64,000 bases of DNA from Desulfuromonadales bacterium. Its GTDB lineage: Bacteria; Desulfobacterota; JAENJC01. This document shows positions 1 through 64,000 of the stretch, piece after piece (within the stretch, counting starts at the first letter, position 1; each line of letters begins with the position of its first letter). Below the pieces are notes generated by a model that worked only from the letters and a program-made list of their open reading frames with translations, searched no databases and was not told the DNA's origin. The stretch is taken from assembly GCA_919902985.1 (NCBI GenBank), contig CAKKSC010000004.1, positions 1-64,000 on the forward strand, in the 5' to 3' direction. The position numbers were made by a program, and so were the translations under genes.

Positions 1-45
1 GCGGGATTTTGAGTCCCGTGCGTCTACCTGTTTCACCACTCCGGC
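1..45 (-). tRNA. tRNA-Leu (CAA), 5' part only
   Basis: Read on the minus strand, the first bases give an acceptor strand GCCGGAG, a D-arm with GGTAGACGCA, and an anticodon stem-loop CGGGA-CTCAAAA-TCCCG. The 7-base loop places CAA at the anticodon, which reads Leu UUG. The long-variable-arm half lies outside the window, so only about half of the roughly 85-nt gene is visible. Confidence 0.85.
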
Positions 46-81
46 ACAGGGTTAAAAGATTAGCTAAAGACAGCCTTCATG

Positions 82-879
82 TCAAGGTATTTCCACCCTC
101 TCTGCATGGTCCAGCCCGCCTCCGAGAAAGCGGAGTCCGACACTTACAAACCTTTCCGGTGTGTCCGTGACATAAAAGGTCCTTTTGCCAATCTGGGACA
201 GTCTCCTTAGCAATCCTTCTTTACTCAAGACCCGCCTGACCTCCAGGGCCGTCTCTTCACCCGAGTCTATGAGCCTGACATCGGTACCCATAACAGAAGC
301 AATGGAGCTCTTTAAAAGTGGGTAGTGTGTGCATCCCAGAACAAGGGTGTCAACCCCTTTCATATCCTCAAGATACCTGCTTGTGGCAGATCTGGCCACA
401 TCATTGTCAGTCCACCCTTCCTCTGCCAAAGGCACAAATAATGGGCAGGGCTTGCTTATCACCTCAATTTCCGGAGCCAGGGCCTTGATGGCCTTTTCAT
501 AAGCGCCGCTCTTTATGGTACCTTCTGTGCCTATGACCCCTACCTTCTTTGTCTGTGTCGTAGCCACAGCCTTCCTTGCCCCGGGTTCAATAACTCCTAT
601 GATCGGGAGACTATGCTTTTCTCTCAAAGCAGGGAGGGCAACGGCAGATGCGGTGTTGCAGGCTACTACAAGCAGTTTTATCCCCTTGGTAACGAGGAAA
701 TCGCTGATCTCAAGGGAGTATCTGGTAACCGTCTCTGCCGACTTGGTCCCATAAGGGACCCTCGCAGTGTCGCCGAGATAGATAGTATCCTCGTGGGGGA
801 AAAGCCTTATTATCTCCTTCAGGACGGTCAGCCCGCCTATCCCTGAATCAAATACACCTATGGCCTTATTTATGCTCAT
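82..879 (-). CDS. murI: Glutamate racemase
   Basis: This enzyme interconverts L- and D-glutamate in the cytoplasm to supply peptidoglycan synthesis. The N-terminal FDSGIGGLTVL motif and both catalytic cysteines are visible, in VACNTAS (about C77) and LGCTHYPLL (about C186). Length (about 265 aa) is normal. The ORF track starts at a TTG at 888. I prefer the ATG at 879, which has GGAG just upstream. The start overlaps the end of the VanZ-like gene, so translational coupling is likely, as the last gene of a lipA-aminotransferase-vanZ-murI series. Confidence 0.95.
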   Translation of the reverse strand: MSINKAIGVFDSGIGGLTVLKEIIRLFPHEDTIYLGDTARVPYGTKSAETVTRYSLEISDFLVTKGIKLLVVACNTASAVALPALREKHSLPIIGVIEPGARKAVATTQTKKVGVIGTEGTIKSGAYEKAIKALAPEIEVISKPCPLFVPLAEEGWTDNDVARSATSRYLEDMKGVDTLVLGCTHYPLLKSSIASVMGTDVRLIDSGEETALEVRRVLSKEGLLRRLSQIGKRTFYVTDTPERFVSVGLRFLGGGLDHAERVEIP

Positions 880-1360
880 GAACTCCAATCCCAGCTCGTT
901 TATTATAGAACCAGATGATCGCTATTGCTGCGAGAGCCCCGGCAGAGTCTATCATTACATCCAGCGGCCTCCCTTCTCTGTTGGAAGTGAAAACCTGATG
1001 GAACTCGTCCAGTGATGCATATATAAAAGAAAACAAAACGGCAATTAGAGCAGTCTTTATATTCCAGCCGCGTAAACGTTTATTTATCGCACGATACCAG
1101 AGCAATCCCAGGAACGCATACTCCGTTATATGGGCTGACTTTCTGACCAGGTAATGGATAAGATCAAAGACCTGCTCAGAAAAAGACCTGCCTAAGACTG
1201 CCCTCAATATCGGTTCAATAATGCTGCCTGTATTGTCATTTGAAAAACTGTCTGTGGAAAATAATATTATTATAGCCATCCAGACAAAGAGGGGCAGCCA
1301 AAAGCTTACCTGTGACAATCTGTCATTTCCAGAGGTTTTCAAAATAGCTTCTTCATGCAC
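866..1360 (-). CDS. VanZ-like family membrane protein
   Basis: The protein has about 164 aa and four predicted membrane segments. It carries the family features S-D near the first helix (LFSTDSFS), [13 protein letters not shown], and SLDEFHQVF with EGR following. VanZ-like proteins are often found near cell-wall genes; their biochemical role is not settled beyond teicoplanin resistance in the founding member. The start used is a GTG that overlaps the aminotransferase gene by 22 nt; a TTG six codons downstream is possible. It lies between the aminotransferase and murI in the same direction. Confidence 0.85.
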
Positions 1361-2511
1361 CTTACAGCCTGCTTCGTCCTATGTTCATTTTCCACCAGGG
1401 CAAAACGGACAAACTCATCACCCATCTCTCCAAAGCCGACACCAGGAGAGACAGAGACCTTGGCCTTTGTGAGAAGGAGTTTTGAGAATTCAAGGGAGCC
1501 CAGTTTTTTGTACTGCTCAGGGATCTTTGCCCATAGAAACATAGTTGCCTTGGGCTTTTCCACTTCCCACCCTATCTTGTTCAGGCCGTCGCAAAGGACA
1601 TTTCTTCTTGATTCATAGGTCTTTCTTATCTCCTCAACACAGTCCTGGGGGCCGTTAAGGGCAAGAATGGAGGCGATCTGGATCGGCTGGAACATACCGT
1701 AATCGAGATAGCTCTTAATCCTGGTTAATGCATATATAAGCTTCTGGTTGCCGACGGCAAACCCCACTCTCCATCCAGGCATATTGTAGCTTTTGGAAAG
1801 GGTGAAGAACTCGACCCCAATATCCTTGGCTCCTGGGACCTGCAGAAAAGAGGGCGCCTTGTATCCATCAAAAACTATATCTGCGTATGCAAGGTCGTGG
1901 ACAACTATCATCTTATGCTCTTTGGCAAAATCAACCACCCTTGCAAAGAAATCCAGGTCAACAACCGCTGTTGTGGGATTATGGGGGAAGCAGAGGATAA
2001 GCATCTTAGGGAGCGGCCATGAGTCCTTGGTCGCCTTAAGGAGAGAGTCAAAAAACTCATCTGTATTATGAGACAGCGGGATGCTCCTCACATCCGCTCC
2101 TGCAATAACAACTGAGTAAGTATGTATGGAATACGTCGGATTCGGGACAAGGACCACGTCCCCTCTGTCAAGGGTTGCAAGGGCAAGATGGGAAAGCCCT
2201 TCCTTCGACCCTATGGTTGCTATTGCCTCTGTCTCCGGGTCTATATCTACATCGTAGTTCCTCTTGTACCAGTCGGCAATGGCGCCCCGGAGCTTTGGTA
2301 TCCCCTTGGATGCAGAATACCTGTGGTTCTTCGGGTTGTGTACCGCCTCTATGAGCTTTTCAACGATGTGAGGAGGGGTCGGCATATCAGGGTTTCCCAT
2401 GCCGAAGTCTATTATATCCTCCCCTGCCCTTCTCGCCTTGATCTTTAGATCAGTTACAATGTTGAATACATACGGCGGCAGTCTCTTGATCCTTGGGAAA
2501 TCCATCTCCAT
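1339..2511 (-). CDS. Class I/II PLP aminotransferase, AlaC-like
   Basis: This is a fold-type I aminotransferase of 390 aa. Visible features are the substrate-binding loop [12 protein letters not shown] near the N-terminus, the HNPTT motif, and the PLP lysine in [15 protein letters not shown] (about residue 240). The sequence is closest in feel to alanine-synthesising AlaC or LL-diaminopimelate aminotransferase-like enzymes. The substrate, alanine/glutamate or another amino acid, cannot be decided by eye. It follows lipA with only 2 nt between them and is probably co-transcribed. Confidence 0.88.
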
Positions 2512-2513
2512 AT

Positions 2514-3401
2514 CTAATTATCCTTCCTTTTAATTACTTTCCTTATATCTTCCGCATTAAACGAACTTCTTACAAGCGGCGCTGAGGCAACATGGAGGAA
2601 GCCCTTCTTTCTCGCAATATCTCCATACTCTGCAAAGAGATCTTCTTCAATATACTCAACAACAGGGAGGTTCTGCCTGGAGGGCCTCAGGTACTGGCCA
2701 ATGGTAAGGACATCGCATCCAACTGTCCTGAGATCATCCATGACGCCCAGAATCTCTTCCCTCTTCTCTCCCAGACCCAGCATGATCCCTGACTTGGTAA
2801 CAATCCTGGGTTCCAGGCTCTTCATGCCTTTTAGTATTTTCAGGGACCTCTCATAATTAGCCTGAGGCCTCACCATTGGATAAAGCCTCGGGACTGTCTC
2901 CATATTATGATTGAAGATATCCGGTCTTTCCCTGGCAATCGGCTCCAGAAGTGCAACGTCACCCTTAAAATCAGGGGTCAAGACTTCTATTGAGGCTTCT
3001 GGAATCGCATTTCTCAACTCTTTAATTGTAGACCCGAAATGCCCTGCCCCTCCATCGCAAAGGTCGTCCCTTGTTACAGAGGTTATCACAACATGCCTGA
3101 GACCAAGCTGTTTCGATACACGGGCAACCTTCACAGGCTCTTCAATGTCAAGGATTTTTGGGGCTCCGGGAGTTACATTGCAGAAACCGCAGTTTCTGGT
3201 GCAGACATCTCCCATAATCATGAATGTTGCGGTCGGCTTGGAAAAACACTCGCCTATATTGGGGCAACTGGCCTCTTCACAAACGGTATGAAGCCCTTCC
3301 CGCCTCATGACCTCTTTCATCTTATGAATGGATCCTCTGGTTCCGATCTTCCTCTTTGCCCATTTGGGTAGCCTCAGATTGCCGTCAGAGCGATATTCCA
3401 T
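2514..3401 (-). CDS. lipA: Lipoyl synthase
   Basis: This radical SAM enzyme inserts two sulfurs into octanoyl groups on lipoyl domains. The auxiliary-cluster motif [12 protein letters not shown] and the radical SAM motif CTRNCGFC are both present, and the C-terminal RSS motif appears in [10 protein letters not shown]. Length (295 aa) is normal. It is the first gene of a minus-strand series into the aminotransferase, vanZ and murI. No lipB is visible nearby. Confidence 0.96.
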
Positions 3402-3512
3402 TGATTCATTCTACTCAATTTGCCGCCCAGCGTCAAACCTTTTTTCTTGGCCTGTTAAACTGCTTTGACAACATATAACATGGGGTGTTAATATGCAGCT
3501 TCATTTATTTTT

Positions 3513-3626
3513 ACCCCACCCTCACCTTAATCCTCTCCCTGAAGGAGAGGAAGGCAGAATATTATCCCTCAAATGAGCGGATTAAATTGAATTCCCTCCC
3601 TTTCAAGGGGAGGGTCAGGGTGGGGA
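3513..3626. repeat. Interspersed palindromic element, C/G-rich family
   Basis: Outer arms CCCCACCCTCACC and GGGTCAGGGTGGGG enclose two smaller hairpins, CCTCTCC/GGAGAGG and CCTCCC/GGGGAGG. The element lies in the 235-nt gap between lipA and tsaB and ends 10 nt before the tsaB start codon. Related C/G-rich pieces occur near 5150 and 63500. It is a non-coding REP-like repeat; I do not know its mobilising enzyme. Confidence 0.7.
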
Positions 3627-3636
3627 TGGGGTAGAT

Positions 3637-4323
3637 ATGCCTGTTATTGCCATAGAAACAGCCACCATGGCCGGAAGCGTCGCGATTGTTGATAACACAA
3701 GGGTGATCTCCGAGATTACCCTTAATATCAGGGCGACCCACTCCGAGAAGCTGATGGCTGCCATTGACCGCCTTCTCGGCGACTCAGGTCTTGCCATTGA
3801 TGATATGGACGGAGTAGCCGTATCAATCGGGCCGGGCTCGTTTACCGGCTTGAGGATAGGCCTGAGCGCAGCCAAGGGGCTTTCTTACGCTTCAGGCAAG
3901 CCGCTCATGGGCATACCGACGCTGGACGCCATGGCCCTTAATATGACTTTTTCAACTTATCTTATCTGCCCGATCCAGGATGCAAGGAAGGGAGAGGTTT
4001 ATACTGCCCTTTACAGACCAGGCGATAAATCACCGGAAAAAATAACAGATGACATCGCCGTTAACCCTGACAACCTTGCAGGGATGATAACCGAAAAAAC
4101 CGTATTTCTCGGGGACGGAGTAAACAGATACAGGGAACTGTTAATGGCAAAACTTGGGGAGCTATATAATGAAGTCCCCATCCCCTTACAACTGCCGAGG
4201 GCATCTAACATAGCCATGCTTGCATTGAAGAGACTGGAAAAGGGCGATGCCGATGACCCGTTTACAGTGGTGCCCAGGTATATCAGAAAATCGGAGGCGG
4301 AGATAAGGTGGAAAGAGAAATGA
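3637..4323 (+). CDS. tsaB: tRNA threonylcarbamoyladenosine biosynthesis protein TsaB
   Basis: TsaB is the inactive-ATPase partner of TsaD in forming t6A37 on ANN-decoding tRNAs. The protein has 228 aa. It shows the N-terminal ETATMAGSVAIV, the HSEKL motif, and SIGPGSFTGLRIGLSAAKGL, which are typical of the family. It stands alone on the plus strand, divergent from lipA. The start is the ATG directly after the palindromic element. Confidence 0.93.
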   Translation: MPVIAIETATMAGSVAIVDNTRVISEITLNIRATHSEKLMAAIDRLLGDSGLAIDDMDGVAVSIGPGSFTGLRIGLSAAKGLSYASGKPLMGIPTLDAMALNMTFSTYLICPIQDARKGEVYTALYRPGDKSPEKITDDIAVNPDNLAGMITEKTVFLGDGVNRYRELLMAKLGELYNEVPIPLQLPRASNIAMLALKRLEKGDADDPFTVVPRYIRKSEAEIRWKEK

Positions 4324-4352
4324 TTCACCCTCACTTCGTTCGGAATGACACC
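4322..4352. repeat. Fragment of a common interspersed repeat (TTCGTTCGGAATGACA type)
   Basis: The segment CCTCACTTCGTTCGGAATGACA, read on the minus strand, matches the GTCATTCCGAACGAAGTGAGG-type repeat that I recognise from many bacterial genomes. It lies directly after the tsaB stop codon. Only one arm is evident. This is recognition from memory, without a count of copies in this genome. Confidence 0.45.
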
Positions 4353-4417
4353 CCTCCTCGTTCTTAGTAATTGACTTTATATGTGCACTTTGTTAACCTT
4401 CCCAAGAAGGGGGTGTT

Positions 4418-4657
4418 ATGATCCAGACAGTAGAAGCCGTTTATGAAAATGGAGTCTTTAAGCCGCTTAAAAAGATAAAACTCCCGGAGCACGAATGTTT
4501 TAAGCTTAACATTATTCCGATAGAAGAGGGTGATAAAGAGATTAAGCAAATCGTTGAAAAACAGAAAAAAGCCCTGAAAAAACTTATTGGTATCGGAAAA
4601 AGCGGTCTTACCGACGTCAGCGAAAACCATGACAAGTACCTTTACAAAAAGGACTGA
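4418..4657 (+). CDS. AF2212-type (DUF104) antitoxin
   Basis: The protein is 79 aa, with the family-typical N-terminal beta-hairpin TVEAVYENGVFKPLKKIKLPE and a charged C-terminal helix that probably binds the toxin. It ends 3 nt before a PIN-domain gene, so the two form a VapBC-like module in which this is the antitoxin. A weak promoter (TTGACT at 4371, TAACCT at 4394) precedes it. Confidence 0.85.
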   Translation: MIQTVEAVYENGVFKPLKKIKLPEHECFKLNIIPIEEGDKEIKQIVEKQKKALKKLIGIGKSGLTDVSENHDKYLYKKD

Positions 4658-4660
4658 CTG

Positions 4661-5077
4661 TTGATCAAAAGCTATAAAGATTACATCTTTGTTGACACAA
4701 GCGCCTGGTACGCCTTATTCGACAAAGATGACAACAACCATGCACAGGCAAATCATTTCTACGAAAACAACATATTCCCGCTTGTGACCACCGACTACAT
4801 CCTTGACGAGGCCCTGACCCTGACAAAAAAGCGGCTGGGGCATACCAAAGCCATAGAAATTGGCAAACCCCTATGGAATCAAGAGCTTGCCGATCTTATT
4901 CACCTTATAGAAGAAGATAAAGCCACTGCGTGGAGAATATTTCAACGCTATGATGATAAAGGGTTCAGCTTTACAGACTGCACGACCTTTGCAATTATGG
5001 AACGGCTTAATATCCCTACAGTTTTTGCCTTTGATGTACATTTCAAGCAGTATCCCAGGCTTGAATCGCTTCCTTGA
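4661..5077 (+). CDS. PIN-domain ribonuclease toxin (VapC-like)
   Basis: The protein has 138 aa. Acidic residues expected for a PIN nuclease site are visible in FVDTSAWYALFD near the N-terminus, in DEALTL near residue 45, in FTDCTTFAIM and in FAFDVHF. VapC-family enzymes cleave specific RNAs such as initiator tRNA or rRNA; the target here is unknown. The start is TTG, 3 nt after the antitoxin stop. Confidence 0.88.
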   Translation: MIKSYKDYIFVDTSAWYALFDKDDNNHAQANHFYENNIFPLVTTDYILDEALTLTKKRLGHTKAIEIGKPLWNQELADLIHLIEEDKATAWRIFQRYDDKGFSFTDCTTFAIMERLNIPTVFAFDVHFKQYPRLESLP

Positions 5078-5262
5078 CATAGTGCAGCTCCTTGCAAATG
5101 CCGCAGCAAATTCCTGAGACAACCTGCCTAAACTCCCATCTGGGAACTCCCTTGGTGGGAGGGGACTAAGGGGTGGGGAAAAACGCGGTTCCTGATGAAG
5201 ACTACCAAACTCTCTGAATCGAGTAAGTTGCTCCGATTGTGGTTAAAATCCCTTTTCAATAG

Positions 5263-5279
5263 GTGACGATTTTTGTCAC
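5263..5279 (+). promoter_or_regulatory. Possible enhancer site for a PilR/NtrC-type activator
   Basis: The inverted repeat GTGACGATTTTTGTCAC lies about 75 nt upstream of the -24 element of the pilin promoter, a usual distance for enhancer-binding proteins of sigma-54. The assignment rests on position and symmetry only. Confidence 0.35.
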
Positions 5280-5352
5280 GCCATACCACTAAAGGGCATT
5301 ACACATCTCCTTCACATTCAAATACTTCCTTTTATTTCAAGCACTTACAAAA

Positions 5353-5368
5353 TGGCATACCTATTGCT
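5353..5368 (+). promoter_or_regulatory. Sigma-54 (-24/-12) promoter of the pilin
   Basis: TGGCATACCTATTGCT matches the RpoN consensus TGGCAYRNNNNTTGCW at every defined position. It lies about 127 nt upstream of the pilin start codon. Sigma-54 control through PilS/PilR is known for pilA genes in several groups, including Geobacter. Confidence 0.8.
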
Positions 5369-5494
5369 TCACTCTCTGCAAGATTAGCTGATTCAGCAAA
5401 GTGAATGATAAATCAAGATAATAAGGAGGTGGGGAAAAGGTTTTTTAAACAGCAACAACTAATACTAAAGTCTAAATAAAAAAAGGAGGAAAAC

Positions 5495-5716
5495 ATGTTA
5501 ACAAAATTTAAAATGAAAAGCGAAAAGGGTTTTACCCTGATTGAGCTCCTGATCGTCGTCGCGATCATCGGTATCCTTGCAGCAATTGCAATTCCGCAAT
5601 TCGCGGCGTACAGGATCAGGGGCTACAATGCGGCGGCAAACAGCGACCTGAGGAATGCCAAGACTGCTCTTGAGGCGTCTTTTGCAGACAATCAAGTGTA
5701 TCCAGCAACTCTATAA
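5495..5716 (+). CDS. pilA: Short type IV major pilin (PilA-N, Geobacter type)
   Basis: This prepilin has a 12-residue leader ending in KG and the mature start FTLIELLIVVAIIGILAAIAIP. Mature length is 61 aa, the same as the Geobacter sulfurreducens PilA I recall. Aromatic residues F1, F24, Y27, Y32, F51 and Y57 fall at the same positions. The SD is AGGAGG and the gene follows a sigma-54 promoter. Such truncated pilins lack the usual globular domain, which is provided by a separate downstream protein; here that is the next gene. A role in filaments or pseudopili is expected; electrical conductivity cannot be inferred from sequence alone. Confidence 0.92.
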   Translation: MLTKFKMKSEKGFTLIELLIVVAIIGILAAIAIPQFAAYRIRGYNAAANSDLRNAKTALEASFADNQVYPATL

Positions 5717-5746
5717 GATTAACTGCTATTTAAAAGGAGGTATAAC

Positions 5747-6103
5747 ATGTTAAAGAAAACACTATTACTTACACTCGTATTAACTATACTTGCTGGAAAT
5801 GCTTTCGCCCTAACTGCTGCAACTGCGGAACTCAATACGGATGCGACTGGTGATTACACCATACCGGGATTTAAGCCGTCAAAGAGCGTATATGTTGTAT
5901 ATCAAACAGATACAACATTCGTGGTTTATGCTATCGCGACAAAGCATACATCCGGGGATAAGATATATGCAACAGACAGCGCCACCACAAAGATGTTCAT
6001 GAAATCTGGTACTGCAGCCACAGCATTGTCAACTACCGATGCAGGAATAACTATACCAACCGACGCAACGAACTCGTCTCTTAGCGGTTTCACAGCAATG
6101 TAA
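5747..6103 (+). CDS. Secreted PilA-C-like protein (separate globular pilin half)
   Basis: The protein has 118 aa, a Sec signal peptide (MLKKTLLLTLVLTILAGNAFA) and a small Thr/Ala-rich, beta-strand-rich domain. It starts 30 nt after pilA-N with its own SD (AAAGGAGG). The region PGFKPSKSVYVVYQ...HTSGDKIYATD resembles the C-terminal globular domain of full-length type IVa pilins. By analogy with the Geobacter PilA-N/PilA-C split it may pair with the short pilin. The pair relation is inferred from order and fold-like features; the domain is not confirmed. Confidence 0.65.
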   Translation: MLKKTLLLTLVLTILAGNAFALTAATAELNTDATGDYTIPGFKPSKSVYVVYQTDTTFVVYAIATKHTSGDKIYATDSATTKMFMKSGTAATALSTTDAGITIPTDATNSSLSGFTAM

Positions 6104-6124
6104 TGTAGTTATTGATTTATTTTA

Positions 6125-6150
6125 ACGGAGTGTGCGAAGGCGCACTCCGT
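6125..6150 (+). terminator. Rho-independent terminator of the pilin operon
   Basis: ACGGAGTGTGC-GAAG-GCGCACTCCGT forms a stem of 11 pairs with one G-T wobble and a 4-nt loop. It is followed by TTTTTATTTT and lies about 20 nt after the PilA-C-like stop. Confidence 0.9.
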
Positions 6151-6182
6151 TTTTTATTTTCAGATAATGAAGTCAGGTCTCT

Positions 6183-6664
6183 ATGAAGAAAGGAAATAAC
6201 AAAGGGTTTACTCTGATCGAGCTACTGATAGTTGTGGCAATCATTGGTATCTTAGCAGCTATTGCAATACCACAGTTTGCAGCGTACACAGGCAGCGAGG
6301 TTATAATGCCGCCGCCGTCAGCGATTTAAAACACTTAAAAAACTCTCTTGAAGCATATTATACGGAAAACCAGTTCTATCCGTAAGATGTCACCGGTTTG
6401 TTCTTGTAAAAGTCTCTTGCTAAAGTTGACAAGGATGCGCTAAACGGCCTTACTCCTCCATTTGCAGATGTCCACTTTGAAACAGGCCGCATATATTTCA
6501 TTCAAAACAAATTAGACATGGCAATCAGGAAATTTAATGTAACCCTACGACTAAATACAGGTCATAAAGAGGCAAGGTATTATTTGGCCAGGACATATCT
6601 GTTGCAGAGAGAGTATCGGCTGGCGAGTGATGAGTTCAAGATATTGCGTAGCAACTCTTTGTAG
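6183..6664 (+). pseudogene. Decayed second pilin gene with TPR-like 3' part
   Basis: An ATG opens MKKGNNKGFTLIELLIVVA and continues through IPQFAAYT. A 1-base loss near 6287-6297 then shifts the frame. In the shifted frame the Geobacter-type continuation RGYNAAAVSDLKHLKNSLEA is legible up to a TAA at 6383. The same frame continues past a second TAA at 6407 into a TPR-like stretch (DVHFETGRIYFIQNKLDMA, then ARYYLARTYLLQREY) ending at a TAG at 6662-6664. The gene is broken by one frameshift and two stops. Whether pilin and TPR parts were once one protein or are two fused remnants is uncertain. Confidence 0.8.
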
Positions 6665-6698
6665 TTGTGCAAAAGGGTGACATAAAAATAGGTAGAAC

Positions 6699-6727
6699 TT
6701 GACGAATATATCTGTTAACTGTATAAT
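6699..6727 (+). promoter_or_regulatory. Sigma-70 promoter of the Phd/RelE module
   Basis: TTGACG and TATAAT are separated by 17 nt and lie 33 nt before the antitoxin start codon, with an SD GGAGG between. Confidence 0.7.
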
Positions 6728-6759
6728 TAAAAGCGATATTAAATGTGGAGGTTTAGGGT

Positions 6760-7041
6760 ATGATTACAGTTAGCGAAGATACAACTATTATAGGCGTGGC
6801 AGAGCTAAGAACAGACATAGGAACTATTCTTAAAGAGATTGAGAAACACAGCGTCATTGTGACAAAAAGGAATAAGCCTGTTGGGGTATTTCTAAACTAT
6901 GATGAATACGAAAAAATGAAAAATGCCGTTGAAGAACTTGAGGACAACCATCTCGGAGCTATAGCCAAAATACGTAGCGAAAGAAAAGGTAAAAAAGTAA
7001 TTTCTTTAGAAGAGGCTGAAAGAAGGGTAGGAATCCGATAA
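6760..7041 (+). CDS. Phd/YefM-type antitoxin
   Basis: The protein has 93 aa. An N-terminal Phd/YefM DNA-binding region (VAELRTDIGTILKEIEKHSVIVTKRNKPVGVFLNYDEYEKM) is followed by a charged tail that would wrap the toxin. The stop codon overlaps the toxin start (TAATG), so translation is coupled. It probably autorepresses the promoter at 6699. The module lies between two copies of a degraded gene 3' end. Confidence 0.9.
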   Translation: MITVSEDTTIIGVAELRTDIGTILKEIEKHSVIVTKRNKPVGVFLNYDEYEKMKNAVEELEDNHLGAIAKIRSERKGKKVISLEEAERRVGIR

Positions 7042-7346
7042 TGTTCAATGTAATCATTGACGAGCTGGTCTTCACGGAAGATTTTAAAGAAATTGCAAAA
7101 AGTGATCAGCAAAAGATATTGAAAACCATTAGAAAGAAGCTGACTACCGAGCCGGAGCTTTACGGAAAGCCTTTAAGAAACGAATTAAAAGGATTCTGGA
7201 AACTGAAGGTTGATAAATGCAGAGTTGTTTACAGCATTGATAAGGGCAAAATAGAGGTTTATGTAGTAACAGTTGGATTTAGAAGAGATGAAGAGGCTTA
7301 TAAGACAGCCACTAAAAGAATCCACAAGTATCCATCAGTCCGCTAA
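7041..7346 (+). CDS. RelE/ParE-superfamily toxin
   Basis: The protein has 101 aa. The fold signature is visible in FTEDFKEIAKSDQQKILKTI, in the basic stretch LRNELKGFWKLKVDKCRVVY, and in VYVVTVGFRRDEEAY. RelE members cleave mRNA on ribosomes and ParE members target gyrase; the R-V-V-Y and basic residues favour a RelE-like nuclease. It is the second gene of the pair and overlaps the antitoxin stop by 1 nt. Confidence 0.88.
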   Translation: MFNVIIDELVFTEDFKEIAKSDQQKILKTIRKKLTTEPELYGKPLRNELKGFWKLKVDKCRVVYSIDKGKIEVYVVTVGFRRDEEAYKTATKRIHKYPSVR

Positions 7347-7401
7347 TATTACATCCCCTTCAACGGGAGGGCCAGTAGCAAGAGGAATCGGGTCTACACT
7401 C

Positions 7402-7480
7402 TTGCAGATGTCCACTATAACCGGTTGGCGAGTGACGAGTTCAAGATATTGCGTCGCAACTCTTTGTAGCTGTGCGAAAA
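7402..7480 (+). repeat. Second, internally deleted copy of the TPR remnant's 3' end
   Basis: TTGCAGATGTCCACT followed by CGGTTGGCGAGTGACGAG, then TTCAAGATATTGCGTCGCAA and CTCTTTGTAG, matches 6462-6476 joined to 6616-6664 with a few substitutions. About 140 nt are missing between the two blocks. Together with the remnant ending at 6664 it brackets the Phd/RelE module. Confidence 0.8.
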
Positions 7481-7517
7481 TGAGCTATTCGAAGGGTAAT
7501 TGAGTTTCATTTGGGGT

Positions 7518-8699
7518 CTAACCAGCCTTGCCATCCAGAAGCTCTAACATCTTACTTATGTCCCAGACGGGATAAACATTGACACCGCTTCTGGATTGAA
7601 CTTCATTTCCTCCATAGATCAACCCGCTGCCCCACGGCAGATCAGGCACAACCTTTGTGAAGCTCTTTATTCCCTTGAAATAATCAGGGGTAACAGTTGC
7701 TCCCATCTTGATCTCCACAGGGAAGATATCAGGTCCGACCTCAATAAGCAGGTCCACCTCATTTCCTTTGCTGTCGCGGTAAAAGTTCAGATTGCTTCTC
7801 TTCCCCTGATTGAACCTGAATTTGAGGGTCTCCATTACTGCCAGATTTTCAAAAAGGTTTCCCCTCAAGGGGTCTCTGCTTACGTGCAATTCGTTTTCAA
7901 GTCCCAACAGGTAGCTTGCAAGGCCTACATCGTAGAAGTAGAGTTTTGGAGACTTGATAAGGCGTTTTGAAAAATTCCTGAACCATGGCCGCAAAATAAA
8001 AATGATGTAGCTTGCCTCAAGGAGCGTAATCCATGTTCGAGCAGTTGTGTGGGATATCCCAACATCATTGGCAAGGCTCTGCAAGTTTAGTATCTGCCCG
8101 ATCCGTCCGGCGCAAAGCTTTACGAACTTCTCAAAAATAGCGAGGTCCTTTATGGCAATAAGCTGCCTTATATCCCGCTCCACGTATGTTTCGAAATAAT
8201 CTCCCATGGCCAGGGTCGGATTTAAATCATGGTCGTAAATTCTCGGATAAAAGCCGGTAAGTATAAATTTGTCGATTGATGTAATCGGATGACTATCCTT
8301 TAGTTCTGAGATGCTCAGGGGTAACAGCTTGAGCAGGGCGGTCCGTCCTGCAAGGGACTGATTAATGGTATTCAAGACCTCGAATTGCTGGCTTCCTGTT
8401 AGTATGAACATCCCTGGAATCTGATGCTCATCAACAATAGCCTGGATATAAGACAACAAGTGCGGAGTACGCTGAATCTCATCAAGTATAGCGCCGTCAG
8501 GATATCCGGCCAGAAAGCCGCGAGGGTCGTCTGTAGCAAACTGCCTCGTGTCCAGGCTTTCCAAATTAACATATTTTTTGTGGGGAAAGGCATGACGGCA
8601 AAGGGTAGTCTTTCCGCTCTGTCTCGGCCCTGTGATCGTTACGACCGGATATTGAGTGGCGAGGGTTTTAAGTATTGGCTCAATGTTTCTCTTTATCAT
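7518..8699 (-). CDS. AAA_14/DUF4143 ATPase (copy 1)
   Basis: This is a P-loop ATPase with Walker A GPRQSGKTT near the N-terminus, Walker B-like GAILDEIQR, a sensor-like LTGSQQF, and a central winged-helix-like region. The C-terminal DUF4143 domain shows the nuclease-like D-E-V-D...EIK pattern (GNEVDLLIEV, FPVEIKMG). The family is widespread in archaea and bacteria and often patchily distributed; its function is not established. The ORF track starts at 8735; I prefer the ATG at 8699 (MIKRNIEPIL). Two paralogues occur in this window. Confidence 0.9.
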   Translation of the reverse strand: MIKRNIEPILKTLATQYPVVTITGPRQSGKTTLCRHAFPHKKYVNLESLDTRQFATDDPRGFLAGYPDGAILDEIQRTPHLLSYIQAIVDEHQIPGMFILTGSQQFEVLNTINQSLAGRTALLKLLPLSISELKDSHPITSIDKFILTGFYPRIYDHDLNPTLAMGDYFETYVERDIRQLIAIKDLAIFEKFVKLCAGRIGQILNLQSLANDVGISHTTARTWITLLEASYIIFILRPWFRNFSKRLIKSPKLYFYDVGLASYLLGLENELHVSRDPLRGNLFENLAVMETLKFRFNQGKRSNLNFYRDSKGNEVDLLIEVGPDIFPVEIKMGATVTPDYFKGIKSFTKVVPDLPWGSGLIYGGNEVQSRSGVNVYPVWDISKMLELLDGKAG

Positions 8700-8869
8700 G
8701 AAATCAATCATAGGCCAAAACAGTGTATTTTGCAAGTTAAATTTTCACATTGCACCTTTTCACCACCAAACACTTCCACACAAGAAGGCGTTCGATTTCC
8801 CTGACCTCTGTGTACCACAGATAGTTGGACACCACATATTTTTACTTTGACAATTATCATAAATAATGA

Positions 8870-8911
8870 GATACTCCTCGAAAATTTCTTGGTAAATTTT
8901 CGAGGAGTATC
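8870..8911 (+). promoter_or_regulatory. Perfect 18-bp hairpin covering the ribosome binding site of the next ATPase
   Basis: GATACTCCTCGAAAATTT and its exact reverse complement AAATTTTCGAGGAGTATC are separated by 6 nt (CTTGGT). The right arm contains GAGGAG, the SD of the ATG at 8917. As RNA, the hairpin would hide the SD. As DNA, it is a strong operator or recombination-site candidate. Confidence 0.85.
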
Positions 8912-8916
8912 CTGAA

Positions 8917-10323
8917 ATGGATGAAGCCCTTTTTTATGACTGGAATGCGTGGAAGACTGGTAAATTCAGGCTTCCTGTCGGGATTGTAGAACGGGACATA
9001 CATGCTAAGGCTCTCAGGCACCTGAAGGAAAAGGAGATTCTTGTCCTACTTGGCTTGAGACAGACCGGCAAGAGCACATTGGCCTTCCAACTGATAGACC
9101 ATCTTCTCAAAGAGAAGGTCTCGTCCGACCGCATCTTCTATTTTTCCTTCGACGACCTTTCCCTCCGTCAGCAGTTATCAGCCTCCCATGCCTCTTTTAT
9201 GAAGACAGTGGAGAGATACCTCGGTGAAGAGGTGGGAGCCATTAACGAACCGCTCTATCTCTTTATTGACGAGGTCCAGAAGCTTCCTGGATTTGTAGAG
9301 TACGTCAAGTCCCTTTACGACCTGAAATATCCTATAAAATGGGTACTTATCGGTTCGGCCTCGCTGGAGCTAAGGGCCCAGGTGAAGGAAAGCCTGGCAG
9401 GAAGGGTATTAAACCTTGCAGTCTCCCCCTTTTCGGAACGCGAGATATTTGACGCCTTGGGGTTCGCGCCGCCGGACAAGAAAGAGATATGGAAGCTGTT
9501 TTTGACAGGAAACGTCCCGGACAGGAAAAAGCTCATGAAGCTTGAGGCAGGCCTCCTTCCCTACAAGGCAAGGATGCAAAGGGTGTTTGAGGATTGTCTC
9601 GTATTCGGGAGTCTGCCGGCAGTTGTCCTGGCTCCTGACGCAACAAAGAAGGCAGAGTTGTTGAAAAGCTACAAAGAGACCTATCTGGACCAAGACATAC
9701 GCAACCTGGTAAAGGAAGATAAGCTATGGGTATATCAGAGGGTGATGGAGCTTCTGGCAGGCAGGGTCGGAGACCTACTCAACTACTCCAATATCGCCTC
9801 AGAACTTGAGGTTACGGTTGATACAATAAAGAGGTACTGCATACTCCTGGAAAAAACCTTTATCCTTAAAAACCTTACGACATATTCAAGGAACGTGAGG
9901 AACGAGATACTGAAGACCCCAAAGATCTACTTTACAGACCTCGGCATAAGGAACAGCCTGTTGAGCCTGAACAGTCTCTCCCAGATCGAAAGGCTTGGAC
10001 AGATGGGGATGGCCCTCGAGAACATGATGCTTGAACGTATGGATACGGCAATAAGGCAGTTGGAAGTGGGAGAGACAAGGCTCCATTACTGGCGAACAAA
10101 GACAAAGGAGGAGGTGGACATCGTAGTAGAGACGCCTGAACATCTTTTGCCTGTTGAGGTCAAGAGCGACAGACGTGTCCAGGGAAAGCACCTGAAAGGG
10201 CTTCGCTCCTTCCTTGAAAAAGAGAAGGAACAGGTCGGTATCCTTGTTGGCAGGTTTGATACGGCCGATATCTTGGAAGATGCGAAAAACCGGATATACC
10301 TGATGCCATACTGGATGCTGTAG
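8917..10323 (+). CDS. AAA_14/DUF4143 ATPase (copy 2)
   Basis: The protein has 468 aa. Walker A is LGLRQTGKST (about residue 50), Walker B is LYLFIDEVQK, and a sensor LIGSASLELR follows. The DUF4143 part ends in LHYWRTKTKEEVDIVVE and LLPVEVKSD, the D/E-V-K pattern of restriction-like nucleases. It is only moderately similar to copy 1 (7518) and copy 3 (29634), so these are not recent duplicates. It is directly preceded by the 18-bp hairpin and stands alone on the plus strand. Confidence 0.92.
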   Translation: MDEALFYDWNAWKTGKFRLPVGIVERDIHAKALRHLKEKEILVLLGLRQTGKSTLAFQLIDHLLKEKVSSDRIFYFSFDDLSLRQQLSASHASFMKTVERYLGEEVGAINEPLYLFIDEVQKLPGFVEYVKSLYDLKYPIKWVLIGSASLELRAQVKESLAGRVLNLAVSPFSEREIFDALGFAPPDKKEIWKLFLTGNVPDRKKLMKLEAGLLPYKARMQRVFEDCLVFGSLPAVVLAPDATKKAELLKSYKETYLDQDIRNLVKEDKLWVYQRVMELLAGRVGDLLNYSNIASELEVTVDTIKRYCILLEKTFILKNLTTYSRNVRNEILKTPKIYFTDLGIRNSLLSLNSLSQIERLGQMGMALENMMLERMDTAIRQLEVGETRLHYWRTKTKEEVDIVVETPEHLLPVEVKSDRRVQGKHLKGLRSFLEKEKEQVGILVGRFDTADILEDAKNRIYLMPYWML

Positions 10324-10344
10324 ATACTATTATCGGAGCAAAAA

Positions 10345-12126
10345 ATGCCGACGGCGCAAACGACGCAAAAAAAGATAAACCCTGCCTATATTGCAGCACT
10401 GCTGTTTTTAGGGGTTGTGGCACTATATTACCCTTCCCTCCTTGAAATATTTTTCAAGCCCAGCGTATTCAACATTGACGACAGCAACCTGATGGATTTC
10501 ATCCTTAACTATGAATTGAAAATGAATGAGATATTCAGTGCAAGAGGTTCAGGAAAGTATTTCAGGCCTGTATTGGAGCTCAGCAACTTGATTGACCAGC
10601 GGATTTGGGGAGCAGACCCCTTTGGGTTCCGCATGACTAATCTGTTGCTTCATTCCGCGAACGTAATCCTTGTCTATCTTACTATACGGTTGATATTAAA
10701 ATCATATAACCGCTCCGAGGGGATTTCCATTCTATCTGCCGTTATCTTCGCAGTTCACCCAATGGCAGTTGAATCTGTGGCATGGATCTCCGGGAGGACA
10801 GACCCACTTGCCACCATGTGGGGGTTGTTGGCATTATTCCTCTATTTTTCAGGTAGAGTAAATAGCAGGTGGTATCTCTTACCTTTATCCCTTTTCTGTA
10901 TCTTCGCCTCAGCCATGTCAAAGGAGGTGGGATTTGCGGTACCAATCATTATCGCTTCATGGGAGGTTGCTTACTCCCGCCTCTTCCGGCAAGACAGGAA
11001 CAGGAAACAGATACTTATGCTTATCATCTCAATGGCAGTTATCCCTGCATATTTCTTATTCAGGAGCAGCTTTTTTAATGCCGGAGATATGGGAACCAGA
11101 CTTATAAAGAGCGGTATCTTGTCAGACATCCCTTTATCTATTTCGTCAATCCTGGCATCCTTCGGCTTTTACATGAAAAAGTTCATTTACCCATTTCCAT
11201 TAGAGTTTGTAATAGAAACCATAAATATCCCTATCTATGCCCTTCTTGGCTTTATTGTCATCCTATTTCTTTGCATCTCCTTTTTTTCAGATAGTTTGAA
11301 GAGATACGGCTTTTTCCTTTTGTGGGCCGTTGTTGGAACGGCCCCGGCTGCCATGATATCGTTTACCGATGTAGCCTGGACTAAATGGGCGGAACGGTAT
11401 CTTTATTTTTCCCTTGTTCCCCTGAGCGTAATGACCTCAATGGCATATTTTGAGCTTACCGATAAACTGGGTTATGAAAAAAAACGGACCGCTTCGATTG
11501 TTGGGATCTGCGTACTTTTGTCCCTTGCCCTTGCGACCTACCACAGGAGCAGATTATGGAACGATAATCTCAGCTTCTGGAGTGACGCTTACAGCAAGAA
11601 CCCCAACTCAATAAATGTAGCGGTCTCGTATGCCAATTTACTGGTCCAAAAAAAGAAGATCGATGAGGCCGGCAAGGTACTTGAACATGCAATGGGCCTG
11701 AAAGGCCCGAAACACCAGGTTTTATATAGTCTGGGTCATATCAGCCGGAACAGGGAAGATTTTGAAAAGGCAGAAGGGTATTATAAAAAGACACTGGTCG
11801 AAGCAAGGGCTGACAGTCGGTTTGTGTTGGAGGGGGCGAGATTCAAAAGCAGGATATTATTGTCTATAGGTGAGCTTAAGATCGCGGCATCAGGTAGAAT
11901 TGATGATGACGAACAGAGAAAGAATTTATATCTCGAGGGTATCAACTATTTTGAACAGGCATATAAAGAAAACCCGGACGCTTTTCTGCTATACAGGATA
12001 GCAAAGGAGTATATGAGCATAGGAGAGAAGGAAAAGGCTATAGCTTATTTCAAACAGTACAGGGACGTTTCAGGTGATAGTATATACAGGCAAGCGGCAG
12101 AGAAGTTGATACGGAAACTGGAGTGA
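10345..12126 (+). CDS. Polytopic membrane protein with C-terminal TPRs (TMTC/PMT-like)
   Basis: The protein has 593 aa. An N-terminal signal-anchor is followed by an acidic FNIDDSN motif and a glycosyltransferase-C-like membrane region with HSANVILVYL, VHPMAVESVAWISGRTD and LSKEVGF-like loops. At least two TPR units follow from about residue 430 (NPNSINVAVSYANLLVQKKK, then VLYSLGHISR). The layout resembles TMTC-type mannosyltransferases that use lipid-linked sugars. It stands at the head of the polysaccharide region, so a role in glycan or glycoprotein assembly is likely. The exact donor and acceptor are unknown. Confidence 0.7.
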   Translation: MPTAQTTQKKINPAYIAALLFLGVVALYYPSLLEIFFKPSVFNIDDSNLMDFILNYELKMNEIFSARGSGKYFRPVLELSNLIDQRIWGADPFGFRMTNLLLHSANVILVYLTIRLILKSYNRSEGISILSAVIFAVHPMAVESVAWISGRTDPLATMWGLLALFLYFSGRVNSRWYLLPLSLFCIFASAMSKEVGFAVPIIIASWEVAYSRLFRQDRNRKQILMLIISMAVIPAYFLFRSSFFNAGDMGTRLIKSGILSDIPLSISSILASFGFYMKKFIYPFPLEFVIETINIPIYALLGFIVILFLCISFFSDSLKRYGFFLLWAVVGTAPAAMISFTDVAWTKWAERYLYFSLVPLSVMTSMAYFELTDKLGYEKKRTASIVGICVLLSLALATYHRSRLWNDNLSFWSDAYSKNPNSINVAVSYANLLVQKKKIDEAGKVLEHAMGLKGPKHQVLYSLGHISRNREDFEKAEGYYKKTLVEARADSRFVLEGARFKSRILLSIGELKIAASGRIDDDEQRKNLYLEGINYFEQAYKENPDAFLLYRIAKEYMSIGEKEKAIAYFKQYRDVSGDSIYRQAAEKLIRKLE

Positions 12127-12205
12127 ATCATCTTGCGTACTACAGGGTATTTGAGTATTATGTAATTCATATTCCTTGGACCGTCAAAAGAGGTGGATCT
12201 GATAA

Positions 12206-12952
12206 ATGGCGCTGATTGAAATAGATTCCTTAACCAAGACATTTAAAAAAGATTTCAGCAGGAAAGAGGTTTATGCCTTAAAGTCCCTTACCCTCAAGGT
12301 TGACGAGGGAGAGGTCTTTGGCTTTCTCGGACCCAATGGCGCAGGGAAGAGCACTACTATAAAACTCCTCCTTAATCTCATACGTCAGACTTCCGGTACG
12401 ATTTCAATAAACGGGAAAGATGTCTCGGATAAGGAGGTACGCCGGTTGATAGGGTATCTCCCTGAGAACCCTTATTTTTACGACCACCTTTCGGCCAAAG
12501 AACTTCTCTGGTTCGGCGGGAAGAGTTGCGATATGGATGCTCAAGCTATCAGGGAACGGACTGAAGCCTTGTTGGGTGAGTTGGAGTTAATGGCGGCCAT
12601 GAACAGGCCCCTCAGGTCTTATTCAAAAGGCATGGTTCAGAGGGCAGGGCTTGCCCTTGCCCTGATCCATGACCCGAAGATTCTGATCCTTGATGAGCCT
12701 ATGAGCGGACTCGACCCCATGGGACGCAGGAAGGTGTTTGAACTGATCCTGAGACTTAAAAGCCAGGGGAAGACGATATTTTTCAGTTCCCATATCCTGC
12801 ATGACATAGAAAGACTGTGCGACAAGGCCGCAATACTCATAAACGGAAGCTTGAAGCGGTTAATAAACGTAAAGACCGAACTCCCGGCAGGGAAGACCCT
12901 CGAAGATGTCTTTTTTGAAGAGGTAGCAACGGCAGGAGGTTTGAGAGAGTGA
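12206..12952 (+). CDS. ABC-2 type transporter ATP-binding protein
   Basis: The protein has 248 aa. Walker A is GPNGAGKSTT, the signature is YSKGMVQRAG, and Walker B is ILILDEPMSGLDP with the switch His in SSHIL. Its partner permease starts 4 nt before its stop. Such exporters of the ABC-2 class have many substrates; the substrate cannot be told here. Confidence 0.93.
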   Translation: MALIEIDSLTKTFKKDFSRKEVYALKSLTLKVDEGEVFGFLGPNGAGKSTTIKLLLNLIRQTSGTISINGKDVSDKEVRRLIGYLPENPYFYDHLSAKELLWFGGKSCDMDAQAIRERTEALLGELELMAAMNRPLRSYSKGMVQRAGLALALIHDPKILILDEPMSGLDPMGRRKVFELILRLKSQGKTIFFSSHILHDIERLCDKAAILINGSLKRLINVKTELPAGKTLEDVFFEEVATAGGLRE

Positions 12953-13758
12953 ACGGGATATGGGGGTTGGCGTATATAACTTTTAAGGAAGGGATAATGA
13001 ACAGGGCCATATTCGGCATATTCATCATGGTCGTGTTGATGCTGGCCGCCGTTGTGACCCTGACCAATCTTTTCATGAGGGACATAGTGAAGGTGGCGGC
13101 AGACCTGAGCCTTGCTACCATCTCTTTTTCGGGCCTGCTGATGACCCTCTTTATCGGGACGAATCTTCTGGCAAAGGATATTGATAAGAGGACCATCTAC
13201 ATGGTCATTTCGAGGCCAGTTTCGAGGGCCCAATACCTGATAGGAAAGTTCTTAGGTCTCTTTCTACTGGTAACGGCAGCCGTTCTCTTCCTTGGTTTTG
13301 TATCTTCCTTGCCGGTTTATTTTGCAGGCCTCGGTTATCAGAATCCCCAATCTATCTTCAAGTGGCATGTCTACTTTACTGCCATCCTCTTTATCGCAAT
13401 GAAGCTCACCCTGATTGCCTCGGTTATTATATTCTTTTCCTCCATTACATCCACATCATTCATAACCCTGGTTTTGACAATAGCAGCGTACCTGATCGGT
13501 TCAACCAATGAAGTTGTAAAGGGGATTATGGATGCGAAGATAGAGGGGGTGACCATTTCACCTATTATGGGAGGGGTAATCAAATTTGTCTATTACGTCT
13601 TCCCTAACCTGTCGGCATTTGATCTGAAGATCCAGGCTGCCCACGGCATTCCAATCCCTTTTGGATACCTCCTTTGGGTATCTGCTTACTGGCTGGTTTA
13701 CATGGCAATTATGATTGCAGCTGGCGCTCTGATAATACGACGCAGGGAGTTCCCATGA
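12949..13758 (+). CDS. ABC-2 type transporter permease
   Basis: The protein has 269 aa and about six membrane segments, with the LLAKDIDKRTIYMVISRPVSR stretch common in ABC-2 permeases. Its start overlaps the ATPase gene by 4 nt and its stop overlaps the next gene (ATGA), so the three genes form a tight operon. Confidence 0.9.
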   Translation: MNGIWGLAYITFKEGIMNRAIFGIFIMVVLMLAAVVTLTNLFMRDIVKVAADLSLATISFSGLLMTLFIGTNLLAKDIDKRTIYMVISRPVSRAQYLIGKFLGLFLLVTAAVLFLGFVSSLPVYFAGLGYQNPQSIFKWHVYFTAILFIAMKLTLIASVIIFFSSITSTSFITLVLTIAAYLIGSTNEVVKGIMDAKIEGVTISPIMGGVIKFVYYVFPNLSAFDLKIQAAHGIPIPFGYLLWVSAYWLVYMAIMIAAGALIIRRREFP

Positions 13759-14612
13759 GAGCCGGCAGGGGAACGCTGATTATCTTAATCTTCCTTATCG
13801 CCAGCTATGCCCTTATCTTCCCATCCTTTGAAAAGGCCAGGAAAGATATAAGACTGGGGGAGGTCAAGGGATTTAATCTTCCGCCTCTTGTTGTCAAGTT
13901 TATGGCCTTTGAATTCAAGTCTATAGCGGCTGACCTGCACTATGTGCGAGCCTCCCAGTTTTATGGTGGGCGCGTGGACCGGCTGGCTGAGGCAACAAGA
14001 GACGATTGGGCCTGGTTGTATACTAATCTATGGCTTGCAACCGAACTCGATCCGTACTTCCAGGACCCCTATTATCTGGGGAACGCATTCCTTACATGGG
14101 ACGCAGGTCTTTATGTCCAGGCAAACAAGCTGCTGCAAAAAGGAATGGATGCAAGGACGTGGGACTGGACGCTTCCTTTTTACATAGGTTTTAACAAGTT
14201 CTACTTCCTTAACGAAAACAAAGAGGCTGCCGATTATCTCCTCAAGGCGTATGAGAGGCCCGGTGCAATACCCTACCTCCCAAATCTCGCAGCAAGGCTT
14301 TACCAGCGTGAAGGAAGGACGGAGGCAGCGCTTGCCTTTCTTGTAAATTTCTGGGAAAACGAACGGGATCAGAAACAGAAGAAGGCTTATGAAATAAGGA
14401 TAGACGCCTTTAGAAAGATCCTTTCCCTTGAAAAGGCAGCGGCCCTATACAAGGAAAGGAATGGAAAACAGCCTGAAAAACTGGAAGAGCTTGTAAAGGC
14501 AGGGCTAATAAAAGAGATTCCTCAAGACCCTTATGGCGGGACCTTTTACATAAGAGGCGACGGTGTTATTGAGACTACAAGTAAGCTTGCCAATGTTGCC
14601 CCGAAAAAATAA
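13755..14612 (+). CDS. Membrane-anchored protein with TPR-like repeats
   Basis: I do not recognise a named family. The protein has 285 aa and an N-terminal membrane anchor (LIILIFLIASYALIFPSF). It continues as an alpha-helical, TPR-like body (ADLHYVRASQFYGGR, AARLYQREGRTEAALAFLVN). The C-terminal segment QDPYGGTFYI recalls the Pro-Asp-Pro-Tyr-Gly loop of pseudopilin ends. I start it at the ATG in the ATGA overlap with the permease rather than at 13674 of the track. It is probably an accessory subunit of the ABC-2 exporter. Confidence 0.65.
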   Translation: MRAGRGTLIILIFLIASYALIFPSFEKARKDIRLGEVKGFNLPPLVVKFMAFEFKSIAADLHYVRASQFYGGRVDRLAEATRDDWAWLYTNLWLATELDPYFQDPYYLGNAFLTWDAGLYVQANKLLQKGMDARTWDWTLPFYIGFNKFYFLNENKEAADYLLKAYERPGAIPYLPNLAARLYQREGRTEAALAFLVNFWENERDQKQKKAYEIRIDAFRKILSLEKAAALYKERNGKQPEKLEELVKAGLIKEIPQDPYGGTFYIRGDGVIETTSKLANVAPKK

Positions 14613-14613
14613 G

Positions 14614-15456
14614 ATGTATAAAACATACATAAAACTTCTTCGTCCTTCCCAGTGGATTAAAAACCTGCTTCTCCTCTTTCCACCATTTTTTGCCGGCAGG
14701 ATGTTGACTATTTCGTTCTCAGAAAAGATAGTTCCGGCTATGCTCGCTTTTTGTCTTGCAGCAAGTTGCAGCTATATAATAAACGATATTAAGGATCTCG
14801 AAGCCGATAGAAATCATGCTGCAAAGAAGAACCGCGCTATAGCAAATGGCGATATAGCTGTCTTAACAGCGATATGCATTGCTGTTGCACTTTTCGTGTC
14901 CGCTATTATCATCTCCGCACGGGTTTCATCGCAGTTCTGGCTTTATATAACTGCATATTTGTTAATTTCCATTTCATATACAGTTTTCTTTAAAGACTTG
15001 GTTATTTTAGACATATTTATAATTTCCTCAGGCTTTCTCGTCAGGGTCCTGGCCGGTGGAGAGGCGTTCGGCGTCCCGGTATCCAACTGGCTTTTTATGA
15101 CAGTCTTCATGGTATCCCTTTTTCTTGCATCCGGGAAAAGGATGGGAGAGTTGGTTTTTCTTGGCGATGAGGCCCACAACCATAGAAAGAGCCTTTCCTC
15201 ATATTCAACGAATTATCTTGAAGGAATCTTGTGGTTTTCGGCCTCATCGGCCCTTGTCATGTATTCACTATATACCCTTGAACACAGAAGCAGATTGTTC
15301 TACACTGTTCCTCTCGCTGCCTTCGGCCTTCTCAGGTATATCTACATTGCCAAAGAGGGAAAGGGTGACCCAACGGAAGTGTTGTTAGGGGACAGGCAGG
15401 TGATGATTGTGGGAATTGTGTGGTTTTTAGTCATATGTATCGTTACATACACATAG
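14614..15456 (+). CDS. UbiA-family prenyltransferase (decaprenyl-phosphate phosphoribosyltransferase-like)
   Basis: The protein has 280 aa and about eight membrane segments. The N-terminal LLRPSQWIKNLLLLFPPFFAG is followed by the Mg-binding aspartates in NDIKDLEADRNHAAKKNR, which are typical of the DPPR-synthase-like subgroup. Known members transfer phosphoribose to polyprenyl phosphate or prenylate aromatic rings. In a polysaccharide region, the former is more likely. It starts 1 nt after the upstream stop. Confidence 0.8.
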   Translation: MYKTYIKLLRPSQWIKNLLLLFPPFFAGRMLTISFSEKIVPAMLAFCLAASCSYIINDIKDLEADRNHAAKKNRAIANGDIAVLTAICIAVALFVSAIIISARVSSQFWLYITAYLLISISYTVFFKDLVILDIFIISSGFLVRVLAGGEAFGVPVSNWLFMTVFMVSLFLASGKRMGELVFLGDEAHNHRKSLSSYSTNYLEGILWFSASSALVMYSLYTLEHRSRLFYTVPLAAFGLLRYIYIAKEGKGDPTEVLLGDRQVMIVGIVWFLVICIVTYT

Positions 15457-15549
15457 GTTAACATATTGAATTTAATAACTGAAATATCTTGACATAGAAT
15501 TGCCGGCAATGTACGCTTGATGTGTACCTTTTATTAAAAAGGAGAAGTT

Positions 15550-15780
15550 ATGCGCGAAGTAAATGTAACTGAACTACGAAGTCATCTGCCCGCCTACCTG
15601 GGACAGGTCCAGACAGGTGAAGAGCTGGTGGTTACATCACACGGGAAAGCAATTGCCCGCATCGTGCCGAGTCGGGACATTAGTGATGCTGCCAGAAAAC
15701 AACTAAAGGCCCTGCGCAATAAAAGTTATGTGGGCGACGTCATCTCTCCGGTTGGCGAGTTATGGGAAGCAGAAAAATGA
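15550..15780 (+). CDS. Phd-type antitoxin
   Basis: The protein has 76 aa. REVNVTELRSHLPAYLGQVQTGEELVVTSHGKAIARIVPS is a full Phd/YefM N-terminal domain, followed by the tail that would bind a PIN toxin. A TTGACA lies at 15489 with only a poor -10 (TACGCT). The stop overlaps the toxin start (ATGA). Confidence 0.9.
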   Translation: MREVNVTELRSHLPAYLGQVQTGEELVVTSHGKAIARIVPSRDISDAARKQLKALRNKSYVGDVISPVGELWEAEK

Positions 15781-16172
15781 TCATTCTCGACACCTGTGCA
15801 CTGATATTCGATGCCTTAGCCCCTGAAAAGCTCAGCAGCAAGGCGTTAAGGGCAGTTGAAAATGGGGAGAAACAGGACATACTCGCCTGCAGCGATATCT
15901 CTCTGTGGGAAATCTCAATGCTGATAAAAAAGAAACGTCTTGATCCTGGAACAGATACAATTTCTTTTCTCAATCTGGTCCTGTCGGCAAGAAAAATCAA
16001 GGTATTGCCTATCACTCCTGAGATTGCCTATATTTCGTCGTCTCACAAGGCATTTGTCCATCATGATCCCGCCGACCGCCTGATTGCTGCCACCACTCTT
16101 CACTACAAAGGCGCTCTCATTACCTGTGATGGTCTATTGGGCAATATCAAGGAGCTCCATACGATATGGTGA
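15777..16172 (+). CDS. PIN-domain ribonuclease toxin (VapC-like)
   Basis: The protein has 131 aa from the ATG at 15777. The PIN acidic residues sit in ILDTCALIFD, in SLWEISML, and in HHDPADRLIAATT, with a final ALITCDGLLG. The start is chosen at the ATGA overlap with the antitoxin; the track's 15762 would lengthen it by five residues. The pair is inserted between the UbiA-like gene and the Wzm-like permease. Confidence 0.92.
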   Translation: MIILDTCALIFDALAPEKLSSKALRAVENGEKQDILACSDISLWEISMLIKKKRLDPGTDTISFLNLVLSARKIKVLPITPEIAYISSSHKAFVHHDPADRLIAATTLHYKGALITCDGLLGNIKELHTIW

Positions 16173-16229
16173 TATGATCTCAAACAATCTGCGTATGGCA
16201 AGGATTGTCATAACTACCACTACTATATT

Positions 16230-17087
16230 ATGGATAATCAAAAAATCATATATACACCAGAAGGTCAAAAAGCAGAAAGCGATAGCGGGCTTTTCCTGAT
16301 AAGCCGTCAGATGTTGCGCGAATTGGCTTCTGCAAGATGGCTTGTCTGGATGTTATTCCTCAGGGATTTCAGTGCAAGGTATCGTCAGTCAGCTTTGGGG
16401 ATAGTCTGGGCAATCCTGACCCCGTTGATAACGGTTGGCTTGTTTGTAGGAATGAGTCATTCAGGGATACTGATGATTCAGGATGTAAATATCCCTTATC
16501 CCTTATACGCAATTATCGGTCTTACTATCTGGAATCTATTTACTGTTGGGTTGACAGCCTGCGCCTCCTCTCTTGTAAATGCCGGGTCGATGGTAGTGAA
16601 AATTAATTTCCCGAAGGTTGCACTGGTACTGGCTGCATCCTGGCAGGGGATAGTAGAGTTTTTAATAAGACTTTTACTCATTGCTGCTGTTTTCATTTAT
16701 TACGGCGTAGCCCCGAGCTCGGGAGGGCTTATTTTAGGTTTATTCTGTGTACTCCCACTCTATCTCTTTATGACCGGGATAGGTTTTTTCATGTCCCTTG
16801 CAACTGGAGTTATGCGGGATATTCCAAACATACTTAATATAGGCCTGACTGTATTAATGCTGTTGACGCCTATTCTCTATCCAATAACTGGAAATAGTTG
16901 GCTCGCAAGGGCCAATGTCTGGAACCCTTTTAACTATCTTGTTAATGTCCCCAGGGATTTAATTATAAAAGGGCAGACCGAGATGACAAATGGATTTGTC
17001 TTGGCTTCGATATTATCTGCAATAGCTTTTTATGCAGGGTGGAAGCTGTTCTATCTTGCCCAAACAAAGATTGCTGAAAGAATATAA
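16230..17087 (+). CDS. Polysaccharide ABC exporter permease (Wzm-like)
   Basis: The protein has 285 aa and about six membrane segments. The N-terminal LVWMLFLRDFSARYRQSALGIVWAILTP is the hallmark of O-antigen/teichoic acid ABC permeases. It overlaps the ATPase gene by 1 nt (TAATG). With the next gene it would export undecaprenyl-linked O-polysaccharide across the inner membrane. Confidence 0.93.
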   Translation: MDNQKIIYTPEGQKAESDSGLFLISRQMLRELASARWLVWMLFLRDFSARYRQSALGIVWAILTPLITVGLFVGMSHSGILMIQDVNIPYPLYAIIGLTIWNLFTVGLTACASSLVNAGSMVVKINFPKVALVLAASWQGIVEFLIRLLLIAAVFIYYGVAPSSGGLILGLFCVLPLYLFMTGIGFFMSLATGVMRDIPNILNIGLTVLMLLTPILYPITGNSWLARANVWNPFNYLVNVPRDLIIKGQTEMTNGFVLASILSAIAFYAGWKLFYLAQTKIAERI

Positions 17088-18346
17088 TGAGCGATACTGT
17101 TATCAAAGTTGATGGTGTTTCTAAGAAATACTGCCGTTCCCTGAAACACACGATGCTGTATGGGGTCGCAGACCTCTCTAAAAGCTTTCTTGGACTTGAC
17201 CAGCAGACCGAAAGGCTTAGGGATGGTGAGTTCTGGGCGGTAAACGATGTAAGCTTTGAAGTAAAACAAGGAGAGTCCCTGGGGTTGATCGGCCTCAACG
17301 GCTCAGGGAAGTCAACGCTGCTTAAAATGCTTAACGGCATTATGATGCCGGATAAGGGAATGATCGAGATCTCAGGCAGAGTAGGGGCATTAATAGAGGT
17401 TGGAGCGGGGTTCCATCCGATGCTTACCGGCAGGGAAAATATATACATCAACGGTGCAATTCTTGGGATGTCCAAGAAGGAGATAGGCAATAAGTTTGAT
17501 GAAATAGTTGATTTCGCGGGGATTGAGGACTTTATTGATTCTCCTGTAAAGCACTACAGCTCCGGGATGTATGTTCGTCTCGGGTTTGCTATCGCGGCCC
17601 ATGCCGAACTTGATATACTATTGGTGGATGAGGTGTTGGCGGTTGGGGATGCTGACTTTCAGCTTAAATGTTTAACTAAAATAGAAGGCTTTAGGAGAAG
17701 AGGAAAAAACGTTGTGATAGTTTCGCACGATGTTCTTGTTATCAATAAGTTATGCAGTAAGGTTGTCTTGTTGGATCATGGGACTGTTGTTTGCGATAGC
17801 AATACGAGTGAGACCGTAGGTAAGTATTTTGATATCTCGGCTGAAAAAGCTGCAAGTAAAACATACAAAGATATAGGCGATGTCCCTGATATCTATAATC
17901 AAATATCCAAAAAAATATATTTTACAAGCGTCAAGCTATGCGACGATTCAGGGAAAGAAACAGAAATTTTCAATGTTGGACAGACAATCTTTGTAAAGGC
18001 TTCGTTAACGAAAGATGTAAAGATTGAGAATGCTGTATTCGGAGGAATAATTTACAGCGAGGATGGTATTTACTTAGGTGGGTTTAATTCCCTTTCAATG
18101 AATGGCTCCCTGAGCAGTTGTGAAAAGTCATGCAATATCGAATACAAAATCAGCAGTAACCTTTTAAAGGGCGTCTATTTTCTCACGTTGGCGATACACG
18201 ATGAGACAGGAAAAATTGTTTATGACTACCACGATAGGAGATACAGATTTATTGTAAAGGCTGACGTTAATTCTCTGCCATATAGCGGGTATTTCAAAAT
18301 ACCTTGTACCTGTCAGTATGAATCTGTTCAGAGGCTTGCAAAATAA
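17087..18346 (+). CDS. Polysaccharide ABC exporter ATPase with C-terminal sugar-binding domain (Wzt-like)
   Basis: The protein has 419 aa. The ATPase domain has LNGSGKSTLLKML, the signature HYSSGMYVRLGFA and Walker B ILLVDEVLAVGD. From about residue 275 a beta-rich Wzt C-terminal domain follows (KIYFTSVKLCDDSGKETEIF, then EYKISSNLLKGVYFLTLAI). Such domains read the terminal sugar or cap of the finished chain, which suggests a chain-end-recognising export system. It overlaps both neighbours by 1 nt. Confidence 0.94.
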   Translation: MSDTVIKVDGVSKKYCRSLKHTMLYGVADLSKSFLGLDQQTERLRDGEFWAVNDVSFEVKQGESLGLIGLNGSGKSTLLKMLNGIMMPDKGMIEISGRVGALIEVGAGFHPMLTGRENIYINGAILGMSKKEIGNKFDEIVDFAGIEDFIDSPVKHYSSGMYVRLGFAIAAHAELDILLVDEVLAVGDADFQLKCLTKIEGFRRRGKNVVIVSHDVLVINKLCSKVVLLDHGTVVCDSNTSETVGKYFDISAEKAASKTYKDIGDVPDIYNQISKKIYFTSVKLCDDSGKETEIFNVGQTIFVKASLTKDVKIENAVFGGIIYSEDGIYLGGFNSLSMNGSLSSCEKSCNIEYKISSNLLKGVYFLTLAIHDETGKIVYDYHDRRYRFIVKADVNSLPYSGYFKIPCTCQYESVQRLAK

Positions 18347-20070
18347 TGATTGCACTGGTCAATCCACCTAACCCTCCGGGCAGGGTTTCAAACAAAGATA
18401 TGATGGGCGGCTTCGGTCAGTGTTACCCTGCGGAATGCGATGTGAAGGTCCCACCTATTGACGTACCCTACATAGCCTCAGTTCTCCGTGACAGCAAAGT
18501 GGAATTCAAAGTCATAGACTGTCTTGGGAGTAACTTGTCCTTGGAAGAGCTTATTCAAATGTTAAATGGAATCGAGTTGGATTTTGTGTTTATAAGAACT
18601 TCAACCCCGACGTTCTTATGGGATAGCGAGGTTTCTCGAAAGTTAAAGGAAGTAATAAAAGCTAAAATTGTTTTTTTTGGGCCGCATGTAAATGTGACTA
18701 CTGATGATGTCATAAGCAACCCTAATATAGACGCAATAATCTTAGGCGAACCTGAATATGCGATCAGGGATATTGCAATACAGGGGTTCTTGGATACACC
18801 AGGCATATGGTATAAGGAAGGTGGGAAGACAATTAAGAACGAGCAGCAGGACTATATAGAAGACCTTGATGCACTGCCTTTCCCTGCATGGGATATGTTA
18901 CCCTATATGGAATATACCATTGGAACCCTCATGCCGGATGTACGCCCCACATTATTTCTACAAACCAGCAGGGGCTGTCCGTTCTCATGCAGCTATTGCC
19001 CCTATCCTGTTGCGCAGGGAGATCGGTATCGTAAAAGATCCGCAAAAAACGTCATAGACGAGATCGCCTACCTAATAAGAAACTTCAATGTTAAAAATAT
19101 AGTGATTCGTGACGCGGAGTTCACCCTTGATAGACAGCGGGTAGAAGATATCTGTGCGGGCTTATTAAAAGCTGGTCACAATATCTCGTGGAGATGTGAA
19201 ACAAGGGTAGACACGCTTGATGAGGCATTGCTTGATCTGATGCACAAAGCTGGCTGTACAGGAATCAACATGGGGATAGAGAGCAGAAGTGAGAAGGTCT
19301 GCAAGTCCGTCGGCAGGAAGCCCCTTGACGTAAATGATACAAAAAAAATTGTAAAGAAGTGTAAGGAGTTAGGTATACATACCTTCTGCTTTTTTATAAT
19401 CGGACTGCCAGGGGACGACGTGGTTACGTTTCTGGATACCTTAAATTACGCCATTGACTTAAAAGCGGATATTTCCCAGTTTACTGTGGCCACGCCGTAT
19501 CTTGGCACAGGCATGTACGAGTGGGCTTTTAACAATAACTACATTGAAACATTTGATATTAATAAAATTACAGGGTTCGAGGTTATGATGCGCAATGAGA
19601 ACCTAAGCTCAGAGCAGATAATGTTGATGAGAAGCCAAGCGCAAAGACTGGTGGACCTCATCCGCAGCGGTAGTCTTATGGGAGCCGGAGAAATATTAGA
19701 CGAAGACAGATCTCCAATCTCTTTTCTTATGAAGTATTATTTCCAGAAATTCTATGTTAAAGGGATAAGACGCATTGTCATTTATGGAACCAGAGGGTTG
19801 TCAATTCCGCACGTTAAGAAAATAGGTTTTGAGGTAATTGCCGTTGTTGACGCTAAGCATGAAGGAAAAATCATTGACGGGATGACCGTGCTGAATCCGG
19901 AGTGTATTAAGTTCATAAAGCCAGAGGCCATACTTTTATCCCCTTACAAGAGCAGTGTTTCTTTTAAAAATATTGTAGATAATGAGACTGTCATTGTGGA
20001 AGTGTTTAGTGGACTCAAGAGGATTATTATCCGCATGATGAGGGAACGGCACAAGAAAGGACTCCCATAA
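18346..20070 (+). CDS. B12-binding-domain radical SAM protein with extra C-terminal domain
   Basis: The protein has 574 aa. Residues 1-140 form a cobalamin-binding-like Rossmann fold (LVNPPNPPGR at the start). The radical SAM cluster is CPFSCSYC (about residue 215) and the TIM-barrel part runs to about 440. From about 480 a further Rossmann-like domain follows (IVIYGTRGLSIPHVKKIGFE, then VVDAKHEGKIIDG), of the type seen as an NAD/CoA-binding tail. Class B radical SAM enzymes perform methylations and rearrangements on unactivated carbons. In this operon a nucleotide sugar, lipid or glycan is the likely substrate. The reaction is unknown. Confidence 0.85.
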   Translation: MIALVNPPNPPGRVSNKDMMGGFGQCYPAECDVKVPPIDVPYIASVLRDSKVEFKVIDCLGSNLSLEELIQMLNGIELDFVFIRTSTPTFLWDSEVSRKLKEVIKAKIVFFGPHVNVTTDDVISNPNIDAIILGEPEYAIRDIAIQGFLDTPGIWYKEGGKTIKNEQQDYIEDLDALPFPAWDMLPYMEYTIGTLMPDVRPTLFLQTSRGCPFSCSYCPYPVAQGDRYRKRSAKNVIDEIAYLIRNFNVKNIVIRDAEFTLDRQRVEDICAGLLKAGHNISWRCETRVDTLDEALLDLMHKAGCTGINMGIESRSEKVCKSVGRKPLDVNDTKKIVKKCKELGIHTFCFFIIGLPGDDVVTFLDTLNYAIDLKADISQFTVATPYLGTGMYEWAFNNNYIETFDINKITGFEVMMRNENLSSEQIMLMRSQAQRLVDLIRSGSLMGAGEILDEDRSPISFLMKYYFQKFYVKGIRRIVIYGTRGLSIPHVKKIGFEVIAVVDAKHEGKIIDGMTVLNPECIKFIKPEAILLSPYKSSVSFKNIVDNETVIVEVFSGLKRIIIRMMRERHKKGLP

Positions 20071-20075
20071 TTTTT

Positions 20076-20870
20076 ATGAAAAAAATTCTTGTCACAGGGC
20101 CAAGCGGCTATGTCGGTAAAGCTTTTATTGAGGCATACGGTAAGAAATACTCACTCAGGTTATTTGGCAGAAACCCAATAGATGGCTATGATTTTGTAGT
20201 CGGCGATGTCAAAAACCTTGACAAGTGTGTAGCTGCTGCATGTGGAGTCGATATAATATTGCACATGGCTGCGGCTACGACCAGCAAAAAGGGGGTGTCA
20301 GACAGGGATTATATTGAGACCAATATCGTAGGAACCATAAACATTCTTGAGGCAGCAGCAAGGAACAAGGTTAACAAAGTCGTATATTGCAGCTCCGTCT
20401 GTGCGGTAGGTTTCAGGGCCACCCCCAAGCTTATTATGGAGACCGACACGCCTGACCCTTCTGATGGCATTTATGGATACAGCAAATATATCGGAGAAAA
20501 GCTTTGCGAAGGATATTCGGAAAAATATGGAATCAATATAATATGCTTGCGCCTTGGTATGGTATTCCCGCTCCATGAATTTCAGGTGCCTTCAAATATG
20601 CATAATCGATACTGGCTTGGTTCGGTCCATGTAGATGATGTACTTGAGGCCATCAGGCTTTCGATAGACGATGAAAAAATACGATTTGATGTATTCCATG
20701 TGGCATCTGGAAGCCCACATTCCAAATTCGACATTTCTAAGGCAAGGAACATCCTTGGGTATAACCCTAAGAATAAATTAGAAGAGTACATACATCTTAA
20801 AGCCTCCAAGGCAGGTTTCTTTACAAGGATTCTGGCAAGATTAAGATTCCTTTTACAACTAAAGGATTAA
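20076..20870 (+). CDS. NAD-dependent epimerase/dehydratase (SDR)
   Basis: The protein has 264 aa. The nucleotide-binding motif is TGPSGYVGKAF and the active site is YGYSKYIGE (YxxxK), with CSSVCAVG carrying the catalytic Ser/Thr region. Extended SDRs of this type act on nucleotide sugars. It sits 5 nt after the first radical SAM gene and 4 nt before the second, so it belongs to the same pathway unit. Confidence 0.88.
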   Translation: MKKILVTGPSGYVGKAFIEAYGKKYSLRLFGRNPIDGYDFVVGDVKNLDKCVAAACGVDIILHMAAATTSKKGVSDRDYIETNIVGTINILEAAARNKVNKVVYCSSVCAVGFRATPKLIMETDTPDPSDGIYGYSKYIGEKLCEGYSEKYGINIICLRLGMVFPLHEFQVPSNMHNRYWLGSVHVDDVLEAIRLSIDDEKIRFDVFHVASGSPHSKFDISKARNILGYNPKNKLEEYIHLKASKAGFFTRILARLRFLLQLKD

Positions 20871-20874
20871 TATT

Positions 20875-22746
20875 ATGAAGATACTTCTTATAAACCCTCC
20901 CGGTTGGCAGAAAGGCAGCACAAACCTTGGCCTCTGTTATTTGGCAGGAAGCCTGCTAGTCGGCAAGCATGAAGTTGTTATATTTGATGTAAATGCAACT
21001 GACGACCCTCCTGATAAGATTGCAGAAAAGGCGAAGCAATATGCGCCTGATGTAATAGGTTTTTCTTTAAAGACTGCGACCGCAAAAGCAGCTTTTCTTA
21101 TATCCAGAGCGATTAAAAGCTCCTATGAAAAGGCGATTCATGTGGTAGGCGGACCCCATGTGACACTTGCCTATGATGAGGTCTTGAGAGAAAACCCAGA
21201 AATAGAATACGCCTTCCTGGGCGAATCAGAGATATCTTTTATTGATTTTATTAATATGGTTGAAGGAGGGCGAACCCCTACAACTATAGCTGGGATAGCC
21301 TACAGAGATAACGGGAAGATCGTTGCTACCGAACGCAAATATATTGAGGATATTGACTCTTTGCCTTTTGCTAATCTTGAAGTCATTGAGAACTTCAGTT
21401 TTAACAATTTCCGTTACCCTCTTTTAACCAGCAGAGGGTGCCCATATCCTTGTACATACTGCTGCGTTGGCATCGTCAGCAGCAAAAAATGGCGCTCAAG
21501 GACGCCCGAAAATATCATCGCTGAACTTAAGAATGCCAAAGATAAGTACGGAATAGACAAGTTCGAAATACTTGACGATAACTTCACTTTAAAAGTTGAG
21601 AGGGCTAAGGAGTTCTGCCGATTGCTTATGAAAAGCGGACTCACCTTGAGCTGGTATTGCCATAACGGAATCCGTGCGGATAAGATAGACCTTGAGCTCG
21701 CTAAGCTTATGAAGGCTTCTGGATGTACTAGCGTTGCTCTTGGTGTTGAATCTGGCGATGAAAGGATATTTGACAGTATCAAAAAAGGGGAAAAGCTTGA
21801 AGCAATCATAAATGCGGCAAAGGTTATTAAACAGGCAGGAATGAGGACCGTCGGCTATTTCATAATTGGCCTCCCAGGAGATAGTCTCGAAGGCATTAAA
21901 AAGACGATTAAGTTCCAGCAGGAACTAGGCCTCGACGATTTTACCTATGGTATCCTGAACCCGTATCCCTATACCGAGGTCTATGAGACTGTGAAGCGAG
22001 AAGGGAAGATGCTCATGGACATAAAGGACTCCTCTCACTTCGCCTCGTCTCTTACTATTCCATTTGAGATGCCGGGTTTCTCCAAAAATGAAATGGAGAA
22101 GGCTTATTATCTTGCGAAGAATCAGAAAATCTCAATGGTCATTGAAGGCTATGAAGCTAAATATGGCAAAAAGCCAGAACGTATCCTTTACATCGACTTC
22201 TTCTCCTCATCGATGTTTGTTGACCAACTGAACAGAACCCTGAACAAGTTCGAATTAGATGTTTTTACTGCCCAGTGGCACTGTGATAATTATTTGGCTA
22301 ACAAAACATCGTTCAAAATTGTAAATCTGTATGTATACGTAGATACACCTTACACAATCAACAGGATAATTAAATTTCTTAAAATGTTTAGGATTTTTAG
22401 GTGTAGAGATTACAGTATGATTTTTTATAATATTGAGACCCCGAAATTGCCATTGCCAGTATTGCTACTTATGGTGAGACCAAGAAAGTTTTACTTCGAA
22501 TTTCAGGATGGTGGCAAGATATTAACTCTGTTTGACAAAGAGATCAGGCAGTTTATTTATGACAAAGCAGTGAGCTTTACGCGACGCTTGCCTATAGTTG
22601 TTCTCTCGATAGCCACAAACCTACTGTTTAGAGCAGTTGCTGTCGGTTTCGGATTTTTCCTTTACTTAAAAAGAGGTGGGAAAAGGGTGGATTTTACTAA
22701 CCAGGGACCTAAGTTGATAAATCTAAATGATAAGGAGGGAGCGTGA
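20875..22746 (+). CDS. B12-binding-domain radical SAM protein with membrane-associated C-terminus
   Basis: The protein has 623 aa. A cobalamin-binding-like N-terminus (KILLINPPGW, then VVGGPHVTLAY) is followed by a radical SAM domain with CPYPCTYC (about residue 193), which has CVG after it, and the barrel continues to about 420. The last 200 residues are unusual. ILYIDFFSSSMFVDQLNRTL opens a region that looks like the N-terminus of a glycosyltransferase, with hydrophobic helices and a basic tail after it. The protein may be tethered to the membrane. The substrate is unknown. The stop overlaps the next start. Confidence 0.85.
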   Translation: MKILLINPPGWQKGSTNLGLCYLAGSLLVGKHEVVIFDVNATDDPPDKIAEKAKQYAPDVIGFSLKTATAKAAFLISRAIKSSYEKAIHVVGGPHVTLAYDEVLRENPEIEYAFLGESEISFIDFINMVEGGRTPTTIAGIAYRDNGKIVATERKYIEDIDSLPFANLEVIENFSFNNFRYPLLTSRGCPYPCTYCCVGIVSSKKWRSRTPENIIAELKNAKDKYGIDKFEILDDNFTLKVERAKEFCRLLMKSGLTLSWYCHNGIRADKIDLELAKLMKASGCTSVALGVESGDERIFDSIKKGEKLEAIINAAKVIKQAGMRTVGYFIIGLPGDSLEGIKKTIKFQQELGLDDFTYGILNPYPYTEVYETVKREGKMLMDIKDSSHFASSLTIPFEMPGFSKNEMEKAYYLAKNQKISMVIEGYEAKYGKKPERILYIDFFSSSMFVDQLNRTLNKFELDVFTAQWHCDNYLANKTSFKIVNLYVYVDTPYTINRIIKFLKMFRIFRCRDYSMIFYNIETPKLPLPVLLLMVRPRKFYFEFQDGGKILTLFDKEIRQFIYDKAVSFTRRLPIVVLSIATNLLFRAVAVGFGFFLYLKRGGKRVDFTNQGPKLINLNDKEGA

Positions 22747-23996
22747 AAGTCCTCCATCTCTGTGATCATTACCGTCCGATAGGTGGGGCTGAAAAACTTC
22801 TGTTTGATACGTTGGAAACACTCGAAAAAAGTGCTGGTGTACAAAACGTAGTAGTTACCCATAATTTCCCTGAAAACAAGACAAGCGGCAACAGGAAGGA
22901 GTATATCGTTCCAGACCTCGATATCCAGCCGTTTTCCTGGAATTGCCTCGATTACATCTTGAGAAGCATTAGGGCAAAAAAGGTTCTTGGGAGGATTATT
23001 GATGAGGAGCGTCCTGACGTAATACATATCCATAATATGCAAAACCCCTTTGTCATATCGGAAGCTGTAAAAAAAACAGCCACGGTACGCTCAGTTCATG
23101 ACCCACGGCTCTATTGCTTCAACAGCTGGCGCATCTTGCGCAAAAGCAAAGAGACATGCCACTATCCTATGGGATATAAATGCCTTACTGAAGGATGCCT
23201 CTGGCCCGATCTCCTCATGTTTACCTTTGACGGCAGGGCCGCCGTCCCCAGGTACTTTTCGTACCTAATCCACATGAAGGTAGATAAGCTCATTGTTGAG
23301 AGCGAAGCAATGAAGGCCTGCGTCCTTCAAAATGGCTACAGGGAGGAGCAGATCGCTTTCCTACCAAACTTTACAAGGACATATGACTTTGACGAAGTTA
23401 TGCAGAGGAGTAGGGATCTTGACAGGCCTGAAGAGAATAGCATCCTCTTCGTAGGACGCGCGTCATTTGAGAAAGGGATAGATTATCTTCTGGAAGCCGT
23501 TGCCCTCTTGAAAATACCATTTAAACTTTGTCTGGTGACAGGTGGACCGGCGATGTCTGAGGTGTACGACAGGGTGAAAAAACTGGGACTCTCGGACAGG
23601 GTAGAAATTCCCGGCATCCAATCATATGAGAAAACAAGAGACTATTATGCTATGGCTGATGTAGTGGTGGTCCCATCTGTTTGGATAGAGTCGTTCTGCC
23701 TGGTGGGCATAGAAGCTATGGCTAACGCCAAGCCGGTTGTGGCTTTCCGTACTGGAGGCATCCCAGACTGGTTGGTCGACGGCGTTACCGGACGGTTGGC
23801 AGAATGCAGGAACGCTGCCGACTTAGCTGAAAAGATAGAATTTGTGCTTAAAGATAAGGAAAAGGCGAAGTCTCTTGGGATTAATGGTTATAATCGAGTA
23901 ATGGAGAAATTTTCAAAAGACATTTATATCCCCAGACTTATCAATATTTACGATAGTGCCGTAGAAAATAGAAAGATCCGTAACGACACAAGATAA
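22743..23996 (+). CDS. Family 4 glycosyltransferase
   Basis: The protein has 417 aa and a GT-B fold. N-terminal GGAEKLLFDTLE is followed by a C-terminal domain with ILFVGRASFEKGIDYLLEA and the EX7E motif ESFCLVGIE. The middle cysteine-containing part (YCFNSWRILRKSKETCHYPM) is seen in some polysaccharide GT4 enzymes. It is cytoplasmic or membrane-associated and likely adds one sugar of the exported chain. The start overlaps the radical SAM stop by 4 nt; the start codon is GTG. Confidence 0.92.
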   Translation: MKVLHLCDHYRPIGGAEKLLFDTLETLEKSAGVQNVVVTHNFPENKTSGNRKEYIVPDLDIQPFSWNCLDYILRSIRAKKVLGRIIDEERPDVIHIHNMQNPFVISEAVKKTATVRSVHDPRLYCFNSWRILRKSKETCHYPMGYKCLTEGCLWPDLLMFTFDGRAAVPRYFSYLIHMKVDKLIVESEAMKACVLQNGYREEQIAFLPNFTRTYDFDEVMQRSRDLDRPEENSILFVGRASFEKGIDYLLEAVALLKIPFKLCLVTGGPAMSEVYDRVKKLGLSDRVEIPGIQSYEKTRDYYAMADVVVVPSVWIESFCLVGIEAMANAKPVVAFRTGGIPDWLVDGVTGRLAECRNAADLAEKIEFVLKDKEKAKSLGINGYNRVMEKFSKDIYIPRLINIYDSAVENRKIRNDTR

Positions 23997-23999
23997 AAA

Positions 24000-25301
24000 A
24001 TGAAACCTGTACATTTAATCAGATTTATCGCAAATATTGCGGTAAGGATAATAAAGCCGCTTTTTGGACGGAACCAAATAGTAATGGCTTTTTTCCAGGG
24101 AGTAAATGATCGTCTGACCCTCATAACAATCGCAATTTTTCATGGAGATGTTTTGCGATCCATAAGGACTGCGAAAGACTTTGAAGGTAAATTTGGAGTA
24201 AATGTTGTAGGGTATGTGACTGCTGAGAGCGGTGTTGGAGAGGGTACAAGGGCTAACATAAGGGCTATTGAAAAAACGGGAACACCATTTAGCTTAAACA
24301 GCATCTCCAGTCCTTCAAGGAAGGGTGACGACACATACAAAAACCTGATACAGGAAAGTAACCCCTATCTTTTTAATTTGATACATTCTAACCCTGACAG
24401 TTTCCCTCTTTTTTTGCAGGAAAAAGGCATAGACTATCTTGCAGGCAAATATAATATCGGCTTCTGGTGCTGGGAGTTATCAAATTTGCCGAAGGAATGG
24501 CGTTATTGTTTTCAGTATCTAAACGAGATATGGGTCGCAAGCAATTTCTGTAAAGAGTCTATATCGAGTATCTCGCCCATTCCTGTTATAAAGATTCCCC
24601 CCTCCATTGCTGTTGAAAAGATAAAAGATGTTGATAGATCATACTTCCGGTTAAAGGAAGGGAGTTTTATCTTTCTTTTTATGTTTGATTTCTTGAGCTA
24701 CTTTGAGAGAAAAAATCCAATGGCCGCTATAAAGGCATTCAAATCCGCTTTCTCCCCACTGGACGATGTACAGCTTGTTCTGAAATGTTCTAATTCTGAA
24801 TGGTGTCCGGAGACCAGGGATAGAATGGTTGAAGAGGCGAAGGGACTCAATGTAAGGTTTATTGATGGATATCTTGGCAAAGATGAAATTAACGCATTGA
24901 TGTCCCTGAGCGACTGCTATATATCTTTACATCGGTCTGAGGGATTTGGACTCCCACTTGCTGAAGCGATGTATTTAAAGAAACCTGTTATAGCAACCGG
25001 ATATTCAAGCAATATAGAGTTTATGAATGAAAATAACGGCTTTCTTGTAAAGTACAGGCTTGTGGAAATTGAAAAAGATATAGGTCCTTATAAAAGGGGA
25101 AATGTATGGGCGGAACCTGATGTCGAACACGCCGCAGAACTTATGCGGCTGGTTTTTGAGAAAAGGGATATGGCAAGAAGCATAGGCGAAATTGCTTCGG
25201 AAGATATTAAACGGGAATTAAGTCCCGAAGCTACTGGCAAAATGATATTAAACCGTCTTGAGAGTCTTGTAAAAGAACGCCATTTGAATTTATTAAAATA
25301 G
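24000..25301 (+). CDS. Family 4 glycosyltransferase
   Basis: The protein has 433 aa. The C-terminal GT-B domain is clear, with EGFGLPLAEAMYLKKPVIAT (EX7E motif) and DCYISLHRSEGFG. The N-terminal half contains YVTAESGVGEGTRANIRA and YNIGFWCWELSNLPKEW, features of the subgroup that acts on rhamnan or mannan-like chains. It follows the previous GT4 by 3 nt. Confidence 0.9.
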   Translation: MKPVHLIRFIANIAVRIIKPLFGRNQIVMAFFQGVNDRLTLITIAIFHGDVLRSIRTAKDFEGKFGVNVVGYVTAESGVGEGTRANIRAIEKTGTPFSLNSISSPSRKGDDTYKNLIQESNPYLFNLIHSNPDSFPLFLQEKGIDYLAGKYNIGFWCWELSNLPKEWRYCFQYLNEIWVASNFCKESISSISPIPVIKIPPSIAVEKIKDVDRSYFRLKEGSFIFLFMFDFLSYFERKNPMAAIKAFKSAFSPLDDVQLVLKCSNSEWCPETRDRMVEEAKGLNVRFIDGYLGKDEINALMSLSDCYISLHRSEGFGLPLAEAMYLKKPVIATGYSSNIEFMNENNGFLVKYRLVEIEKDIGPYKRGNVWAEPDVEHAAELMRLVFEKRDMARSIGEIASEDIKRELSPEATGKMILNRLESLVKERHLNLLK

Positions 25302-25365
25302 GGCCTTTTTAAGTTGATCACAGGGGATTGAGAATTGAGAGCAAGCAGATTGGGCAGAAGCTGAT

Positions 25366-26904
25366 ATGAAGATAGGTATAATTAATAAAAGGAATAAATT
25401 TGTATTAGATAGTGTGCGGCGCGAGAGATATTTTTTTTATAACTTTGTAATAACAAACAATGAATTATCTATTCTAAAAATATTTAATTCGACCTTTTCT
25501 ACGCCTGCACGATATATTTGGGAAATTTATCGCAGGTTATCCCTCATGAGTAACCCTAATTCCGATGATAGTTTTTTTGTATTTAATCCACTATATGAAA
25601 TATACCCAAATCACATAAATATTATCCTAAGCGAGATTGATAAAATCTACGGTTCAGACCATGCAATAGTTTTTAGTGACCGGATTGGACGACCTATCGG
25701 ATATTACTTCCCAAGATCATTATTACCGTCTGAGGAAAGATATCTGACATTGCTTTCTACTGTGGATAGCCGCAAGGACAATGAATTTTTAAGCATGTTT
25801 TTTCTTTGTCCCACGGAGGTTATTGCGATAACATCGCTTTCTTTGTATGCATCTAAGCATAATGATTTCTATTACGACTCTGACTATCACAATGTTCTTA
25901 AATGGATTACTGAGTCAGCGATTGGTGCGCTGTCGAAGCGTCTTGGGATTGCATCCAATGATTTCGGAGCAATAGCTCCTAATGAAAAAAATGTGATACG
26001 AAGACTAAGAGACTCAATCCCTTTCACAGCTATCATGCCTTATCATGCAGGGGATGTACTTTTTTTCGGAATTGCAACGAAATATATTGATACTCATATA
26101 ACAAAAGTAGCTGTCAGTAGAATATATATCGATATTCTAAGTGACATGGCTTCAGAGTTGACCTCTATTTCGTTGGATTCCTATCCACCTTCCCGATATG
26201 CAAAAAATATTACCGAAACAGAATATTTTTATGAGATAGTAAGTGAAATTCCTCAAGACAGCTTTTACTATTACTGCAGGACTTTAAGGAAATACTCTTT
26301 ATCGAAATTCTATCTTATTGATCAATTTGCTTTTGTATTAGGTGCTTCTTTTGTTAATGAAGGGGATCTTATCAGTAAAACGAAGCATCAACCAATGCAA
26401 TATAAGCCTCCGGCAGATATTGGGCCTTTCAGGATATTACTTCATTTCGGTGGTGGTTGGCCTCTAAAAGTATATCCGGCTGAACTTCAAAACAGGCTTA
26501 TAAATCTCTTATCAGAAAGAGGATATCATCTAACTATATTATTAGATAGCAATATGAAGTTGGATGAATTCAATTGTGTTAAATTCGAAAACGTGCATCA
26601 ACTTCGAAATTTATTAGAATCCAGCCACATCCTCATTGGGATGGATTCCTTCCCCTGCCATTTTGCTGCTAATGTTATTGGGCTTCCTACGATATGTCTA
26701 TTTGCTAATACACGGCCTGTTAATGCAGATGCCCGATTGTCAAGGACACACATCTTTTTAGAGAATGAGCTGGATTGCAGCCCCTGTGCTGGCGTGGATA
26801 GATGTCCTTTGAATAATAAAAGAGAGTGTAAAAATTTTGTTAGTCCCGAAAAGGTCTTTAGTGCTGTGAGGGACATGCTTCATATTCTGTATCCAAACAA
26901 ATAG
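25366..26904 (+). CDS. Glycosyltransferase with GT9-like C-terminus
   Basis: The protein has 512 aa. The last 150 residues carry the heptosyltransferase family signature, GMDSFPCHFAANVIGLPTIC, plus the cysteine pattern CSPCAGVDRCP and KRECKNFV. The first 350 residues are not recognised; they are aromatic-rich and AT-rich in DNA, unlike the neighbours. Acquisition from elsewhere is possible. The function is inferred as sugar transfer in LPS or another glycan. Confidence 0.7.
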   Translation: MKIGIINKRNKFVLDSVRRERYFFYNFVITNNELSILKIFNSTFSTPARYIWEIYRRLSLMSNPNSDDSFFVFNPLYEIYPNHINIILSEIDKIYGSDHAIVFSDRIGRPIGYYFPRSLLPSEERYLTLLSTVDSRKDNEFLSMFFLCPTEVIAITSLSLYASKHNDFYYDSDYHNVLKWITESAIGALSKRLGIASNDFGAIAPNEKNVIRRLRDSIPFTAIMPYHAGDVLFFGIATKYIDTHITKVAVSRIYIDILSDMASELTSISLDSYPPSRYAKNITETEYFYEIVSEIPQDSFYYYCRTLRKYSLSKFYLIDQFAFVLGASFVNEGDLISKTKHQPMQYKPPADIGPFRILLHFGGGWPLKVYPAELQNRLINLLSERGYHLTILLDSNMKLDEFNCVKFENVHQLRNLLESSHILIGMDSFPCHFAANVIGLPTICLFANTRPVNADARLSRTHIFLENELDCSPCAGVDRCPLNNKRECKNFVSPEKVFSAVRDMLHILYPNK

Positions 26905-26917
26905 TCAGGAGAACGGA

Positions 26918-28162
26918 ATGAGCAGGAAAATTGCATATTGTACTATAGGGAGTGCTAGTGACCTATCAAGGATAGAGGTACTTGAAGAGTCGCTTGAAAG
27001 CTATAACCATAATGCAGAACTCCATATATTATTAACTGAGTACCCTGATATATGTAAAGATATCTACAAAAAAACCGGCCGTACTTTATATTCACCTCAA
27101 GACATTGGTTGCAGTGATTGGCTTCAGATGGCTTTTTGTTACGATATGATCGAGTACAGTCATGCACTGAAACCTTTTTTTATAGAAAAACTGATTCAGG
27201 ATGGATATGAATCTGTATTCTATTTAAATCCAGACATTGAGATATTATGCTCACTGGGTCAAGTGGAAAGTTTGATTCCTATATTTGATATAGTTTTAAC
27301 TCCCTCTCTATGTGTCCCATTGGCGGACGAGAATAAAACGCCTCGATTTGAAGATATTATCCTTGTTGGTCAATGCAGTATTGATTATATAGGTGTATCT
27401 AGTAGCCAAGATGCAAGAGGGTTGCTTAAATGGTGGCAGGACGTTTGTATTGAGAAACGCTTCTTTTTCCATGACCATTGGTACTATGTCGATCACTTGG
27501 GGGCAGAAGTCTTATCGTCACTTGTCGAGAAAGTATATGTGTTGAGCGACCACTCTTATAATATGTCGTATTGGAATAACTATCAGCAAAAAATCGAATA
27601 TGAAGGCGGTAAATGGATTACAGAGAGCGGTGAGCTTAAACTGTTCCATTTCAGTGGGTTCTCTAAAGATGAGTTCACACAAGTTTCTCTGTATCAAGAT
27701 AGAATTCATGGATATAGCAGCAGTGATCTCTATACACTAGTTTCACAATATTTAGAGAAGTTAAATAAAGCACAGTGGTCTGTATTTGTTGAGACTCCTT
27801 ACTCATTTGCAAGATACTCGAATGGTGAGACGATATCTCAGGAAGACCGAAAGCTCTTTTCATTAATGAACACTATTGAAAGAAGAGAAATTTCTAACCC
27901 TTTCGAAAATCGGGATTTTATTAAGTCTATTTTTGAAGTTAATGGTTCCCATCAGGCAGGGAAATTATTTTTTAAAATGAAGAGCCTTTTGTTAAATGTT
28001 AATCTTTGTTATGAAAAGTATTTTAGTGAGAATGTGTTGCTTAACCAATATATTAATACCAGTAGGTACAAAGGTTTTACTACGGCTAATAAGTATGCTC
28101 TGCGTTACCTTATTCGAAAAATATACGGTGAGAGGGCTTTAAAATTAAAAGTAAAGCGTTAG
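26918..28162 (+). CDS. Putative GT-A-type nucleotide-sugar transferase
   Basis: The protein has 414 aa. The N-terminal KIAYCTIGSASDLSRIEVLE, with YESVFYLNPDIEI near residue 105 as a DXD-like site, suggests a GT-A fold of the GT8-like kind. The second half (HYNMSYWNNYQQKI-like motifs and ELKLFHFSGFSKDE) supports a sugar transferase, as GxxK/HFSG motifs occur in this group. DNA is AT-rich as in the previous gene. It converges with the next gene, overlapping 18 nt at the 3' ends. Confidence 0.7.
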   Translation: MSRKIAYCTIGSASDLSRIEVLEESLESYNHNAELHILLTEYPDICKDIYKKTGRTLYSPQDIGCSDWLQMAFCYDMIEYSHALKPFFIEKLIQDGYESVFYLNPDIEILCSLGQVESLIPIFDIVLTPSLCVPLADENKTPRFEDIILVGQCSIDYIGVSSSQDARGLLKWWQDVCIEKRFFFHDHWYYVDHLGAEVLSSLVEKVYVLSDHSYNMSYWNNYQQKIEYEGGKWITESGELKLFHFSGFSKDEFTQVSLYQDRIHGYSSSDLYTLVSQYLEKLNKAQWSVFVETPYSFARYSNGETISQEDRKLFSLMNTIERREISNPFENRDFIKSIFEVNGSHQAGKLFFKMKSLLLNVNLCYEKYFSENVLLNQYINTSRYKGFTTANKYALRYLIRKIYGERALKLKVKR

Positions 28163-29071
28163 TTCTGTTTGATTGATTTTTCCAAAGATACCTTTTGAAT
28201 AGTCAGATATGGCCTTCAAGTAAGCTGAAATCAGATCAAACCGGTTTTGAAAAACCCATTTTACTGATAATGTCAGGCCAACCAGGCCTATGACGGAATA
28301 AAAAGTCCACAATGTGACCGAGTCGGGGGCATATCTGTTCATAAATATCAGTTTGTTTCTTATCAGATAATATATATGATATGGTTTCCATCCTCCATCC
28401 GTTGACCTTTCTTTGTGATAAATAATTGTTAAAGGGTCTACTACCATCTTTATCCCGGCCTTAAAGGCTTTCACGCAATAATCGGTATCCTCATTATAAA
28501 GAAAGTAGGATTCGTCCAGAACTCCTATTTTCCCGAATACTTCCCTTTTTATCAGCATCATACATCCTGTTACAAAGTCGACCTCGAACGGTTTCTTAGC
28601 GATTTTACGATCCGGCCTCCCTTTTCCTGGATGATATGCGCCGCCCCTCATCCAGCTCATCTTGCCGCCAAGATACCAGATGCGGCCGTCGGAGTGATGA
28701 AGTATCTTGCATCCTGTTATCCCCGCATCTTCTTCCATGGTAGTTTTGATTAAGCTGGAGAGGAAATCCTCAGTTACAACAGTGTCATTATTGAGGAGGA
28801 GGAGATATTCTGCATCATTAGCCAGGGCATATCTGATGCCTACGTTATTGCCGCCGGCGAAGCCCAGGTTTGCCTCTGTTTGCAGGATCGTTAACCTTTC
28901 CTTGTCTTTGGACCATTCGGACAACTTGTCGTACGATTCATTCTCTGAATGGTTTTCGACAACAACTGTTCTGAAGTTCCCATAATTGTTTCTCTGGAGG
29001 CTTTCGAGGCATTCGACGGTATCTTGCCAGTTTTTCCAGTTGACGATGATGATAAATACAGAGGGTGACAT
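28145..29071 (-). CDS. Family 2 glycosyltransferase (rhamnosyltransferase-like)
   Basis: The protein has 308 aa. IIIVNWKNWQDTVECLESLQ, the DXD-type LLLNNDTVV (about residue 97) and DESYFLYNEDTDYCVKAFKAG are characteristic of WbbL-type GT2 enzymes. A hydrophobic C-terminal helix (LWTFYSVIGLVGLTLSV) may anchor it. It is the only minus-strand gene in the polysaccharide region. Confidence 0.92.
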   Translation of the reverse strand: MSPSVFIIIVNWKNWQDTVECLESLQRNNYGNFRTVVVENHSENESYDKLSEWSKDKERLTILQTEANLGFAGGNNVGIRYALANDAEYLLLLNNDTVVTEDFLSSLIKTTMEEDAGITGCKILHHSDGRIWYLGGKMSWMRGGAYHPGKGRPDRKIAKKPFEVDFVTGCMMLIKREVFGKIGVLDESYFLYNEDTDYCVKAFKAGIKMVVDPLTIIYHKERSTDGGWKPYHIYYLIRNKLIFMNRYAPDSVTLWTFYSVIGLVGLTLSVKWVFQNRFDLISAYLKAISDYSKGIFGKINQTELTLYF

Positions 29072-29165
29072 ATCTGATTGGGGGTTAGTAACTATTATAA
29101 TATTCAGAGTAGCATTTGATATTAACTATTGTCAATAAGAGAACTTTTGCGTAACATGCTTTGAT

Positions 29166-29540
29166 ATGAGGTTTAAGGTCTTAATGTTGAAAAAGCTCGA
29201 TTCCATGCTGGGTCCGGTTGTTGTTAGCCTTCTCAGAGTATTTACCCTTCCTGTATCTAAAATATTGGAGAGGCCATGTTCTATCCTCCTCATCCGCCCC
29301 GGCGGTATCGGTGACGCTGTCCTGCTTATTCCCGCAATAAGTGCTATCAAGAATAAATACCCAGATGCTCAAATCGATCTCCTTGTCGAAAAGCGTAATT
29401 GCGGCGTATTTTCTCTCTGCCCGGAGGTCAGAGATATATATCTGTACGACAGGCCTAATGAACTCTGGAAGGTCATTCGGAATGGGTACGATGTCGTCAT
29501 TGATACAGAGCAGTGGCACAGGATGTCTGCTGGGACGTAA
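29166..29540 (+). pseudogene. 5' fragment of a GT9 heptosyltransferase gene
   Basis: The first 121 codons match the N-terminal half of the intact GT9 gene at 31681 (RPGGIGDAVLLIPAI against RPGGIGDAVLLLPAI; RNCGVFSLCPEVRDIYLYDR against RNCGVFSLCPEIRNVFLYDR). The last 73 nt of similarity (29460-29532 and 31975-32047) are identical. After that, homology stops and the ORF ends in GT*. The C-terminal GT-B domain with the active site is missing, so it is not expected to be functional. Confidence 0.88.
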
Positions 29541-29614
29541 CATAGGGTCACATCTTCAAATGTCATTTATTTTTGTTTTCTCCCTTGACATAAGGACAAA
29601 ACGCATATATATTT

Positions 29615-29630
29615 TCCCTCTAAAGAGGGA
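29615..29630 (+). promoter_or_regulatory. Small hairpin covering the SD of ATPase copy 3
   Basis: TCCCTC-TAAA-GAGGGA is a 6-bp stem with a 4-nt loop, and GAGGGA is the SD of the ATG at 29634. It has the same arrangement as the longer hairpin at 8870 but a different sequence. Confidence 0.5.
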
Positions 29631-29633
29631 CAA

Positions 29634-30923
29634 ATGAAAAACGATATATTTAAGCGCCTTATTGTGGATTTTCAGGAAAAGGAGTTGTCCAATGTTATTG
29701 ATCGGGAGATATCTATTCCATTGGACATCAGCAAGATTATATCACTTGTAGGTGTGAGGAGATGCGGCAAGACCCACATCCTTTATTCACTGATAAACAG
29801 CTTGAGAAAGAATTTGGACAGGCGCAATATCGTCTATATCAACCTTGAGGACGACAGGGTATTCCCTCTACAATCAGGCGATCTCGCCACTTTCCTTGAT
29901 GCCTATTACGAACTCTATCCCGCTAAGAAAAATGAGACCGTTTACTTCTTTTTTGACGAAATACAAAATGCGCCCCATTGGGAAAAGTTCGTCAGAAGGT
30001 TGTATGATACCGAGAACTGCCGGGTCTATATTACAGGCTCATCGGCCAAGCTGCTGAGCAAGGAGATCGCTACAGCCTTGCGGGGCAGGACCCTGACATA
30101 TGAGATATTTCCTCTCTCCTTCAGGGAGTTCCTGAAGTTCAAGGGGATATCGGTCAACCTGCACTCATCCGGTTCTACGGCAAATATCAAAAATGCCCTT
30201 GCCGAGTATGTGCTAAAGGGCGGCTTCCCTGAAACTGTCGGCCTTTCCGAGGACATCTTTATCAGAACGCTTCAGGAATACTTAGACCTTATCATGTATC
30301 GCGACGTGGTCGAAAGGTATAATGTAACGAACACCTTTCTCCTTAAATTTCTGTTTAAGTATTGTTTCGCCAACTTCTCAACGGCGATAAGTTTCAATAA
30401 ACTTTATAATGACTTCCGGTCACAGGGTTTGCAGTTGTCGAAGAACACGGTATATGAGTACATTTCTTATCTTGAGGATGCCTATGCCCTCTTTACCGTT
30501 CCCATATACTCATCTTCCATCAGGGAGGGTATGAGAAACCCCAAGAAGTTATACAGCGTGGACACAGGGTTTAAGCGAGTGGTTGATATGCCCCTGGCAA
30601 ACGATATAGGCAGGGTTTATGAGAATATCGTGTTTCTTCAACTCAGGAGGAGCGTTAGAGATATCTTTTACTTTAAAGGGAAACAGGAAGTAGATTTCTA
30701 TTATGTGAAAGCGGGGGTGAAGCATCTCGTCAACGTATGTTATGACCCTGGGAAGCCCGCGACCAGGCAGAGAGAAGTAAAGGGCCTTATTGAGGCAATG
30801 AAATTCCTGAACCTTTCCGAAGGATATATTATCACTTCCGAACTTGAGGAGGAGATACAGGAGGAAGGGAAGACTGTCCGCCTCCTGCCTCTATGGAAGT
30901 GGCTGCTGTCGGAAGTTAAATAA
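29634..30923 (+). CDS. AAA_14/DUF4143 ATPase (copy 3)
   Basis: The protein has 429 aa. Walker A is GVRRCGKTH, Walker B is VYFFFDEIQNAPHWEKF, and the sensor is YITGSSAKLLSKE. The C-terminal DUF4143 domain has IFYFKGKQEVDFYYVKAG. It lies directly after a truncated GT9 gene and before an RHH/RelE pair, in what looks like an insertion-prone spot. Family function is not established. Confidence 0.92.
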   Translation: MKNDIFKRLIVDFQEKELSNVIDREISIPLDISKIISLVGVRRCGKTHILYSLINSLRKNLDRRNIVYINLEDDRVFPLQSGDLATFLDAYYELYPAKKNETVYFFFDEIQNAPHWEKFVRRLYDTENCRVYITGSSAKLLSKEIATALRGRTLTYEIFPLSFREFLKFKGISVNLHSSGSTANIKNALAEYVLKGGFPETVGLSEDIFIRTLQEYLDLIMYRDVVERYNVTNTFLLKFLFKYCFANFSTAISFNKLYNDFRSQGLQLSKNTVYEYISYLEDAYALFTVPIYSSSIREGMRNPKKLYSVDTGFKRVVDMPLANDIGRVYENIVFLQLRRSVRDIFYFKGKQEVDFYYVKAGVKHLVNVCYDPGKPATRQREVKGLIEAMKFLNLSEGYIITSELEEEIQEEGKTVRLLPLWKWLLSEVK

Positions 30924-30981
30924 TGGGATGCTCAGGAAGGCAAGGGGAATTGTCTGAGGCAAAGGACTTAGGATGGCGGGA

Positions 30982-31044
30982 ATGATAAATATACTTAAGC
31001 ATTTTGATATGCTGCTCGGCAATATTTCACCATATTTTAAAACC
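30982..31044 (+). pseudogene. Possible third GT9 N-terminal remnant
   Basis: The ATG opens MINILKHFDMLLGNISPYFK, which resembles the GT9 N-termini ILKRLDNLLGPHLIHASYLF (31681) and MLKKLDSMLGPVVVSLL (29166). It is cut off by the promoter of the RHH/RelE module. The similarity covers only about 20 residues. Confidence 0.4.
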
Positions 31045-31089
31045 TTGACATGCTTGATATGATATTATATGATTTAAGCATATCATATA
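31045..31089 (+). promoter_or_regulatory. Promoter with overlapping palindromic operator of the RHH/RelE module
   Basis: TTGACA (31045) and TATGAT (31068) are 17 nt apart. TATATGAT-ttaagcat-ATCATATA (31066-31089) is a perfect 8-bp inverted repeat overlapping the -10. It is a fitting operator for a ribbon-helix-helix antitoxin. Confidence 0.75.
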
Positions 31090-31108
31090 AGAGGAGGATT
31101 GAGCCGGT

Positions 31109-31336
31109 ATGGTTAGAAAAACTGTTTTAATGGACGAGGAGATGGTTCAGCAGTTGTCAATATTGTCGAAAAAGGAGGACAGGGACTTCTCCGGCAGTCT
31201 GCGTCATGCACTTAGGATCGGACTCCTGGCTATCCAAAACCCTGAACTGACTGCAGAGGAAATAGAAGACATCTTAGAGGCCAAGGTTGAGCTTGAAACT
31301 GGTATGGTTAGGGAACTAAGCCTTGAAAATATATGA
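31109..31336 (+). CDS. Ribbon-helix-helix antitoxin
   Basis: The protein has 75 aa. The N-terminal strand KTVLMDEEMVQQLSILSKKE plus RDFSGSLRHALRIGL fits a CopG/MetJ-type ribbon-helix-helix. The C-terminal helix EEIEDILEAKVELETGMV would neutralise the toxin. It overlaps the toxin gene by 14 nt and has a strong SD, GAGGAGG. It probably autorepresses via the palindrome overlapping its -10. Confidence 0.85.
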   Translation: MVRKTVLMDEEMVQQLSILSKKEDRDFSGSLRHALRIGLLAIQNPELTAEEIEDILEAKVELETGMVRELSLENI

Positions 31337-31580
31337 AACGTCGAAATTTAAAAAGTTAAGAGAAAAGCTGAGAAGCGCCGTGGAAAGGGAAGCTCTGGGA
31401 AAAGCCATACTTGATATTATCAAAGACCCGTTCGACAGTAAAAAGCTTAAGGGTGAATTTAAAAACCTTAGACGGCATAAATACAGTGTTCACGGCCACG
31501 AACAACGGCTTATTTTCAAGGTTGAAGGGGATGTGATTTATCTCCTTTCTTTCGGGCCGCGTGAAGGTATTTATAAATAA
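31323..31580 (+). CDS. RelE-superfamily toxin (YafQ/HigB-like)
   Basis: The protein has 85 aa with a TTG start inside the antitoxin gene. It shows KKLKGEFKNLRRHKYSVHG, then EQRLIFKVEGDVIYLLSFGPREGIYK, with the basic and aromatic residues typical of RelE-fold ribonucleases. Second gene of the pair. Only the overlap supports the TTG start; no better start is present. Confidence 0.82.
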   Translation: MKIYETSKFKKLREKLRSAVEREALGKAILDIIKDPFDSKKLKGEFKNLRRHKYSVHGHEQRLIFKVEGDVIYLLSFGPREGIYK

Positions 31581-31680
31581 GAAAAAGAGAAGGGGCAATA
31601 AAGAGATGGGGCTTTGGGGTGACATCTTCATCAATCATTTCACAATTGACAACAGTGGGCATGATAGATAGTATCGTTTC

Positions 31681-32772
31681 GTGAATACAACAATACCAAT
31701 ACTTAAGAGATTAGACAATCTACTTGGCCCACATCTCATACATGCTTCATATCTCTTTATAAAACCAAAACACAATCCAGCCCGTCATCCTTCTCGTTTC
31801 CTCCTCATCCGCCCAGGAGGCATCGGAGATGCTGTTCTCCTTCTCCCTGCGATAAAGGCCATCAAGGGAAAATATCCCGATGCCCGGATAGATGTTCTTG
31901 CTGAAAAGCGGAACTGCGGCGTATTTTCTCTTTGTCCTGAGATCAGAAATGTGTTCCTTTACGACAGGCCAAAGGAACTCTGGAAGGTCATTCGGAATGG
32001 GTACGATGTCGTCATTGATACAGAGCAGTGGCACAGGATGTCTGCTGTGGTTGCAAGGTTAACAAAGGCTCCCATCTCGATAGGTTATTCTACAAATGAA
32101 CGTAGGAAGCTTTTTACCCATCAAATCCCCTATTCCCATGACGATTACGAGGCAGAGAGTTTTCTTCATCTTATAGAGCCGATTGCGGGGCAGTCTGTTT
32201 TTAAGACTGATAAGCCCTTCCTGTCTGTCCCACCTGAGCTGACGAATAAGGCCAGAGCCTCTTTAGGTTCGTTATCGGGGCTGAAAATTGTTGCCATATT
32301 CCCTGGCGGAAGCATTCCTGAGCGACGATGGGGGGCGGAGAGGTTCCATAAGGTGGCAATGGAACTGGCGGGAAAGGGTTACGGGATAGTCGTTATTGGC
32401 GGAAAGGACGATATTGCGGATGGGGCTGCTATCTCGGAAGGCATTTCGGGGACCATTAACTTATGCGGCAGACTTTCCCTGCCGGAGACGGCTGCGGTAT
32501 TAAAGTATGTTTCATTGTTGATAACCGGAGACTCGGGTGTTATGCATATCGCATATGGGCTTGGAACAAATATCCTGGCTCTTTTCGGCCCTGGGATTGA
32601 AAGAAAATGGGCACCAAGAGGAAGCAATTGTGCTGTTATCAATAGGGGGCTTGGTTGCAGCCCGTGCACGAACTTTGGTTATACCCCAAAATGCGGGAAA
32701 CGTGCGGAGTGCATGACTTTGATCACTGTGGAAGAGGTTTACGGGAAAGCTATAGAGTTACTGAAAAGATAG
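31681..32772 (+). CDS. Family 9 glycosyltransferase (heptosyltransferase-like)
   Basis: The protein has 363 aa and is a complete GT9. The N-terminal domain holds LLIRPGGIGDAVLLLPAI, and the C-terminal domain holds TGDSGVMHIAYGLGTNILALFGP with a terminal CSPCTNF...KCGKRAEC cysteine cluster. Known relatives add heptoses to the LPS inner core. The start is GTG. Its 5' half shares a 73-nt identical block with the broken copy at 29166. Confidence 0.93.
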   Translation: MNTTIPILKRLDNLLGPHLIHASYLFIKPKHNPARHPSRFLLIRPGGIGDAVLLLPAIKAIKGKYPDARIDVLAEKRNCGVFSLCPEIRNVFLYDRPKELWKVIRNGYDVVIDTEQWHRMSAVVARLTKAPISIGYSTNERRKLFTHQIPYSHDDYEAESFLHLIEPIAGQSVFKTDKPFLSVPPELTNKARASLGSLSGLKIVAIFPGGSIPERRWGAERFHKVAMELAGKGYGIVVIGGKDDIADGAAISEGISGTINLCGRLSLPETAAVLKYVSLLITGDSGVMHIAYGLGTNILALFGPGIERKWAPRGSNCAVINRGLGCSPCTNFGYTPKCGKRAECMTLITVEEVYGKAIELLKR

Positions 32773-32856
32773 AAAGGATAATGATGACCAGTTTTCCAAA
32801 AGGCCCCACAACTTCCTCTTGATATGACAGTGGCTATATGAGATAATTTTTTATCT

Positions 32857-33870
32857 ATGAAGAAGCTGCCTATTATCTGGAGCGCATTGGCACTCCTTCT
32901 ATTATTTACAGGTCAGTCTCTCGCATCAACCCCTCAGATTGGGCGGATGCGGGTTGCCATATGGCCGGAGTTTGACGACCCTGGCGCCTTGGTCATTTAT
33001 GACGGCAGGTTCATAGATGACAGCTCTTTCCCCATTGAAACGACCTTCCTTGTCCCGAAAGGCGCTGTAATAAGCGATGCATGCAGTCTCTCGCCAAAAG
33101 GACAGCACTTCTGCCAGTTGTTCACACAGAGGAATGCCGGGGATATGGACGAGGTGCTGTTAAAGCTTCCTTACCCCAACTTCTATCTCAGCTTCCATAT
33201 CAAGCCGTTCAAGGGCGACAACCCTTTGAGAAGGTTCAATTATGTCATAAAGACCAGCCATCCTGTGAGCAAGCTGGAAGTAGACATTCAGAGGCCCCTA
33301 AGGGCTGAGAATTTCACCATTAATCCCGAAACCCATGAGAAGGAAGAATTAAAGGGGTTTGAGCATTACCGCTATCTGATTAAAGACGGAGAAGCTGGGA
33401 TGGTTATCCCCTTTGACATCTCATACAGGAAAGACGACAGCAGGCCGTCCGTGAGCATAAAATACTCGCCCATGAAGGGGGCAAAGACCTGGGGTGAGAC
33501 CGACTACGCCAAGATTAATGATGTGGCGAGGGAGCTTGCATGCCCCTGCGAGTGCCCGTTGGTCTTGGAGGACTGCAATATGAGTTGCGGCCTTGACTGG
33601 AAAGACCAGATAGGGGAGATGCTAAGGGCAGGGAAGACAAAGGATGAGATAATAAAGGCATTCATTGCAAAGTATGGCAATGAATGCAAGATAACGCCGA
33701 TAATGAGGATACAGGGAAAGTTTTTCCAGTACACAAGAAGGTTTGATACAATGGACTGGGCCCTTTTATGGGGTGGTGTCGCAGTGTCAGCAGGGTCTTT
33801 ATTTTTAGGCATATATATGGTCGTCAGGAGGTTCCTGAAAAAGAGGACAACGGCTGGAGTGGACGGTTGA
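32857..33870 (+). CDS. CcmH-like protein with extra N-terminal domain
   Basis: The protein has 337 aa. A Sec signal peptide is followed by about 190 residues of a beta-rich domain I do not recognise (IWPEFDDPGALVIYDGRF near the start). Then comes a CcmH-like helical hairpin, ELACPCECPLVLEDC, with DEIIKAFIAKYG as its second half, and a C-terminal membrane anchor. CcmH reduces apocytochrome c thiols before heme ligation and normally has LRCxxC; here the motif is CPCxCP. The next genes encode a cytochrome, a thioredoxin-like protein and a CcdA-like protein, so a role in a dedicated cytochrome c assembly branch is likely. Confidence 0.78.
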   Translation: MKKLPIIWSALALLLLFTGQSLASTPQIGRMRVAIWPEFDDPGALVIYDGRFIDDSSFPIETTFLVPKGAVISDACSLSPKGQHFCQLFTQRNAGDMDEVLLKLPYPNFYLSFHIKPFKGDNPLRRFNYVIKTSHPVSKLEVDIQRPLRAENFTINPETHEKEELKGFEHYRYLIKDGEAGMVIPFDISYRKDDSRPSVSIKYSPMKGAKTWGETDYAKINDVARELACPCECPLVLEDCNMSCGLDWKDQIGEMLRAGKTKDEIIKAFIAKYGNECKITPIMRIQGKFFQYTRRFDTMDWALLWGGVAVSAGSLFLGIYMVVRRFLKKRTTAGVDG

Positions 33871-34673
33871 GGGCATTTTTCATTGCTTCTTCTATATTTA
33901 TAGGATTTCTGGCCGCCCTTGCCCTTGCAGCCTTTCTTATCCTCGTAGATACAAGCCCAATGGGAAGGATGGAGTATCTCTTTGAAATTGGCAGGCTGAG
34001 TGTATTCCGGTATACCGGCCTCGGCAACATGAGTGACCGGGATGTAAAATTAATATATGAGGGCAGATGCACAAGGAAGTGCCACAGCCGTGATGTTGTA
34101 GAGCGTTCCGCCCATAATGTCAGGGAGTGGGAGGAGATTATAGGAAGGATGCGGACCGTAAATAAGGCAAATGTGACAAACAGCGAGGGAACAGTGATTA
34201 CAACCTATCTCACAAAACGCTATGGGAGCAATATCCCCACCATCCTTACAGCCGAAGGCGGCAAATACCTGAAAAAATATCTTTGGCGGAGCGACTTCGG
34301 GGAAAGCGACCTGTATGTAGATATCATATTCACCCCTATGGAGTATTTCAACTTTACAGGAGGGGGCAGCACTCTTGAAGGGTATGATGCCGGTAAATAT
34401 ATACTCTTCAAGGTTTATTTAAACACACATCAGAACAAGCTTGCGCCCTACCCCCTTGAGCGTCTGGCAATACTTAAGACCGGCGAAGGCAAAGAATATA
34501 AACCTGAGATGTGGAAGGTGCTTTATGAAAGCGCTGATTATCACCACAGGGAAGGATTATTTGTATTTAAGGGTGTTGGCAACGACGCTACATCCATGTC
34601 TCTCTTCCTGATGGATTTACCGGGGCAGAAGGAGAGGATATTTCAGTGGGACCTTCCGATACCGGAAAAATGA
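33867..34673 (+). CDS. Membrane-anchored cytochrome with CxxxCH heme motif
   Basis: The protein has 268 aa from the TTG in the TTGA overlap with the upstream stop; the track starts further up at 33768. An N-terminal membrane helix precedes GRCTRKCHS, a heme-attachment motif with three residues between the cysteines. HNVREWEEIIGRMR follows, a pattern seen in small c-type cytochromes. The C-terminal 120 residues (FTPMEYFNFTGGGSTLEGYD onward) are unassigned. CxxxCH motifs are rare and may need the CcmH-like partner next door. Confidence 0.7.
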   Translation: MRAFFIASSIFIGFLAALALAAFLILVDTSPMGRMEYLFEIGRLSVFRYTGLGNMSDRDVKLIYEGRCTRKCHSRDVVERSAHNVREWEEIIGRMRTVNKANVTNSEGTVITTYLTKRYGSNIPTILTAEGGKYLKKYLWRSDFGESDLYVDIIFTPMEYFNFTGGGSTLEGYDAGKYILFKVYLNTHQNKLAPYPLERLAILKTGEGKEYKPEMWKVLYESADYHHREGLFVFKGVGNDATSMSLFLMDLPGQKERIFQWDLPIPEK

Positions 34674-35251
34674 ATATACTACACAATAAACTAACCACGG
34701 AGACACAGAGACACAGAGTAAATATTTTTATGCCTCTTCTCCGTGCCTCCGTGCCTCTGTGGTTAATCATTGTCCTTTTCCTGGGTTGCAGCAAAGAGCC
34801 CAGGGGGACGCAGCCAACAATCAAGATTGGGGAAACTGCCCCCCCTTTTTCCCTTGAACTGATAGACGGGAGGACCGTAACGCTTGACACATTCAAGGGG
34901 AAGCCCCTGGTATTAATAAATATGGCATCCTGGTGTCCCTGCTCCCACGATAGCGCACCTGTCTTCAAGGAGGTTTATGAAATATACCATCCTAAGGGTG
35001 TTGAGTTCCTGATGCTCGGGATACAGGACTCAAAGAAAAAGTTTGAAAAATTTGTGAAGAAGAAGGAGTTCAAATTCCCTGCTGGGTTTGACAAGGGGGA
35101 TGTTATTTCCAAAACATACGGTGTAAGCGCCCCTCCGACAACATTCTTTATAGACAGTGATGGAAAGGTAGTAAGCGCCTTCTATGGCAAGATAATAGAG
35201 AAAGAAAGGCTATCTGCATGGATCGACGAGATAGTTCCCAGGGAGGAGTAA
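34670..35251 (+). CDS. TlpA/ResA-like thioredoxin lipoprotein with repeat-derived N-terminus
   Basis: The thioredoxin fold begins with GETAPPFSLELIDGRTVTL, has the active site ASWCPCSHD (CxxC), and the cis-proline region GVSAPPTTFFID. It would keep apocytochrome thiols reduced outside the membrane. Two starts are possible. One is the ATG at 34670, overlapping the upstream stop as ATGA. The other is the ATG at 34730, which gives MPLLRASVPLWLIIVLFLGC, a complete lipoprotein signal with lipobox LFLGC. Much of that signal is encoded by the palindromic repeat. Confidence 0.85.
   Translation: MNILHNKLTTETQRHRVNIFMPLLRASVPLWLIIVLFLGCSKEPRGTQPTIKIGETAPPFSLELIDGRTVTLDTFKGKPLVLINMASWCPCSHDSAPVFKEVYEIYHPKGVEFLMLGIQDSKKKFEKFVKKKEFKFPAGFDKGDVISKTYGVSAPPTTFFIDSDGKVVSAFYGKIIEKERLSAWIDEIVPREE
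34692..34765. repeat. Interspersed palindrome (CCACGGAGACACAGAG type) inside a coding region
   Basis: Left arm TAACCACGGAGACACAGAG (extending to 34718) and right arm 34739-34765 ending CCTCTGTGGTTA are complementary at 22 of 27 positions. I recognise this as a dispersed intergenic repeat of many bacterial genomes. Here it lies within the 5' end of the TlpA-like ORF. Confidence 0.75.
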
Positions 35252-36031
35252 TTGATTATAAAGGACGTCGGTTTCCTCATCGCCTTCTGGGGCGGTTTTT
35301 CATCCTTTTTTACACTCTGGCAGCTATGCCTGATGCAGATAACGCCATTCTTTCTTGCCTTTGCGGCAGGTCTATATTTGCTGGAAGATAACAGCAATTC
35401 CGCAGCCCGCAATCCGCAATCCGCACTTGTCAGCCTTCTCCTGGCATGCGCTGGGTACATTCTCGGTTTCAGCATCGTATTTGCTTTGATGGGAACATCT
35501 GGATGGGGAACTGCTTCATACATACTTTACAACATTGATGACTTCAGGACCGCAGCCGCTATCTATATAACAATTATCGCCCTGTTGATGGCGCTTTACA
35601 ACTTTTATGGAAGCCTCGCCAGCTCTTTAGACAAGCTCAGGATGAACGATGATATAACCTTATTTGACAAACCTATCCTGTTCCGCATCTTATATCTTCC
35701 AGCAGGCCTTCTCCTTGGGGCATCCTTTGCCCTGGCCTATTCACCGTGCATCCCGCCTGTTATGTCCGATATAATGAACTTTGCCGGCAAGCCTAACAAT
35801 GCCCTCAGGGGCTTTCAACTTCTGATTGTATACGGTTTTGGAGTGACTTTGGCATTCTCCATTTCAGGGTCTGCGCTCGCCATTCTGGCTGGTTATTTCA
35901 CAGAGAGAAGGTCTGTAAAGGTCACTATTGCCTATCTGTCTTCAGGGACCTTGTTCCTCATGGCATTTCTGATATTCACAGACCTGATGATCCGCTATAA
36001 GTCGTTTCTGGTGGGGCTGGTCCTCGATTGA
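35252..36031 (+). CDS. CcdA/DsbD-like membrane thiol transporter
   Basis: The protein has 259 aa and about six membrane segments. The motif LAYSPCIPPVMSDIM matches the second conserved Cys-Pro helix of CcdA; the first helix has LWQLCLMQITPFF with one Cys-containing counterpart. These proteins carry electrons from cytoplasmic thioredoxin to TlpA/CcmH partners. The start is TTG with SD GGGAGGAG directly after the TlpA-like stop. A loop contains AARNPQSAL, encoded by a CCGCAATCCGCAATCCGC repeat. Confidence 0.78.
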   Translation: MIIKDVGFLIAFWGGFSSFFTLWQLCLMQITPFFLAFAAGLYLLEDNSNSAARNPQSALVSLLLACAGYILGFSIVFALMGTSGWGTASYILYNIDDFRTAAAIYITIIALLMALYNFYGSLASSLDKLRMNDDITLFDKPILFRILYLPAGLLLGASFALAYSPCIPPVMSDIMNFAGKPNNALRGFQLLIVYGFGVTLAFSISGSALAILAGYFTERRSVKVTIAYLSSGTLFLMAFLIFTDLMIRYKSFLVGLVLD

Positions 36032-36064
36032 CAGCAGCATGACCTTTCATATTTTTTCAGTATG

Positions 36065-37174
36065 TCAACCCAAGACAGTCAATATAGTAGATACTACCTT
36101 CTTGATCTCTTCCTCTGTCAATTCCGGAAATATCGGAAGGGAAAGTACCTCCTGAGATACCTTCTCCGTTATTGGGAGGGAAAGCCCCTGGTAATCTTTT
36201 TTATAGACATCCTGCTTGTGCAGAGGCACTGGATAGTATATGGCTGAGGCAATACCCTCTTTAGCAAGGGCCTCTATTATCCTGTCCCTGCTACTGGTCT
36301 TCACTGTGTACTGATGGTAAACGTGCATTCCGTTACCATCTTCGAAAGGCGGAGTTACGCCGGTCCCTTCGAGCATCTTTGAATAGAGGTGGGCGTTCCT
36401 GTTCCTCAGTTCATTAAATCTCTTCATCCTCTTAAGCTTGACCCTCAGTATGGCGGCCTGGATCTCATCCAGCCTTGAGTTGTATCCTATTACGGAATGA
36501 TAGTAACGGACCTTGCTTCCGTGGTTCCTGAGCATCTTCACCTTCTCCGCCAGTTCAGGATCGTTTGTAGTCACCATCCCGCCGTCGCCATAGCAGCCAA
36601 GGTTCTTGCTCGGGAAGAAGGAGTAGCAGCCGAATTCGCCGAAGCTGCCCGTCATCTTACCCTTGTAATCCCCACCGAAAGACTGGGCGCAGTCCTCTAT
36701 GACCTTCAGCTTATGCTTCTTCGCTATGGCCATTATGGGGTCCATGTCAGCGGCCTGGCCGTAGAGATGTACAGGGATGATCGCCTTCATCCTTGAGACG
36801 CCATGGGCGACTATGTATTCCTCCATCTTCTTTGGGTCTATATTGAAGGTCCTTGGGTCTATGTCAACAAACACCGGCTTTGCACCTACATAGCTGATCG
36901 CCTCTGCTGTTGCAATGAAGGTAAAGGGCGTTGTTATGACCTCATCCCCCTTTCCAATTCCGCTGGCAAGAAGGGCCAGGTGCAGAGCTTCGGTGCCGTT
37001 GGCCAGGCTTACGGCATGCTTGACGCCAAGGAATGCGGCTGCCTCCTCCTCGAATCTCTGTACGTTGGGGCCGAGAATAAATTGGGTTGCCTCCAGCGCA
37101 TTGAGAACCGCTTCATCTATCTCGCTCTTGATTTCGTGGTACTGCCTCTTCAGATCAACCATGGGTATCTGCAT
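36065..37174 (-). CDS. DegT/DnrJ/EryC1/StrS family PLP aminotransferase
   Basis: The protein has 369 aa. The family features are [18 protein letters not shown] at the N-terminus, [12 protein letters not shown] for PLP phosphate binding, [17 protein letters not shown], and the PLP lysine in [15 protein letters not shown]. These enzymes aminate keto nucleotide sugars for LPS or glycoprotein glycans. The product is probably a 3- or 4-amino sugar for the polysaccharide region. It precedes the cytochrome cluster convergently and follows lpxI in the same direction. Confidence 0.93.
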
Positions 37175-37188
37175 AATCTCTCCTCGTG

Positions 37189-37992
37189 TTAAACTGCCAC
37201 TATCGTAACGCCGTTTCTGTCAGCCTCTTTTATCACATCCTCCATATCAACCACAAATGTCTTTTCCGCCTCTATGGCAAGAACCTTACCGTTAGCATCT
37301 TTGATAGAGGTTAAAGTATTCATTCCAATTGTGGGGATATCAAACCTCAGGTCCTGGTCAGGTTTTGCAACCTTGACGACTACAATGCCGCCTCTTCCCA
37401 GTGCCCCTCCCCTCTTTATCGCCTCGTCAGTACCCTCAATAGCCTCTACAGCCATTACTGCCTTATCTTTAATAATAACCGTTTGACCTATGTCAAGTCC
37501 AGCTATCCCTTTTGCCATCTCCATCCCAAACTCTATATCCGCCATCTCTTCCCTGGTTGGCTTTCTCTTAGTAAGTATGCCGGGGCCAGGCATCATCTCC
37601 TCAAGGAATATGGTCTGCTCAATGACATCGATCCCCTCTTTTTTAAGCTCATCAACTATGGCCAGCATTATGGTGTCATCCTTCCTGTCCTTGAGCCTTG
37701 CCATCAGTGTAATGGCCCTGAGATCAAACTTTATATCCTTGAATATGAGGGACTTGTTGACCTTCCCTATGAAGACCAGTTCCTTTATCCCTTCATCCTT
37801 GAAGGTCTTTATGATCTTACCTACCTGCCCCACGCTGAACGAATGAAGCTGGCTGACGATCCCGTCAAGCCCCTTCCTTGCCTCCTCTGCAATGGCAACG
37901 GCAACGATCTCCGCACCTTTTGCCCTGGCCGCTTTCGCCCATATAAATGGCATCTCTCCGGCGCCTGCGATGAGGCCTATCTTATTTGTCAT
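37189..37992 (-). CDS. lpxI: UDP-2,3-diacylglucosamine pyrophosphatase LpxI
   Basis: The protein has 267 aa (DUF1009). N-terminal [21 protein letters not shown] and C-terminal [20 protein letters not shown] with [10 protein letters not shown] fit LpxI, the non-LpxH enzyme that releases lipid X in lipid A synthesis. It starts at the NuoG stop (1-nt overlap). Confidence 0.93.
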
Positions 37993-40373
37993 TATGTAAC
38001 AACCTCAATATTCACAAAACAAGGGCCGCCGTCTGGTGAGAAGAGCTTCTGTGAGCCGTTGATAGGATGAATAGGCAGATATACATTTCCAGGCAAGACC
38101 GAATCCTTGACGGAGACCTTTACAATAACGCCTCCGGCCTCTGAATTAACTCTGACCGTTGAGCCATTCTTGATGTTGAGCTTATCTGCATCATGCGAGT
38201 TCATTTCCAGAATGGCCTCAGGGGCCGCATCGAAGAGGGGTTTACATTTTTCAAACAGAGAGTAAGAACCATATAGCCTTTTGCCGGTGAGGAGAAGGAA
38301 TGGATAATCTCTTTTTGGTTCCAGGGCTGATAATATTGAAACAGGAACGATATTCCTTCCTGATACATTTACACCTGGATTTTTCTGTGAGGAGACTTCC
38401 CTTGGAATATCCATTGACCACCTCAGTCTCGTTGCCAGTTCACCAATTATCTCAAATCCCGGCCTGGCGTTTCCAAATGGTTTAAGGGATCCCTTAATTC
38501 TCCTTGCATTTCCTTGATGGTCCCAATATGTCCCATCCATTTCAGCGAATGCCTGGGAATTAAGAACCACATCAGCGGCTTCAGCTGTCTTTGTCATATT
38601 GGAGTCCTGGACTATAAGGAACTCCAAAGTCCTTAACACCTCACCCCAGCCGCCTGGCCAGTCACCAATCGGGTCCTCGCCTGCAACGTAAAGGGCCTTG
38701 ACCCTTCCTTCTTTTATCGCTTGGTAAAGGGCCCTAATGTCCCTTGCGTCCTTATGGATGGCTACAGCCCCCCAACTGTTACTCTCATCTAATACCGGAA
38801 ACAGGCCGGAACCTTCCGTATCCGCTTTTCTCGTCAGTATCAGAAGGTTAGCAGCGGCAACACCTAAAGAGCGATTGTCACCGTAAGAATAATCATCGCC
38901 AACAACAATGCATGGCCTTTCTGCCTCTGATATGGCACTGGCCACCTCTTCAATCAACCTTCCGCTGACACCAGTCAATGACTCTAACTGCTTTTCATCG
39001 AGGGCCTTCAACCAGTCCGCTGTAGAGGCAGATTTTAAACTTGCCCCTACACGTTTCCCTATCCAGGTCAGCAGCAGAGCCTCAGTCCCAGGTTTGGGCG
39101 CTAACCATCTCCACGATGATTTACATAACTCGATCTTCCTTGGATTTATAACAACCGACCTTGACTCTTTAAGCCTTGCAGTCCTGCTGATCCTGTTTGC
39201 CAGGAAGGGGTTGGTCTCTGTAAGGTCGGAGCCTATTACAATGATGAGGTCTGATTTATCTATGCAAGTCAGCGGCCTCGAATAGCCCTCGCCCATGACC
39301 TCCCGAATACCGACGATGGCAGTATTACCAACACCGCTTGATAGTATTACATTCCCCTCTCCCAATGAAGAAAATAGTGAGGCAAAAGCCAGGTGTTCCT
39401 CATTGGTAAGCCTTGGAGATGCTATCCCCCAAACGGCCTCGGGGCCATATTTTTCCTTGATATCCTTTATGTTAGAGGCCGCCCTCGCAAGGGCGTCATC
39501 CCAGCTCGCCTCCTTCTGAACTCCGGCAATCTTGTTCAAAGGGGCCTTCAGCCTGGATGGATGATTGATGAAGCCATACCCGAACCTGCCCCTCAGACAG
39601 GGGTGTCCCTGGGAGAAGTCGGTCTCTGAGACAGCTGTAACCCTGTAAATCTCATCACCGGAAGTGTTCAATACCAGTTGGCATCCGTCAGAACAATGGG
39701 GGCAAGTGGTCTGAGTCTTTTTAAGGTCCCAGGACCTTCTGGAATGGAGTTTAAACGGGTGATCGAGCAGTGAACCCACCGGGCAGACCGCTATCACTCC
39801 AGCGATAGACTCCGCATCAGGGTCCTTCTCAAGATGCCTGTCCATCTCAGACGAATATCCGCCGCTGCCATGATAGTCAAAGGCCCTGACCCCTTCAATA
39901 TCCTCAGTATACCTTGCGCATCTGACACACTGGATACACTTCTGGAAGTCAATGTAAAGGAAAGGGTTTGCTCCGACCTTTGTCCGAAGCGGGTTATTGA
40001 GTTTATATCTATTCTCCTTGACCTCAAAGGCATGGGTAATGTCCTGGAGCTCACACTCCCCCCCTTTGTCGCATATGGGGCAATCCAGCGGATGGGTGGC
40101 AAGGATAAGCTCCAGCATCATCTTCCTGAGTTCCCACAGTTTTGGGGTATCGGTCCTCACTACCATACCATTTTGAGCAGGGACATGGCAGGAGGCCACA
40201 GGTTTCCTCTCCCCTTCCACCTCCACCACGCAGACCCTGCAAGCACCGATTGGGGACAGCCCCTTATAGGCGCAAAGTGTCGGTATATAGATACCCACGG
40301 ACCTCGCAGCATCAAGGATGGTTGTATTGGCCTCTACAGAAATCGTTTTCTCGTCTATGGTAAGTTCAATCAT
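37992..40373 (-). CDS. nuoG: NADH-quinone oxidoreductase subunit G-like iron-sulfur protein
   Basis: The protein has 793 aa. Domains in order: 2Fe-2S ferredoxin (CAYKGLSPIGACRVC), the H-C3 4Fe-4S site (THPLDCPICDKGGECELQD), a 4Fe-4S site at CIQCVRC with a partner CPVGSL, and a molybdopterin-oxidoreductase-like region (CPHCSDGCQLV, GHPCLRG) running to a C-terminal molydopterin-binding-like end. I see no catalytic Cys/Sec typical of formate dehydrogenases, so a NuoG-type electron conduit is favoured. It pairs with the flavoprotein upstream. No other nuo genes lie in the window. Confidence 0.88.
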   Translation of the reverse strand: MIELTIDEKTISVEANTTILDAARSVGIYIPTLCAYKGLSPIGACRVCVVEVEGERKPVASCHVPAQNGMVVRTDTPKLWELRKMMLELILATHPLDCPICDKGGECELQDITHAFEVKENRYKLNNPLRTKVGANPFLYIDFQKCIQCVRCARYTEDIEGVRAFDYHGSGGYSSEMDRHLEKDPDAESIAGVIAVCPVGSLLDHPFKLHSRRSWDLKKTQTTCPHCSDGCQLVLNTSGDEIYRVTAVSETDFSQGHPCLRGRFGYGFINHPSRLKAPLNKIAGVQKEASWDDALARAASNIKDIKEKYGPEAVWGIASPRLTNEEHLAFASLFSSLGEGNVILSSGVGNTAIVGIREVMGEGYSRPLTCIDKSDLIIVIGSDLTETNPFLANRISRTARLKESRSVVINPRKIELCKSSWRWLAPKPGTEALLLTWIGKRVGASLKSASTADWLKALDEKQLESLTGVSGRLIEEVASAISEAERPCIVVGDDYSYGDNRSLGVAAANLLILTRKADTEGSGLFPVLDESNSWGAVAIHKDARDIRALYQAIKEGRVKALYVAGEDPIGDWPGGWGEVLRTLEFLIVQDSNMTKTAEAADVVLNSQAFAEMDGTYWDHQGNARRIKGSLKPFGNARPGFEIIGELATRLRWSMDIPREVSSQKNPGVNVSGRNIVPVSILSALEPKRDYPFLLLTGKRLYGSYSLFEKCKPLFDAAPEAILEMNSHDADKLNIKNGSTVRVNSEAGGVIVKVSVKDSVLPGNVYLPIHPINGSQKLFSPDGGPCFVNIEVVT

Positions 40374-40477
40374 TGTTAACCTTTGAAAAGAGGATTAGAG
40401 GGGTAAGGGGTAGAGGGGTAAGAACCTTTAATCTCAAATTCTTAATCCTATATCCCTTTAATCCTTTACCCCTGAAT

Positions 40478-42445
40478 TCATTCCGGCACAATCACAAGGG
40501 ACCTGTAACACCTGGTACAGCGCATTGCCTCTCTTATGTATGAGTCCCTTGGGAAACCGCACTCTATCTCCATAAAACCGGGGACCCTGTGCTCATGAGG
40601 TATACAGAGCATCATCTCCCTGGCGCGGCCCTTTATTGCCTCCAGTGAGTTCCCCTCTATCTTAGTGAGTTCAATGAGCAGCCTGTTAAACCTGTCCTGA
40701 AGCATGAAAGCCTCATAGGTCTTTTCAACCTCAGGGGAGCTCTTCCCGCCGTTCAGATATCTGTCCATATGTAATGCCGCCCTGTGGCCCGTACCTATGG
40801 CCTCTACCACTGTAGCAGGCCCCAGCACAGCGTCCCCTGCTGCAAAGACCCCGGGTCTGTTGGTTTCAAAGGTTACAGGGTTCACCTCAAAGGTCTTTTT
40901 TCTGGAAATAGCAAGGCCCGCCTTCCCGAAATAATCTGTCTCAGGCTCCTGACCTATGGCAGCAATCACGGAATCGCATTCAATGACAAAGGTTGAGCCT
41001 TCAATCGGCACAGGGGCCCGTCTCCCCTTTTCATCCGGGGGACCGAGCTCCATCCTCTGGAGCTCCATACCTGTAATCCGGCCATTCTCGCTAAATATCC
41101 GCAATGGGGCTGCAAGGAAATGCATTATCGCCCCTTCCTGTTCAGCCTCATTGATCTCTATAAGCCCGGCTGGAGCCTCGTCCTTAGTCCTTCTATATGC
41201 AAGATGAGACTCCGTGCAAGCGATTCTCACACAATCCCGGACAGCGTCAAAGGCAACGCTCCCACCGCCAATGACAACCACCTTATCACCAGGTTTTGAG
41301 TCATCTCCCATGGAAACATTTCTCAGGAAGGTCGCTGCGTCTATATATCCCTGGAGCCGTTCATCTTCGCCAGGTATCCCGAGCTTTGACCCTTTATGGG
41401 CGCCAACTGCAACAAATACAGCCTCATAACCGTCTTTAAAGAGGTCATCTATGGTATAGTCTTCACCTATTTTGGTGTTGACCTTGAATTCAACCCCTTC
41501 TTCCCCAATCTGCCGGATCTCTTCGTCCAGTATCTCCTGGGGGAGCCTGAAGTCAGGGATGCCGACACGGAGCATACCGCCTAACACCGGGAGTGATTCA
41601 AATACAGTAGGCCTGTAACCAATCAGGGCAAGGTAGTATGCAACGGCAAGGCCGGCAGGTCCGCTTCCGACCACTGCAACCCTGGCCCTTGGGTTCTTGA
41701 TTCTCTCATCCCTTGCCATCCTCCCCTTAAACTTCCAGGCATCAACCTTCTCATCCTTGTTTGGGAAGCTCCTTACCTCGTCAGCCAGGACCCTCTTAAG
41801 CTGGCATATGGCAATAGGTTCGTCGTACTTGTTCCTTTGACAGGCCGTCTCGCATGGATGAAAGCAGACCCTTCCCAGGACGCCGGGAAGCGGTATCGTC
41901 TCCATGACTATGTCGCGGCCCGGACCGAACCTTCTCTCCAGTATGGCCTCAATATAAGTTGGTGCATCACAGTAGGCAGGACAGGCATTCTGGCATGGAG
42001 CAGTAGTCAGGGATTGATAGAACAACGGCTTGCAGCGCTTACCTTTCAGGTGGGCCTCATACTCCTCTCTAAAATAGGTGACACTGTCTTTTACTGCGTT
42101 CTGGGCAGTCTCACCCCAGACGCATAAGGCAGTATCTTTAATACCGGCAGAAAGCTCATACATCTTGTCAATATCTTCAATAGCCCCTCTTCCGGCTGCG
42201 ATATCTGTTACCATGTCCAGGAGGACCTTTGTCCCGACCCGGCAGGGGGTGCACTTCCCGCAGGACTCCTTCTGAATGACCTCCAGAAGCGACTTTATAA
42301 GCTCAACAACACAAACATCTCTATCGAGTATTATCAGGCCGCCCCAACCGGCAATGGCCCGTATCCCCTGAAGAAGCTCCGGCTTCACGCCGGTATTGCG
42401 TCTCCTCTCAGCCCCGCCCCAGCTATCGAGAACTATCTCTTTCAT
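40478..42445 (-). CDS. NuoF C-terminal/GltD-like FAD iron-sulfur oxidoreductase
   Basis: The protein has 655 aa. Residues 1-130 correspond to the C-terminal part of NuoF, with the 4Fe-4S ligands ESCGKCTPCRVGT and a later Cys in TALCVWGE. Then comes a GltD-like part: CQNACPAYC, CFHPCETACQRNKYDEP, the FAD site VAVVGSGPAGLAVAYYL, and the NAD(P) site VVVIGGGSVAFDAVRDC. The FMN domain of NuoF is absent. It would take electrons from NAD(P)H through FAD and pass them to the NuoG-like protein 104 nt downstream. Such NuoF-GltD fusions occur with several electron-transfer complexes. Confidence 0.85.
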   Translation of the reverse strand: MKEIVLDSWGGAERRRNTGVKPELLQGIRAIAGWGGLIILDRDVCVVELIKSLLEVIQKESCGKCTPCRVGTKVLLDMVTDIAAGRGAIEDIDKMYELSAGIKDTALCVWGETAQNAVKDSVTYFREEYEAHLKGKRCKPLFYQSLTTAPCQNACPAYCDAPTYIEAILERRFGPGRDIVMETIPLPGVLGRVCFHPCETACQRNKYDEPIAICQLKRVLADEVRSFPNKDEKVDAWKFKGRMARDERIKNPRARVAVVGSGPAGLAVAYYLALIGYRPTVFESLPVLGGMLRVGIPDFRLPQEILDEEIRQIGEEGVEFKVNTKIGEDYTIDDLFKDGYEAVFVAVGAHKGSKLGIPGEDERLQGYIDAATFLRNVSMGDDSKPGDKVVVIGGGSVAFDAVRDCVRIACTESHLAYRRTKDEAPAGLIEINEAEQEGAIMHFLAAPLRIFSENGRITGMELQRMELGPPDEKGRRAPVPIEGSTFVIECDSVIAAIGQEPETDYFGKAGLAISRKKTFEVNPVTFETNRPGVFAAGDAVLGPATVVEAIGTGHRAALHMDRYLNGGKSSPEVEKTYEAFMLQDRFNRLLIELTKIEGNSLEAIKGRAREMMLCIPHEHRVPGFMEIECGFPRDSYIREAMRCTRCYRSLVIVPE

Positions 42446-42483
42446 TACAAGGTATCCTGCACAAAAAAAGGTCTGAACTGCTA

Positions 42484-42555
42484 ATACCCATCCGGGTATA
42501 ATACCAAGTAAGCTTTCATTAACCTTAAAAGTAGATATTTGAAAGCAACTTGGTA
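42484..42555. repeat. Two adjacent hairpins in the flavoprotein/HU divergent gap
   Basis: ATACCC-ATCC-GGGTAT (42484-42499) is a perfect 6-bp hairpin. TACCAAGTAAGCTTTCA (42502-42518) pairs with TGAAAGCAACTTGGTA (42540-42555) with one bulge. They lie 40-110 nt upstream of the flavoprotein start on its template side. No further function can be assigned. Confidence 0.5.
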
Positions 42556-42672
42556 TAAAAGATGCGCATCAACAAAACGTGTCAACAGAAGGACAAAGTG
42601 GGCAAAAAAATAACACAATAAAGCGATGCCTGTCAACATAAACCATCCACTGGCTTCATGTTAAGAAAATAC

Positions 42673-42702
42673 TTGACGCTTAACCAGGCAGTGATGTAAT
42701 AT
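42673..42702 (+). promoter_or_regulatory. Sigma-70 promoter of the HU gene
   Basis: TTGACG and TAATAT are separated by 18 nt and lie 30 nt before the start codon at 42732. Confidence 0.6.
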
Positions 42703-42731
42703 CATAAAAATAATAAGCAGTTGGAGGATGT

Positions 42732-43007
42732 ATGAACAAGTCCGAACTCGTAATTGCCCTGGCCAAAAAGGAAAACCTTACAAAACAAAAGGCCGAAGAT
42801 GTCATAAATACAATATTCGATACCATGTCTGATGCCCTGCTTGCTGGACAAAGGATTGAGATAAGGGGTTTTGGCAGCTTTATTGTGAGGGAATACAGCT
42901 CCTATACAGGCAGGAACCCCAAGACCGGTGAGTCCATTTCCGTTGCGCCAAAGAAACTTCCCTTCTTTAAAGTGGGCAAGGAGTTGAAAAAGATAGTAGA
43001 TAACTAA
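42732..43007 (+). CDS. HU/IHF-family DNA-bending protein
   Basis: The protein has 91 aa. MNKSELVIALAKKENLTKQK, IEIRGFGSFIVREY and GRNPKTGESI are diagnostic of the family, with the intercalating proline in RNPKTG. Homodimeric HU or an IHF subunit cannot be told apart here. SD is GGAGG. The livF-like gene follows by 7 nt. Confidence 0.94.
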   Translation: MNKSELVIALAKKENLTKQKAEDVINTIFDTMSDALLAGQRIEIRGFGSFIVREYSSYTGRNPKTGESISVAPKKLPFFKVGKELKKIVDN

Positions 43008-43014
43008 TATCCTG

Positions 43015-43710
43015 ATGCTTAAGCTCACCAAGGTTCACATCCACTATGGAAAAATTGAGGCCCTGAAAGGAATCTCTTTAGAAATAAATCAGGGCGAGAT
43101 TGTTTCCCTCATCGGCGCTAATGGGGCTGGGAAATCTACAGCTCTCATGGCCATATCAGGTATAATCAAACCATCCAAAGGGCATATTGAGTTCGAAGGA
43201 AAGAGGATAGACTCAATATCTCCTGACGCTGTTGTAAGGCTTGGAATATCCCAGGTCCCTGAAGGGAGAAGGATTTTCCCCAGGCTTACTGTGAAGGAGA
43301 ATCTCTCGCTGGGCGCCTACCTTAGAAAAGACCGGATAGAAAATGATTTAGAACACATCTTTGGGATTTTCCCTATTCTTAAAGAAAGGCTGAATCAGAC
43401 AGGAGGGACTCTCAGCGGTGGGGAACAGCAGATGCTGGCGATAGGAAGGGCCCTGATGGGAAAGCCCAGACTTCTTCTCCTTGATGAACCATCTCTGGGA
43501 CTTGCGCCGATATTTGTAAACAAGATATTTGAGGTGATCCAGGAAATAAACAGAGAGGGAGTAACCGTTCTCCTCGTAGAACAAAACGCCCACCTCGCGC
43601 TCCAGGTGTCCCACAGGGGGTATATCCTTGAAACCGGCAGGGTCGTCAACCATGACGAGTCGCACAGACTTCTAAACAACGAAGAGGTCAGAGAGGCCTA
43701 CTTGGGATAA
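43015..43710 (+). CDS. livF: LivF-type ABC transporter ATP-binding protein
   Basis: The protein has 231 aa. Walker A is GANGAGKST, the signature is LSGGEQQMLAIGRAL, Walker B is LLLLDEPSLGLAP, and VEQNAHLALQVSHRGYILETG is typical of LivF. It stands alone with HU; no livG, livH or livM is seen. A LivK-like binding protein exists at 50326 but in another operon. Confidence 0.9.
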   Translation: MLKLTKVHIHYGKIEALKGISLEINQGEIVSLIGANGAGKSTALMAISGIIKPSKGHIEFEGKRIDSISPDAVVRLGISQVPEGRRIFPRLTVKENLSLGAYLRKDRIENDLEHIFGIFPILKERLNQTGGTLSGGEQQMLAIGRALMGKPRLLLLDEPSLGLAPIFVNKIFEVIQEINREGVTVLLVEQNAHLALQVSHRGYILETGRVVNHDESHRLLNNEEVREAYLG

Positions 43711-43724
43711 TCTCCAAAAAGCGC

Positions 43725-43797
43725 AGAGGTTAAGAGGTTGAGGAGTTGAGAGAAGTTTTTTATTAATTTCTGAACTTCCTAACTTCTTAACTTCTTT
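43725..43797. repeat. Interspersed palindrome (AACTTCTTAACTTC type)
   Basis: AGAGGTTAAGAGGTTGAGGAG on the left and AACTTCCTAACTTCTTAACT on the right are imperfect reverse complements across a T-rich loop. The element fills the gap between the convergent livF and secA genes and may act as a two-way terminator. Confidence 0.6.
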
Positions 43798-43799
43798 CT

Positions 43800-46433
43800 T
43801 TACTTCCCATGGCACTTCTTATACTTCTTCCCGCTTCCACAGGGGCATGGATCGTTCCTCCCGACCTTTTCCCCTTCGTTATGGACAGTCGTGGGCCTAG
43901 CTTCCTGGGCGTCCCCTCGGCTCATGATAAACTTCTGGGGCCTTCTCATTTCTACTATCTCAGGGACCTCTTCTTCCCTTGCCAACTGGACCCTGAAGAG
44001 CTTTTCAACAACGTCCTCCTTGACACGGAAGACCATGTCCATAAACATGTCATAACCCTCCCTCTTGTACTCAATAAGGGGGTCTTTCTGGCCGTATCCC
44101 CTGAGGCCGATGCCTTCCTTCAGGTGGTCCATTGACAAGAGGTGGTCTTTCCAGTGTCCGTCTATGGATTGAAGCATCAGGAATTTCTCCATCTGCCTCA
44201 TTATCTCGCTGCCAAGTTCATCTTCTTTCTTTTTGTAGGCATTAAGGGCTGCATTAAGGATGTCCTCTCTGGCGATATCCTTTGTTATACCCTCTCTGCT
44301 CCCGCCGGATGGGTCATAATGTATGGAAAACTGCTTGAATAAGGAATCCCTGAGGCCTTCCCATTCCCATTCTTCGGAATATCCCTTCTCTTCGGTGTGA
44401 ATATCGACAATCCCATCCACCAATTCCTCTATCATCTCCCGGATATCTTCTTTTAAGGCCTCTCCTGACAAGACCTTTTTCCTCTGTTCGTAAATCACCT
44501 TCCTCTGCTGATTCATGACATCGTCATATTCGAGGACGTGTTTTCTTATATCGAAGTTATGGGCCTCCACCCTCTTCTGGGCCGTTTCTATGGCCCTCGT
44601 AACAAGGGCATGCTCTATAGGCTCATCCTCTTCCATCCCGAGGCGGTCCATGATGCCTGATATCCTCTCGGAACCGAATATGCGCAGCAGGTCGTCTTCC
44701 AGCGCCATGTAAAACTTTGAAGAACCTGGGTCTCCCTGCCTCCCCGCCCTGCCCCTCAGCTGGTTGTCTATCCTTCTCGATTCATGTCTTTCAGTGCCAA
44801 GGATATGCAACCCTCCGGCATCCACAACCTGCACCCTCTCAGTGGAACATGCCTCCTCGAACTCAGTGAGGGCCTTTTTGTATTCTTCAGTATTAGGGTC
44901 CTTTCCTGCCTTGGCGACTGTAAGGAATTCAGGGTTTCCACCAAGGACAATGTCCGTTCCACGACCTGCCATATTAGTTGCAATGGTGACCGCCCCGAAA
45001 CGGCCCGCCTGGGCCACTATCTCCGCCTCTTTCTCGTGGTGCTTGGCATTCAGGACATGGTGCCTTACCCCCTCCCTCTTAAGGAGAGAACTGATTATTT
45101 CAGAGTTTTCAATGGATATGGTGCCAACAAGGACAGGCTGGCCCTTTTCATGGAGGAGCTTTATCTCATTTACTACCGCCCTGAACTTTTCCTTCTCTGT
45201 CTTGTAAATAACATCAGAGTAATCCTTCCTTATCGTAGGCCTGTTTGGTGGTATGACCATCACATCAAGCTTATATATCTTTTGGAACTCCTCTGCCTCT
45301 GTCTCCGCAGTACCGGTCATGCCGGAGAGTTTTTCATACATCCTGAAATAGTTCTGAAATGTGATGGAGGCGAGGGTCTGGTTTTCATTCTCTATCTTTA
45401 CTCCCTCCTTAGCCTCCAGGGCCTGATGGAGACCGTCGCTATAGCGTCTTCCCGGCATCAGACGGCCGGTAAACTCGTCAACAATAAGTACCTCCCCATC
45501 CTTTACGACATAATCGACATCGACCTTGAATAAAGCATGTGCCTTTAGCCCCTGGTTTACATGGTGCAGGGTCTCGATGTTATGGGGATCGTACAGGTTA
45601 TCTACACCAAGCGCCTTTTCAACCTTTTCAACACCCTCTTCCGTTAGTACAACGCTTCGTGCCTTTTCGTCTATAGTGTAATCAGAATCCTTTTTCAGCC
45701 TCGGGATAACCTTGTCTATGGAATAATATTTATCCGTGGAATCTTCGGCAGACCCGGATATTATAAGAGGAGTCCTCGCCTCATCGACCAGGATGCTGTC
45801 CACCTCGTCAACTATAGCGTAATGAAGTTTCCTCTGGACATATTCGTCCAGGGAAAATTTCATATTGTCCCTAAGGTAATCAAATCCGAATTCGTTGTTT
45901 GTCCCGTAAGTAATGTCTGAACCATAGGCGACCTTCCTCTCGGCGTCAGTCAGGTGATGAAGTATGCAACCAACAGAGAGGCCGAGGAAACTGTACAACC
46001 TCCCCATCCACTCGGAGTCCCTTCTGGCCAGGTAGTCGTTTACTGTAACCACATGAACACCCTCACCCTTCAGGGCGTTAAGATATGCGGGGAGGGTTGC
46101 AACCAAAGTCTTTCCTTCACCTGTTCTCATCTCGGAGATATTCCCTTCATGCAGGACTATGCCGCCTATAAGCTGGACATCGAAGTGCCTCATCTTGAGA
46201 ACTCTCCAGGATGCCTCCCTCACAACAGCAAAGGCCTCTGGGAGTATAGAATCAATAGGTTCTCCTCCTGAAAGCCGCTCCTTGAACTCTATAGTTTTAC
46301 CCTGTAACTCCGAATCAGACAGGCTCTTTACAGAACTATCCAGATCATTGATCTTCTGCACTATAGGCTGTATCCTCTTGAGCTCCCGCTCATTCTTTGT
46401 GCCAAATATCTTCTTAAGTAATGGAACTATCAT
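43800..46433 (-). CDS. secA: Preprotein translocase ATPase SecA
   Basis: The protein has 877 aa. Walker [49 protein letters not shown] and [16 protein letters not shown] are all present. The C-terminal zinc-binding SEC-C motif is [15 protein letters not shown]. It drives Sec-dependent export of the many signal-peptide proteins in this window. Confidence 0.98.
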
Positions 46434-46518
46434 TTAACCTCCAAACATCCGTAAATGCGGGCTATTTTAAGCAGAAACTCATGAAAAAAGCAAGGGGTAA
46501 GTAAGCTGAATATAAAAA

Positions 46519-46542
46519 GGCCCTGCTTTGTCAAGCAAGGCC
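46519..46542 (-). terminator. Rho-independent terminator of the M23 peptidase gene
   Basis: On the minus strand GGCCTTGCTTGACAAAGCAGGGCC forms a stem with one mismatch and is followed by TTTTTATA. It lies 34 nt beyond the peptidase stop and before secA. Confidence 0.85.
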
Positions 46543-46575
46543 AATTAACTGCAACGTGAGTGATTGTTTATACGA

Positions 46576-47478
46576 CTAATTTAAATAGTTCCTGGGATTT
46601 ACCTTGGAGCCGGCCACCTTGACAAGATAATGCAGGTGAGGACCTGTGCTCCTGCCAGTGCTGCCTACTCTTCCTATCTCCTGACCTCGTTCAACCCTCT
46701 GCCCTTCCTTTACACTGATATGCGACATGTGACCATAACCCGTCTCATAGCCATAACCATGGCTTATTGTAACTGTGTTCCCTGTGTCACCGTAATGGCC
46801 TGCTAATGTTACCACTCCATCAGCAGTTGCCATAACTGGGGCGCCTGATGGCGCGGAGATATCCAAGCCATCATGAAACTCATAATTGCTGCCAAAGGGA
46901 GATTCACGATAGCCAAACCCGGAGGATACGTATCCATTAGCAGGCCAGATAGAAGGGGTCGCTACAAGTATTGATTCCTGGTCCTGAAGGGAAGCATGCA
47001 GTTCGTGCAGACTCTTTTCCTGGAACTTTATCTCAAAGTCCATTCTGTCAAGCCTGCTCACCATCTCGGCAAGAGACGCCTCGTTCTTAAACGATAACTG
47101 TACTGGTTCAGGTCCCCCCTGCCCTCCAAGGGACAATCTCCTGCTTTTTACTTCCGGTTCCTCATTATTAGTGTTAGTCAATACCCTTATCTTTGTATCA
47201 AGGCTCCTTAAGCGGGCCAACTCCGCCTCCATGTCGTTTATCTTATCAGCAAACGTCTGAAGTTGGACATTCTGTATCTTTGTCTTTTCTTTAAGGCCGA
47301 CGAGGTCTATCTCCTGCTTCTTTACATTAACATAATCAAAGAATATGACAGCGGATGCAAGTAGAATTATCATTGCAGATATGGCAAGAGACTTTATAAG
47401 GAACCCCGATAGCGTCAGTTTTTTTACCCCCGCCGGGTGAGAGGGAAGGAAAAGGATTGTGAAGAATCTATTTTTCAT
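46576..47478 (-). CDS. M23-family metallopeptidase with coiled-coil region
   Basis: The protein has 300 aa. A basic N-terminus with a membrane helix (AISAMIILLASAVIFFDY) precedes a coiled coil (about 55-170). The C-terminal LytM domain has the zinc ligands in HDGLD, and HLHY near the end (GRSTGPHLHYLVKV). Such DipM/EnvC/MepM-like proteins cut or regulate cutting of peptidoglycan cross-bridges. It lies 113 nt downstream of the riboswitch-controlled HTH gene and may share its transcript. Confidence 0.92.
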   Translation of the reverse strand: MKNRFFTILFLPSHPAGVKKLTLSGFLIKSLAISAMIILLASAVIFFDYVNVKKQEIDLVGLKEKTKIQNVQLQTFADKINDMEAELARLRSLDTKIRVLTNTNNEEPEVKSRRLSLGGQGGPEPVQLSFKNEASLAEMVSRLDRMDFEIKFQEKSLHELHASLQDQESILVATPSIWPANGYVSSGFGYRESPFGSNYEFHDGLDISAPSGAPVMATADGVVTLAGHYGDTGNTVTISHGYGYETGYGHMSHISVKEGQRVERGQEIGRVGSTGRSTGPHLHYLVKVAGSKVNPRNYLN

Positions 47479-47591
47479 TAATATGCACCCTCATGATTAT
47501 TCTTCAACTGCTATAACCAAGATTTTTATAAAAATATCATACAAGTACGCTTTATGTCAAGTTGTTTCAATTCCTGTCTGTACCCAAGAGC

Positions 47592-47903
47592 CTATCGATC
47601 CACTTCAACATCTTCACGTGGTTCGAGAGCTGATTTCGCACAAGGACGGTGATTGAGCCCCTCCATGAAATATCCTAAATAGCAGATGGATACCTCGTCG
47701 GGATCAAGTTTCAGACAGATTGCATACTGCTCAAGGTACCCCTTCAAGTAAGAAATCGCTGGCAGATAGCTGTATTTGTCACCTTCTATATATTCAAGAT
47801 AACGTTTAGATATTCTCGTTATCTCTGCTATTTCTGTAAGCTCTATCCCTTCTGAATTTCTAATCCTTCTAAGCTCCTCCCCATTATAGCGTAACTGCCT
47901 CAT
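47592..47903 (-). CDS. Small RodZ-like helix-turn-helix protein
   Basis: The protein has 103 aa. GEELRRIRNSEGIELTEIAE with ISKRYLEYIEGDKYSYLPA is an HTH_25 domain as in RodZ N-termini, and YLKGYLEQYAICLKLDPDEV completes it. The membrane and periplasmic parts of RodZ are missing. It may bind MreB-like partners or DNA. Its leader carries a GEMM riboswitch and terminator, so its expression depends on a cyclic dinucleotide. Confidence 0.8.
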   Translation of the reverse strand: MRQLRYNGEELRRIRNSEGIELTEIAEITRISKRYLEYIEGDKYSYLPAISYLKGYLEQYAICLKLDPDEVSICYLGYFMEGLNHRPCAKSALEPREDVEVDR

Positions 47904-47928
47904 GCTATATTCCCCTAAAAAATAAAAA

Positions 47929-47960
47929 AGCCGCCGAAGGTTTTTATTCCTTTGGCGGCT
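47929..47960 (-). terminator. Rho-independent terminator in the HTH gene leader
   Basis: On the minus strand AGCCGCCAAAGG-aataaaaa-CCTTCGGCGGCT forms a 12-bp stem with one G-T pair, followed by TTTTTTATTTTTT. It lies between the riboswitch and the HTH start. Its left stem overlaps the 3' end of the riboswitch, which fits ligand-controlled termination. Confidence 0.9.
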
Positions 47961-48035
47961 CGACTGGCATGTCCTTTAGGGATTTAGCCTCGGTACTCTG
48001 CGTCACCCGGTTTCTCGGGTTTTGCTCTGGACAAA
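47957..48035 (-). ncRNA. GEMM-I cyclic-dinucleotide riboswitch
   Basis: On the minus strand the core reads CAGAGCAAAACCCGAGAAA, then CCGGGTGACGCAGAG, TACCGAGGCTAAATCC, a small loop, and GGACATGCCAGTCGAGCC. This matches the GEMM architecture: GCAAA-CC, a stem capped by a GAAA tetraloop, GACGCA, GGCYTAA, and a second hairpin closing with GCCAG. The A-47-type residue (GACGCA) is present. A G precedes CAAA, which favours c-di-GMP over cGAMP, but this cannot be decided by eye. Confidence 0.8.
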
Positions 48036-48208
48036 GGATCGGCTGACCGATCTTTAATTTATAGTCTTTTGTGTCTATAATTTACCAAATAAAAAAAATC
48101 GTGTCAAAAACTTTTTTCAGGTTGTCCTGTTAAATTCCTTGATTTAATCCCACAACCACAATATATAGTCAATACAAAATAAATAACTACAATACACAGG
48201 GTAAGCAG

Positions 48209-49762
48209 CTATTCCCATTCTATGGTACTTGGAGGCTTGGAAGAGATGTCGTAGACAACCCTGTTAACACCCTTAACTTCATTGATTATACGGCTTGATA
48301 TCTCAGCCAACAGGTCATAAGGGAGCCTTACCCAGTCGGCCGTCATCCCATCCAGAGACTCTACAGCCCGGAGCGCGATGACGTTCTCGTATGTCCTTTC
48401 ATCTCCCATCACTCCTACCGTCTTCACTGGAAGGAGCACTGCAAATGACTGCCATATCTTGGTATAAAGACCGACCTTTTTTATCTCATCCAGTATTATT
48501 ACATCTGCGTTCCTCAGTATCTCAAGCCTTTTCTTTGTCACCTGTCCGAGGACCCTTATTGCAAGGCCTGGACCTGGGAAAGGCTGCCTGTCAATCACCT
48601 CATCCGGCATACCAAGCTCCCTTCCGAGGGCCCTTACCTCGTCCTTAAAAAGTTCTCTCATGGGTTCTACAAGCTTGAGGCTCATCTTGTCAAGGAGGCC
48701 TCCTACATTGTGGTGGCTTTTTATAGTTGCTGAAGGCCCCTTGAATGAGACGCTCTCTATCACATCAGGATAAAGCGTCCCCTGGGCGAGAAAGCCTATA
48801 TCTTTCAGTTTTAAAGCCTCTTCCTCAAACAGATAGATGAACTCGTTGCCTATGATCTTCCTCTTTTTTTCAGGGTCTTCCACTCCGTTAAGCCTGTTTA
48901 AGAACCTGTCTGATGCATCAATAGCAACAAGGTTTATATGGAAGTATTTCCTGAATACCTCCTCAACCTTCCTGGCCTCTCCGGCCCGGAGAAGGCCGTT
49001 ATCAACAAATATACATGTAAGCTGATCTCCTATCGCCTTATGGATAAGGACCGCTGTTACGGCAGAGTCTACTCCACCGCTAAGTCCGCAGATAACACCT
49101 CTTCTCCCAACCCTTTCCCTGATCTCTTTAACCTGGCTATCTATGAAAGAACCCATAGTCCAGGCAGGTTTGCACTCACATATCTCAAAGAGGAAGTTCC
49201 AAAGGATTTCTTTGCCTCTGGGTGTGTGCACAACCTCTGGATGGAACTGTACACCATAAAAACGTCTCTTTGCATCCTTCATGGCCGCAACCGGAGAGTT
49301 GTCAGTATGAGCTATAGGACTGAAACCGTCAGGGAATTTTTCAATCCTGTCTCCATGGCTCATCCAGACTACCTCTGAACCGGAAAGCCCTTTGAAGAGG
49401 TCGCTATTATCATCAAGAGTCACATCCGCCCTGCCATATTCCCTTCTATGGGCCTTTGCAACAACTCCGCCAAGGAGGTGGGTCATAAGCTGCATCCCGT
49501 AGCATACCCCAAGGACAGGAAGACCAAGGGCAAACAAACCTTTATCTACAACAGGCGCATCCTTGTCATAAACGCTCGAAGGCCCGCCGGACAGGATTAT
49601 CCCTTTTCCCCCAAACCCCTTTATCTTCTCAAGCCCGATATTGTACGGGTGTATCTCGCAGTACACCTTCTGTTCCCTGACCCTCCTCGCTATAAGCTGG
49701 GTGTACTGGGAGCCAAAATCAAGTATTAATATCTTCTGAGAATGAATATTTTCGGGCATCAT
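48209..49762 (-). CDS. guaA: GMP synthase (glutamine-hydrolysing)
   Basis: The protein has 517 aa. The class I amidotransferase part has the catalytic Cys in GVCYGMQLM and [10 protein letters not shown]. The ATP pyrophosphatase part has the P-loop [14 protein letters not shown]. The C-terminal dimerisation domain ends in PPSTIEWE. It is downstream of the TlpA gene on the same strand. Confidence 0.97.
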
Positions 49763-49783
49763 CTATACCTTGAACATTAGTGA

Positions 49784-50329
49784 TTACAACAGCGGTTTTA
49801 CTATATTCTCTATAGATTCTTTATTGAGGTCTCCGAATATCCGTTCCCTGATTATACCTTTCCTGTCTATTAAGAAGGTGGTCGGGACGCCATACACCTG
49901 GTAAAGGTTTGTTACCTCCTTGTCCTCATCAATAAGGTTCGGGAATGTCAACCCCAGCTCTCTAACAAACTGACCGGTCTTTTCAGGCGGGTCTTCCACG
50001 TTTACGGCAATTACTACAAACCCGTCAGCCATCATATTACGAAAGCTGGATTGAAGTTTTGGCATTTCTATTTTGCAGGATTCACACCGGGTCGCCCAAA
50101 ATCTGAGTAGTACAACTTTACCCTTCCATTGGTCAAGAGAGTAGCTGTTGCCGTTAAAATCTTTTAGTGTAAATCCCGGCGAAGGCTTCCCTAACTGCTC
50201 TTCCTGGTCGGTTCGTTTTTTATTTTCACAGGCGTTAAGAAATAGGAGTGAGAGGATGAGGGGTAACTGTAAAATCAGGGACCGTCTAAGGTTTTTCTTC
50301 TCAGTATCCTTCATATCATGACAAATCAT
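49784..50329 (-). CDS. TlpA/ResA-like thioredoxin lipoprotein
   Basis: The protein has 181 aa. A lipoprotein signal ends LLFLNAC, and the thioredoxin fold has LLRFWATRCESCKIEMPKL (active site CESC) and GVPTTFLIDRKG. It overlaps the LivK-like gene by 4 nt, so it belongs to the end of the long NosZ-linked gene series. It may serve cytochrome or CuA-site thiol reduction there. Confidence 0.9.
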   Translation of the reverse strand: MICHDMKDTEKKNLRRSLILQLPLILSLLFLNACENKKRTDQEEQLGKPSPGFTLKDFNGNSYSLDQWKGKVVLLRFWATRCESCKIEMPKLQSSFRNMMADGFVVIAVNVEDPPEKTGQFVRELGLTFPNLIDEDKEVTNLYQVYGVPTTFLIDRKGIIRERIFGDLNKESIENIVKPLL

Positions 50330-51489
50330 TTTACCAGACGTAATTCAGGAGATGTCTCTCCCTTTTCCACGAGAATGATAAACGGGGTTCTGATGGTCTG
50401 GGCATCTTCACTCATAGAGATTTCGCCGGAAACACCTCGAAATCCTTTTATTTCAGTAAGCGCAGTCCTGACCTTTGAAGGTTCTGTACTCCCGGCTTTC
50501 TTTATGGCCTCTGCAATTAGCATAAAGGAGTCATAACTCGCGGCAACCACAGGTGAAGGGTCCTTCCCCTTAGCATTCCTGTAAGACTCAATAAACTTCA
50601 CGGTTACGGGGTCGTCAGAGAGGGTAGTGAAGCTCGTGTAGAGGACAGAGCCAATGGTGGCCTCCCCGCCTGCCTTCAAAAACTCGGCAGCATTCAGGTT
50701 CTCACTGCCCACGAATGGCGCTTTTATACCCTGTCTTCGCAACTCCTTCAATACTTCTATCGCCCCCTTACTGTTTCCGGTAAATACGACGGCATCAATA
50801 TTTGCACCTGATTCCTTTTTTAACTTGGCAATCGCCTCTTTAGTACTAAGATCAAAATGGACATAGGCCTGGGAAACCACCTCTCCCTTGTGTTTCTGTA
50901 TCGCCCTCATGTAAAGGCTTACCGCATTCATGGTAGATTCCTCATCCCGCATGGATGTTATAATTGCATACCTCTTGTATTTGAGCTTTTCAATACAGTA
51001 TTTTATTGTTTCATCTGTAGCAATCTCTTCTGGAAGGGCGTTTCTAAATATATAAGGCCCGCTCTTTTCTATATGCCGCCTGCTTCCAGCAGACATAAAA
51101 ATAGTCCCTGACTCGTTCGCCATCGAAACCGGCGCAAAAGATGACAACCCGTCAGGGGAGGCAATAATCGCCACAACCTTGTCATCAATGAGCTTGCCTG
51201 CCGCCTGCATCGTCTCACGCATGACACCTTTGTTATCTACAAATGAGGTCTCAACTTTTTTACCCTGTATCCCCCCCGCCTTGTTGAATTCCCTTGCAGC
51301 CATCGCCACACCTTCAAATACATATTTGCCGAATTCAGCTGAACCTTCGCCAGTTTTCGGCCCGAGAATGCCAATCTTGAGCTTTCTGGAAGGCTCCGCT
51401 GCCGTTTCCGCTGCTGCCTTCTCTATATTTGAGGTAAAGACAATCAGCAGGAAACATGCAATTTGAATTATTAGTGACACCTTTCTCAC
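50326..51489 (-). CDS. LivK-like periplasmic substrate-binding protein
   Basis: The protein has 387 aa, with a Sec signal (QIACFLLIVFTSNIEKAAA) and a type I periplasmic binding fold (KIGILGPKTGEGSAEFGKYV, then GVAMAAREFNKAGGIQGKKV). It is overlapped by 4 nt on both sides (DUF4340 gene and TlpA gene). No permease genes adjoin it. It may act as a sensor or binder rather than an amino-acid importer. Confidence 0.88.
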   Translation of the reverse strand: MRKVSLIIQIACFLLIVFTSNIEKAAAETAAEPSRKLKIGILGPKTGEGSAEFGKYVFEGVAMAAREFNKAGGIQGKKVETSFVDNKGVMRETMQAAGKLIDDKVVAIIASPDGLSSFAPVSMANESGTIFMSAGSRRHIEKSGPYIFRNALPEEIATDETIKYCIEKLKYKRYAIITSMRDEESTMNAVSLYMRAIQKHKGEVVSQAYVHFDLSTKEAIAKLKKESGANIDAVVFTGNSKGAIEVLKELRRQGIKAPFVGSENLNAAEFLKAGGEATIGSVLYTSFTTLSDDPVTVKFIESYRNAKGKDPSPVVAASYDSFMLIAEAIKKAGSTEPSKVRTALTEIKGFRGVSGEISMSEDAQTIRTPFIILVEKGETSPELRLVK

Positions 51490-52439
51490 TTCTCTTTTAC
51501 CTCTAAATCAGTCGCTTCATCAGGAACACCATCCAGGAACTCCTCTTCAAGGAGGAAAACATTCCTGTCTCCTCCCCTTTTTGCAAAAAAACCCCTGAGC
51601 TTCTTGTCCTTTTCACCGATTAACAGTGTCTCGAGGAGGTTCTTATTGTCAATGAATTTTATCTTCAGTCTTGGGTTATCGAGGCCATATGTACTAAGGC
51701 TTTGCGGGTTCTCATCTATGAACGCCTTGACCTTCGACTTTTTTATGCCGTACAGGGTATCAAGTATCTTGGTCAGATCACTTTTACCTTTCAGGACTCC
51801 TTCCACATCCCATATATTCTCCTGCGGATGGAGTATGGTTATGGCCTGTTTGCCGTTCCAGAGTATATCAACCTCTTTAACCATCTTAGGGTCCGTCGCT
51901 ACTACAGTCTTGTCCCTGAGGTCGTAAGGCATCTTGTCAATTTCCGACCTCACATCAGCATGGACACGCAATATCCTCTTGTCCCCGCTTAATGTGGCAA
52001 ATGCAACGTTCTGTGTAGGCCCTCTGTCACCCAATGACAAGGAGGTCGACATCCCTAATGAGGTCTTCAGGGAAATGGTTATATATGGCGGCTCCAAACC
52101 CATTTCTTTCAATTTATCTACAGGAGTTTCTGTAAACAACACACCGTCAATCTTTGCCTTTACTGTGTTATTCAGCATATCGCTGACGGCAACCTGGTCG
52201 GCATAAGCCATAACCGGCTTTTCAATCACCCAGCCTGCGGTCCCCTTCTTTGCCGAAATTACGGAATCACTCTTAGATATCTCAATACTTATCACATCTG
52301 CAGGTTCAAAGGCAAATATCCGGCGCTGTTCTTCCTCTGCAATCTCTTTATCAGTCACCTTCTCATCAAAGAAGTAGAAAATGCCGCTGAGTACTGAAAG
52401 GATTATGAGCCAGAATATGGTCTTCTTGAAAAATCTCAC
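51486..52439 (-). CDS. DUF4340-domain membrane-anchored protein
   Basis: The protein has 317 aa with an N-terminal membrane helix (IFWLIILSVLSGIFYFF) and repeats of the DUF4340 kind (WVIEKPVMAYADQVAVSDML, LKEMGLEPPYITISLKTSLG). Such proteins accompany GldG-like ABC auxiliary proteins. The start overlaps the GldG-like gene by 1 nt. Confidence 0.88.
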   Translation of the reverse strand: MRFFKKTIFWLIILSVLSGIFYFFDEKVTDKEIAEEEQRRIFAFEPADVISIEISKSDSVISAKKGTAGWVIEKPVMAYADQVAVSDMLNNTVKAKIDGVLFTETPVDKLKEMGLEPPYITISLKTSLGMSTSLSLGDRGPTQNVAFATLSGDKRILRVHADVRSEIDKMPYDLRDKTVVATDPKMVKEVDILWNGKQAITILHPQENIWDVEGVLKGKSDLTKILDTLYGIKKSKVKAFIDENPQSLSTYGLDNPRLKIKFIDNKNLLETLLIGEKDKKLRGFFAKRGGDRNVFLLEEEFLDGVPDEATDLEVKEK

Positions 52440-53992
52440 TATTTGATCCTGCGGCGTGTAAGAACAGCAACGCCAATAACAAGGATTATGGAAGGAACAA
52501 CGACTACAGGAATCCAGAAGATAAATCTCCCCTGAGAGGCCGTCAAAATGAGTGGGGTCAGGTTGGAATCCTTCTTTCTCACAGAGATAAGCTCTGCCTC
52601 CTCTGTAAGCCAGTTTACCATATTAAGAAAAAAGTCCTTGTTGCCTGCAAGATTAACATGGGTAGTATTTACGAACGAGGAATTCCCAACAACAACAAAC
52701 TTTGCATAGACCTTCTTTCCAGAAGCATCATCTCCGCCTTCAACCTTTTTGCTGACATCGCTTATAGCTACTGCGGCGATGGAGAGAGGGCCTTTCTTCT
52801 CGACCCTTTCATCATACTCGGCCTTTCCTTCCTCAAGCGCCTTCCTGTCCGTTTCCCCCCAACTTGCCTCTGACGTTAAAGCAAGGGGGAAAAAACCTTT
52901 TGATGGGTCCCTGTCCACCTCTACAGACCTTGCCAGGGGAAAGAAGGTCATTACATTAAATTCTTCTGTGATAGGGTGCTGCTTCTCGTACTGGGTAACA
53001 ACCGGGACAAGATAGTTTGCACCATAGACCTGCGATAATTTATCTATTATTATATCATTCCCAAGACGAAAACCATAACCCTGAAGGAATTCTGCCAATT
53101 TAGGCGTTGTCCCCGGGTCGAGCATAAAGAGGAGACTCCCCCCCCTGTTTATGTAACTGGTAAGTCTCTCAAGCTCGTCCGGCAGCGGGTCCTTCTTTGG
53201 ACCGCTCACAATAAGAAGCGCACAGTCGTCCGGCACTTCAACTGCGCCCGGCAGGAGCAATTCTTTGACCTGATAATTCTCCTTCTCAATAGACTCTTTT
53301 ATCGCCTTGTACCCTAAGTTCTGAAAGTCAGCTATATCATTTTCTCCATGACCTTTAAGAAAATATACACTTTTTATCTCATCCCTTGTTACCTTTACTA
53401 TTGCATTGATCAGCTTATCTTCCGATTCAAATCCAACCTCCTGCTGATTCGCTCCACTCCTGACAAGGGTTGTCCTATATGCGGTAACTCCGTATTTTGC
53501 TGCAGCCCCAGGCTGTTTATCAGGGTCTATGAACTGGTATGAAAACTTCGAGGATAACTGGGAAAACTCGGAAAGAAGGTCTTCCATCGCCTGTCTCGTC
53601 CTTTCATCGCTCCTGTAAAAGGCAACAGCCATGACATCTTTTTTCAGCGTCTTTACTATCTTCTTACTCTGAATAGAAAGGGTATAACGACCTGTCTTGG
53701 TCAGGTCCCACCTTACTTTGTATCTCGTAGTAAAGAATGAAACTACACCAATCATAGTAATAAAGATTATGATCATCACCGCTGTATTTGCACCATATTT
53801 AGCAGACCTGAGTGTTAATAATGTCCTGAGTTCAGGGAAGCTCACATAGAAATAGAAGAGGAGGATGAGCAACCCAATCCATAAGAGGGCAATTATATAG
53901 CTCTCCATTGCACCGCTTATAGCATATGTAATCCCTCCAGCGGCTACGGTTAAAAGACCTATAATCCCTATTATTGGCAGAAACCTTTTCAT
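52439..53992 (-). CDS. GldG-like ABC transporter auxiliary protein
   Basis: The protein has 517 aa. Two N-terminal membrane helices precede RYKVRWDLTKTGRYTLSIQS, which is the usual beginning of the family, and a C-terminal membrane helix (FWIPVVVVPSIILVIGVAVL). The body is periplasmic. It would work with the two ABC genes upstream (54030, 54817), as gldA/gldF/gldG do. Confidence 0.9.
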   Translation of the reverse strand: MKRFLPIIGIIGLLTVAAGGITYAISGAMESYIIALLWIGLLILLFYFYVSFPELRTLLTLRSAKYGANTAVMIIIFITMIGVVSFFTTRYKVRWDLTKTGRYTLSIQSKKIVKTLKKDVMAVAFYRSDERTRQAMEDLLSEFSQLSSKFSYQFIDPDKQPGAAAKYGVTAYRTTLVRSGANQQEVGFESEDKLINAIVKVTRDEIKSVYFLKGHGENDIADFQNLGYKAIKESIEKENYQVKELLLPGAVEVPDDCALLIVSGPKKDPLPDELERLTSYINRGGSLLFMLDPGTTPKLAEFLQGYGFRLGNDIIIDKLSQVYGANYLVPVVTQYEKQHPITEEFNVMTFFPLARSVEVDRDPSKGFFPLALTSEASWGETDRKALEEGKAEYDERVEKKGPLSIAAVAISDVSKKVEGGDDASGKKVYAKFVVVGNSSFVNTTHVNLAGNKDFFLNMVNWLTEEAELISVRKKDSNLTPLILTASQGRFIFWIPVVVVPSIILVIGVAVLTRRRIK

Positions 53993-54029
53993 TTAACAGT
54001 TTATCTCCTTAGAGTAAATCATGTAACCC

Positions 54030-54809
54030 CTATCCCCTCCACTTCTTTGACTCCAGCACCCTGAGCGTCAGAAAGTTAAAAAGTATAATAAAGAGAAAAT
54101 AGTATATTATGTCCGTCGTATCGACTATGCCCTTTGCAAACCCTTCCAGATGCCCGATCAACGATATGTGCACCATGATATTTCCAATCGTGGGACCCAT
54201 TAAGGAGACTGAAGTCCCCATCATGAAGAACAGGATCAGCACCCCAAAAGACAAGGTGGCCGCGATTATCTGGTTCTCTGTCAGGGAGGATGTAAATATT
54301 CCAAGAGAGATAAAGGCCGCACCTGTAAGGATGAGCCCTATATACCCGGTAATAGTCGGTCCTATTTCAGGCTCACCTAAGAAAATCAACAATGCCGGAA
54401 ATGTAGCTGTAAGCAGGAGCATTAAAAGGAATACAACAAAGCAGGCAATAAATTTCCCGATTATGACCTCCATATCAGTCACCGGATAAGTTAACAGAAG
54501 CTCAATTGTTCCACTCTTCTTCTCCTCTGAGAAGAGGCGCATAGTTAGAAGCGGCATCATAAGGAGCATGATCATGCTTATATTGCCAAAAAGAGGTCTG
54601 ACTACCGTCTCCGTGATATTTAAAAGGTTCTGCTGTTTAGCTATAGCAGGGTTTGTAGAGGCCTGGAAGCTAAGGGTTGAAAAAGAAGCAAGCAGATTAT
54701 AAAAATAATATCCGGTGACAACAAGAAAGATCGTTATTACGACGTAGGCGACAGGCGACGAAAAATAAGAATTGAGTTCCTTCTTAGCTATAAGATAAAA
54801 GTTTCTCAT
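54030..54809 (-). CDS. ABC-2 permease (NosY/GldF-like)
   Basis: The protein has 259 aa and six membrane segments. It contains YLIAKKELNSYFSSPVAYVV and FSEEKKSGTIELLLTYPVTD, both common to GldF and NosY permeases. It forms a pair with the ATPase that starts 7 nt upstream. The presence of GldG and DUF4340 partners makes it ambiguous between a Nos and a Gld assignment; position in the NosZ-linked series favours a Nos-type role. Confidence 0.85.
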   Translation of the reverse strand: MRNFYLIAKKELNSYFSSPVAYVVITIFLVVTGYYFYNLLASFSTLSFQASTNPAIAKQQNLLNITETVVRPLFGNISMIMLLMMPLLTMRLFSEEKKSGTIELLLTYPVTDMEVIIGKFIACFVVFLLMLLLTATFPALLIFLGEPEIGPTITGYIGLILTGAAFISLGIFTSSLTENQIIAATLSFGVLILFFMMGTSVSLMGPTIGNIMVHISLIGHLEGFAKGIVDTTDIIYYFLFIILFNFLTLRVLESKKWRG

Positions 54810-54816
54810 TTATCAG

Positions 54817-55749
54817 CTACTCCTTTGTCACCAGTTTGATAAAAATATCCTCAAGACTCATCTCAACCGGTCTCAGTTCCAGCAGACCCCAGCCGCTTCT
54901 TACAATGCCGGCGGCAATGTCCCTTCTGACATCAATACCCTTTTCGGTATCTAATATGAACTCGGATACGCCATTGCTGCTCTCTTTTTTGTTAACCCTG
55001 TTTATTCCCCGAATCTTCTGAAGTCCGGTTATAACCTCCTGCGCCGGTCCGTCCACTTTCACAATAAGGCGGCTCGCCCCCTGTATGTTAGATGTAAGGT
55101 TCTGAGGCGTATCAACTGCCACCACCTTCCCCTTATTTATAATGACCACCCTGTTGCAGGTCATGCTTACTTCAGGGAGGATATGGGTGCTCAGGATTAT
55201 CGTCCTTTTACCGGCCAAACTTTTTATCAGTTTTCTAATCTCTATAATCTGTTTCGGGTCAAGCCCAACTGTGGGCTCATCCAGTATCAGCACCTCGGGT
55301 TCATTTACAAGCGCCTGGGCCAGTCCGACCCTCTGGCGATACCCCTTTGAAAGCTCATTTATCATCTTATGGGACATGTCGGAAAGACCACACTCTTCGA
55401 GGGCATTCCCAACCCGGTTCTTCAAGTCCTGCCGCCTCACACCCTTGATCCCTGCGACAAATGTGAGGTAGTCAACTACCTTCATATCCCTGTAAAGCGG
55501 CACATTTTCCGGCAGATAACCTATCCTCTTTTTTACCTCATGAGGCTCTTCAAATACGTCATAACCAGCAATACTGGCCTTGCCGCTTGTAGCAGGAAAG
55601 AAACAGGTAAGGATTCTCATTGTGGTTGTCTTGCCCGCGCCGTTAGGCCCGAGAAACCCCAATATCTCTCCCTTTTCTACAGAGAAAGTGATCTCATTAA
55701 GGGCTTGATAGCTACCGTAACTCTTTGTCAGCTTCTCTACTTGAATCAT
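54817..55749 (-). CDS. ABC transporter ATPase (NosF/GldA-like)
   Basis: The protein has 310 aa from the ATG at 55749; the track's start at 55785 would overlap the preceding cytochrome gene. Walker A is GPNGAGKTTT, the signature is LSKGYRQRVGLAQALV, and Walker B is VLILDEPTVGLDP. NosF energises a transporter thought to supply sulfur for CuZ assembly; GldA members serve other roles. Confidence 0.88.
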   Translation of the reverse strand: MIQVEKLTKSYGSYQALNEITFSVEKGEILGFLGPNGAGKTTTMRILTCFFPATSGKASIAGYDVFEEPHEVKKRIGYLPENVPLYRDMKVVDYLTFVAGIKGVRRQDLKNRVGNALEECGLSDMSHKMINELSKGYRQRVGLAQALVNEPEVLILDEPTVGLDPKQIIEIRKLIKSLAGKRTIILSTHILPEVSMTCNRVVIINKGKVVAVDTPQNLTSNIQGASRLIVKVDGPAQEVITGLQKIRGINRVNKKESSNGVSEFILDTEKGIDVRRDIAAGIVRSGWGLLELRPVEMSLEDIFIKLVTKE

Positions 55750-55768
55750 TATATAACCTGCCTGATTT

Positions 55769-56296
55769 CTATTTTGAACCTGCACCTTCAGGATTAAATG
55801 TGCCTTCCTTATGCGTGCCTGGGATCGATTTCTTCATCAATGCCTGCTCAATCTTTCGTTGAGAGAACGGCGTATCCAATAACTTTATAAGTGCCTCATC
55901 ACCTTTTAGGAGTTTCTTCAGGTCTTCTTTCCTCCAGCCCTCCTCCCAGTTCCCGATAAGACCGCTCCATACCTGAGAGATGGCCACAGCCTCGGCATCG
56001 GTGATGGTTGGGAGATATTCTTTTCCCGGTTTTGCCCTTTCAATATCAATAAGGCTCTTCATGTTATGAACAACAACAATAAACGGTGGGCCGCACCTGA
56101 AGCAATATTTTGTTATCTTATCTATATTATGGCATGAGGAACACTTTGCATACGCAAGAGAAACCGCTTCATCCGGGGTATATTCAAGATAACCTCGAGT
56201 CTTGGATGCTGAAAGTATCTTGTCTTTAAATGCCAATGAAATAACTACGATAAGAAGGAAAACTATAGATATTAAAATCAGATATTTAGATTTCAC
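55769..56296 (-). CDS. Membrane-anchored c-type cytochrome
   Basis: The protein has 175 aa. An N-terminal helix (LILISIVFLLIVVISLAF) anchors it. One heme site is CSSCH (YAKCSSCHNIDKITKYC); a nearby CFRC lacks a His. The body is helical and acidic. It lies 19 nt before the ABC ATPase and could be the electron donor or a link between the cytochromes and the Nos proteins. Confidence 0.8.
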   Translation of the reverse strand: MKSKYLILISIVFLLIVVISLAFKDKILSASKTRGYLEYTPDEAVSLAYAKCSSCHNIDKITKYCFRCGPPFIVVVHNMKSLIDIERAKPGKEYLPTITDAEAVAISQVWSGLIGNWEEGWRKEDLKKLLKGDEALIKLLDTPFSQRKIEQALMKKSIPGTHKEGTFNPEGAGSK

Positions 56297-56326
56297 AGTA
56301 TAACCAGAAACTCCTTAGTAAAAAAT

Positions 56327-56362
56327 ACAGGGCACGACCAGTATTTTCCGGCCATGCCCTGT
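56327..56362 (-). terminator. Hairpin after the cytochrome gene, probable terminator
   Basis: ACAGGGCA and TGCCCTGT are 20 nt apart. On the minus strand the stem is followed by ATTTTTTAC, as in an intrinsic terminator. It lies 50 nt after the 314-aa cytochrome stop. It may only partly stop transcription into the downstream genes. Confidence 0.7.
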
Positions 56363-56412
56363 CAATGTCAATGCTGCAAAAATGACATTATTAATGATAC
56401 CTGTGCATATCC

Positions 56413-57357
56413 TTATTTTTTGAACATCTTTGCTTCATCTGCAGCACTCTTTCTCAAGCCGCCTTCGACATAACCTGCACCCTTCAGACCGCCGCCGCGT
56501 CCTGCGAGCGATGCCTCAGCAAGTTCATTAGCTTCAGCAAATGCCGGGTCGGTTGCAGCATTCAATGCATTTACCTTGTTGGCTGCGGATTTAGGATCGA
56601 ATGAAGACTTCGGGTTTAAATAATCGGCAACGCTTGTAATTTTCTTAGTGTCGGCGTTTGCCCTTATCCAGGCGATAACATTCCAGATATCCTGGTCATG
56701 AAGAAGATTTCCCCACTGTGGCATAACGTCCGCAAGGTCAACTGCTCCACCACCTCCCTTTATGACCGTGAACAGCTCAACATTGGTCTTCTTGTTCATG
56801 TACGCAGCACCTGCAGTGAGGTCCCTTGGATACGGATCGAGGTATGTGGCGTTGGGTCCATCACCCTTAAGAAGCCAGCCATGACATCCAACGCAGTAAA
56901 CATAATACCACTGCTTCCCTTCGTTCGGGTTTGCGCCTGGAACCAGGCTTTCCTTGAACGATGGAGACCAGTTGTTTGTCCACTGATTGTATGCGGCTTC
57001 ACCGCTTAGCGGCTTTGCAGCCCTGTCCCACATCTCCGTCTTGCCAGTGCCCTTTGAGTAGCCACTCTCGGTCGCGAAGGTCTTCGTGTTCGCCTTGGAT
57101 GTCCTCTTTCCTACGCCTGTCAAATAGTCAAAGGGGGCTATGCCGTACGTGCTTCCGCCTATACCCTTGGCCATATTCATGGCTTCCTTTTCGTAATTAG
57201 CTGCTGCATCACTCAGCTCAGCCTCTGTACGAGTCGGACACTCCACCTTCACTCCCTCAGCCGTACACCTCTTTTCTGCAGCATTCCCCGCCGCTGCAAA
57301 TACAAAGATGCTTAAAACTGTACACACTGTAATTCCTCTTACTTTGCCTTTCATCAT
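56413..57357 (-). CDS. c-type cytochrome with one CxxCH site
   Basis: The protein has 314 aa. A Sec signal (VCTVLSIFVFAAAGNAAE) is present. The heme site is CVGCH (YCVGCHGWLLKGDGPNA), with the axial Met candidates after it in ADVMPQWG. The N-terminal 120 residues lack a recognised domain. Expected to be periplasmic, passing electrons to the NosZ homologue. Confidence 0.85.
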   Translation of the reverse strand: MMKGKVRGITVCTVLSIFVFAAAGNAAEKRCTAEGVKVECPTRTEAELSDAAANYEKEAMNMAKGIGGSTYGIAPFDYLTGVGKRTSKANTKTFATESGYSKGTGKTEMWDRAAKPLSGEAAYNQWTNNWSPSFKESLVPGANPNEGKQWYYVYCVGCHGWLLKGDGPNATYLDPYPRDLTAGAAYMNKKTNVELFTVIKGGGGAVDLADVMPQWGNLLHDQDIWNVIAWIRANADTKKITSVADYLNPKSSFDPKSAANKVNALNAATDPAFAEANELAEASLAGRGGGLKGAGYVEGGLRKSAADEAKMFKK

Positions 57358-57397
57358 CTTTCACCTCCTTTTAGGTTTAGATTAATTACTACAACAA

Positions 57398-57763
57398 TTA
57401 TTTAGCCGTGCAGTTACACAGCTTCCGTAAGTAGGACACCATATCCTTTATTTCGTCAGCAGTCAAGGTCTTCCCAAATGGAGGCATAAGAGGAGACTTG
57501 CTGTTTGCCGGCCCACCGTCCGTAATAGCGTTCGTGATATCTGCATCGGAAAGCTTGCTCATATCCTCAGCGCTTGCATGGTTTCTTGGGGTTACGGCCA
57601 TGTCCTTTGTGACATTGATCCCGTCGCCCTTGCCTTGAGGGCCATGACACTGAGTACAGTAAAATTTATAATTCTCTTCAGCAGTAGCCGCGTAAGAAAC
57701 CCCGGTTCCCAAAGTCATCATTACAGCAAAAATCATTAAGAGATAAAGTGCTTTTTTGTTCAT
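57398..57763 (-). CDS. Small monoheme cytochrome c
   Basis: The protein has 121 aa with a Sec signal peptide ending at VSYA. A single heme site CTQCH (KFYCTQCHGPQGKGDG) and the axial Met in PLMPPFG are visible, so this is a class I soluble cytochrome. It sits between two larger cytochromes on the same strand. Confidence 0.92.
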   Translation of the reverse strand: MNKKALYLLMIFAVMMTLGTGVSYAATAEENYKFYCTQCHGPQGKGDGINVTKDMAVTPRNHASAEDMSKLSDADITNAITDGGPANSKSPLMPPFGKTLTADEIKDMVSYLRKLCNCTAK

Positions 57764-57830
57764 CTATAACTCCTTATAAATTAGGTTTGAGGCGGTTAAT
57801 AAAACCGCATGGGACTAACTCCCTTTCAAT

Positions 57831-58514
57831 TTAAAAACTTGCAATGAGGGCAGCTACGTTCTTCATGTCAACGTCACTCAAATAACCTTCATAAATAGGC
57901 ATCCTCTTAACAGGCTTAAACACCTTAGGCTTCTTCAGATATGCATATACCCAGTCGCCCTGAAGCCTCTCACCGGCCTTAACCAGGCTCGGCGCAACCA
58001 TTCCGCCAACAACCTTGCCGGTCTTCTCTATCTGATGACATGCCTGACATGCCTGCTTTTTCTCAAATGCCTGTTTCCCCTGAATGTTCTTATTTGCCTG
58101 AATCACTCCTGCCTCTACATCCTTTGATGTAAGGGTCATAAGATATTCTGCAACCTCGTCAGCCTCTGCCTTTGACAGTTTTGGGTGGTTGCCTGCGTTC
58201 TTCTTCTCCAATGAATTATACTCGATAGGCCTTATGACTATAGGGTCCTGAAGCCACTTTTCCAGCCATTCCTTCTTAAATTTACTGCCGGCATACCACA
58301 GCTCCGGCCCTTTCTTCTTAAGCTGGTCCGCAAAGGTCTTCTCAGTAGCAGGCCCCTGAGTTATATGACAATCACCGCTGCCGCACTTCTTTGCCTCAAA
58401 CACACCCTTACCCTTGGCCGCGTCAGCGCGGCTGCTCTCCGCACCAAATCCAATCATGGCAGATGCGAGGAGCGATACTACAACAACACGACTGCAAGTT
58501 ACTCTTTTAACCAT
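57831..58514 (-). CDS. c-type cytochrome with CxxxxCH and CxxCH sites
   Basis: The protein has 227 aa and a Sec signal. The second heme site is a regular CQACH (KQACQACHQIEKTG). The first candidate, KKCGSGDCHI, has four residues between the cysteines. The protein follows the Vgb-like gene by 56 nt. Reported CxxxxCH heme sites are rare and usually need matching maturation, so the first site may or may not carry heme. Confidence 0.8.
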   Translation of the reverse strand: MVKRVTCSRVVVVSLLASAMIGFGAESSRADAAKGKGVFEAKKCGSGDCHITQGPATEKTFADQLKKKGPELWYAGSKFKKEWLEKWLQDPIVIRPIEYNSLEKKNAGNHPKLSKAEADEVAEYLMTLTSKDVEAGVIQANKNIQGKQAFEKKQACQACHQIEKTGKVVGGMVAPSLVKAGERLQGDWVYAYLKKPKVFKPVKRMPIYEGYLSDVDMKNVAALIASF

Positions 58515-58570
58515 TCGAACCCTCCTTTGTAAATTTATGAACCATTGTATATATCACCTAAACAGAGTTG

Positions 58571-59623
58571 TCAAGGGGATAATTGCTTAAGCATATTTTT
58601 TTCTGTTTCATCTATACTTATAGACATCTTTGGCGATTCCACTTTTACAATGCCGTTGCCATCAATCACACCCAGTTCATTGGTGCCTATGACAGTAAAC
58701 CACACCTTATTGGAAGCTGCTACCGTTATATCTACCGGCGCCCGGTCCCCGCCGACCAGATCGAACTCAATAAATCCCTTATCCTTAGGTGAATAACGGC
58801 CAACACGCTTTTTATACTTGTCGCAATACCATATATTCCCGGCACTGTCGACGGCAAGCCCTTCAGGGACGCCCTTTCCCGGCAGCTCAAACTCATCGAA
58901 TCTTTCCGATACCGGATCAAACTTCACAAGCTTCCTGTCTTTCCTCGCACTGAACCAGAGTTGCCCCTGTCCATCTATTGTAAGCTCTGTAGGCACACAG
59001 AACGGCTTTGGTATGATGTATTCCTTTATCTTCCCTGTCTCAGGAATCAGTTTGCTAATTTTGTTCCCCTGAGTTTCAATAAACCATACTGCGCCCTTAT
59101 TGGTTGCCACTATCCCCACTGGCTGGCTCTTTGGCGTTGGGATTGGGTGCTCCTTGAAACTCTTGGTGACCGGATCAAACTCACCGATCCTGTTCCCGGC
59201 AAACTCCGTAAACCAGACCCTGCCGTCTTTATCCACGGAAAGCCTCATTGACTGGCTCTTTGGAGACGGGATATCATACTCTTCAAATCTCTTGGTTTCC
59301 AGATCAAAAGTTCCTATCTGGTTCCCGTCCTCTTCAACAAACCAGATCCTGCCTTTATGATCAACTGTTATATCTGTGGCCGAGCTGCGCGAGGTTGGTA
59401 TCTCGTATTTAGTGAACTGCTCGTCTTTCTGGTTGAATATAAATATTAAGTTATTTCTAAAATCAACGAACCAGATGCGCCCGCTTACATCAGAGCTGAT
59501 TGCAACAGGAACACCATTGGAAGAGGGTATCGAATAATATTTTACCTTTGACTCCTCTGCAAAAGCCTGAGCGGCTACAGCTGTGAATAATCCTATACCT
59601 ATGATCACATTTCTACATCTCAT
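58571..59623 (-). CDS. Vgb-like (streptogramin lyase-type) beta-propeller, secreted
   Basis: The protein has 350 aa with a Sec signal (GIGLFTAVAAQAFA). The body is a repeat of about 42 residues of the kind GRIWFVDFRNNLI...EYDIPSPKSQSM, giving six or seven blades. It is related to virginiamycin B lyase by fold, but an antibiotic-lyase role is unlikely in this operon. The start overlaps the stop of its paralogue by 4 nt. I infer a structural or copper-handling role; no direct evidence. Confidence 0.85.
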   Translation of the reverse strand: MRCRNVIIGIGLFTAVAAQAFAEESKVKYYSIPSSNGVPVAISSDVSGRIWFVDFRNNLIFIFNQKDEQFTKYEIPTSRSSATDITVDHKGRIWFVEEDGNQIGTFDLETKRFEEYDIPSPKSQSMRLSVDKDGRVWFTEFAGNRIGEFDPVTKSFKEHPIPTPKSQPVGIVATNKGAVWFIETQGNKISKLIPETGKIKEYIIPKPFCVPTELTIDGQGQLWFSARKDRKLVKFDPVSERFDEFELPGKGVPEGLAVDSAGNIWYCDKYKKRVGRYSPKDKGFIEFDLVGGDRAPVDITVAASNKVWFTVIGTNELGVIDGNGIVKVESPKMSISIDETEKNMLKQLSP

Positions 59624-60792
59624 TTATTTCCCTTTCCTCTTAATATAAATCGAATAACGATTGCGAGAAGAGATATGGATACGAGAGCAATAAAAACCAT
59701 CATGAGCATCTGCGATATCCTGTCCGATTTATCATCTTTCGCGCTTTCCTCCTGTTTTTTCCCAACCTTAAGAGTATCTGATATATCCAGTTTTCCTATC
59801 CTGTTAGCGTCCCTGTCTGATTCAGTAAACCATGCGATGCCTTCCCTGTCAACCGCAATACTGGTAGGCAGAGACTTTGACGTCGGGATCTCATATTCAC
59901 TCACAACAGCGCTTACGGGATCGAAGACCCCTATCTTGTTACCCCTGTTCTCCACAAACCAGACCAACCCTTTCTGGTCTATAGCTATGCTCGAGATCAC
60001 AGGAGAAAGGGTCGGCACGATCACCTCGTTAAAGGCCTTCAATGAGGGATTGAACATCCCTATCCTTCCTGTAAGCATCTCAGCAAACCAGACCATACCA
60101 TTGCCGTCAATTGCGATAGATGAAGGATTTGCAAAAGGAGTTGGTATAATATGCTCAATGATCTTGCCCTTGACAGGGTCAAGGCTTGCGAGCTTATTAC
60201 CATCCATCTCCGTAAACCAGACAATTCCCATCTTATCTATGGCAACTGCCGATGGATGACTGGATGGAGTTGGTATCGTATGCTCCTTTATAACTCCCGT
60301 CTCAGGTGAAAGGCTCGCAACCTTATTGCCTTCACGCTCTATAAACCATACAGTCCCGTTCTCCGCTATCGCCAGATCGTAAGGGTTGCTATCTACCGTT
60401 TTGATTGGAAAGCTCTTGTATTTATCTGTTGATGGATTAAAATTAATGATGCTGTTCCCGCTTGAATTAGCTATCCAGATACTACCATCCTTCGCTGCAA
60501 CTATTCCTGCTGGAACTCCAGGGTAAGGAATTACATGCTCCTTGAATGCATTATCTGATGGTGTAAACCTCAGTATCTTGTTTTCATTCTGATAGGCAAG
60601 CCATATATGTCCGCTTCCATCATTTACAATAGCAATGCGGGCAGGAGAAACGGCAGGTATTGGAATAACAAACTCTTTAATGACGGAATCGGCGGCAGTC
60701 GAGCCCCCTGCCATTATTAAACAGAAGAATATAGAGGCAAATAAAATTTGTGCCATTATAGGGAAAATACGGAGTTTAACTGTTTTTGCCAT
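59620..60792 (-). CDS. Vgb-like beta-propeller, secreted with C-terminal anchor
   Basis: The protein has about 390 aa from the ATG at 60792 (track 60852). It has a signal peptide (PIMAQILFASIFFCLIMAGG) and the same blades as the next gene (GIVWFTEMDGNKLASLDP, IPTPFANPSSIAIDG). A C-terminal membrane helix (MLMMVFIALVSISLLAIVI) and basic end follow. Its 3' end overlaps the paralogue's start by 4 nt. Confidence 0.85.
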   Translation of the reverse strand: MAKTVKLRIFPIMAQILFASIFFCLIMAGGSTAADSVIKEFVIPIPAVSPARIAIVNDGSGHIWLAYQNENKILRFTPSDNAFKEHVIPYPGVPAGIVAAKDGSIWIANSSGNSIINFNPSTDKYKSFPIKTVDSNPYDLAIAENGTVWFIEREGNKVASLSPETGVIKEHTIPTPSSHPSAVAIDKMGIVWFTEMDGNKLASLDPVKGKIIEHIIPTPFANPSSIAIDGNGMVWFAEMLTGRIGMFNPSLKAFNEVIVPTLSPVISSIAIDQKGLVWFVENRGNKIGVFDPVSAVVSEYEIPTSKSLPTSIAVDREGIAWFTESDRDANRIGKLDISDTLKVGKKQEESAKDDKSDRISQMLMMVFIALVSISLLAIVIRFILRGKGNK

Positions 60793-61228
60793 CAGGAGTG
60801 CTTTCACCGGTAAAATCGATCTTCCAGCTCCTTGATTTCTCATCAAGGTCAAGGTTTATATCCGTAGTAACGCAAACTTCTCCGCCGAATGCAGATGTAC
60901 ACTTATATTCTATCGTAACAACGGCCCGGTCTTTAACAACCTTAGAGCCGACAATCTTCACTACCATATTTTTTGGATAGTTCAACACTATTCCCTTGAA
61001 CTTATCTTCAGTTAGAGTGAACCGCTTGGAGCTGACCTGCCTGTATGCCTCACTGATAGAGGAACTTCCACCTTCGGCAATGTAACTGTAGAACTTCTTT
61101 ACGACCTCCTCAGGAGACTCTGAAGTCTTGATCTTAACAGAACCACTGTATTGATAAACATAAACCCCGATAATGATGATTAAAAAAAGAAATAATGTCC
61201 CCACTGCCAATAACTTTTTTTTACTCAT
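60776..61228 (-). CDS. Small membrane-anchored protein, unknown function
   Basis: The protein has 150 aa. An N-terminal helix (LLAVGTLFLFLIIIIGVYVY) is followed by an NTF2-like/DUF4878-type domain (SPEEVVKKFYSYIAEGG near its start, WKIDFTGES at its end). It lies directly downstream of the NosZ homologue, after a terminator-like hairpin. I do not assign a function. Confidence 0.7.
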   Translation of the reverse strand: MSKKKLLAVGTLFLFLIIIIGVYVYQYSGSVKIKTSESPEEVVKKFYSYIAEGGSSSISEAYRQVSSKRFTLTEDKFKGIVLNYPKNMVVKIVGSKVVKDRAVVTIEYKCTSAFGGEVCVTTDINLDLDEKSRSWKIDFTGESTPDGKNS

Positions 61229-61252
61229 TAATTACATCCTCTCAAAAAACAA

Positions 61253-61301
61253 ATGGTTCGGCCGCAGACATTAAGACATTAATTGACTGCGGCCGAACCA
61301 T
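61253..61301 (-). terminator. Hairpin after the NosZ homologue gene
   Basis: ATGGTTCGGCCGCAG and its perfect reverse complement CTGCGGCCGAACCAT (15 bp) are separated by 19 nt. On the minus strand, TTGTTTTTTG follows, so it can terminate or attenuate transcription after the NosZ gene, making the remaining genes less expressed. Confidence 0.85.
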
Positions 61302-61318
61302 CGCATTATCCTTAACTA

Positions 61319-63061
61319 TTATATCTGATTAAGATTATCTACCCTCTCTGCCCTTTCAAATTCGTCTTCATCGGCAGCAACGTTCTTCTTCTGGGCCTCA
61401 TCATAATCGCCTACAGCAAGGTTGGAAGGACCTTTCTTCGGATCGTCTACGAAGAACGCGCCCCTCATCTCGAGGTGCAGAGGACCGCAGAAGTGCTGGC
61501 AGTAAACCTCATATTCACCAGCTGTATCAGCGACAAACTCACCAACAGCACTCACACCCCTCGGGATAGTAATCATGGTCTTGAGACCATATGGCCCGTT
61601 TATGTTGTAACCCATAATAACATCGGGGTTTTTGGTTATGCCTGCTGCCTTATCAATATTGGTTACAATAAGCCTGACCTTATCGCCCTTATTGACCCTG
61701 ACCTGCCTTGGGACATAACCGTAGCTGAATGCCTTTACCCTAACTTCCTTAACACCGTCCTTAGTTGTGGTCACGCCCGGCCTGCCTGTATCCATCGGCA
61801 CATAGTAAGACTTGCCGCCTCTATGGTGCCCCGGCTCAATCCTGCCGGACTTACCAGCGCCTGCAAAGAGGGTTGATACACCCTTCTCGGCCTCACCCAT
61901 GTTCCAGTTCTTGATTGCGCTTGCAAAAAGGATCTTTGCGTTGTGCGGCTCACCGTCAACAGGGATAATCTTGAGGGTCTTACCATATGTCTTGCTCTTC
62001 TCCTCAATGTCGATCATCTCATGGTTGACCGGCCAGGCAATGCCTGTCGGGCTGAAAAGCCCGGTAGAGAACTTGTTCAAGGCAAATACATACTTATTGT
62101 CAGGGCTAACACTTATATGCCCGATCCTGTAGTGAACCGGGAACTCGTCAACAACCTCCAGCTTGTCCAGGTCTGTCTTCACGATGCTGTCTGCCACAAA
62201 GCAGCTTGTATACGCATACTTGCCGTTTGTGTCAAACACGTTGTGCAACGGACCGGCTCCGGCAGGGATAACCTTCTTGACAGCAAGCTTTTCAACATCT
62301 ATGATGCTGAGCGTTGCGGAGAGCTTGTCCGCGACCTGGATATACCTTCCGAGTGGGTCGGCGTCCGTACCGTGCGGGTTCTTACCAACTGGGATCTCCT
62401 TTATGAGCTTGAACGGATTCAGCTCGAAGACACCGACTGTTGAGTGGTAGTAGTTGTTGGAGAAAACATACTGCTTCCTGTCTGCCTTACCGGCCTTCTT
62501 GTTTATGTCAAGATAGTCCGGGGCGCTTGGCGCAGGACCCCAGTCTATGACCTGGGTCTTGCCGGTTGCTATATCGGTCTTGGCCATCTTTCCTGTGAGC
62601 TCGCCTGTTGAATAAAGGGTCTTTCCGTCAGGTCCGAGTGTGATGTGGTGAATGCCGAACGGGAAAGGCAAAGAAATGAGCCTGTCCAGCATACCCATCT
62701 GGAGGTTGATTATCCCGATGGTGTTTGCCCCCTTATCGTTCACATAGAGGTATTTGCCATCAGGCCCTTTGCTGTACGGACCATACCAGCTCTTCATACC
62801 TTCGTTTGTAGGTGCGCTGAATGTTGGCTCATGCAGGTCAACACCAACAGGTATATGCCTGTATGTCCTCAAGCTTGGCACACCCATCACAGCCACAGCT
62901 CCGTCAACCCCACCTGCGTTATACATGATCATAGGGTCCTGAAGCGGGGCGTCATTTGGAGACGATTCCGTCTCGTGCCAGTCCCTCTCACCCGCCACCG
63001 CAGTGCCGCCAACCATAAGCAGCAGTGCAAGCACTATAAATAATGAATTGCGATATCTCAT
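61319..63061 (-). CDS. nosZ: Divergent Sec-type NosZ homologue (nitrous oxide reductase family)
   Basis: The protein has 580 aa and a Sec signal (LFIVLALLLMVGGTAVAG), as in clade II NosZ. A seven-bladed propeller carries GIHH (138-139), NPHG (230), GPLHNVFD (273), RIGH (315) and EPHN (373), which align with five of seven CuZ ligands I recall. The C-terminal cupredoxin domain has CQHFCGPLHLEM (C521, C525, H529, M532), the CuA motif. Where canonical NosZ has the CuA His (D-V/L-T-H-G-F), this protein has DVIMGY (Met483). The N-terminal HH pair of CuZ is not found. It is thus a NosZ homologue, but nitrous oxide reduction is not certain. Confidence 0.82.
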   Translation of the reverse strand: MRYRNSLFIVLALLLMVGGTAVAGERDWHETESSPNDAPLQDPMIMYNAGGVDGAVAVMGVPSLRTYRHIPVGVDLHEPTFSAPTNEGMKSWYGPYSKGPDGKYLYVNDKGANTIGIINLQMGMLDRLISLPFPFGIHHITLGPDGKTLYSTGELTGKMAKTDIATGKTQVIDWGPAPSAPDYLDINKKAGKADRKQYVFSNNYYHSTVGVFELNPFKLIKEIPVGKNPHGTDADPLGRYIQVADKLSATLSIIDVEKLAVKKVIPAGAGPLHNVFDTNGKYAYTSCFVADSIVKTDLDKLEVVDEFPVHYRIGHISVSPDNKYVFALNKFSTGLFSPTGIAWPVNHEMIDIEEKSKTYGKTLKIIPVDGEPHNAKILFASAIKNWNMGEAEKGVSTLFAGAGKSGRIEPGHHRGGKSYYVPMDTGRPGVTTTKDGVKEVRVKAFSYGYVPRQVRVNKGDKVRLIVTNIDKAAGITKNPDVIMGYNINGPYGLKTMITIPRGVSAVGEFVADTAGEYEVYCQHFCGPLHLEMRGAFFVDDPKKGPSNLAVGDYDEAQKKNVAADEDEFERAERVDNLNQI

Positions 63062-63235
63062 TTTTCCCTCCTTGTCTTGGATTTTGGGTTAATGTTCCAA
63101 AAACTTTAGCCTCTTGCCTGATGCCATAAAAATCTAAAACCATACCTTCAAAATACTAAAATACCACCTCCTCCCTCTTTATCTTTGTTGGAACCGGAAC
63201 TACCTGCTAATAACGCTCAGAACGATTTGAAATAG

Positions 63236-63268
63236 TTGCCAGGCACAAGCTTTTATTGTACCTGACAA
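63236..63268. promoter_or_regulatory. Inverted repeat upstream of nosZ, possible operator
   Basis: TTGCCAGGCACAA (63236-63248) and TTGTACCTGACAA (63256-63268) are complementary at 11 of 13 positions, 7 nt apart. The element lies about 175 nt before the nosZ start. Each half is TTG-N7-CAA, one base short of a CRP/FNR-family half-site pair, so the regulator cannot be named. Confidence 0.4.
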
Positions 63269-63494
63269 CGCACCGAAATAAGGTGTTCAACTTTGGTAGT
63301 TGTTATATAGACCAACGCTTTAAAATTGTCAAGATTTTTTTTAACAGTTAAAGTAAGCTTATAACAAAATGGCCACTGGCCACAAATAGAATATTCCTTT
63401 TTTACGATAAGCATTGCATCTTATATATTATTTCTTATATAATAATTCAAATGATGTGTGGACTGCAACTTCTTAAGTAGTTGTCATCCGGAAA

Positions 63495-63549
63495 CCGAAA
63501 ATCCCCCCTCACCCCCCTTTGGAAAAGGGGGACTTAGGGGGAGTTTCGG
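63495..63549. repeat. Interspersed palindromic element (C/G-rich family)
   Basis: CCGAAAATCCCCCC and GGGGGAGTTTCGG are outer arms; CCCCCCTTT-GGAA-AAGGGGG is the inner hairpin. It resembles elements near 3513 and 5148. Confidence 0.7.
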
Positions 63550-63684
63550 GTAGAGACTAAGTAACAATATCGTAACATGACATAGATTGCAACCTGGAAA
63601 AATTAACGTGATAAAATTGCCTGATCCACTAAGCACCGAAGGACAAAGTCCCAGCCAGACAACCAAACAGATCATGGAGGGCGA

Positions 63685-64000
63685 GTGATAGACAAACCTA
63701 AAATCCTTATAGTTGATGATGAACCTCTTATGAGGATAGCAATTATTGATGCCCTTCTTGCAGAGGGTTATGATGTAAAAGGAGTGGGGTCGGGTAAAGA
63801 AGGTAAGAATCTGATTCTCGATAATGGCTACGATGTATTAATTACAGACCTCAGACTGCCTGAAATAGACGGCCTTGAGATACTAAAAACCGTCATGGAG
63901 CATTCTCCAAAAACTAAGGTCATTATGATAACAGCTTACGGCTCGGTCAACACTGCGGTTGAGGCTATTAAACAGGGTGCTTACGATTATCTGACCAAAC
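63685..64000 (+). CDS. Response regulator, receiver domain (truncated by window end)
   Basis: The start is GTG with SD GGAGGG. The 105 visible residues form a CheY-type receiver: ILIVDDEPLMR acidic pocket, phospho-acceptor Asp in VLITDLRLPEIDG, switch Thr in MITAYGSV, and Lys in YDYLTK. AVEAIKQGAYDYLTK is typical of NtrC-type sigma-54 activators, but the AAA+ and DNA-binding parts lie outside the window. It is divergent from nosZ and could regulate it. Confidence 0.85.
   Translation, partial: MIDKPKILIVDDEPLMRIAIIDALLAEGYDVKGVGSGKEGKNLILDNGYDVLITDLRLPEIDGLEILKTVMEHSPKTKVIMITAYGSVNTAVEAIKQGAYDYLTK

Follow-up and report, generated by a model that had tools for sequence, protein, structure and literature searches.

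The window, the whole 64,000-nucleotide stretch analysed here, carries a gene for a TlpA/ResA-like thioredoxin-fold lipoprotein on the forward strand at 34670–35251 (193 codons from ATG 34670), and SKEPRGTQPTIK is a peptide segment of its product. The protein scored above the Pfam cut-offs for AhpC-TSA (80.3 bits) and Redoxin (79.7 bits), while the NCBIfam ResA model reached 108 bits, under its cut-off of 170, and we therefore limit the assignment to "ResA/TlpA-like". The WCPC active-site motif (34931–34942, +) is intact and invariant in the orthologue alignment, and the lipobox FLG/C (34778–34789, +) ends in a cysteine codon at 34787–34789 that is likewise invariant among the aligned orthologues. 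Upstream, on the same strand, a CcmH-like gene (32857–33870; Pfam PF03918, 39.7 bits) provides a cytochrome c maturation context. It is followed by a gene at 33768–34673 (+) with a weak SorB match under the cut-off, whose TGA stop (34671–34673) overlaps the likely TlpA start codon in an ATGA at 34670–34673 (+). Downstream, a polytopic membrane protein (35252–36031, +) looks CcdA/DsbD-like by eye and has no match in Pfam or NCBIfam. One of its loops contains a heptamer array, CCGCAGCCCGCAATCCGCAATCCGCA, at 35400–35425, and the same loop in G001, a congener represented by a deltaproteobacterial MAG (JAENJC010000079), holds a different heptamer-like stretch, ACTCCGAACTACGAACTACCA. Opposite 36046–36049, G001 also carries a 189-nt insertion with palindrome-like ends, CGCAGATTTACACAGAT...ATCTGCGTCC (L002:2800-2990), which is absent from the window.

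Inside the TlpA-like reading frame lies a near-perfect palindrome at 34692–34765 (+), a dispersed repeat of the octamer family C[AG]C[AGT]GAG[AG] reading TAACCACGGAGACACAGAG...CTCCGTGCCTCTGTGGTTA. Its 27-nt 5' arm (34692–34718, +) codes for (L)TTETQRHR, a polar/basic n-region, if translation starts at 34670; its 20-nt loop (34719–34738, +) contains an alternative start, ATG 34730; and its 27-nt 3' arm (34739–34765, +) codes for LRASVPLWL, part of a hydrophobic h-region. The initial annotation had noticed a palindrome within this frame, and both arms are indeed present and in frame, but the element had been drawn as far as 34800 and in fact ends at 34765. It had also joined the right arm with IIVLFLGC into a lipoprotein signal; the frame reads as claimed, but the part of the signal contributed by the repeat is CTTCTC...TGGTTA only, and IIVLFLGC is unique sequence. 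The stretch CCACGGAGACACAGAG at 34695–34710 matches without mismatches, and when up to three mismatches were allowed it was found four times in the window (0.33 expected), always within the 34692–34765 element. The RNA of 34660–34790 was predicted to fold at -36.8 kcal/mol, as compared to -23.2 +/- 3.3 for shuffled sequences (z -4.07), and none of 200 shuffles was as stable. At the ends of the palindrome, CTAACCAC...GTGGTTAATC, there is no GTAG or CGTC tag of the REP/RAYT type; no target-site duplication is visible at 34680–34775, and there is no empty/filled pair, the G001 sequence being different there. Assignment to an Rfam family was rejected, as the only matches were sub-threshold microRNA hairpins, which we regard as chance.

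Between the repeat and the lipobox cysteine at 34787 there is no ATG, GTG, or TTG, so the repeat must be translated whichever of the standard starts makes the protein. Read from ATG 34670, the frame gives MNILHNKLTTETQRHRVNIF-MPLLRASVPLWLIIVLFLGC followed by SKE, which includes the left arm as the initial annotation had proposed; from ATG 34730 it gives MPLLRASVPLWLIIVLFLGC followed by SKE. A third start, GTG 34646, lies in DNA common to G001 and is unusable in G001. It is doubtful that the repeat sits in the 5' leader and supplies the start codon, ATG 34730 in the loop, together with the 3' arm only. The product of that start, MPLLRASVPLWLIIVLFLGC, would be a compact signal that resembles those of ordinary lipoproteins, 20 residues long with one arginine near the start and the cysteine as residue 20, but ATG 34730 has no Shine-Dalgarno sequence at the usual spacing (ACAGAGTAAATATTTTT-ATG), and its position in the loop would require ribosomes to enter internally. 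The ATGA formed by ATG 34670 and the stop of the preceding gene, in contrast, resembles the coupled starts of distant orthologues, whose signals likewise span about 40 residues before the cysteine. From the sequence, ATG 34670 is the likelier start, and the earlier suggestion that the repeat might supply the start codon accordingly loses ground.

By a crude hydropathy measure, the resulting N-terminus has the layout of a polar/basic n-region, a hydrophobic h-region, and a lipobox ending in cysteine. Its maximum 11-residue hydropathy is 2.99, as compared to 3.3 in G001 and 3.17 in G045, and the native residues without the repeat reach 1.94; the uncharged run before the cysteine is 14 residues with the repeat and 8 with the native part alone. 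We infer from this layout that the protein is probably exported and lipidated.

In an alignment with the G001 locus, DNA identity is about 90% on both sides, as far as 34670 on the left and starting again at 34786 on the right; the DNA between these two points is unrelated, and there G001 has 212 nt ending in an ordinary lipoprotein signal, MRKLKTIILSLLFLALIAAC. The alignment with a TlpA homologue lacking the repeat, as suggested in the initial annotation, thus pairs well-conserved flanks with an unrelated signal. The G001 insert was also considered as a sister repeat; its core, CACAGATGAACACAGAT, is rare (one to three copies per genome), and it was set aside as evidence. In a tree of 22 mature proteins, the repeat signal of the focal protein is nested among relatives with ordinary signals, at least two changes being forced, which indicates an independent origin, confined in this tree to the focal lineage. 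All genomes compared are MAGs, with one genome of the focal species, and relatives are called deltaproteobacterial here by the label of their records.

That the insertion is recent and damaging, with a broken signal or a hairpin that blocks translation in a gene on its way to becoming a pseudogene, is quite improbable. A stable hairpin at the gene start and the single genome of the species would fit such decay. Against it, the frame is open, WCPC and the lipobox are intact, and a dN/dS of 0.103 shows purifying selection on the mature part of the gene, with six synonymous changes and one nonsynonymous change on the focal branch; comparable signals, moreover, are kept in nine orthologues and in other gene families. 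Judged by these features, the TlpA-like gene is not dead. Mis-assembly is unlikely because the insert, at 74 nt, is below the usual read length and synteny is kept. The reservation attached to the initial annotation, that homologues might have an unrelated signal and this gene be inactive or mis-assembled, was therefore right about the homologue but not about the gene. Its central proposal, that a dispersed repeat supplies part of a lipoprotein signal, stands, given an intact gene under purifying selection and a close homologue without the repeat.

The octamer-based family has about 13 to 17 copies in the 2.13-Mb focal genome (G000). A degenerate search recovered about 13 full palindromes there, as compared to about 14 in a second congener (G002) and roughly 5 in G001, and counts for reversed-pattern controls were far below these. 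The focal element has matches of 71–90% at six other places in G000. In G000 the remaining octamer copies lie between genes or precede a plausible start codon, often no more than 50 nt from the genes on either side, and the focal copy could therefore be a tolerated accident. This placement, together with the strong RNA hairpin, is also what one would expect if the palindrome acted as DNA or RNA, for example as an mRNA stabiliser, an attenuator, or a protein-binding site between cotranscribed genes, with coding as a side effect. We regard this as unlikely to be the main explanation: such a role is compatible with coding, and making the mature protein from a standard start requires that the repeat be translated. 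Translation could be reduced by so strong a hairpin near the start of the coding sequence.

The coding properties of the family were examined in 26 elements, each read in all six frames of the two strands. In 99% of the readings the right (3') arm was more hydrophobic than the left (5') arm (mean hydropathy +0.91 and -2.06, respectively), and stops were absent from the right arm in 96% of the readings and from the whole element in 53%. The purine-rich codons of one arm specify Arg, Glu, Gln, Thr, and His, while their complement specifies Leu, Val, Ser, Cys, and Phe. As the element is a palindrome, inversion leaves the order of the arms unchanged, and as tandem 8-mers pass through all three frames, an insert is expected to give a polar/basic stretch and then a hydrophobic one. 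This holds for the octamer family only. The broader idea that every heptamer palindrome is a frame-proof, ready signal was rejected, since heptamer elements overall did not run from polar to hydrophobic more often than controls and were often interrupted by stops, the intergenic ones being stop-free in 17% of frames.

Taken together, the alignment, the tree, and the coding bias make it very probable that an octamer palindrome entered the TlpA-like gene in frame, between the start and the lipobox, after the split from the congener, and that it is now part of the signal. A dispersed copy would have landed in frame in the segment that separates the start codon from the lipobox, and translation would begin at 34670 by coupling with the upstream gene. 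The 5' arm, TTETQRHR, would then be read as the polar/basic n-region, and the 3' arm, LLRASVPLWL, together with the native LIIVLFLG, would form the hydrophobic h-region. Processing by Sec and signal peptidase II would be unchanged, and the repeat would leave with the cleaved signal. The gene would have tolerated the insertion, or made use of it immediately, since a signal peptide requires no more than a polar/basic part, then a hydrophobic part, and then a cleavage box; octamer palindromes provide this order whichever way round they insert and in nearly any frame.

In ten of the 15 deltaproteobacterial orthologues, the focal one and nine others, the TlpA signal is built from dispersed repeats, tandem 7/8-mers with six or more different make-ups; examples are KIQDSRFK...NLQLATL, TIYDLRFTIYDF...LTAYCLLLT, and SGVRSQKPEARNQK...ILHLASCIL. 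Arrays over our threshold were found in the signal regions of 7 of these 15 orthologues, whereas 22 other orthologues had none there and the 37 mature regions were likewise free of them; the focal arms, with two to three imperfect octamers each, fall under this threshold. The flanks of nine array-bearing deltaproteobacterial loci contain 34 arrays in 63 kb, and no such arrays were found in 154 kb of DNA flanking the 22 other loci. At locus L065, the TlpA signal contains yet another palindrome nested in frame, CCTCCCCCTTTATCCCCCTC...GAGGGGGACAGGGGGAGG, the third of its kind, and the upstream paralogue in the same genome has the corresponding peptide IPPPLSPSGGGQG in its own signal; the two N-terminal regions concerned lie at about 3220–3300 and 3880–3990.

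Samples of 336, 318, and 460 kb from three genomes were surveyed with a home-made gene caller and a crude signal rule, so that the counts are approximate; arrays turned up in intergenic DNA, within coding sequences, and at N-termini. The array lay in the signal region in 9 of 27 array-bearing genes in G172, 4 of 18 in G000, and 1 of 16 in G018, where predicted signal DNA made up 2.7%, 2.2%, and 2.4% of the sample, respectively. By Pfam, the genes with arrays in the predicted signal encode LptA, CcmH, TlpA, thioredoxin-like proteins, multicopper oxidase, multihaem cytochrome c, an NHL lipoprotein, SpoIID, M6 and M48 peptidases, SH3, and FadL, and on these assignments the array-bearing signals belong to envelope families. 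As controls, the proteins with an N-terminal array and no hydrophobic stretch, Dxs and KsgA, are cytosolic; their heptamer-array extensions (KsgA, L153:12992-13903; Dxs, L159:13527-15464) have no hydrophobic part, and the KsgA array is missing from the aligned G001 sequence. In-frame heptamer palindromes also occur in cytosolic enzymes (L149:4129-4191; L123, L140, L131, and L069:730-848) that are ValRS-like, IleRS-like, and TilS-like by motif, and we liken these to Rickettsia palindromic elements.

It is very improbable that the tandem 7/8-mer signal arrays are phase-variation switches in which loss or gain of units shifts the frame. Units of 7 or 8 nt are not multiples of three, and several arrays have four to five near-identical units, as such a switch would have, but the focal arms hold too few and too imperfect octamers to count as an array, all signal arrays examined were in the open state, and slippage needs no palindrome.

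Pairs of congeners show signals that have been exchanged while the start and the cleavage site stayed fixed, with flanks about 95% identical. For example, in the M48 peptidase gene, compared among three congeners (loci L163:11046-11945, L172, and L173), G000 and G001 are 96.7% identical over 60 nt upstream and 94.7% over the 759-nt mature part, while their signal DNA is unrelated (43%) and is made up of a different heptamer palindrome in each. Between G000 and G002, by comparison, the mature part is 70%, the upstream region 75%, and the 105-nt repeat signal 92.4% identical. The family of this G000 repeat is matched at 36 places in G000, as compared to 20 in G002 and 9 in G001. In SpoIID each of the three congeners has a repeat signal of its own, and FadL has two different ones, with the start and the cleavage site AFADEYHYNN unchanged. 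M48 and SpoIID were picked for their arrays in G000, and FadL shares the contig of M48, so these cases are evidence that swaps occur and not of their frequency. We rejected a rate estimate for signal turnover in the G000/G001 pair, as only about 75 kb of overlap was compared and the array-chosen genes bias the table of 17 pairs.

In view of these observations, signal peptides in the genus and in related MAGs are probably a recurrent landing and exchange site for dispersed tandem-heptamer and octamer palindromes. On balance we favour the view that envelope-protein signals in these organisms are routinely built from, and exchanged for, dispersed 7/8-mer palindromes, with the start and the cleavage site fixed; M48, with its repeat replaced in one pair and kept in the other, illustrates both sides. 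The stretch between those two points would be overwritten from a pool of repeats, presumably by insertion or gene conversion, and the arrangement may be beneficial as opposed to tolerated.

The palindromic elements of Rickettsia and Wolbachia (RPE), from work by Ogata and colleagues that is described in PMC2996958, are dispersed repeats that lie in frame in protein-coding genes at structurally tolerant sites. Like them, the focal repeat is a multi-copy dispersed palindrome, in frame in a conserved gene and absent from a close homologue, but the elements here, which we liken to RPE by description, are tandem 7/8-mer palindromes that, in genes for envelope proteins, form the signal between the start and the cleavage site. 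PARCELs are coding repeats of dyad symmetry that are mobile within genomes and occur in membrane proteins and lipoproteins (PMC2996958); they are protein domains outside the signal, whereas the repeats described here would go with the cleaved signal. The enterobacterial RU-2 in Yersinia YPO1552 is a precedent (Delihas 2007, PMC2759123), although RU-2 is one longer MITE-like unit (168 bp) with few cases. The repeats found here come from several families that are unrelated to each other, occur in many genes, and are swapped between congeners whose flanks are about 95% identical.

REP/REPIN sequences, which are associated with RAYT transposases, are short dispersed palindromes (PMC3116915, PMC3733652). 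In likeness to such systems, G000 has seven Y1_Tnp (RAYT-type) genes over the Pfam cut-off (C12, C21, C28, C34, C43, C59, and C76; L031–L037), but the arms of the octamer repeat are about 27 nt long, and no octamer palindrome lies within about 1.5 kb of any of these genes (loci of 2.0–3.3 kb examined). A RAYT-driven REP was rejected for this reason: RAYTs are present in the genome, with no element beside them.

The short tandem heptanucleotide repeats (STRR) of cyanobacteria are dispersed tandem heptamers; the elements here differ, by description, in that they are paired as inverted arms. In the open-licence literature we found no report of tandem-heptamer or octamer palindromes as recurrent, exchangeable signal peptides. 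What is new beside the RPE and RU-2 precedents is the recurrence across genes, the several repeat families, and the exchange between congeners.

Signal peptides are loosely constrained, and the origin of new ones is mostly unseen. Here, pairs of close relatives catch the replacement of a signal with both flanks intact, and the birth and turnover of signal peptides become directly testable by reporter fusion. The findings also call for caution in gene callers that trim "repeat" N-termini. A selfish-looking repeat whose arms read polar and then hydrophobic would be a ready source of signals, and a role in the signal would give a reason for the survival of such palindromes inside genes.
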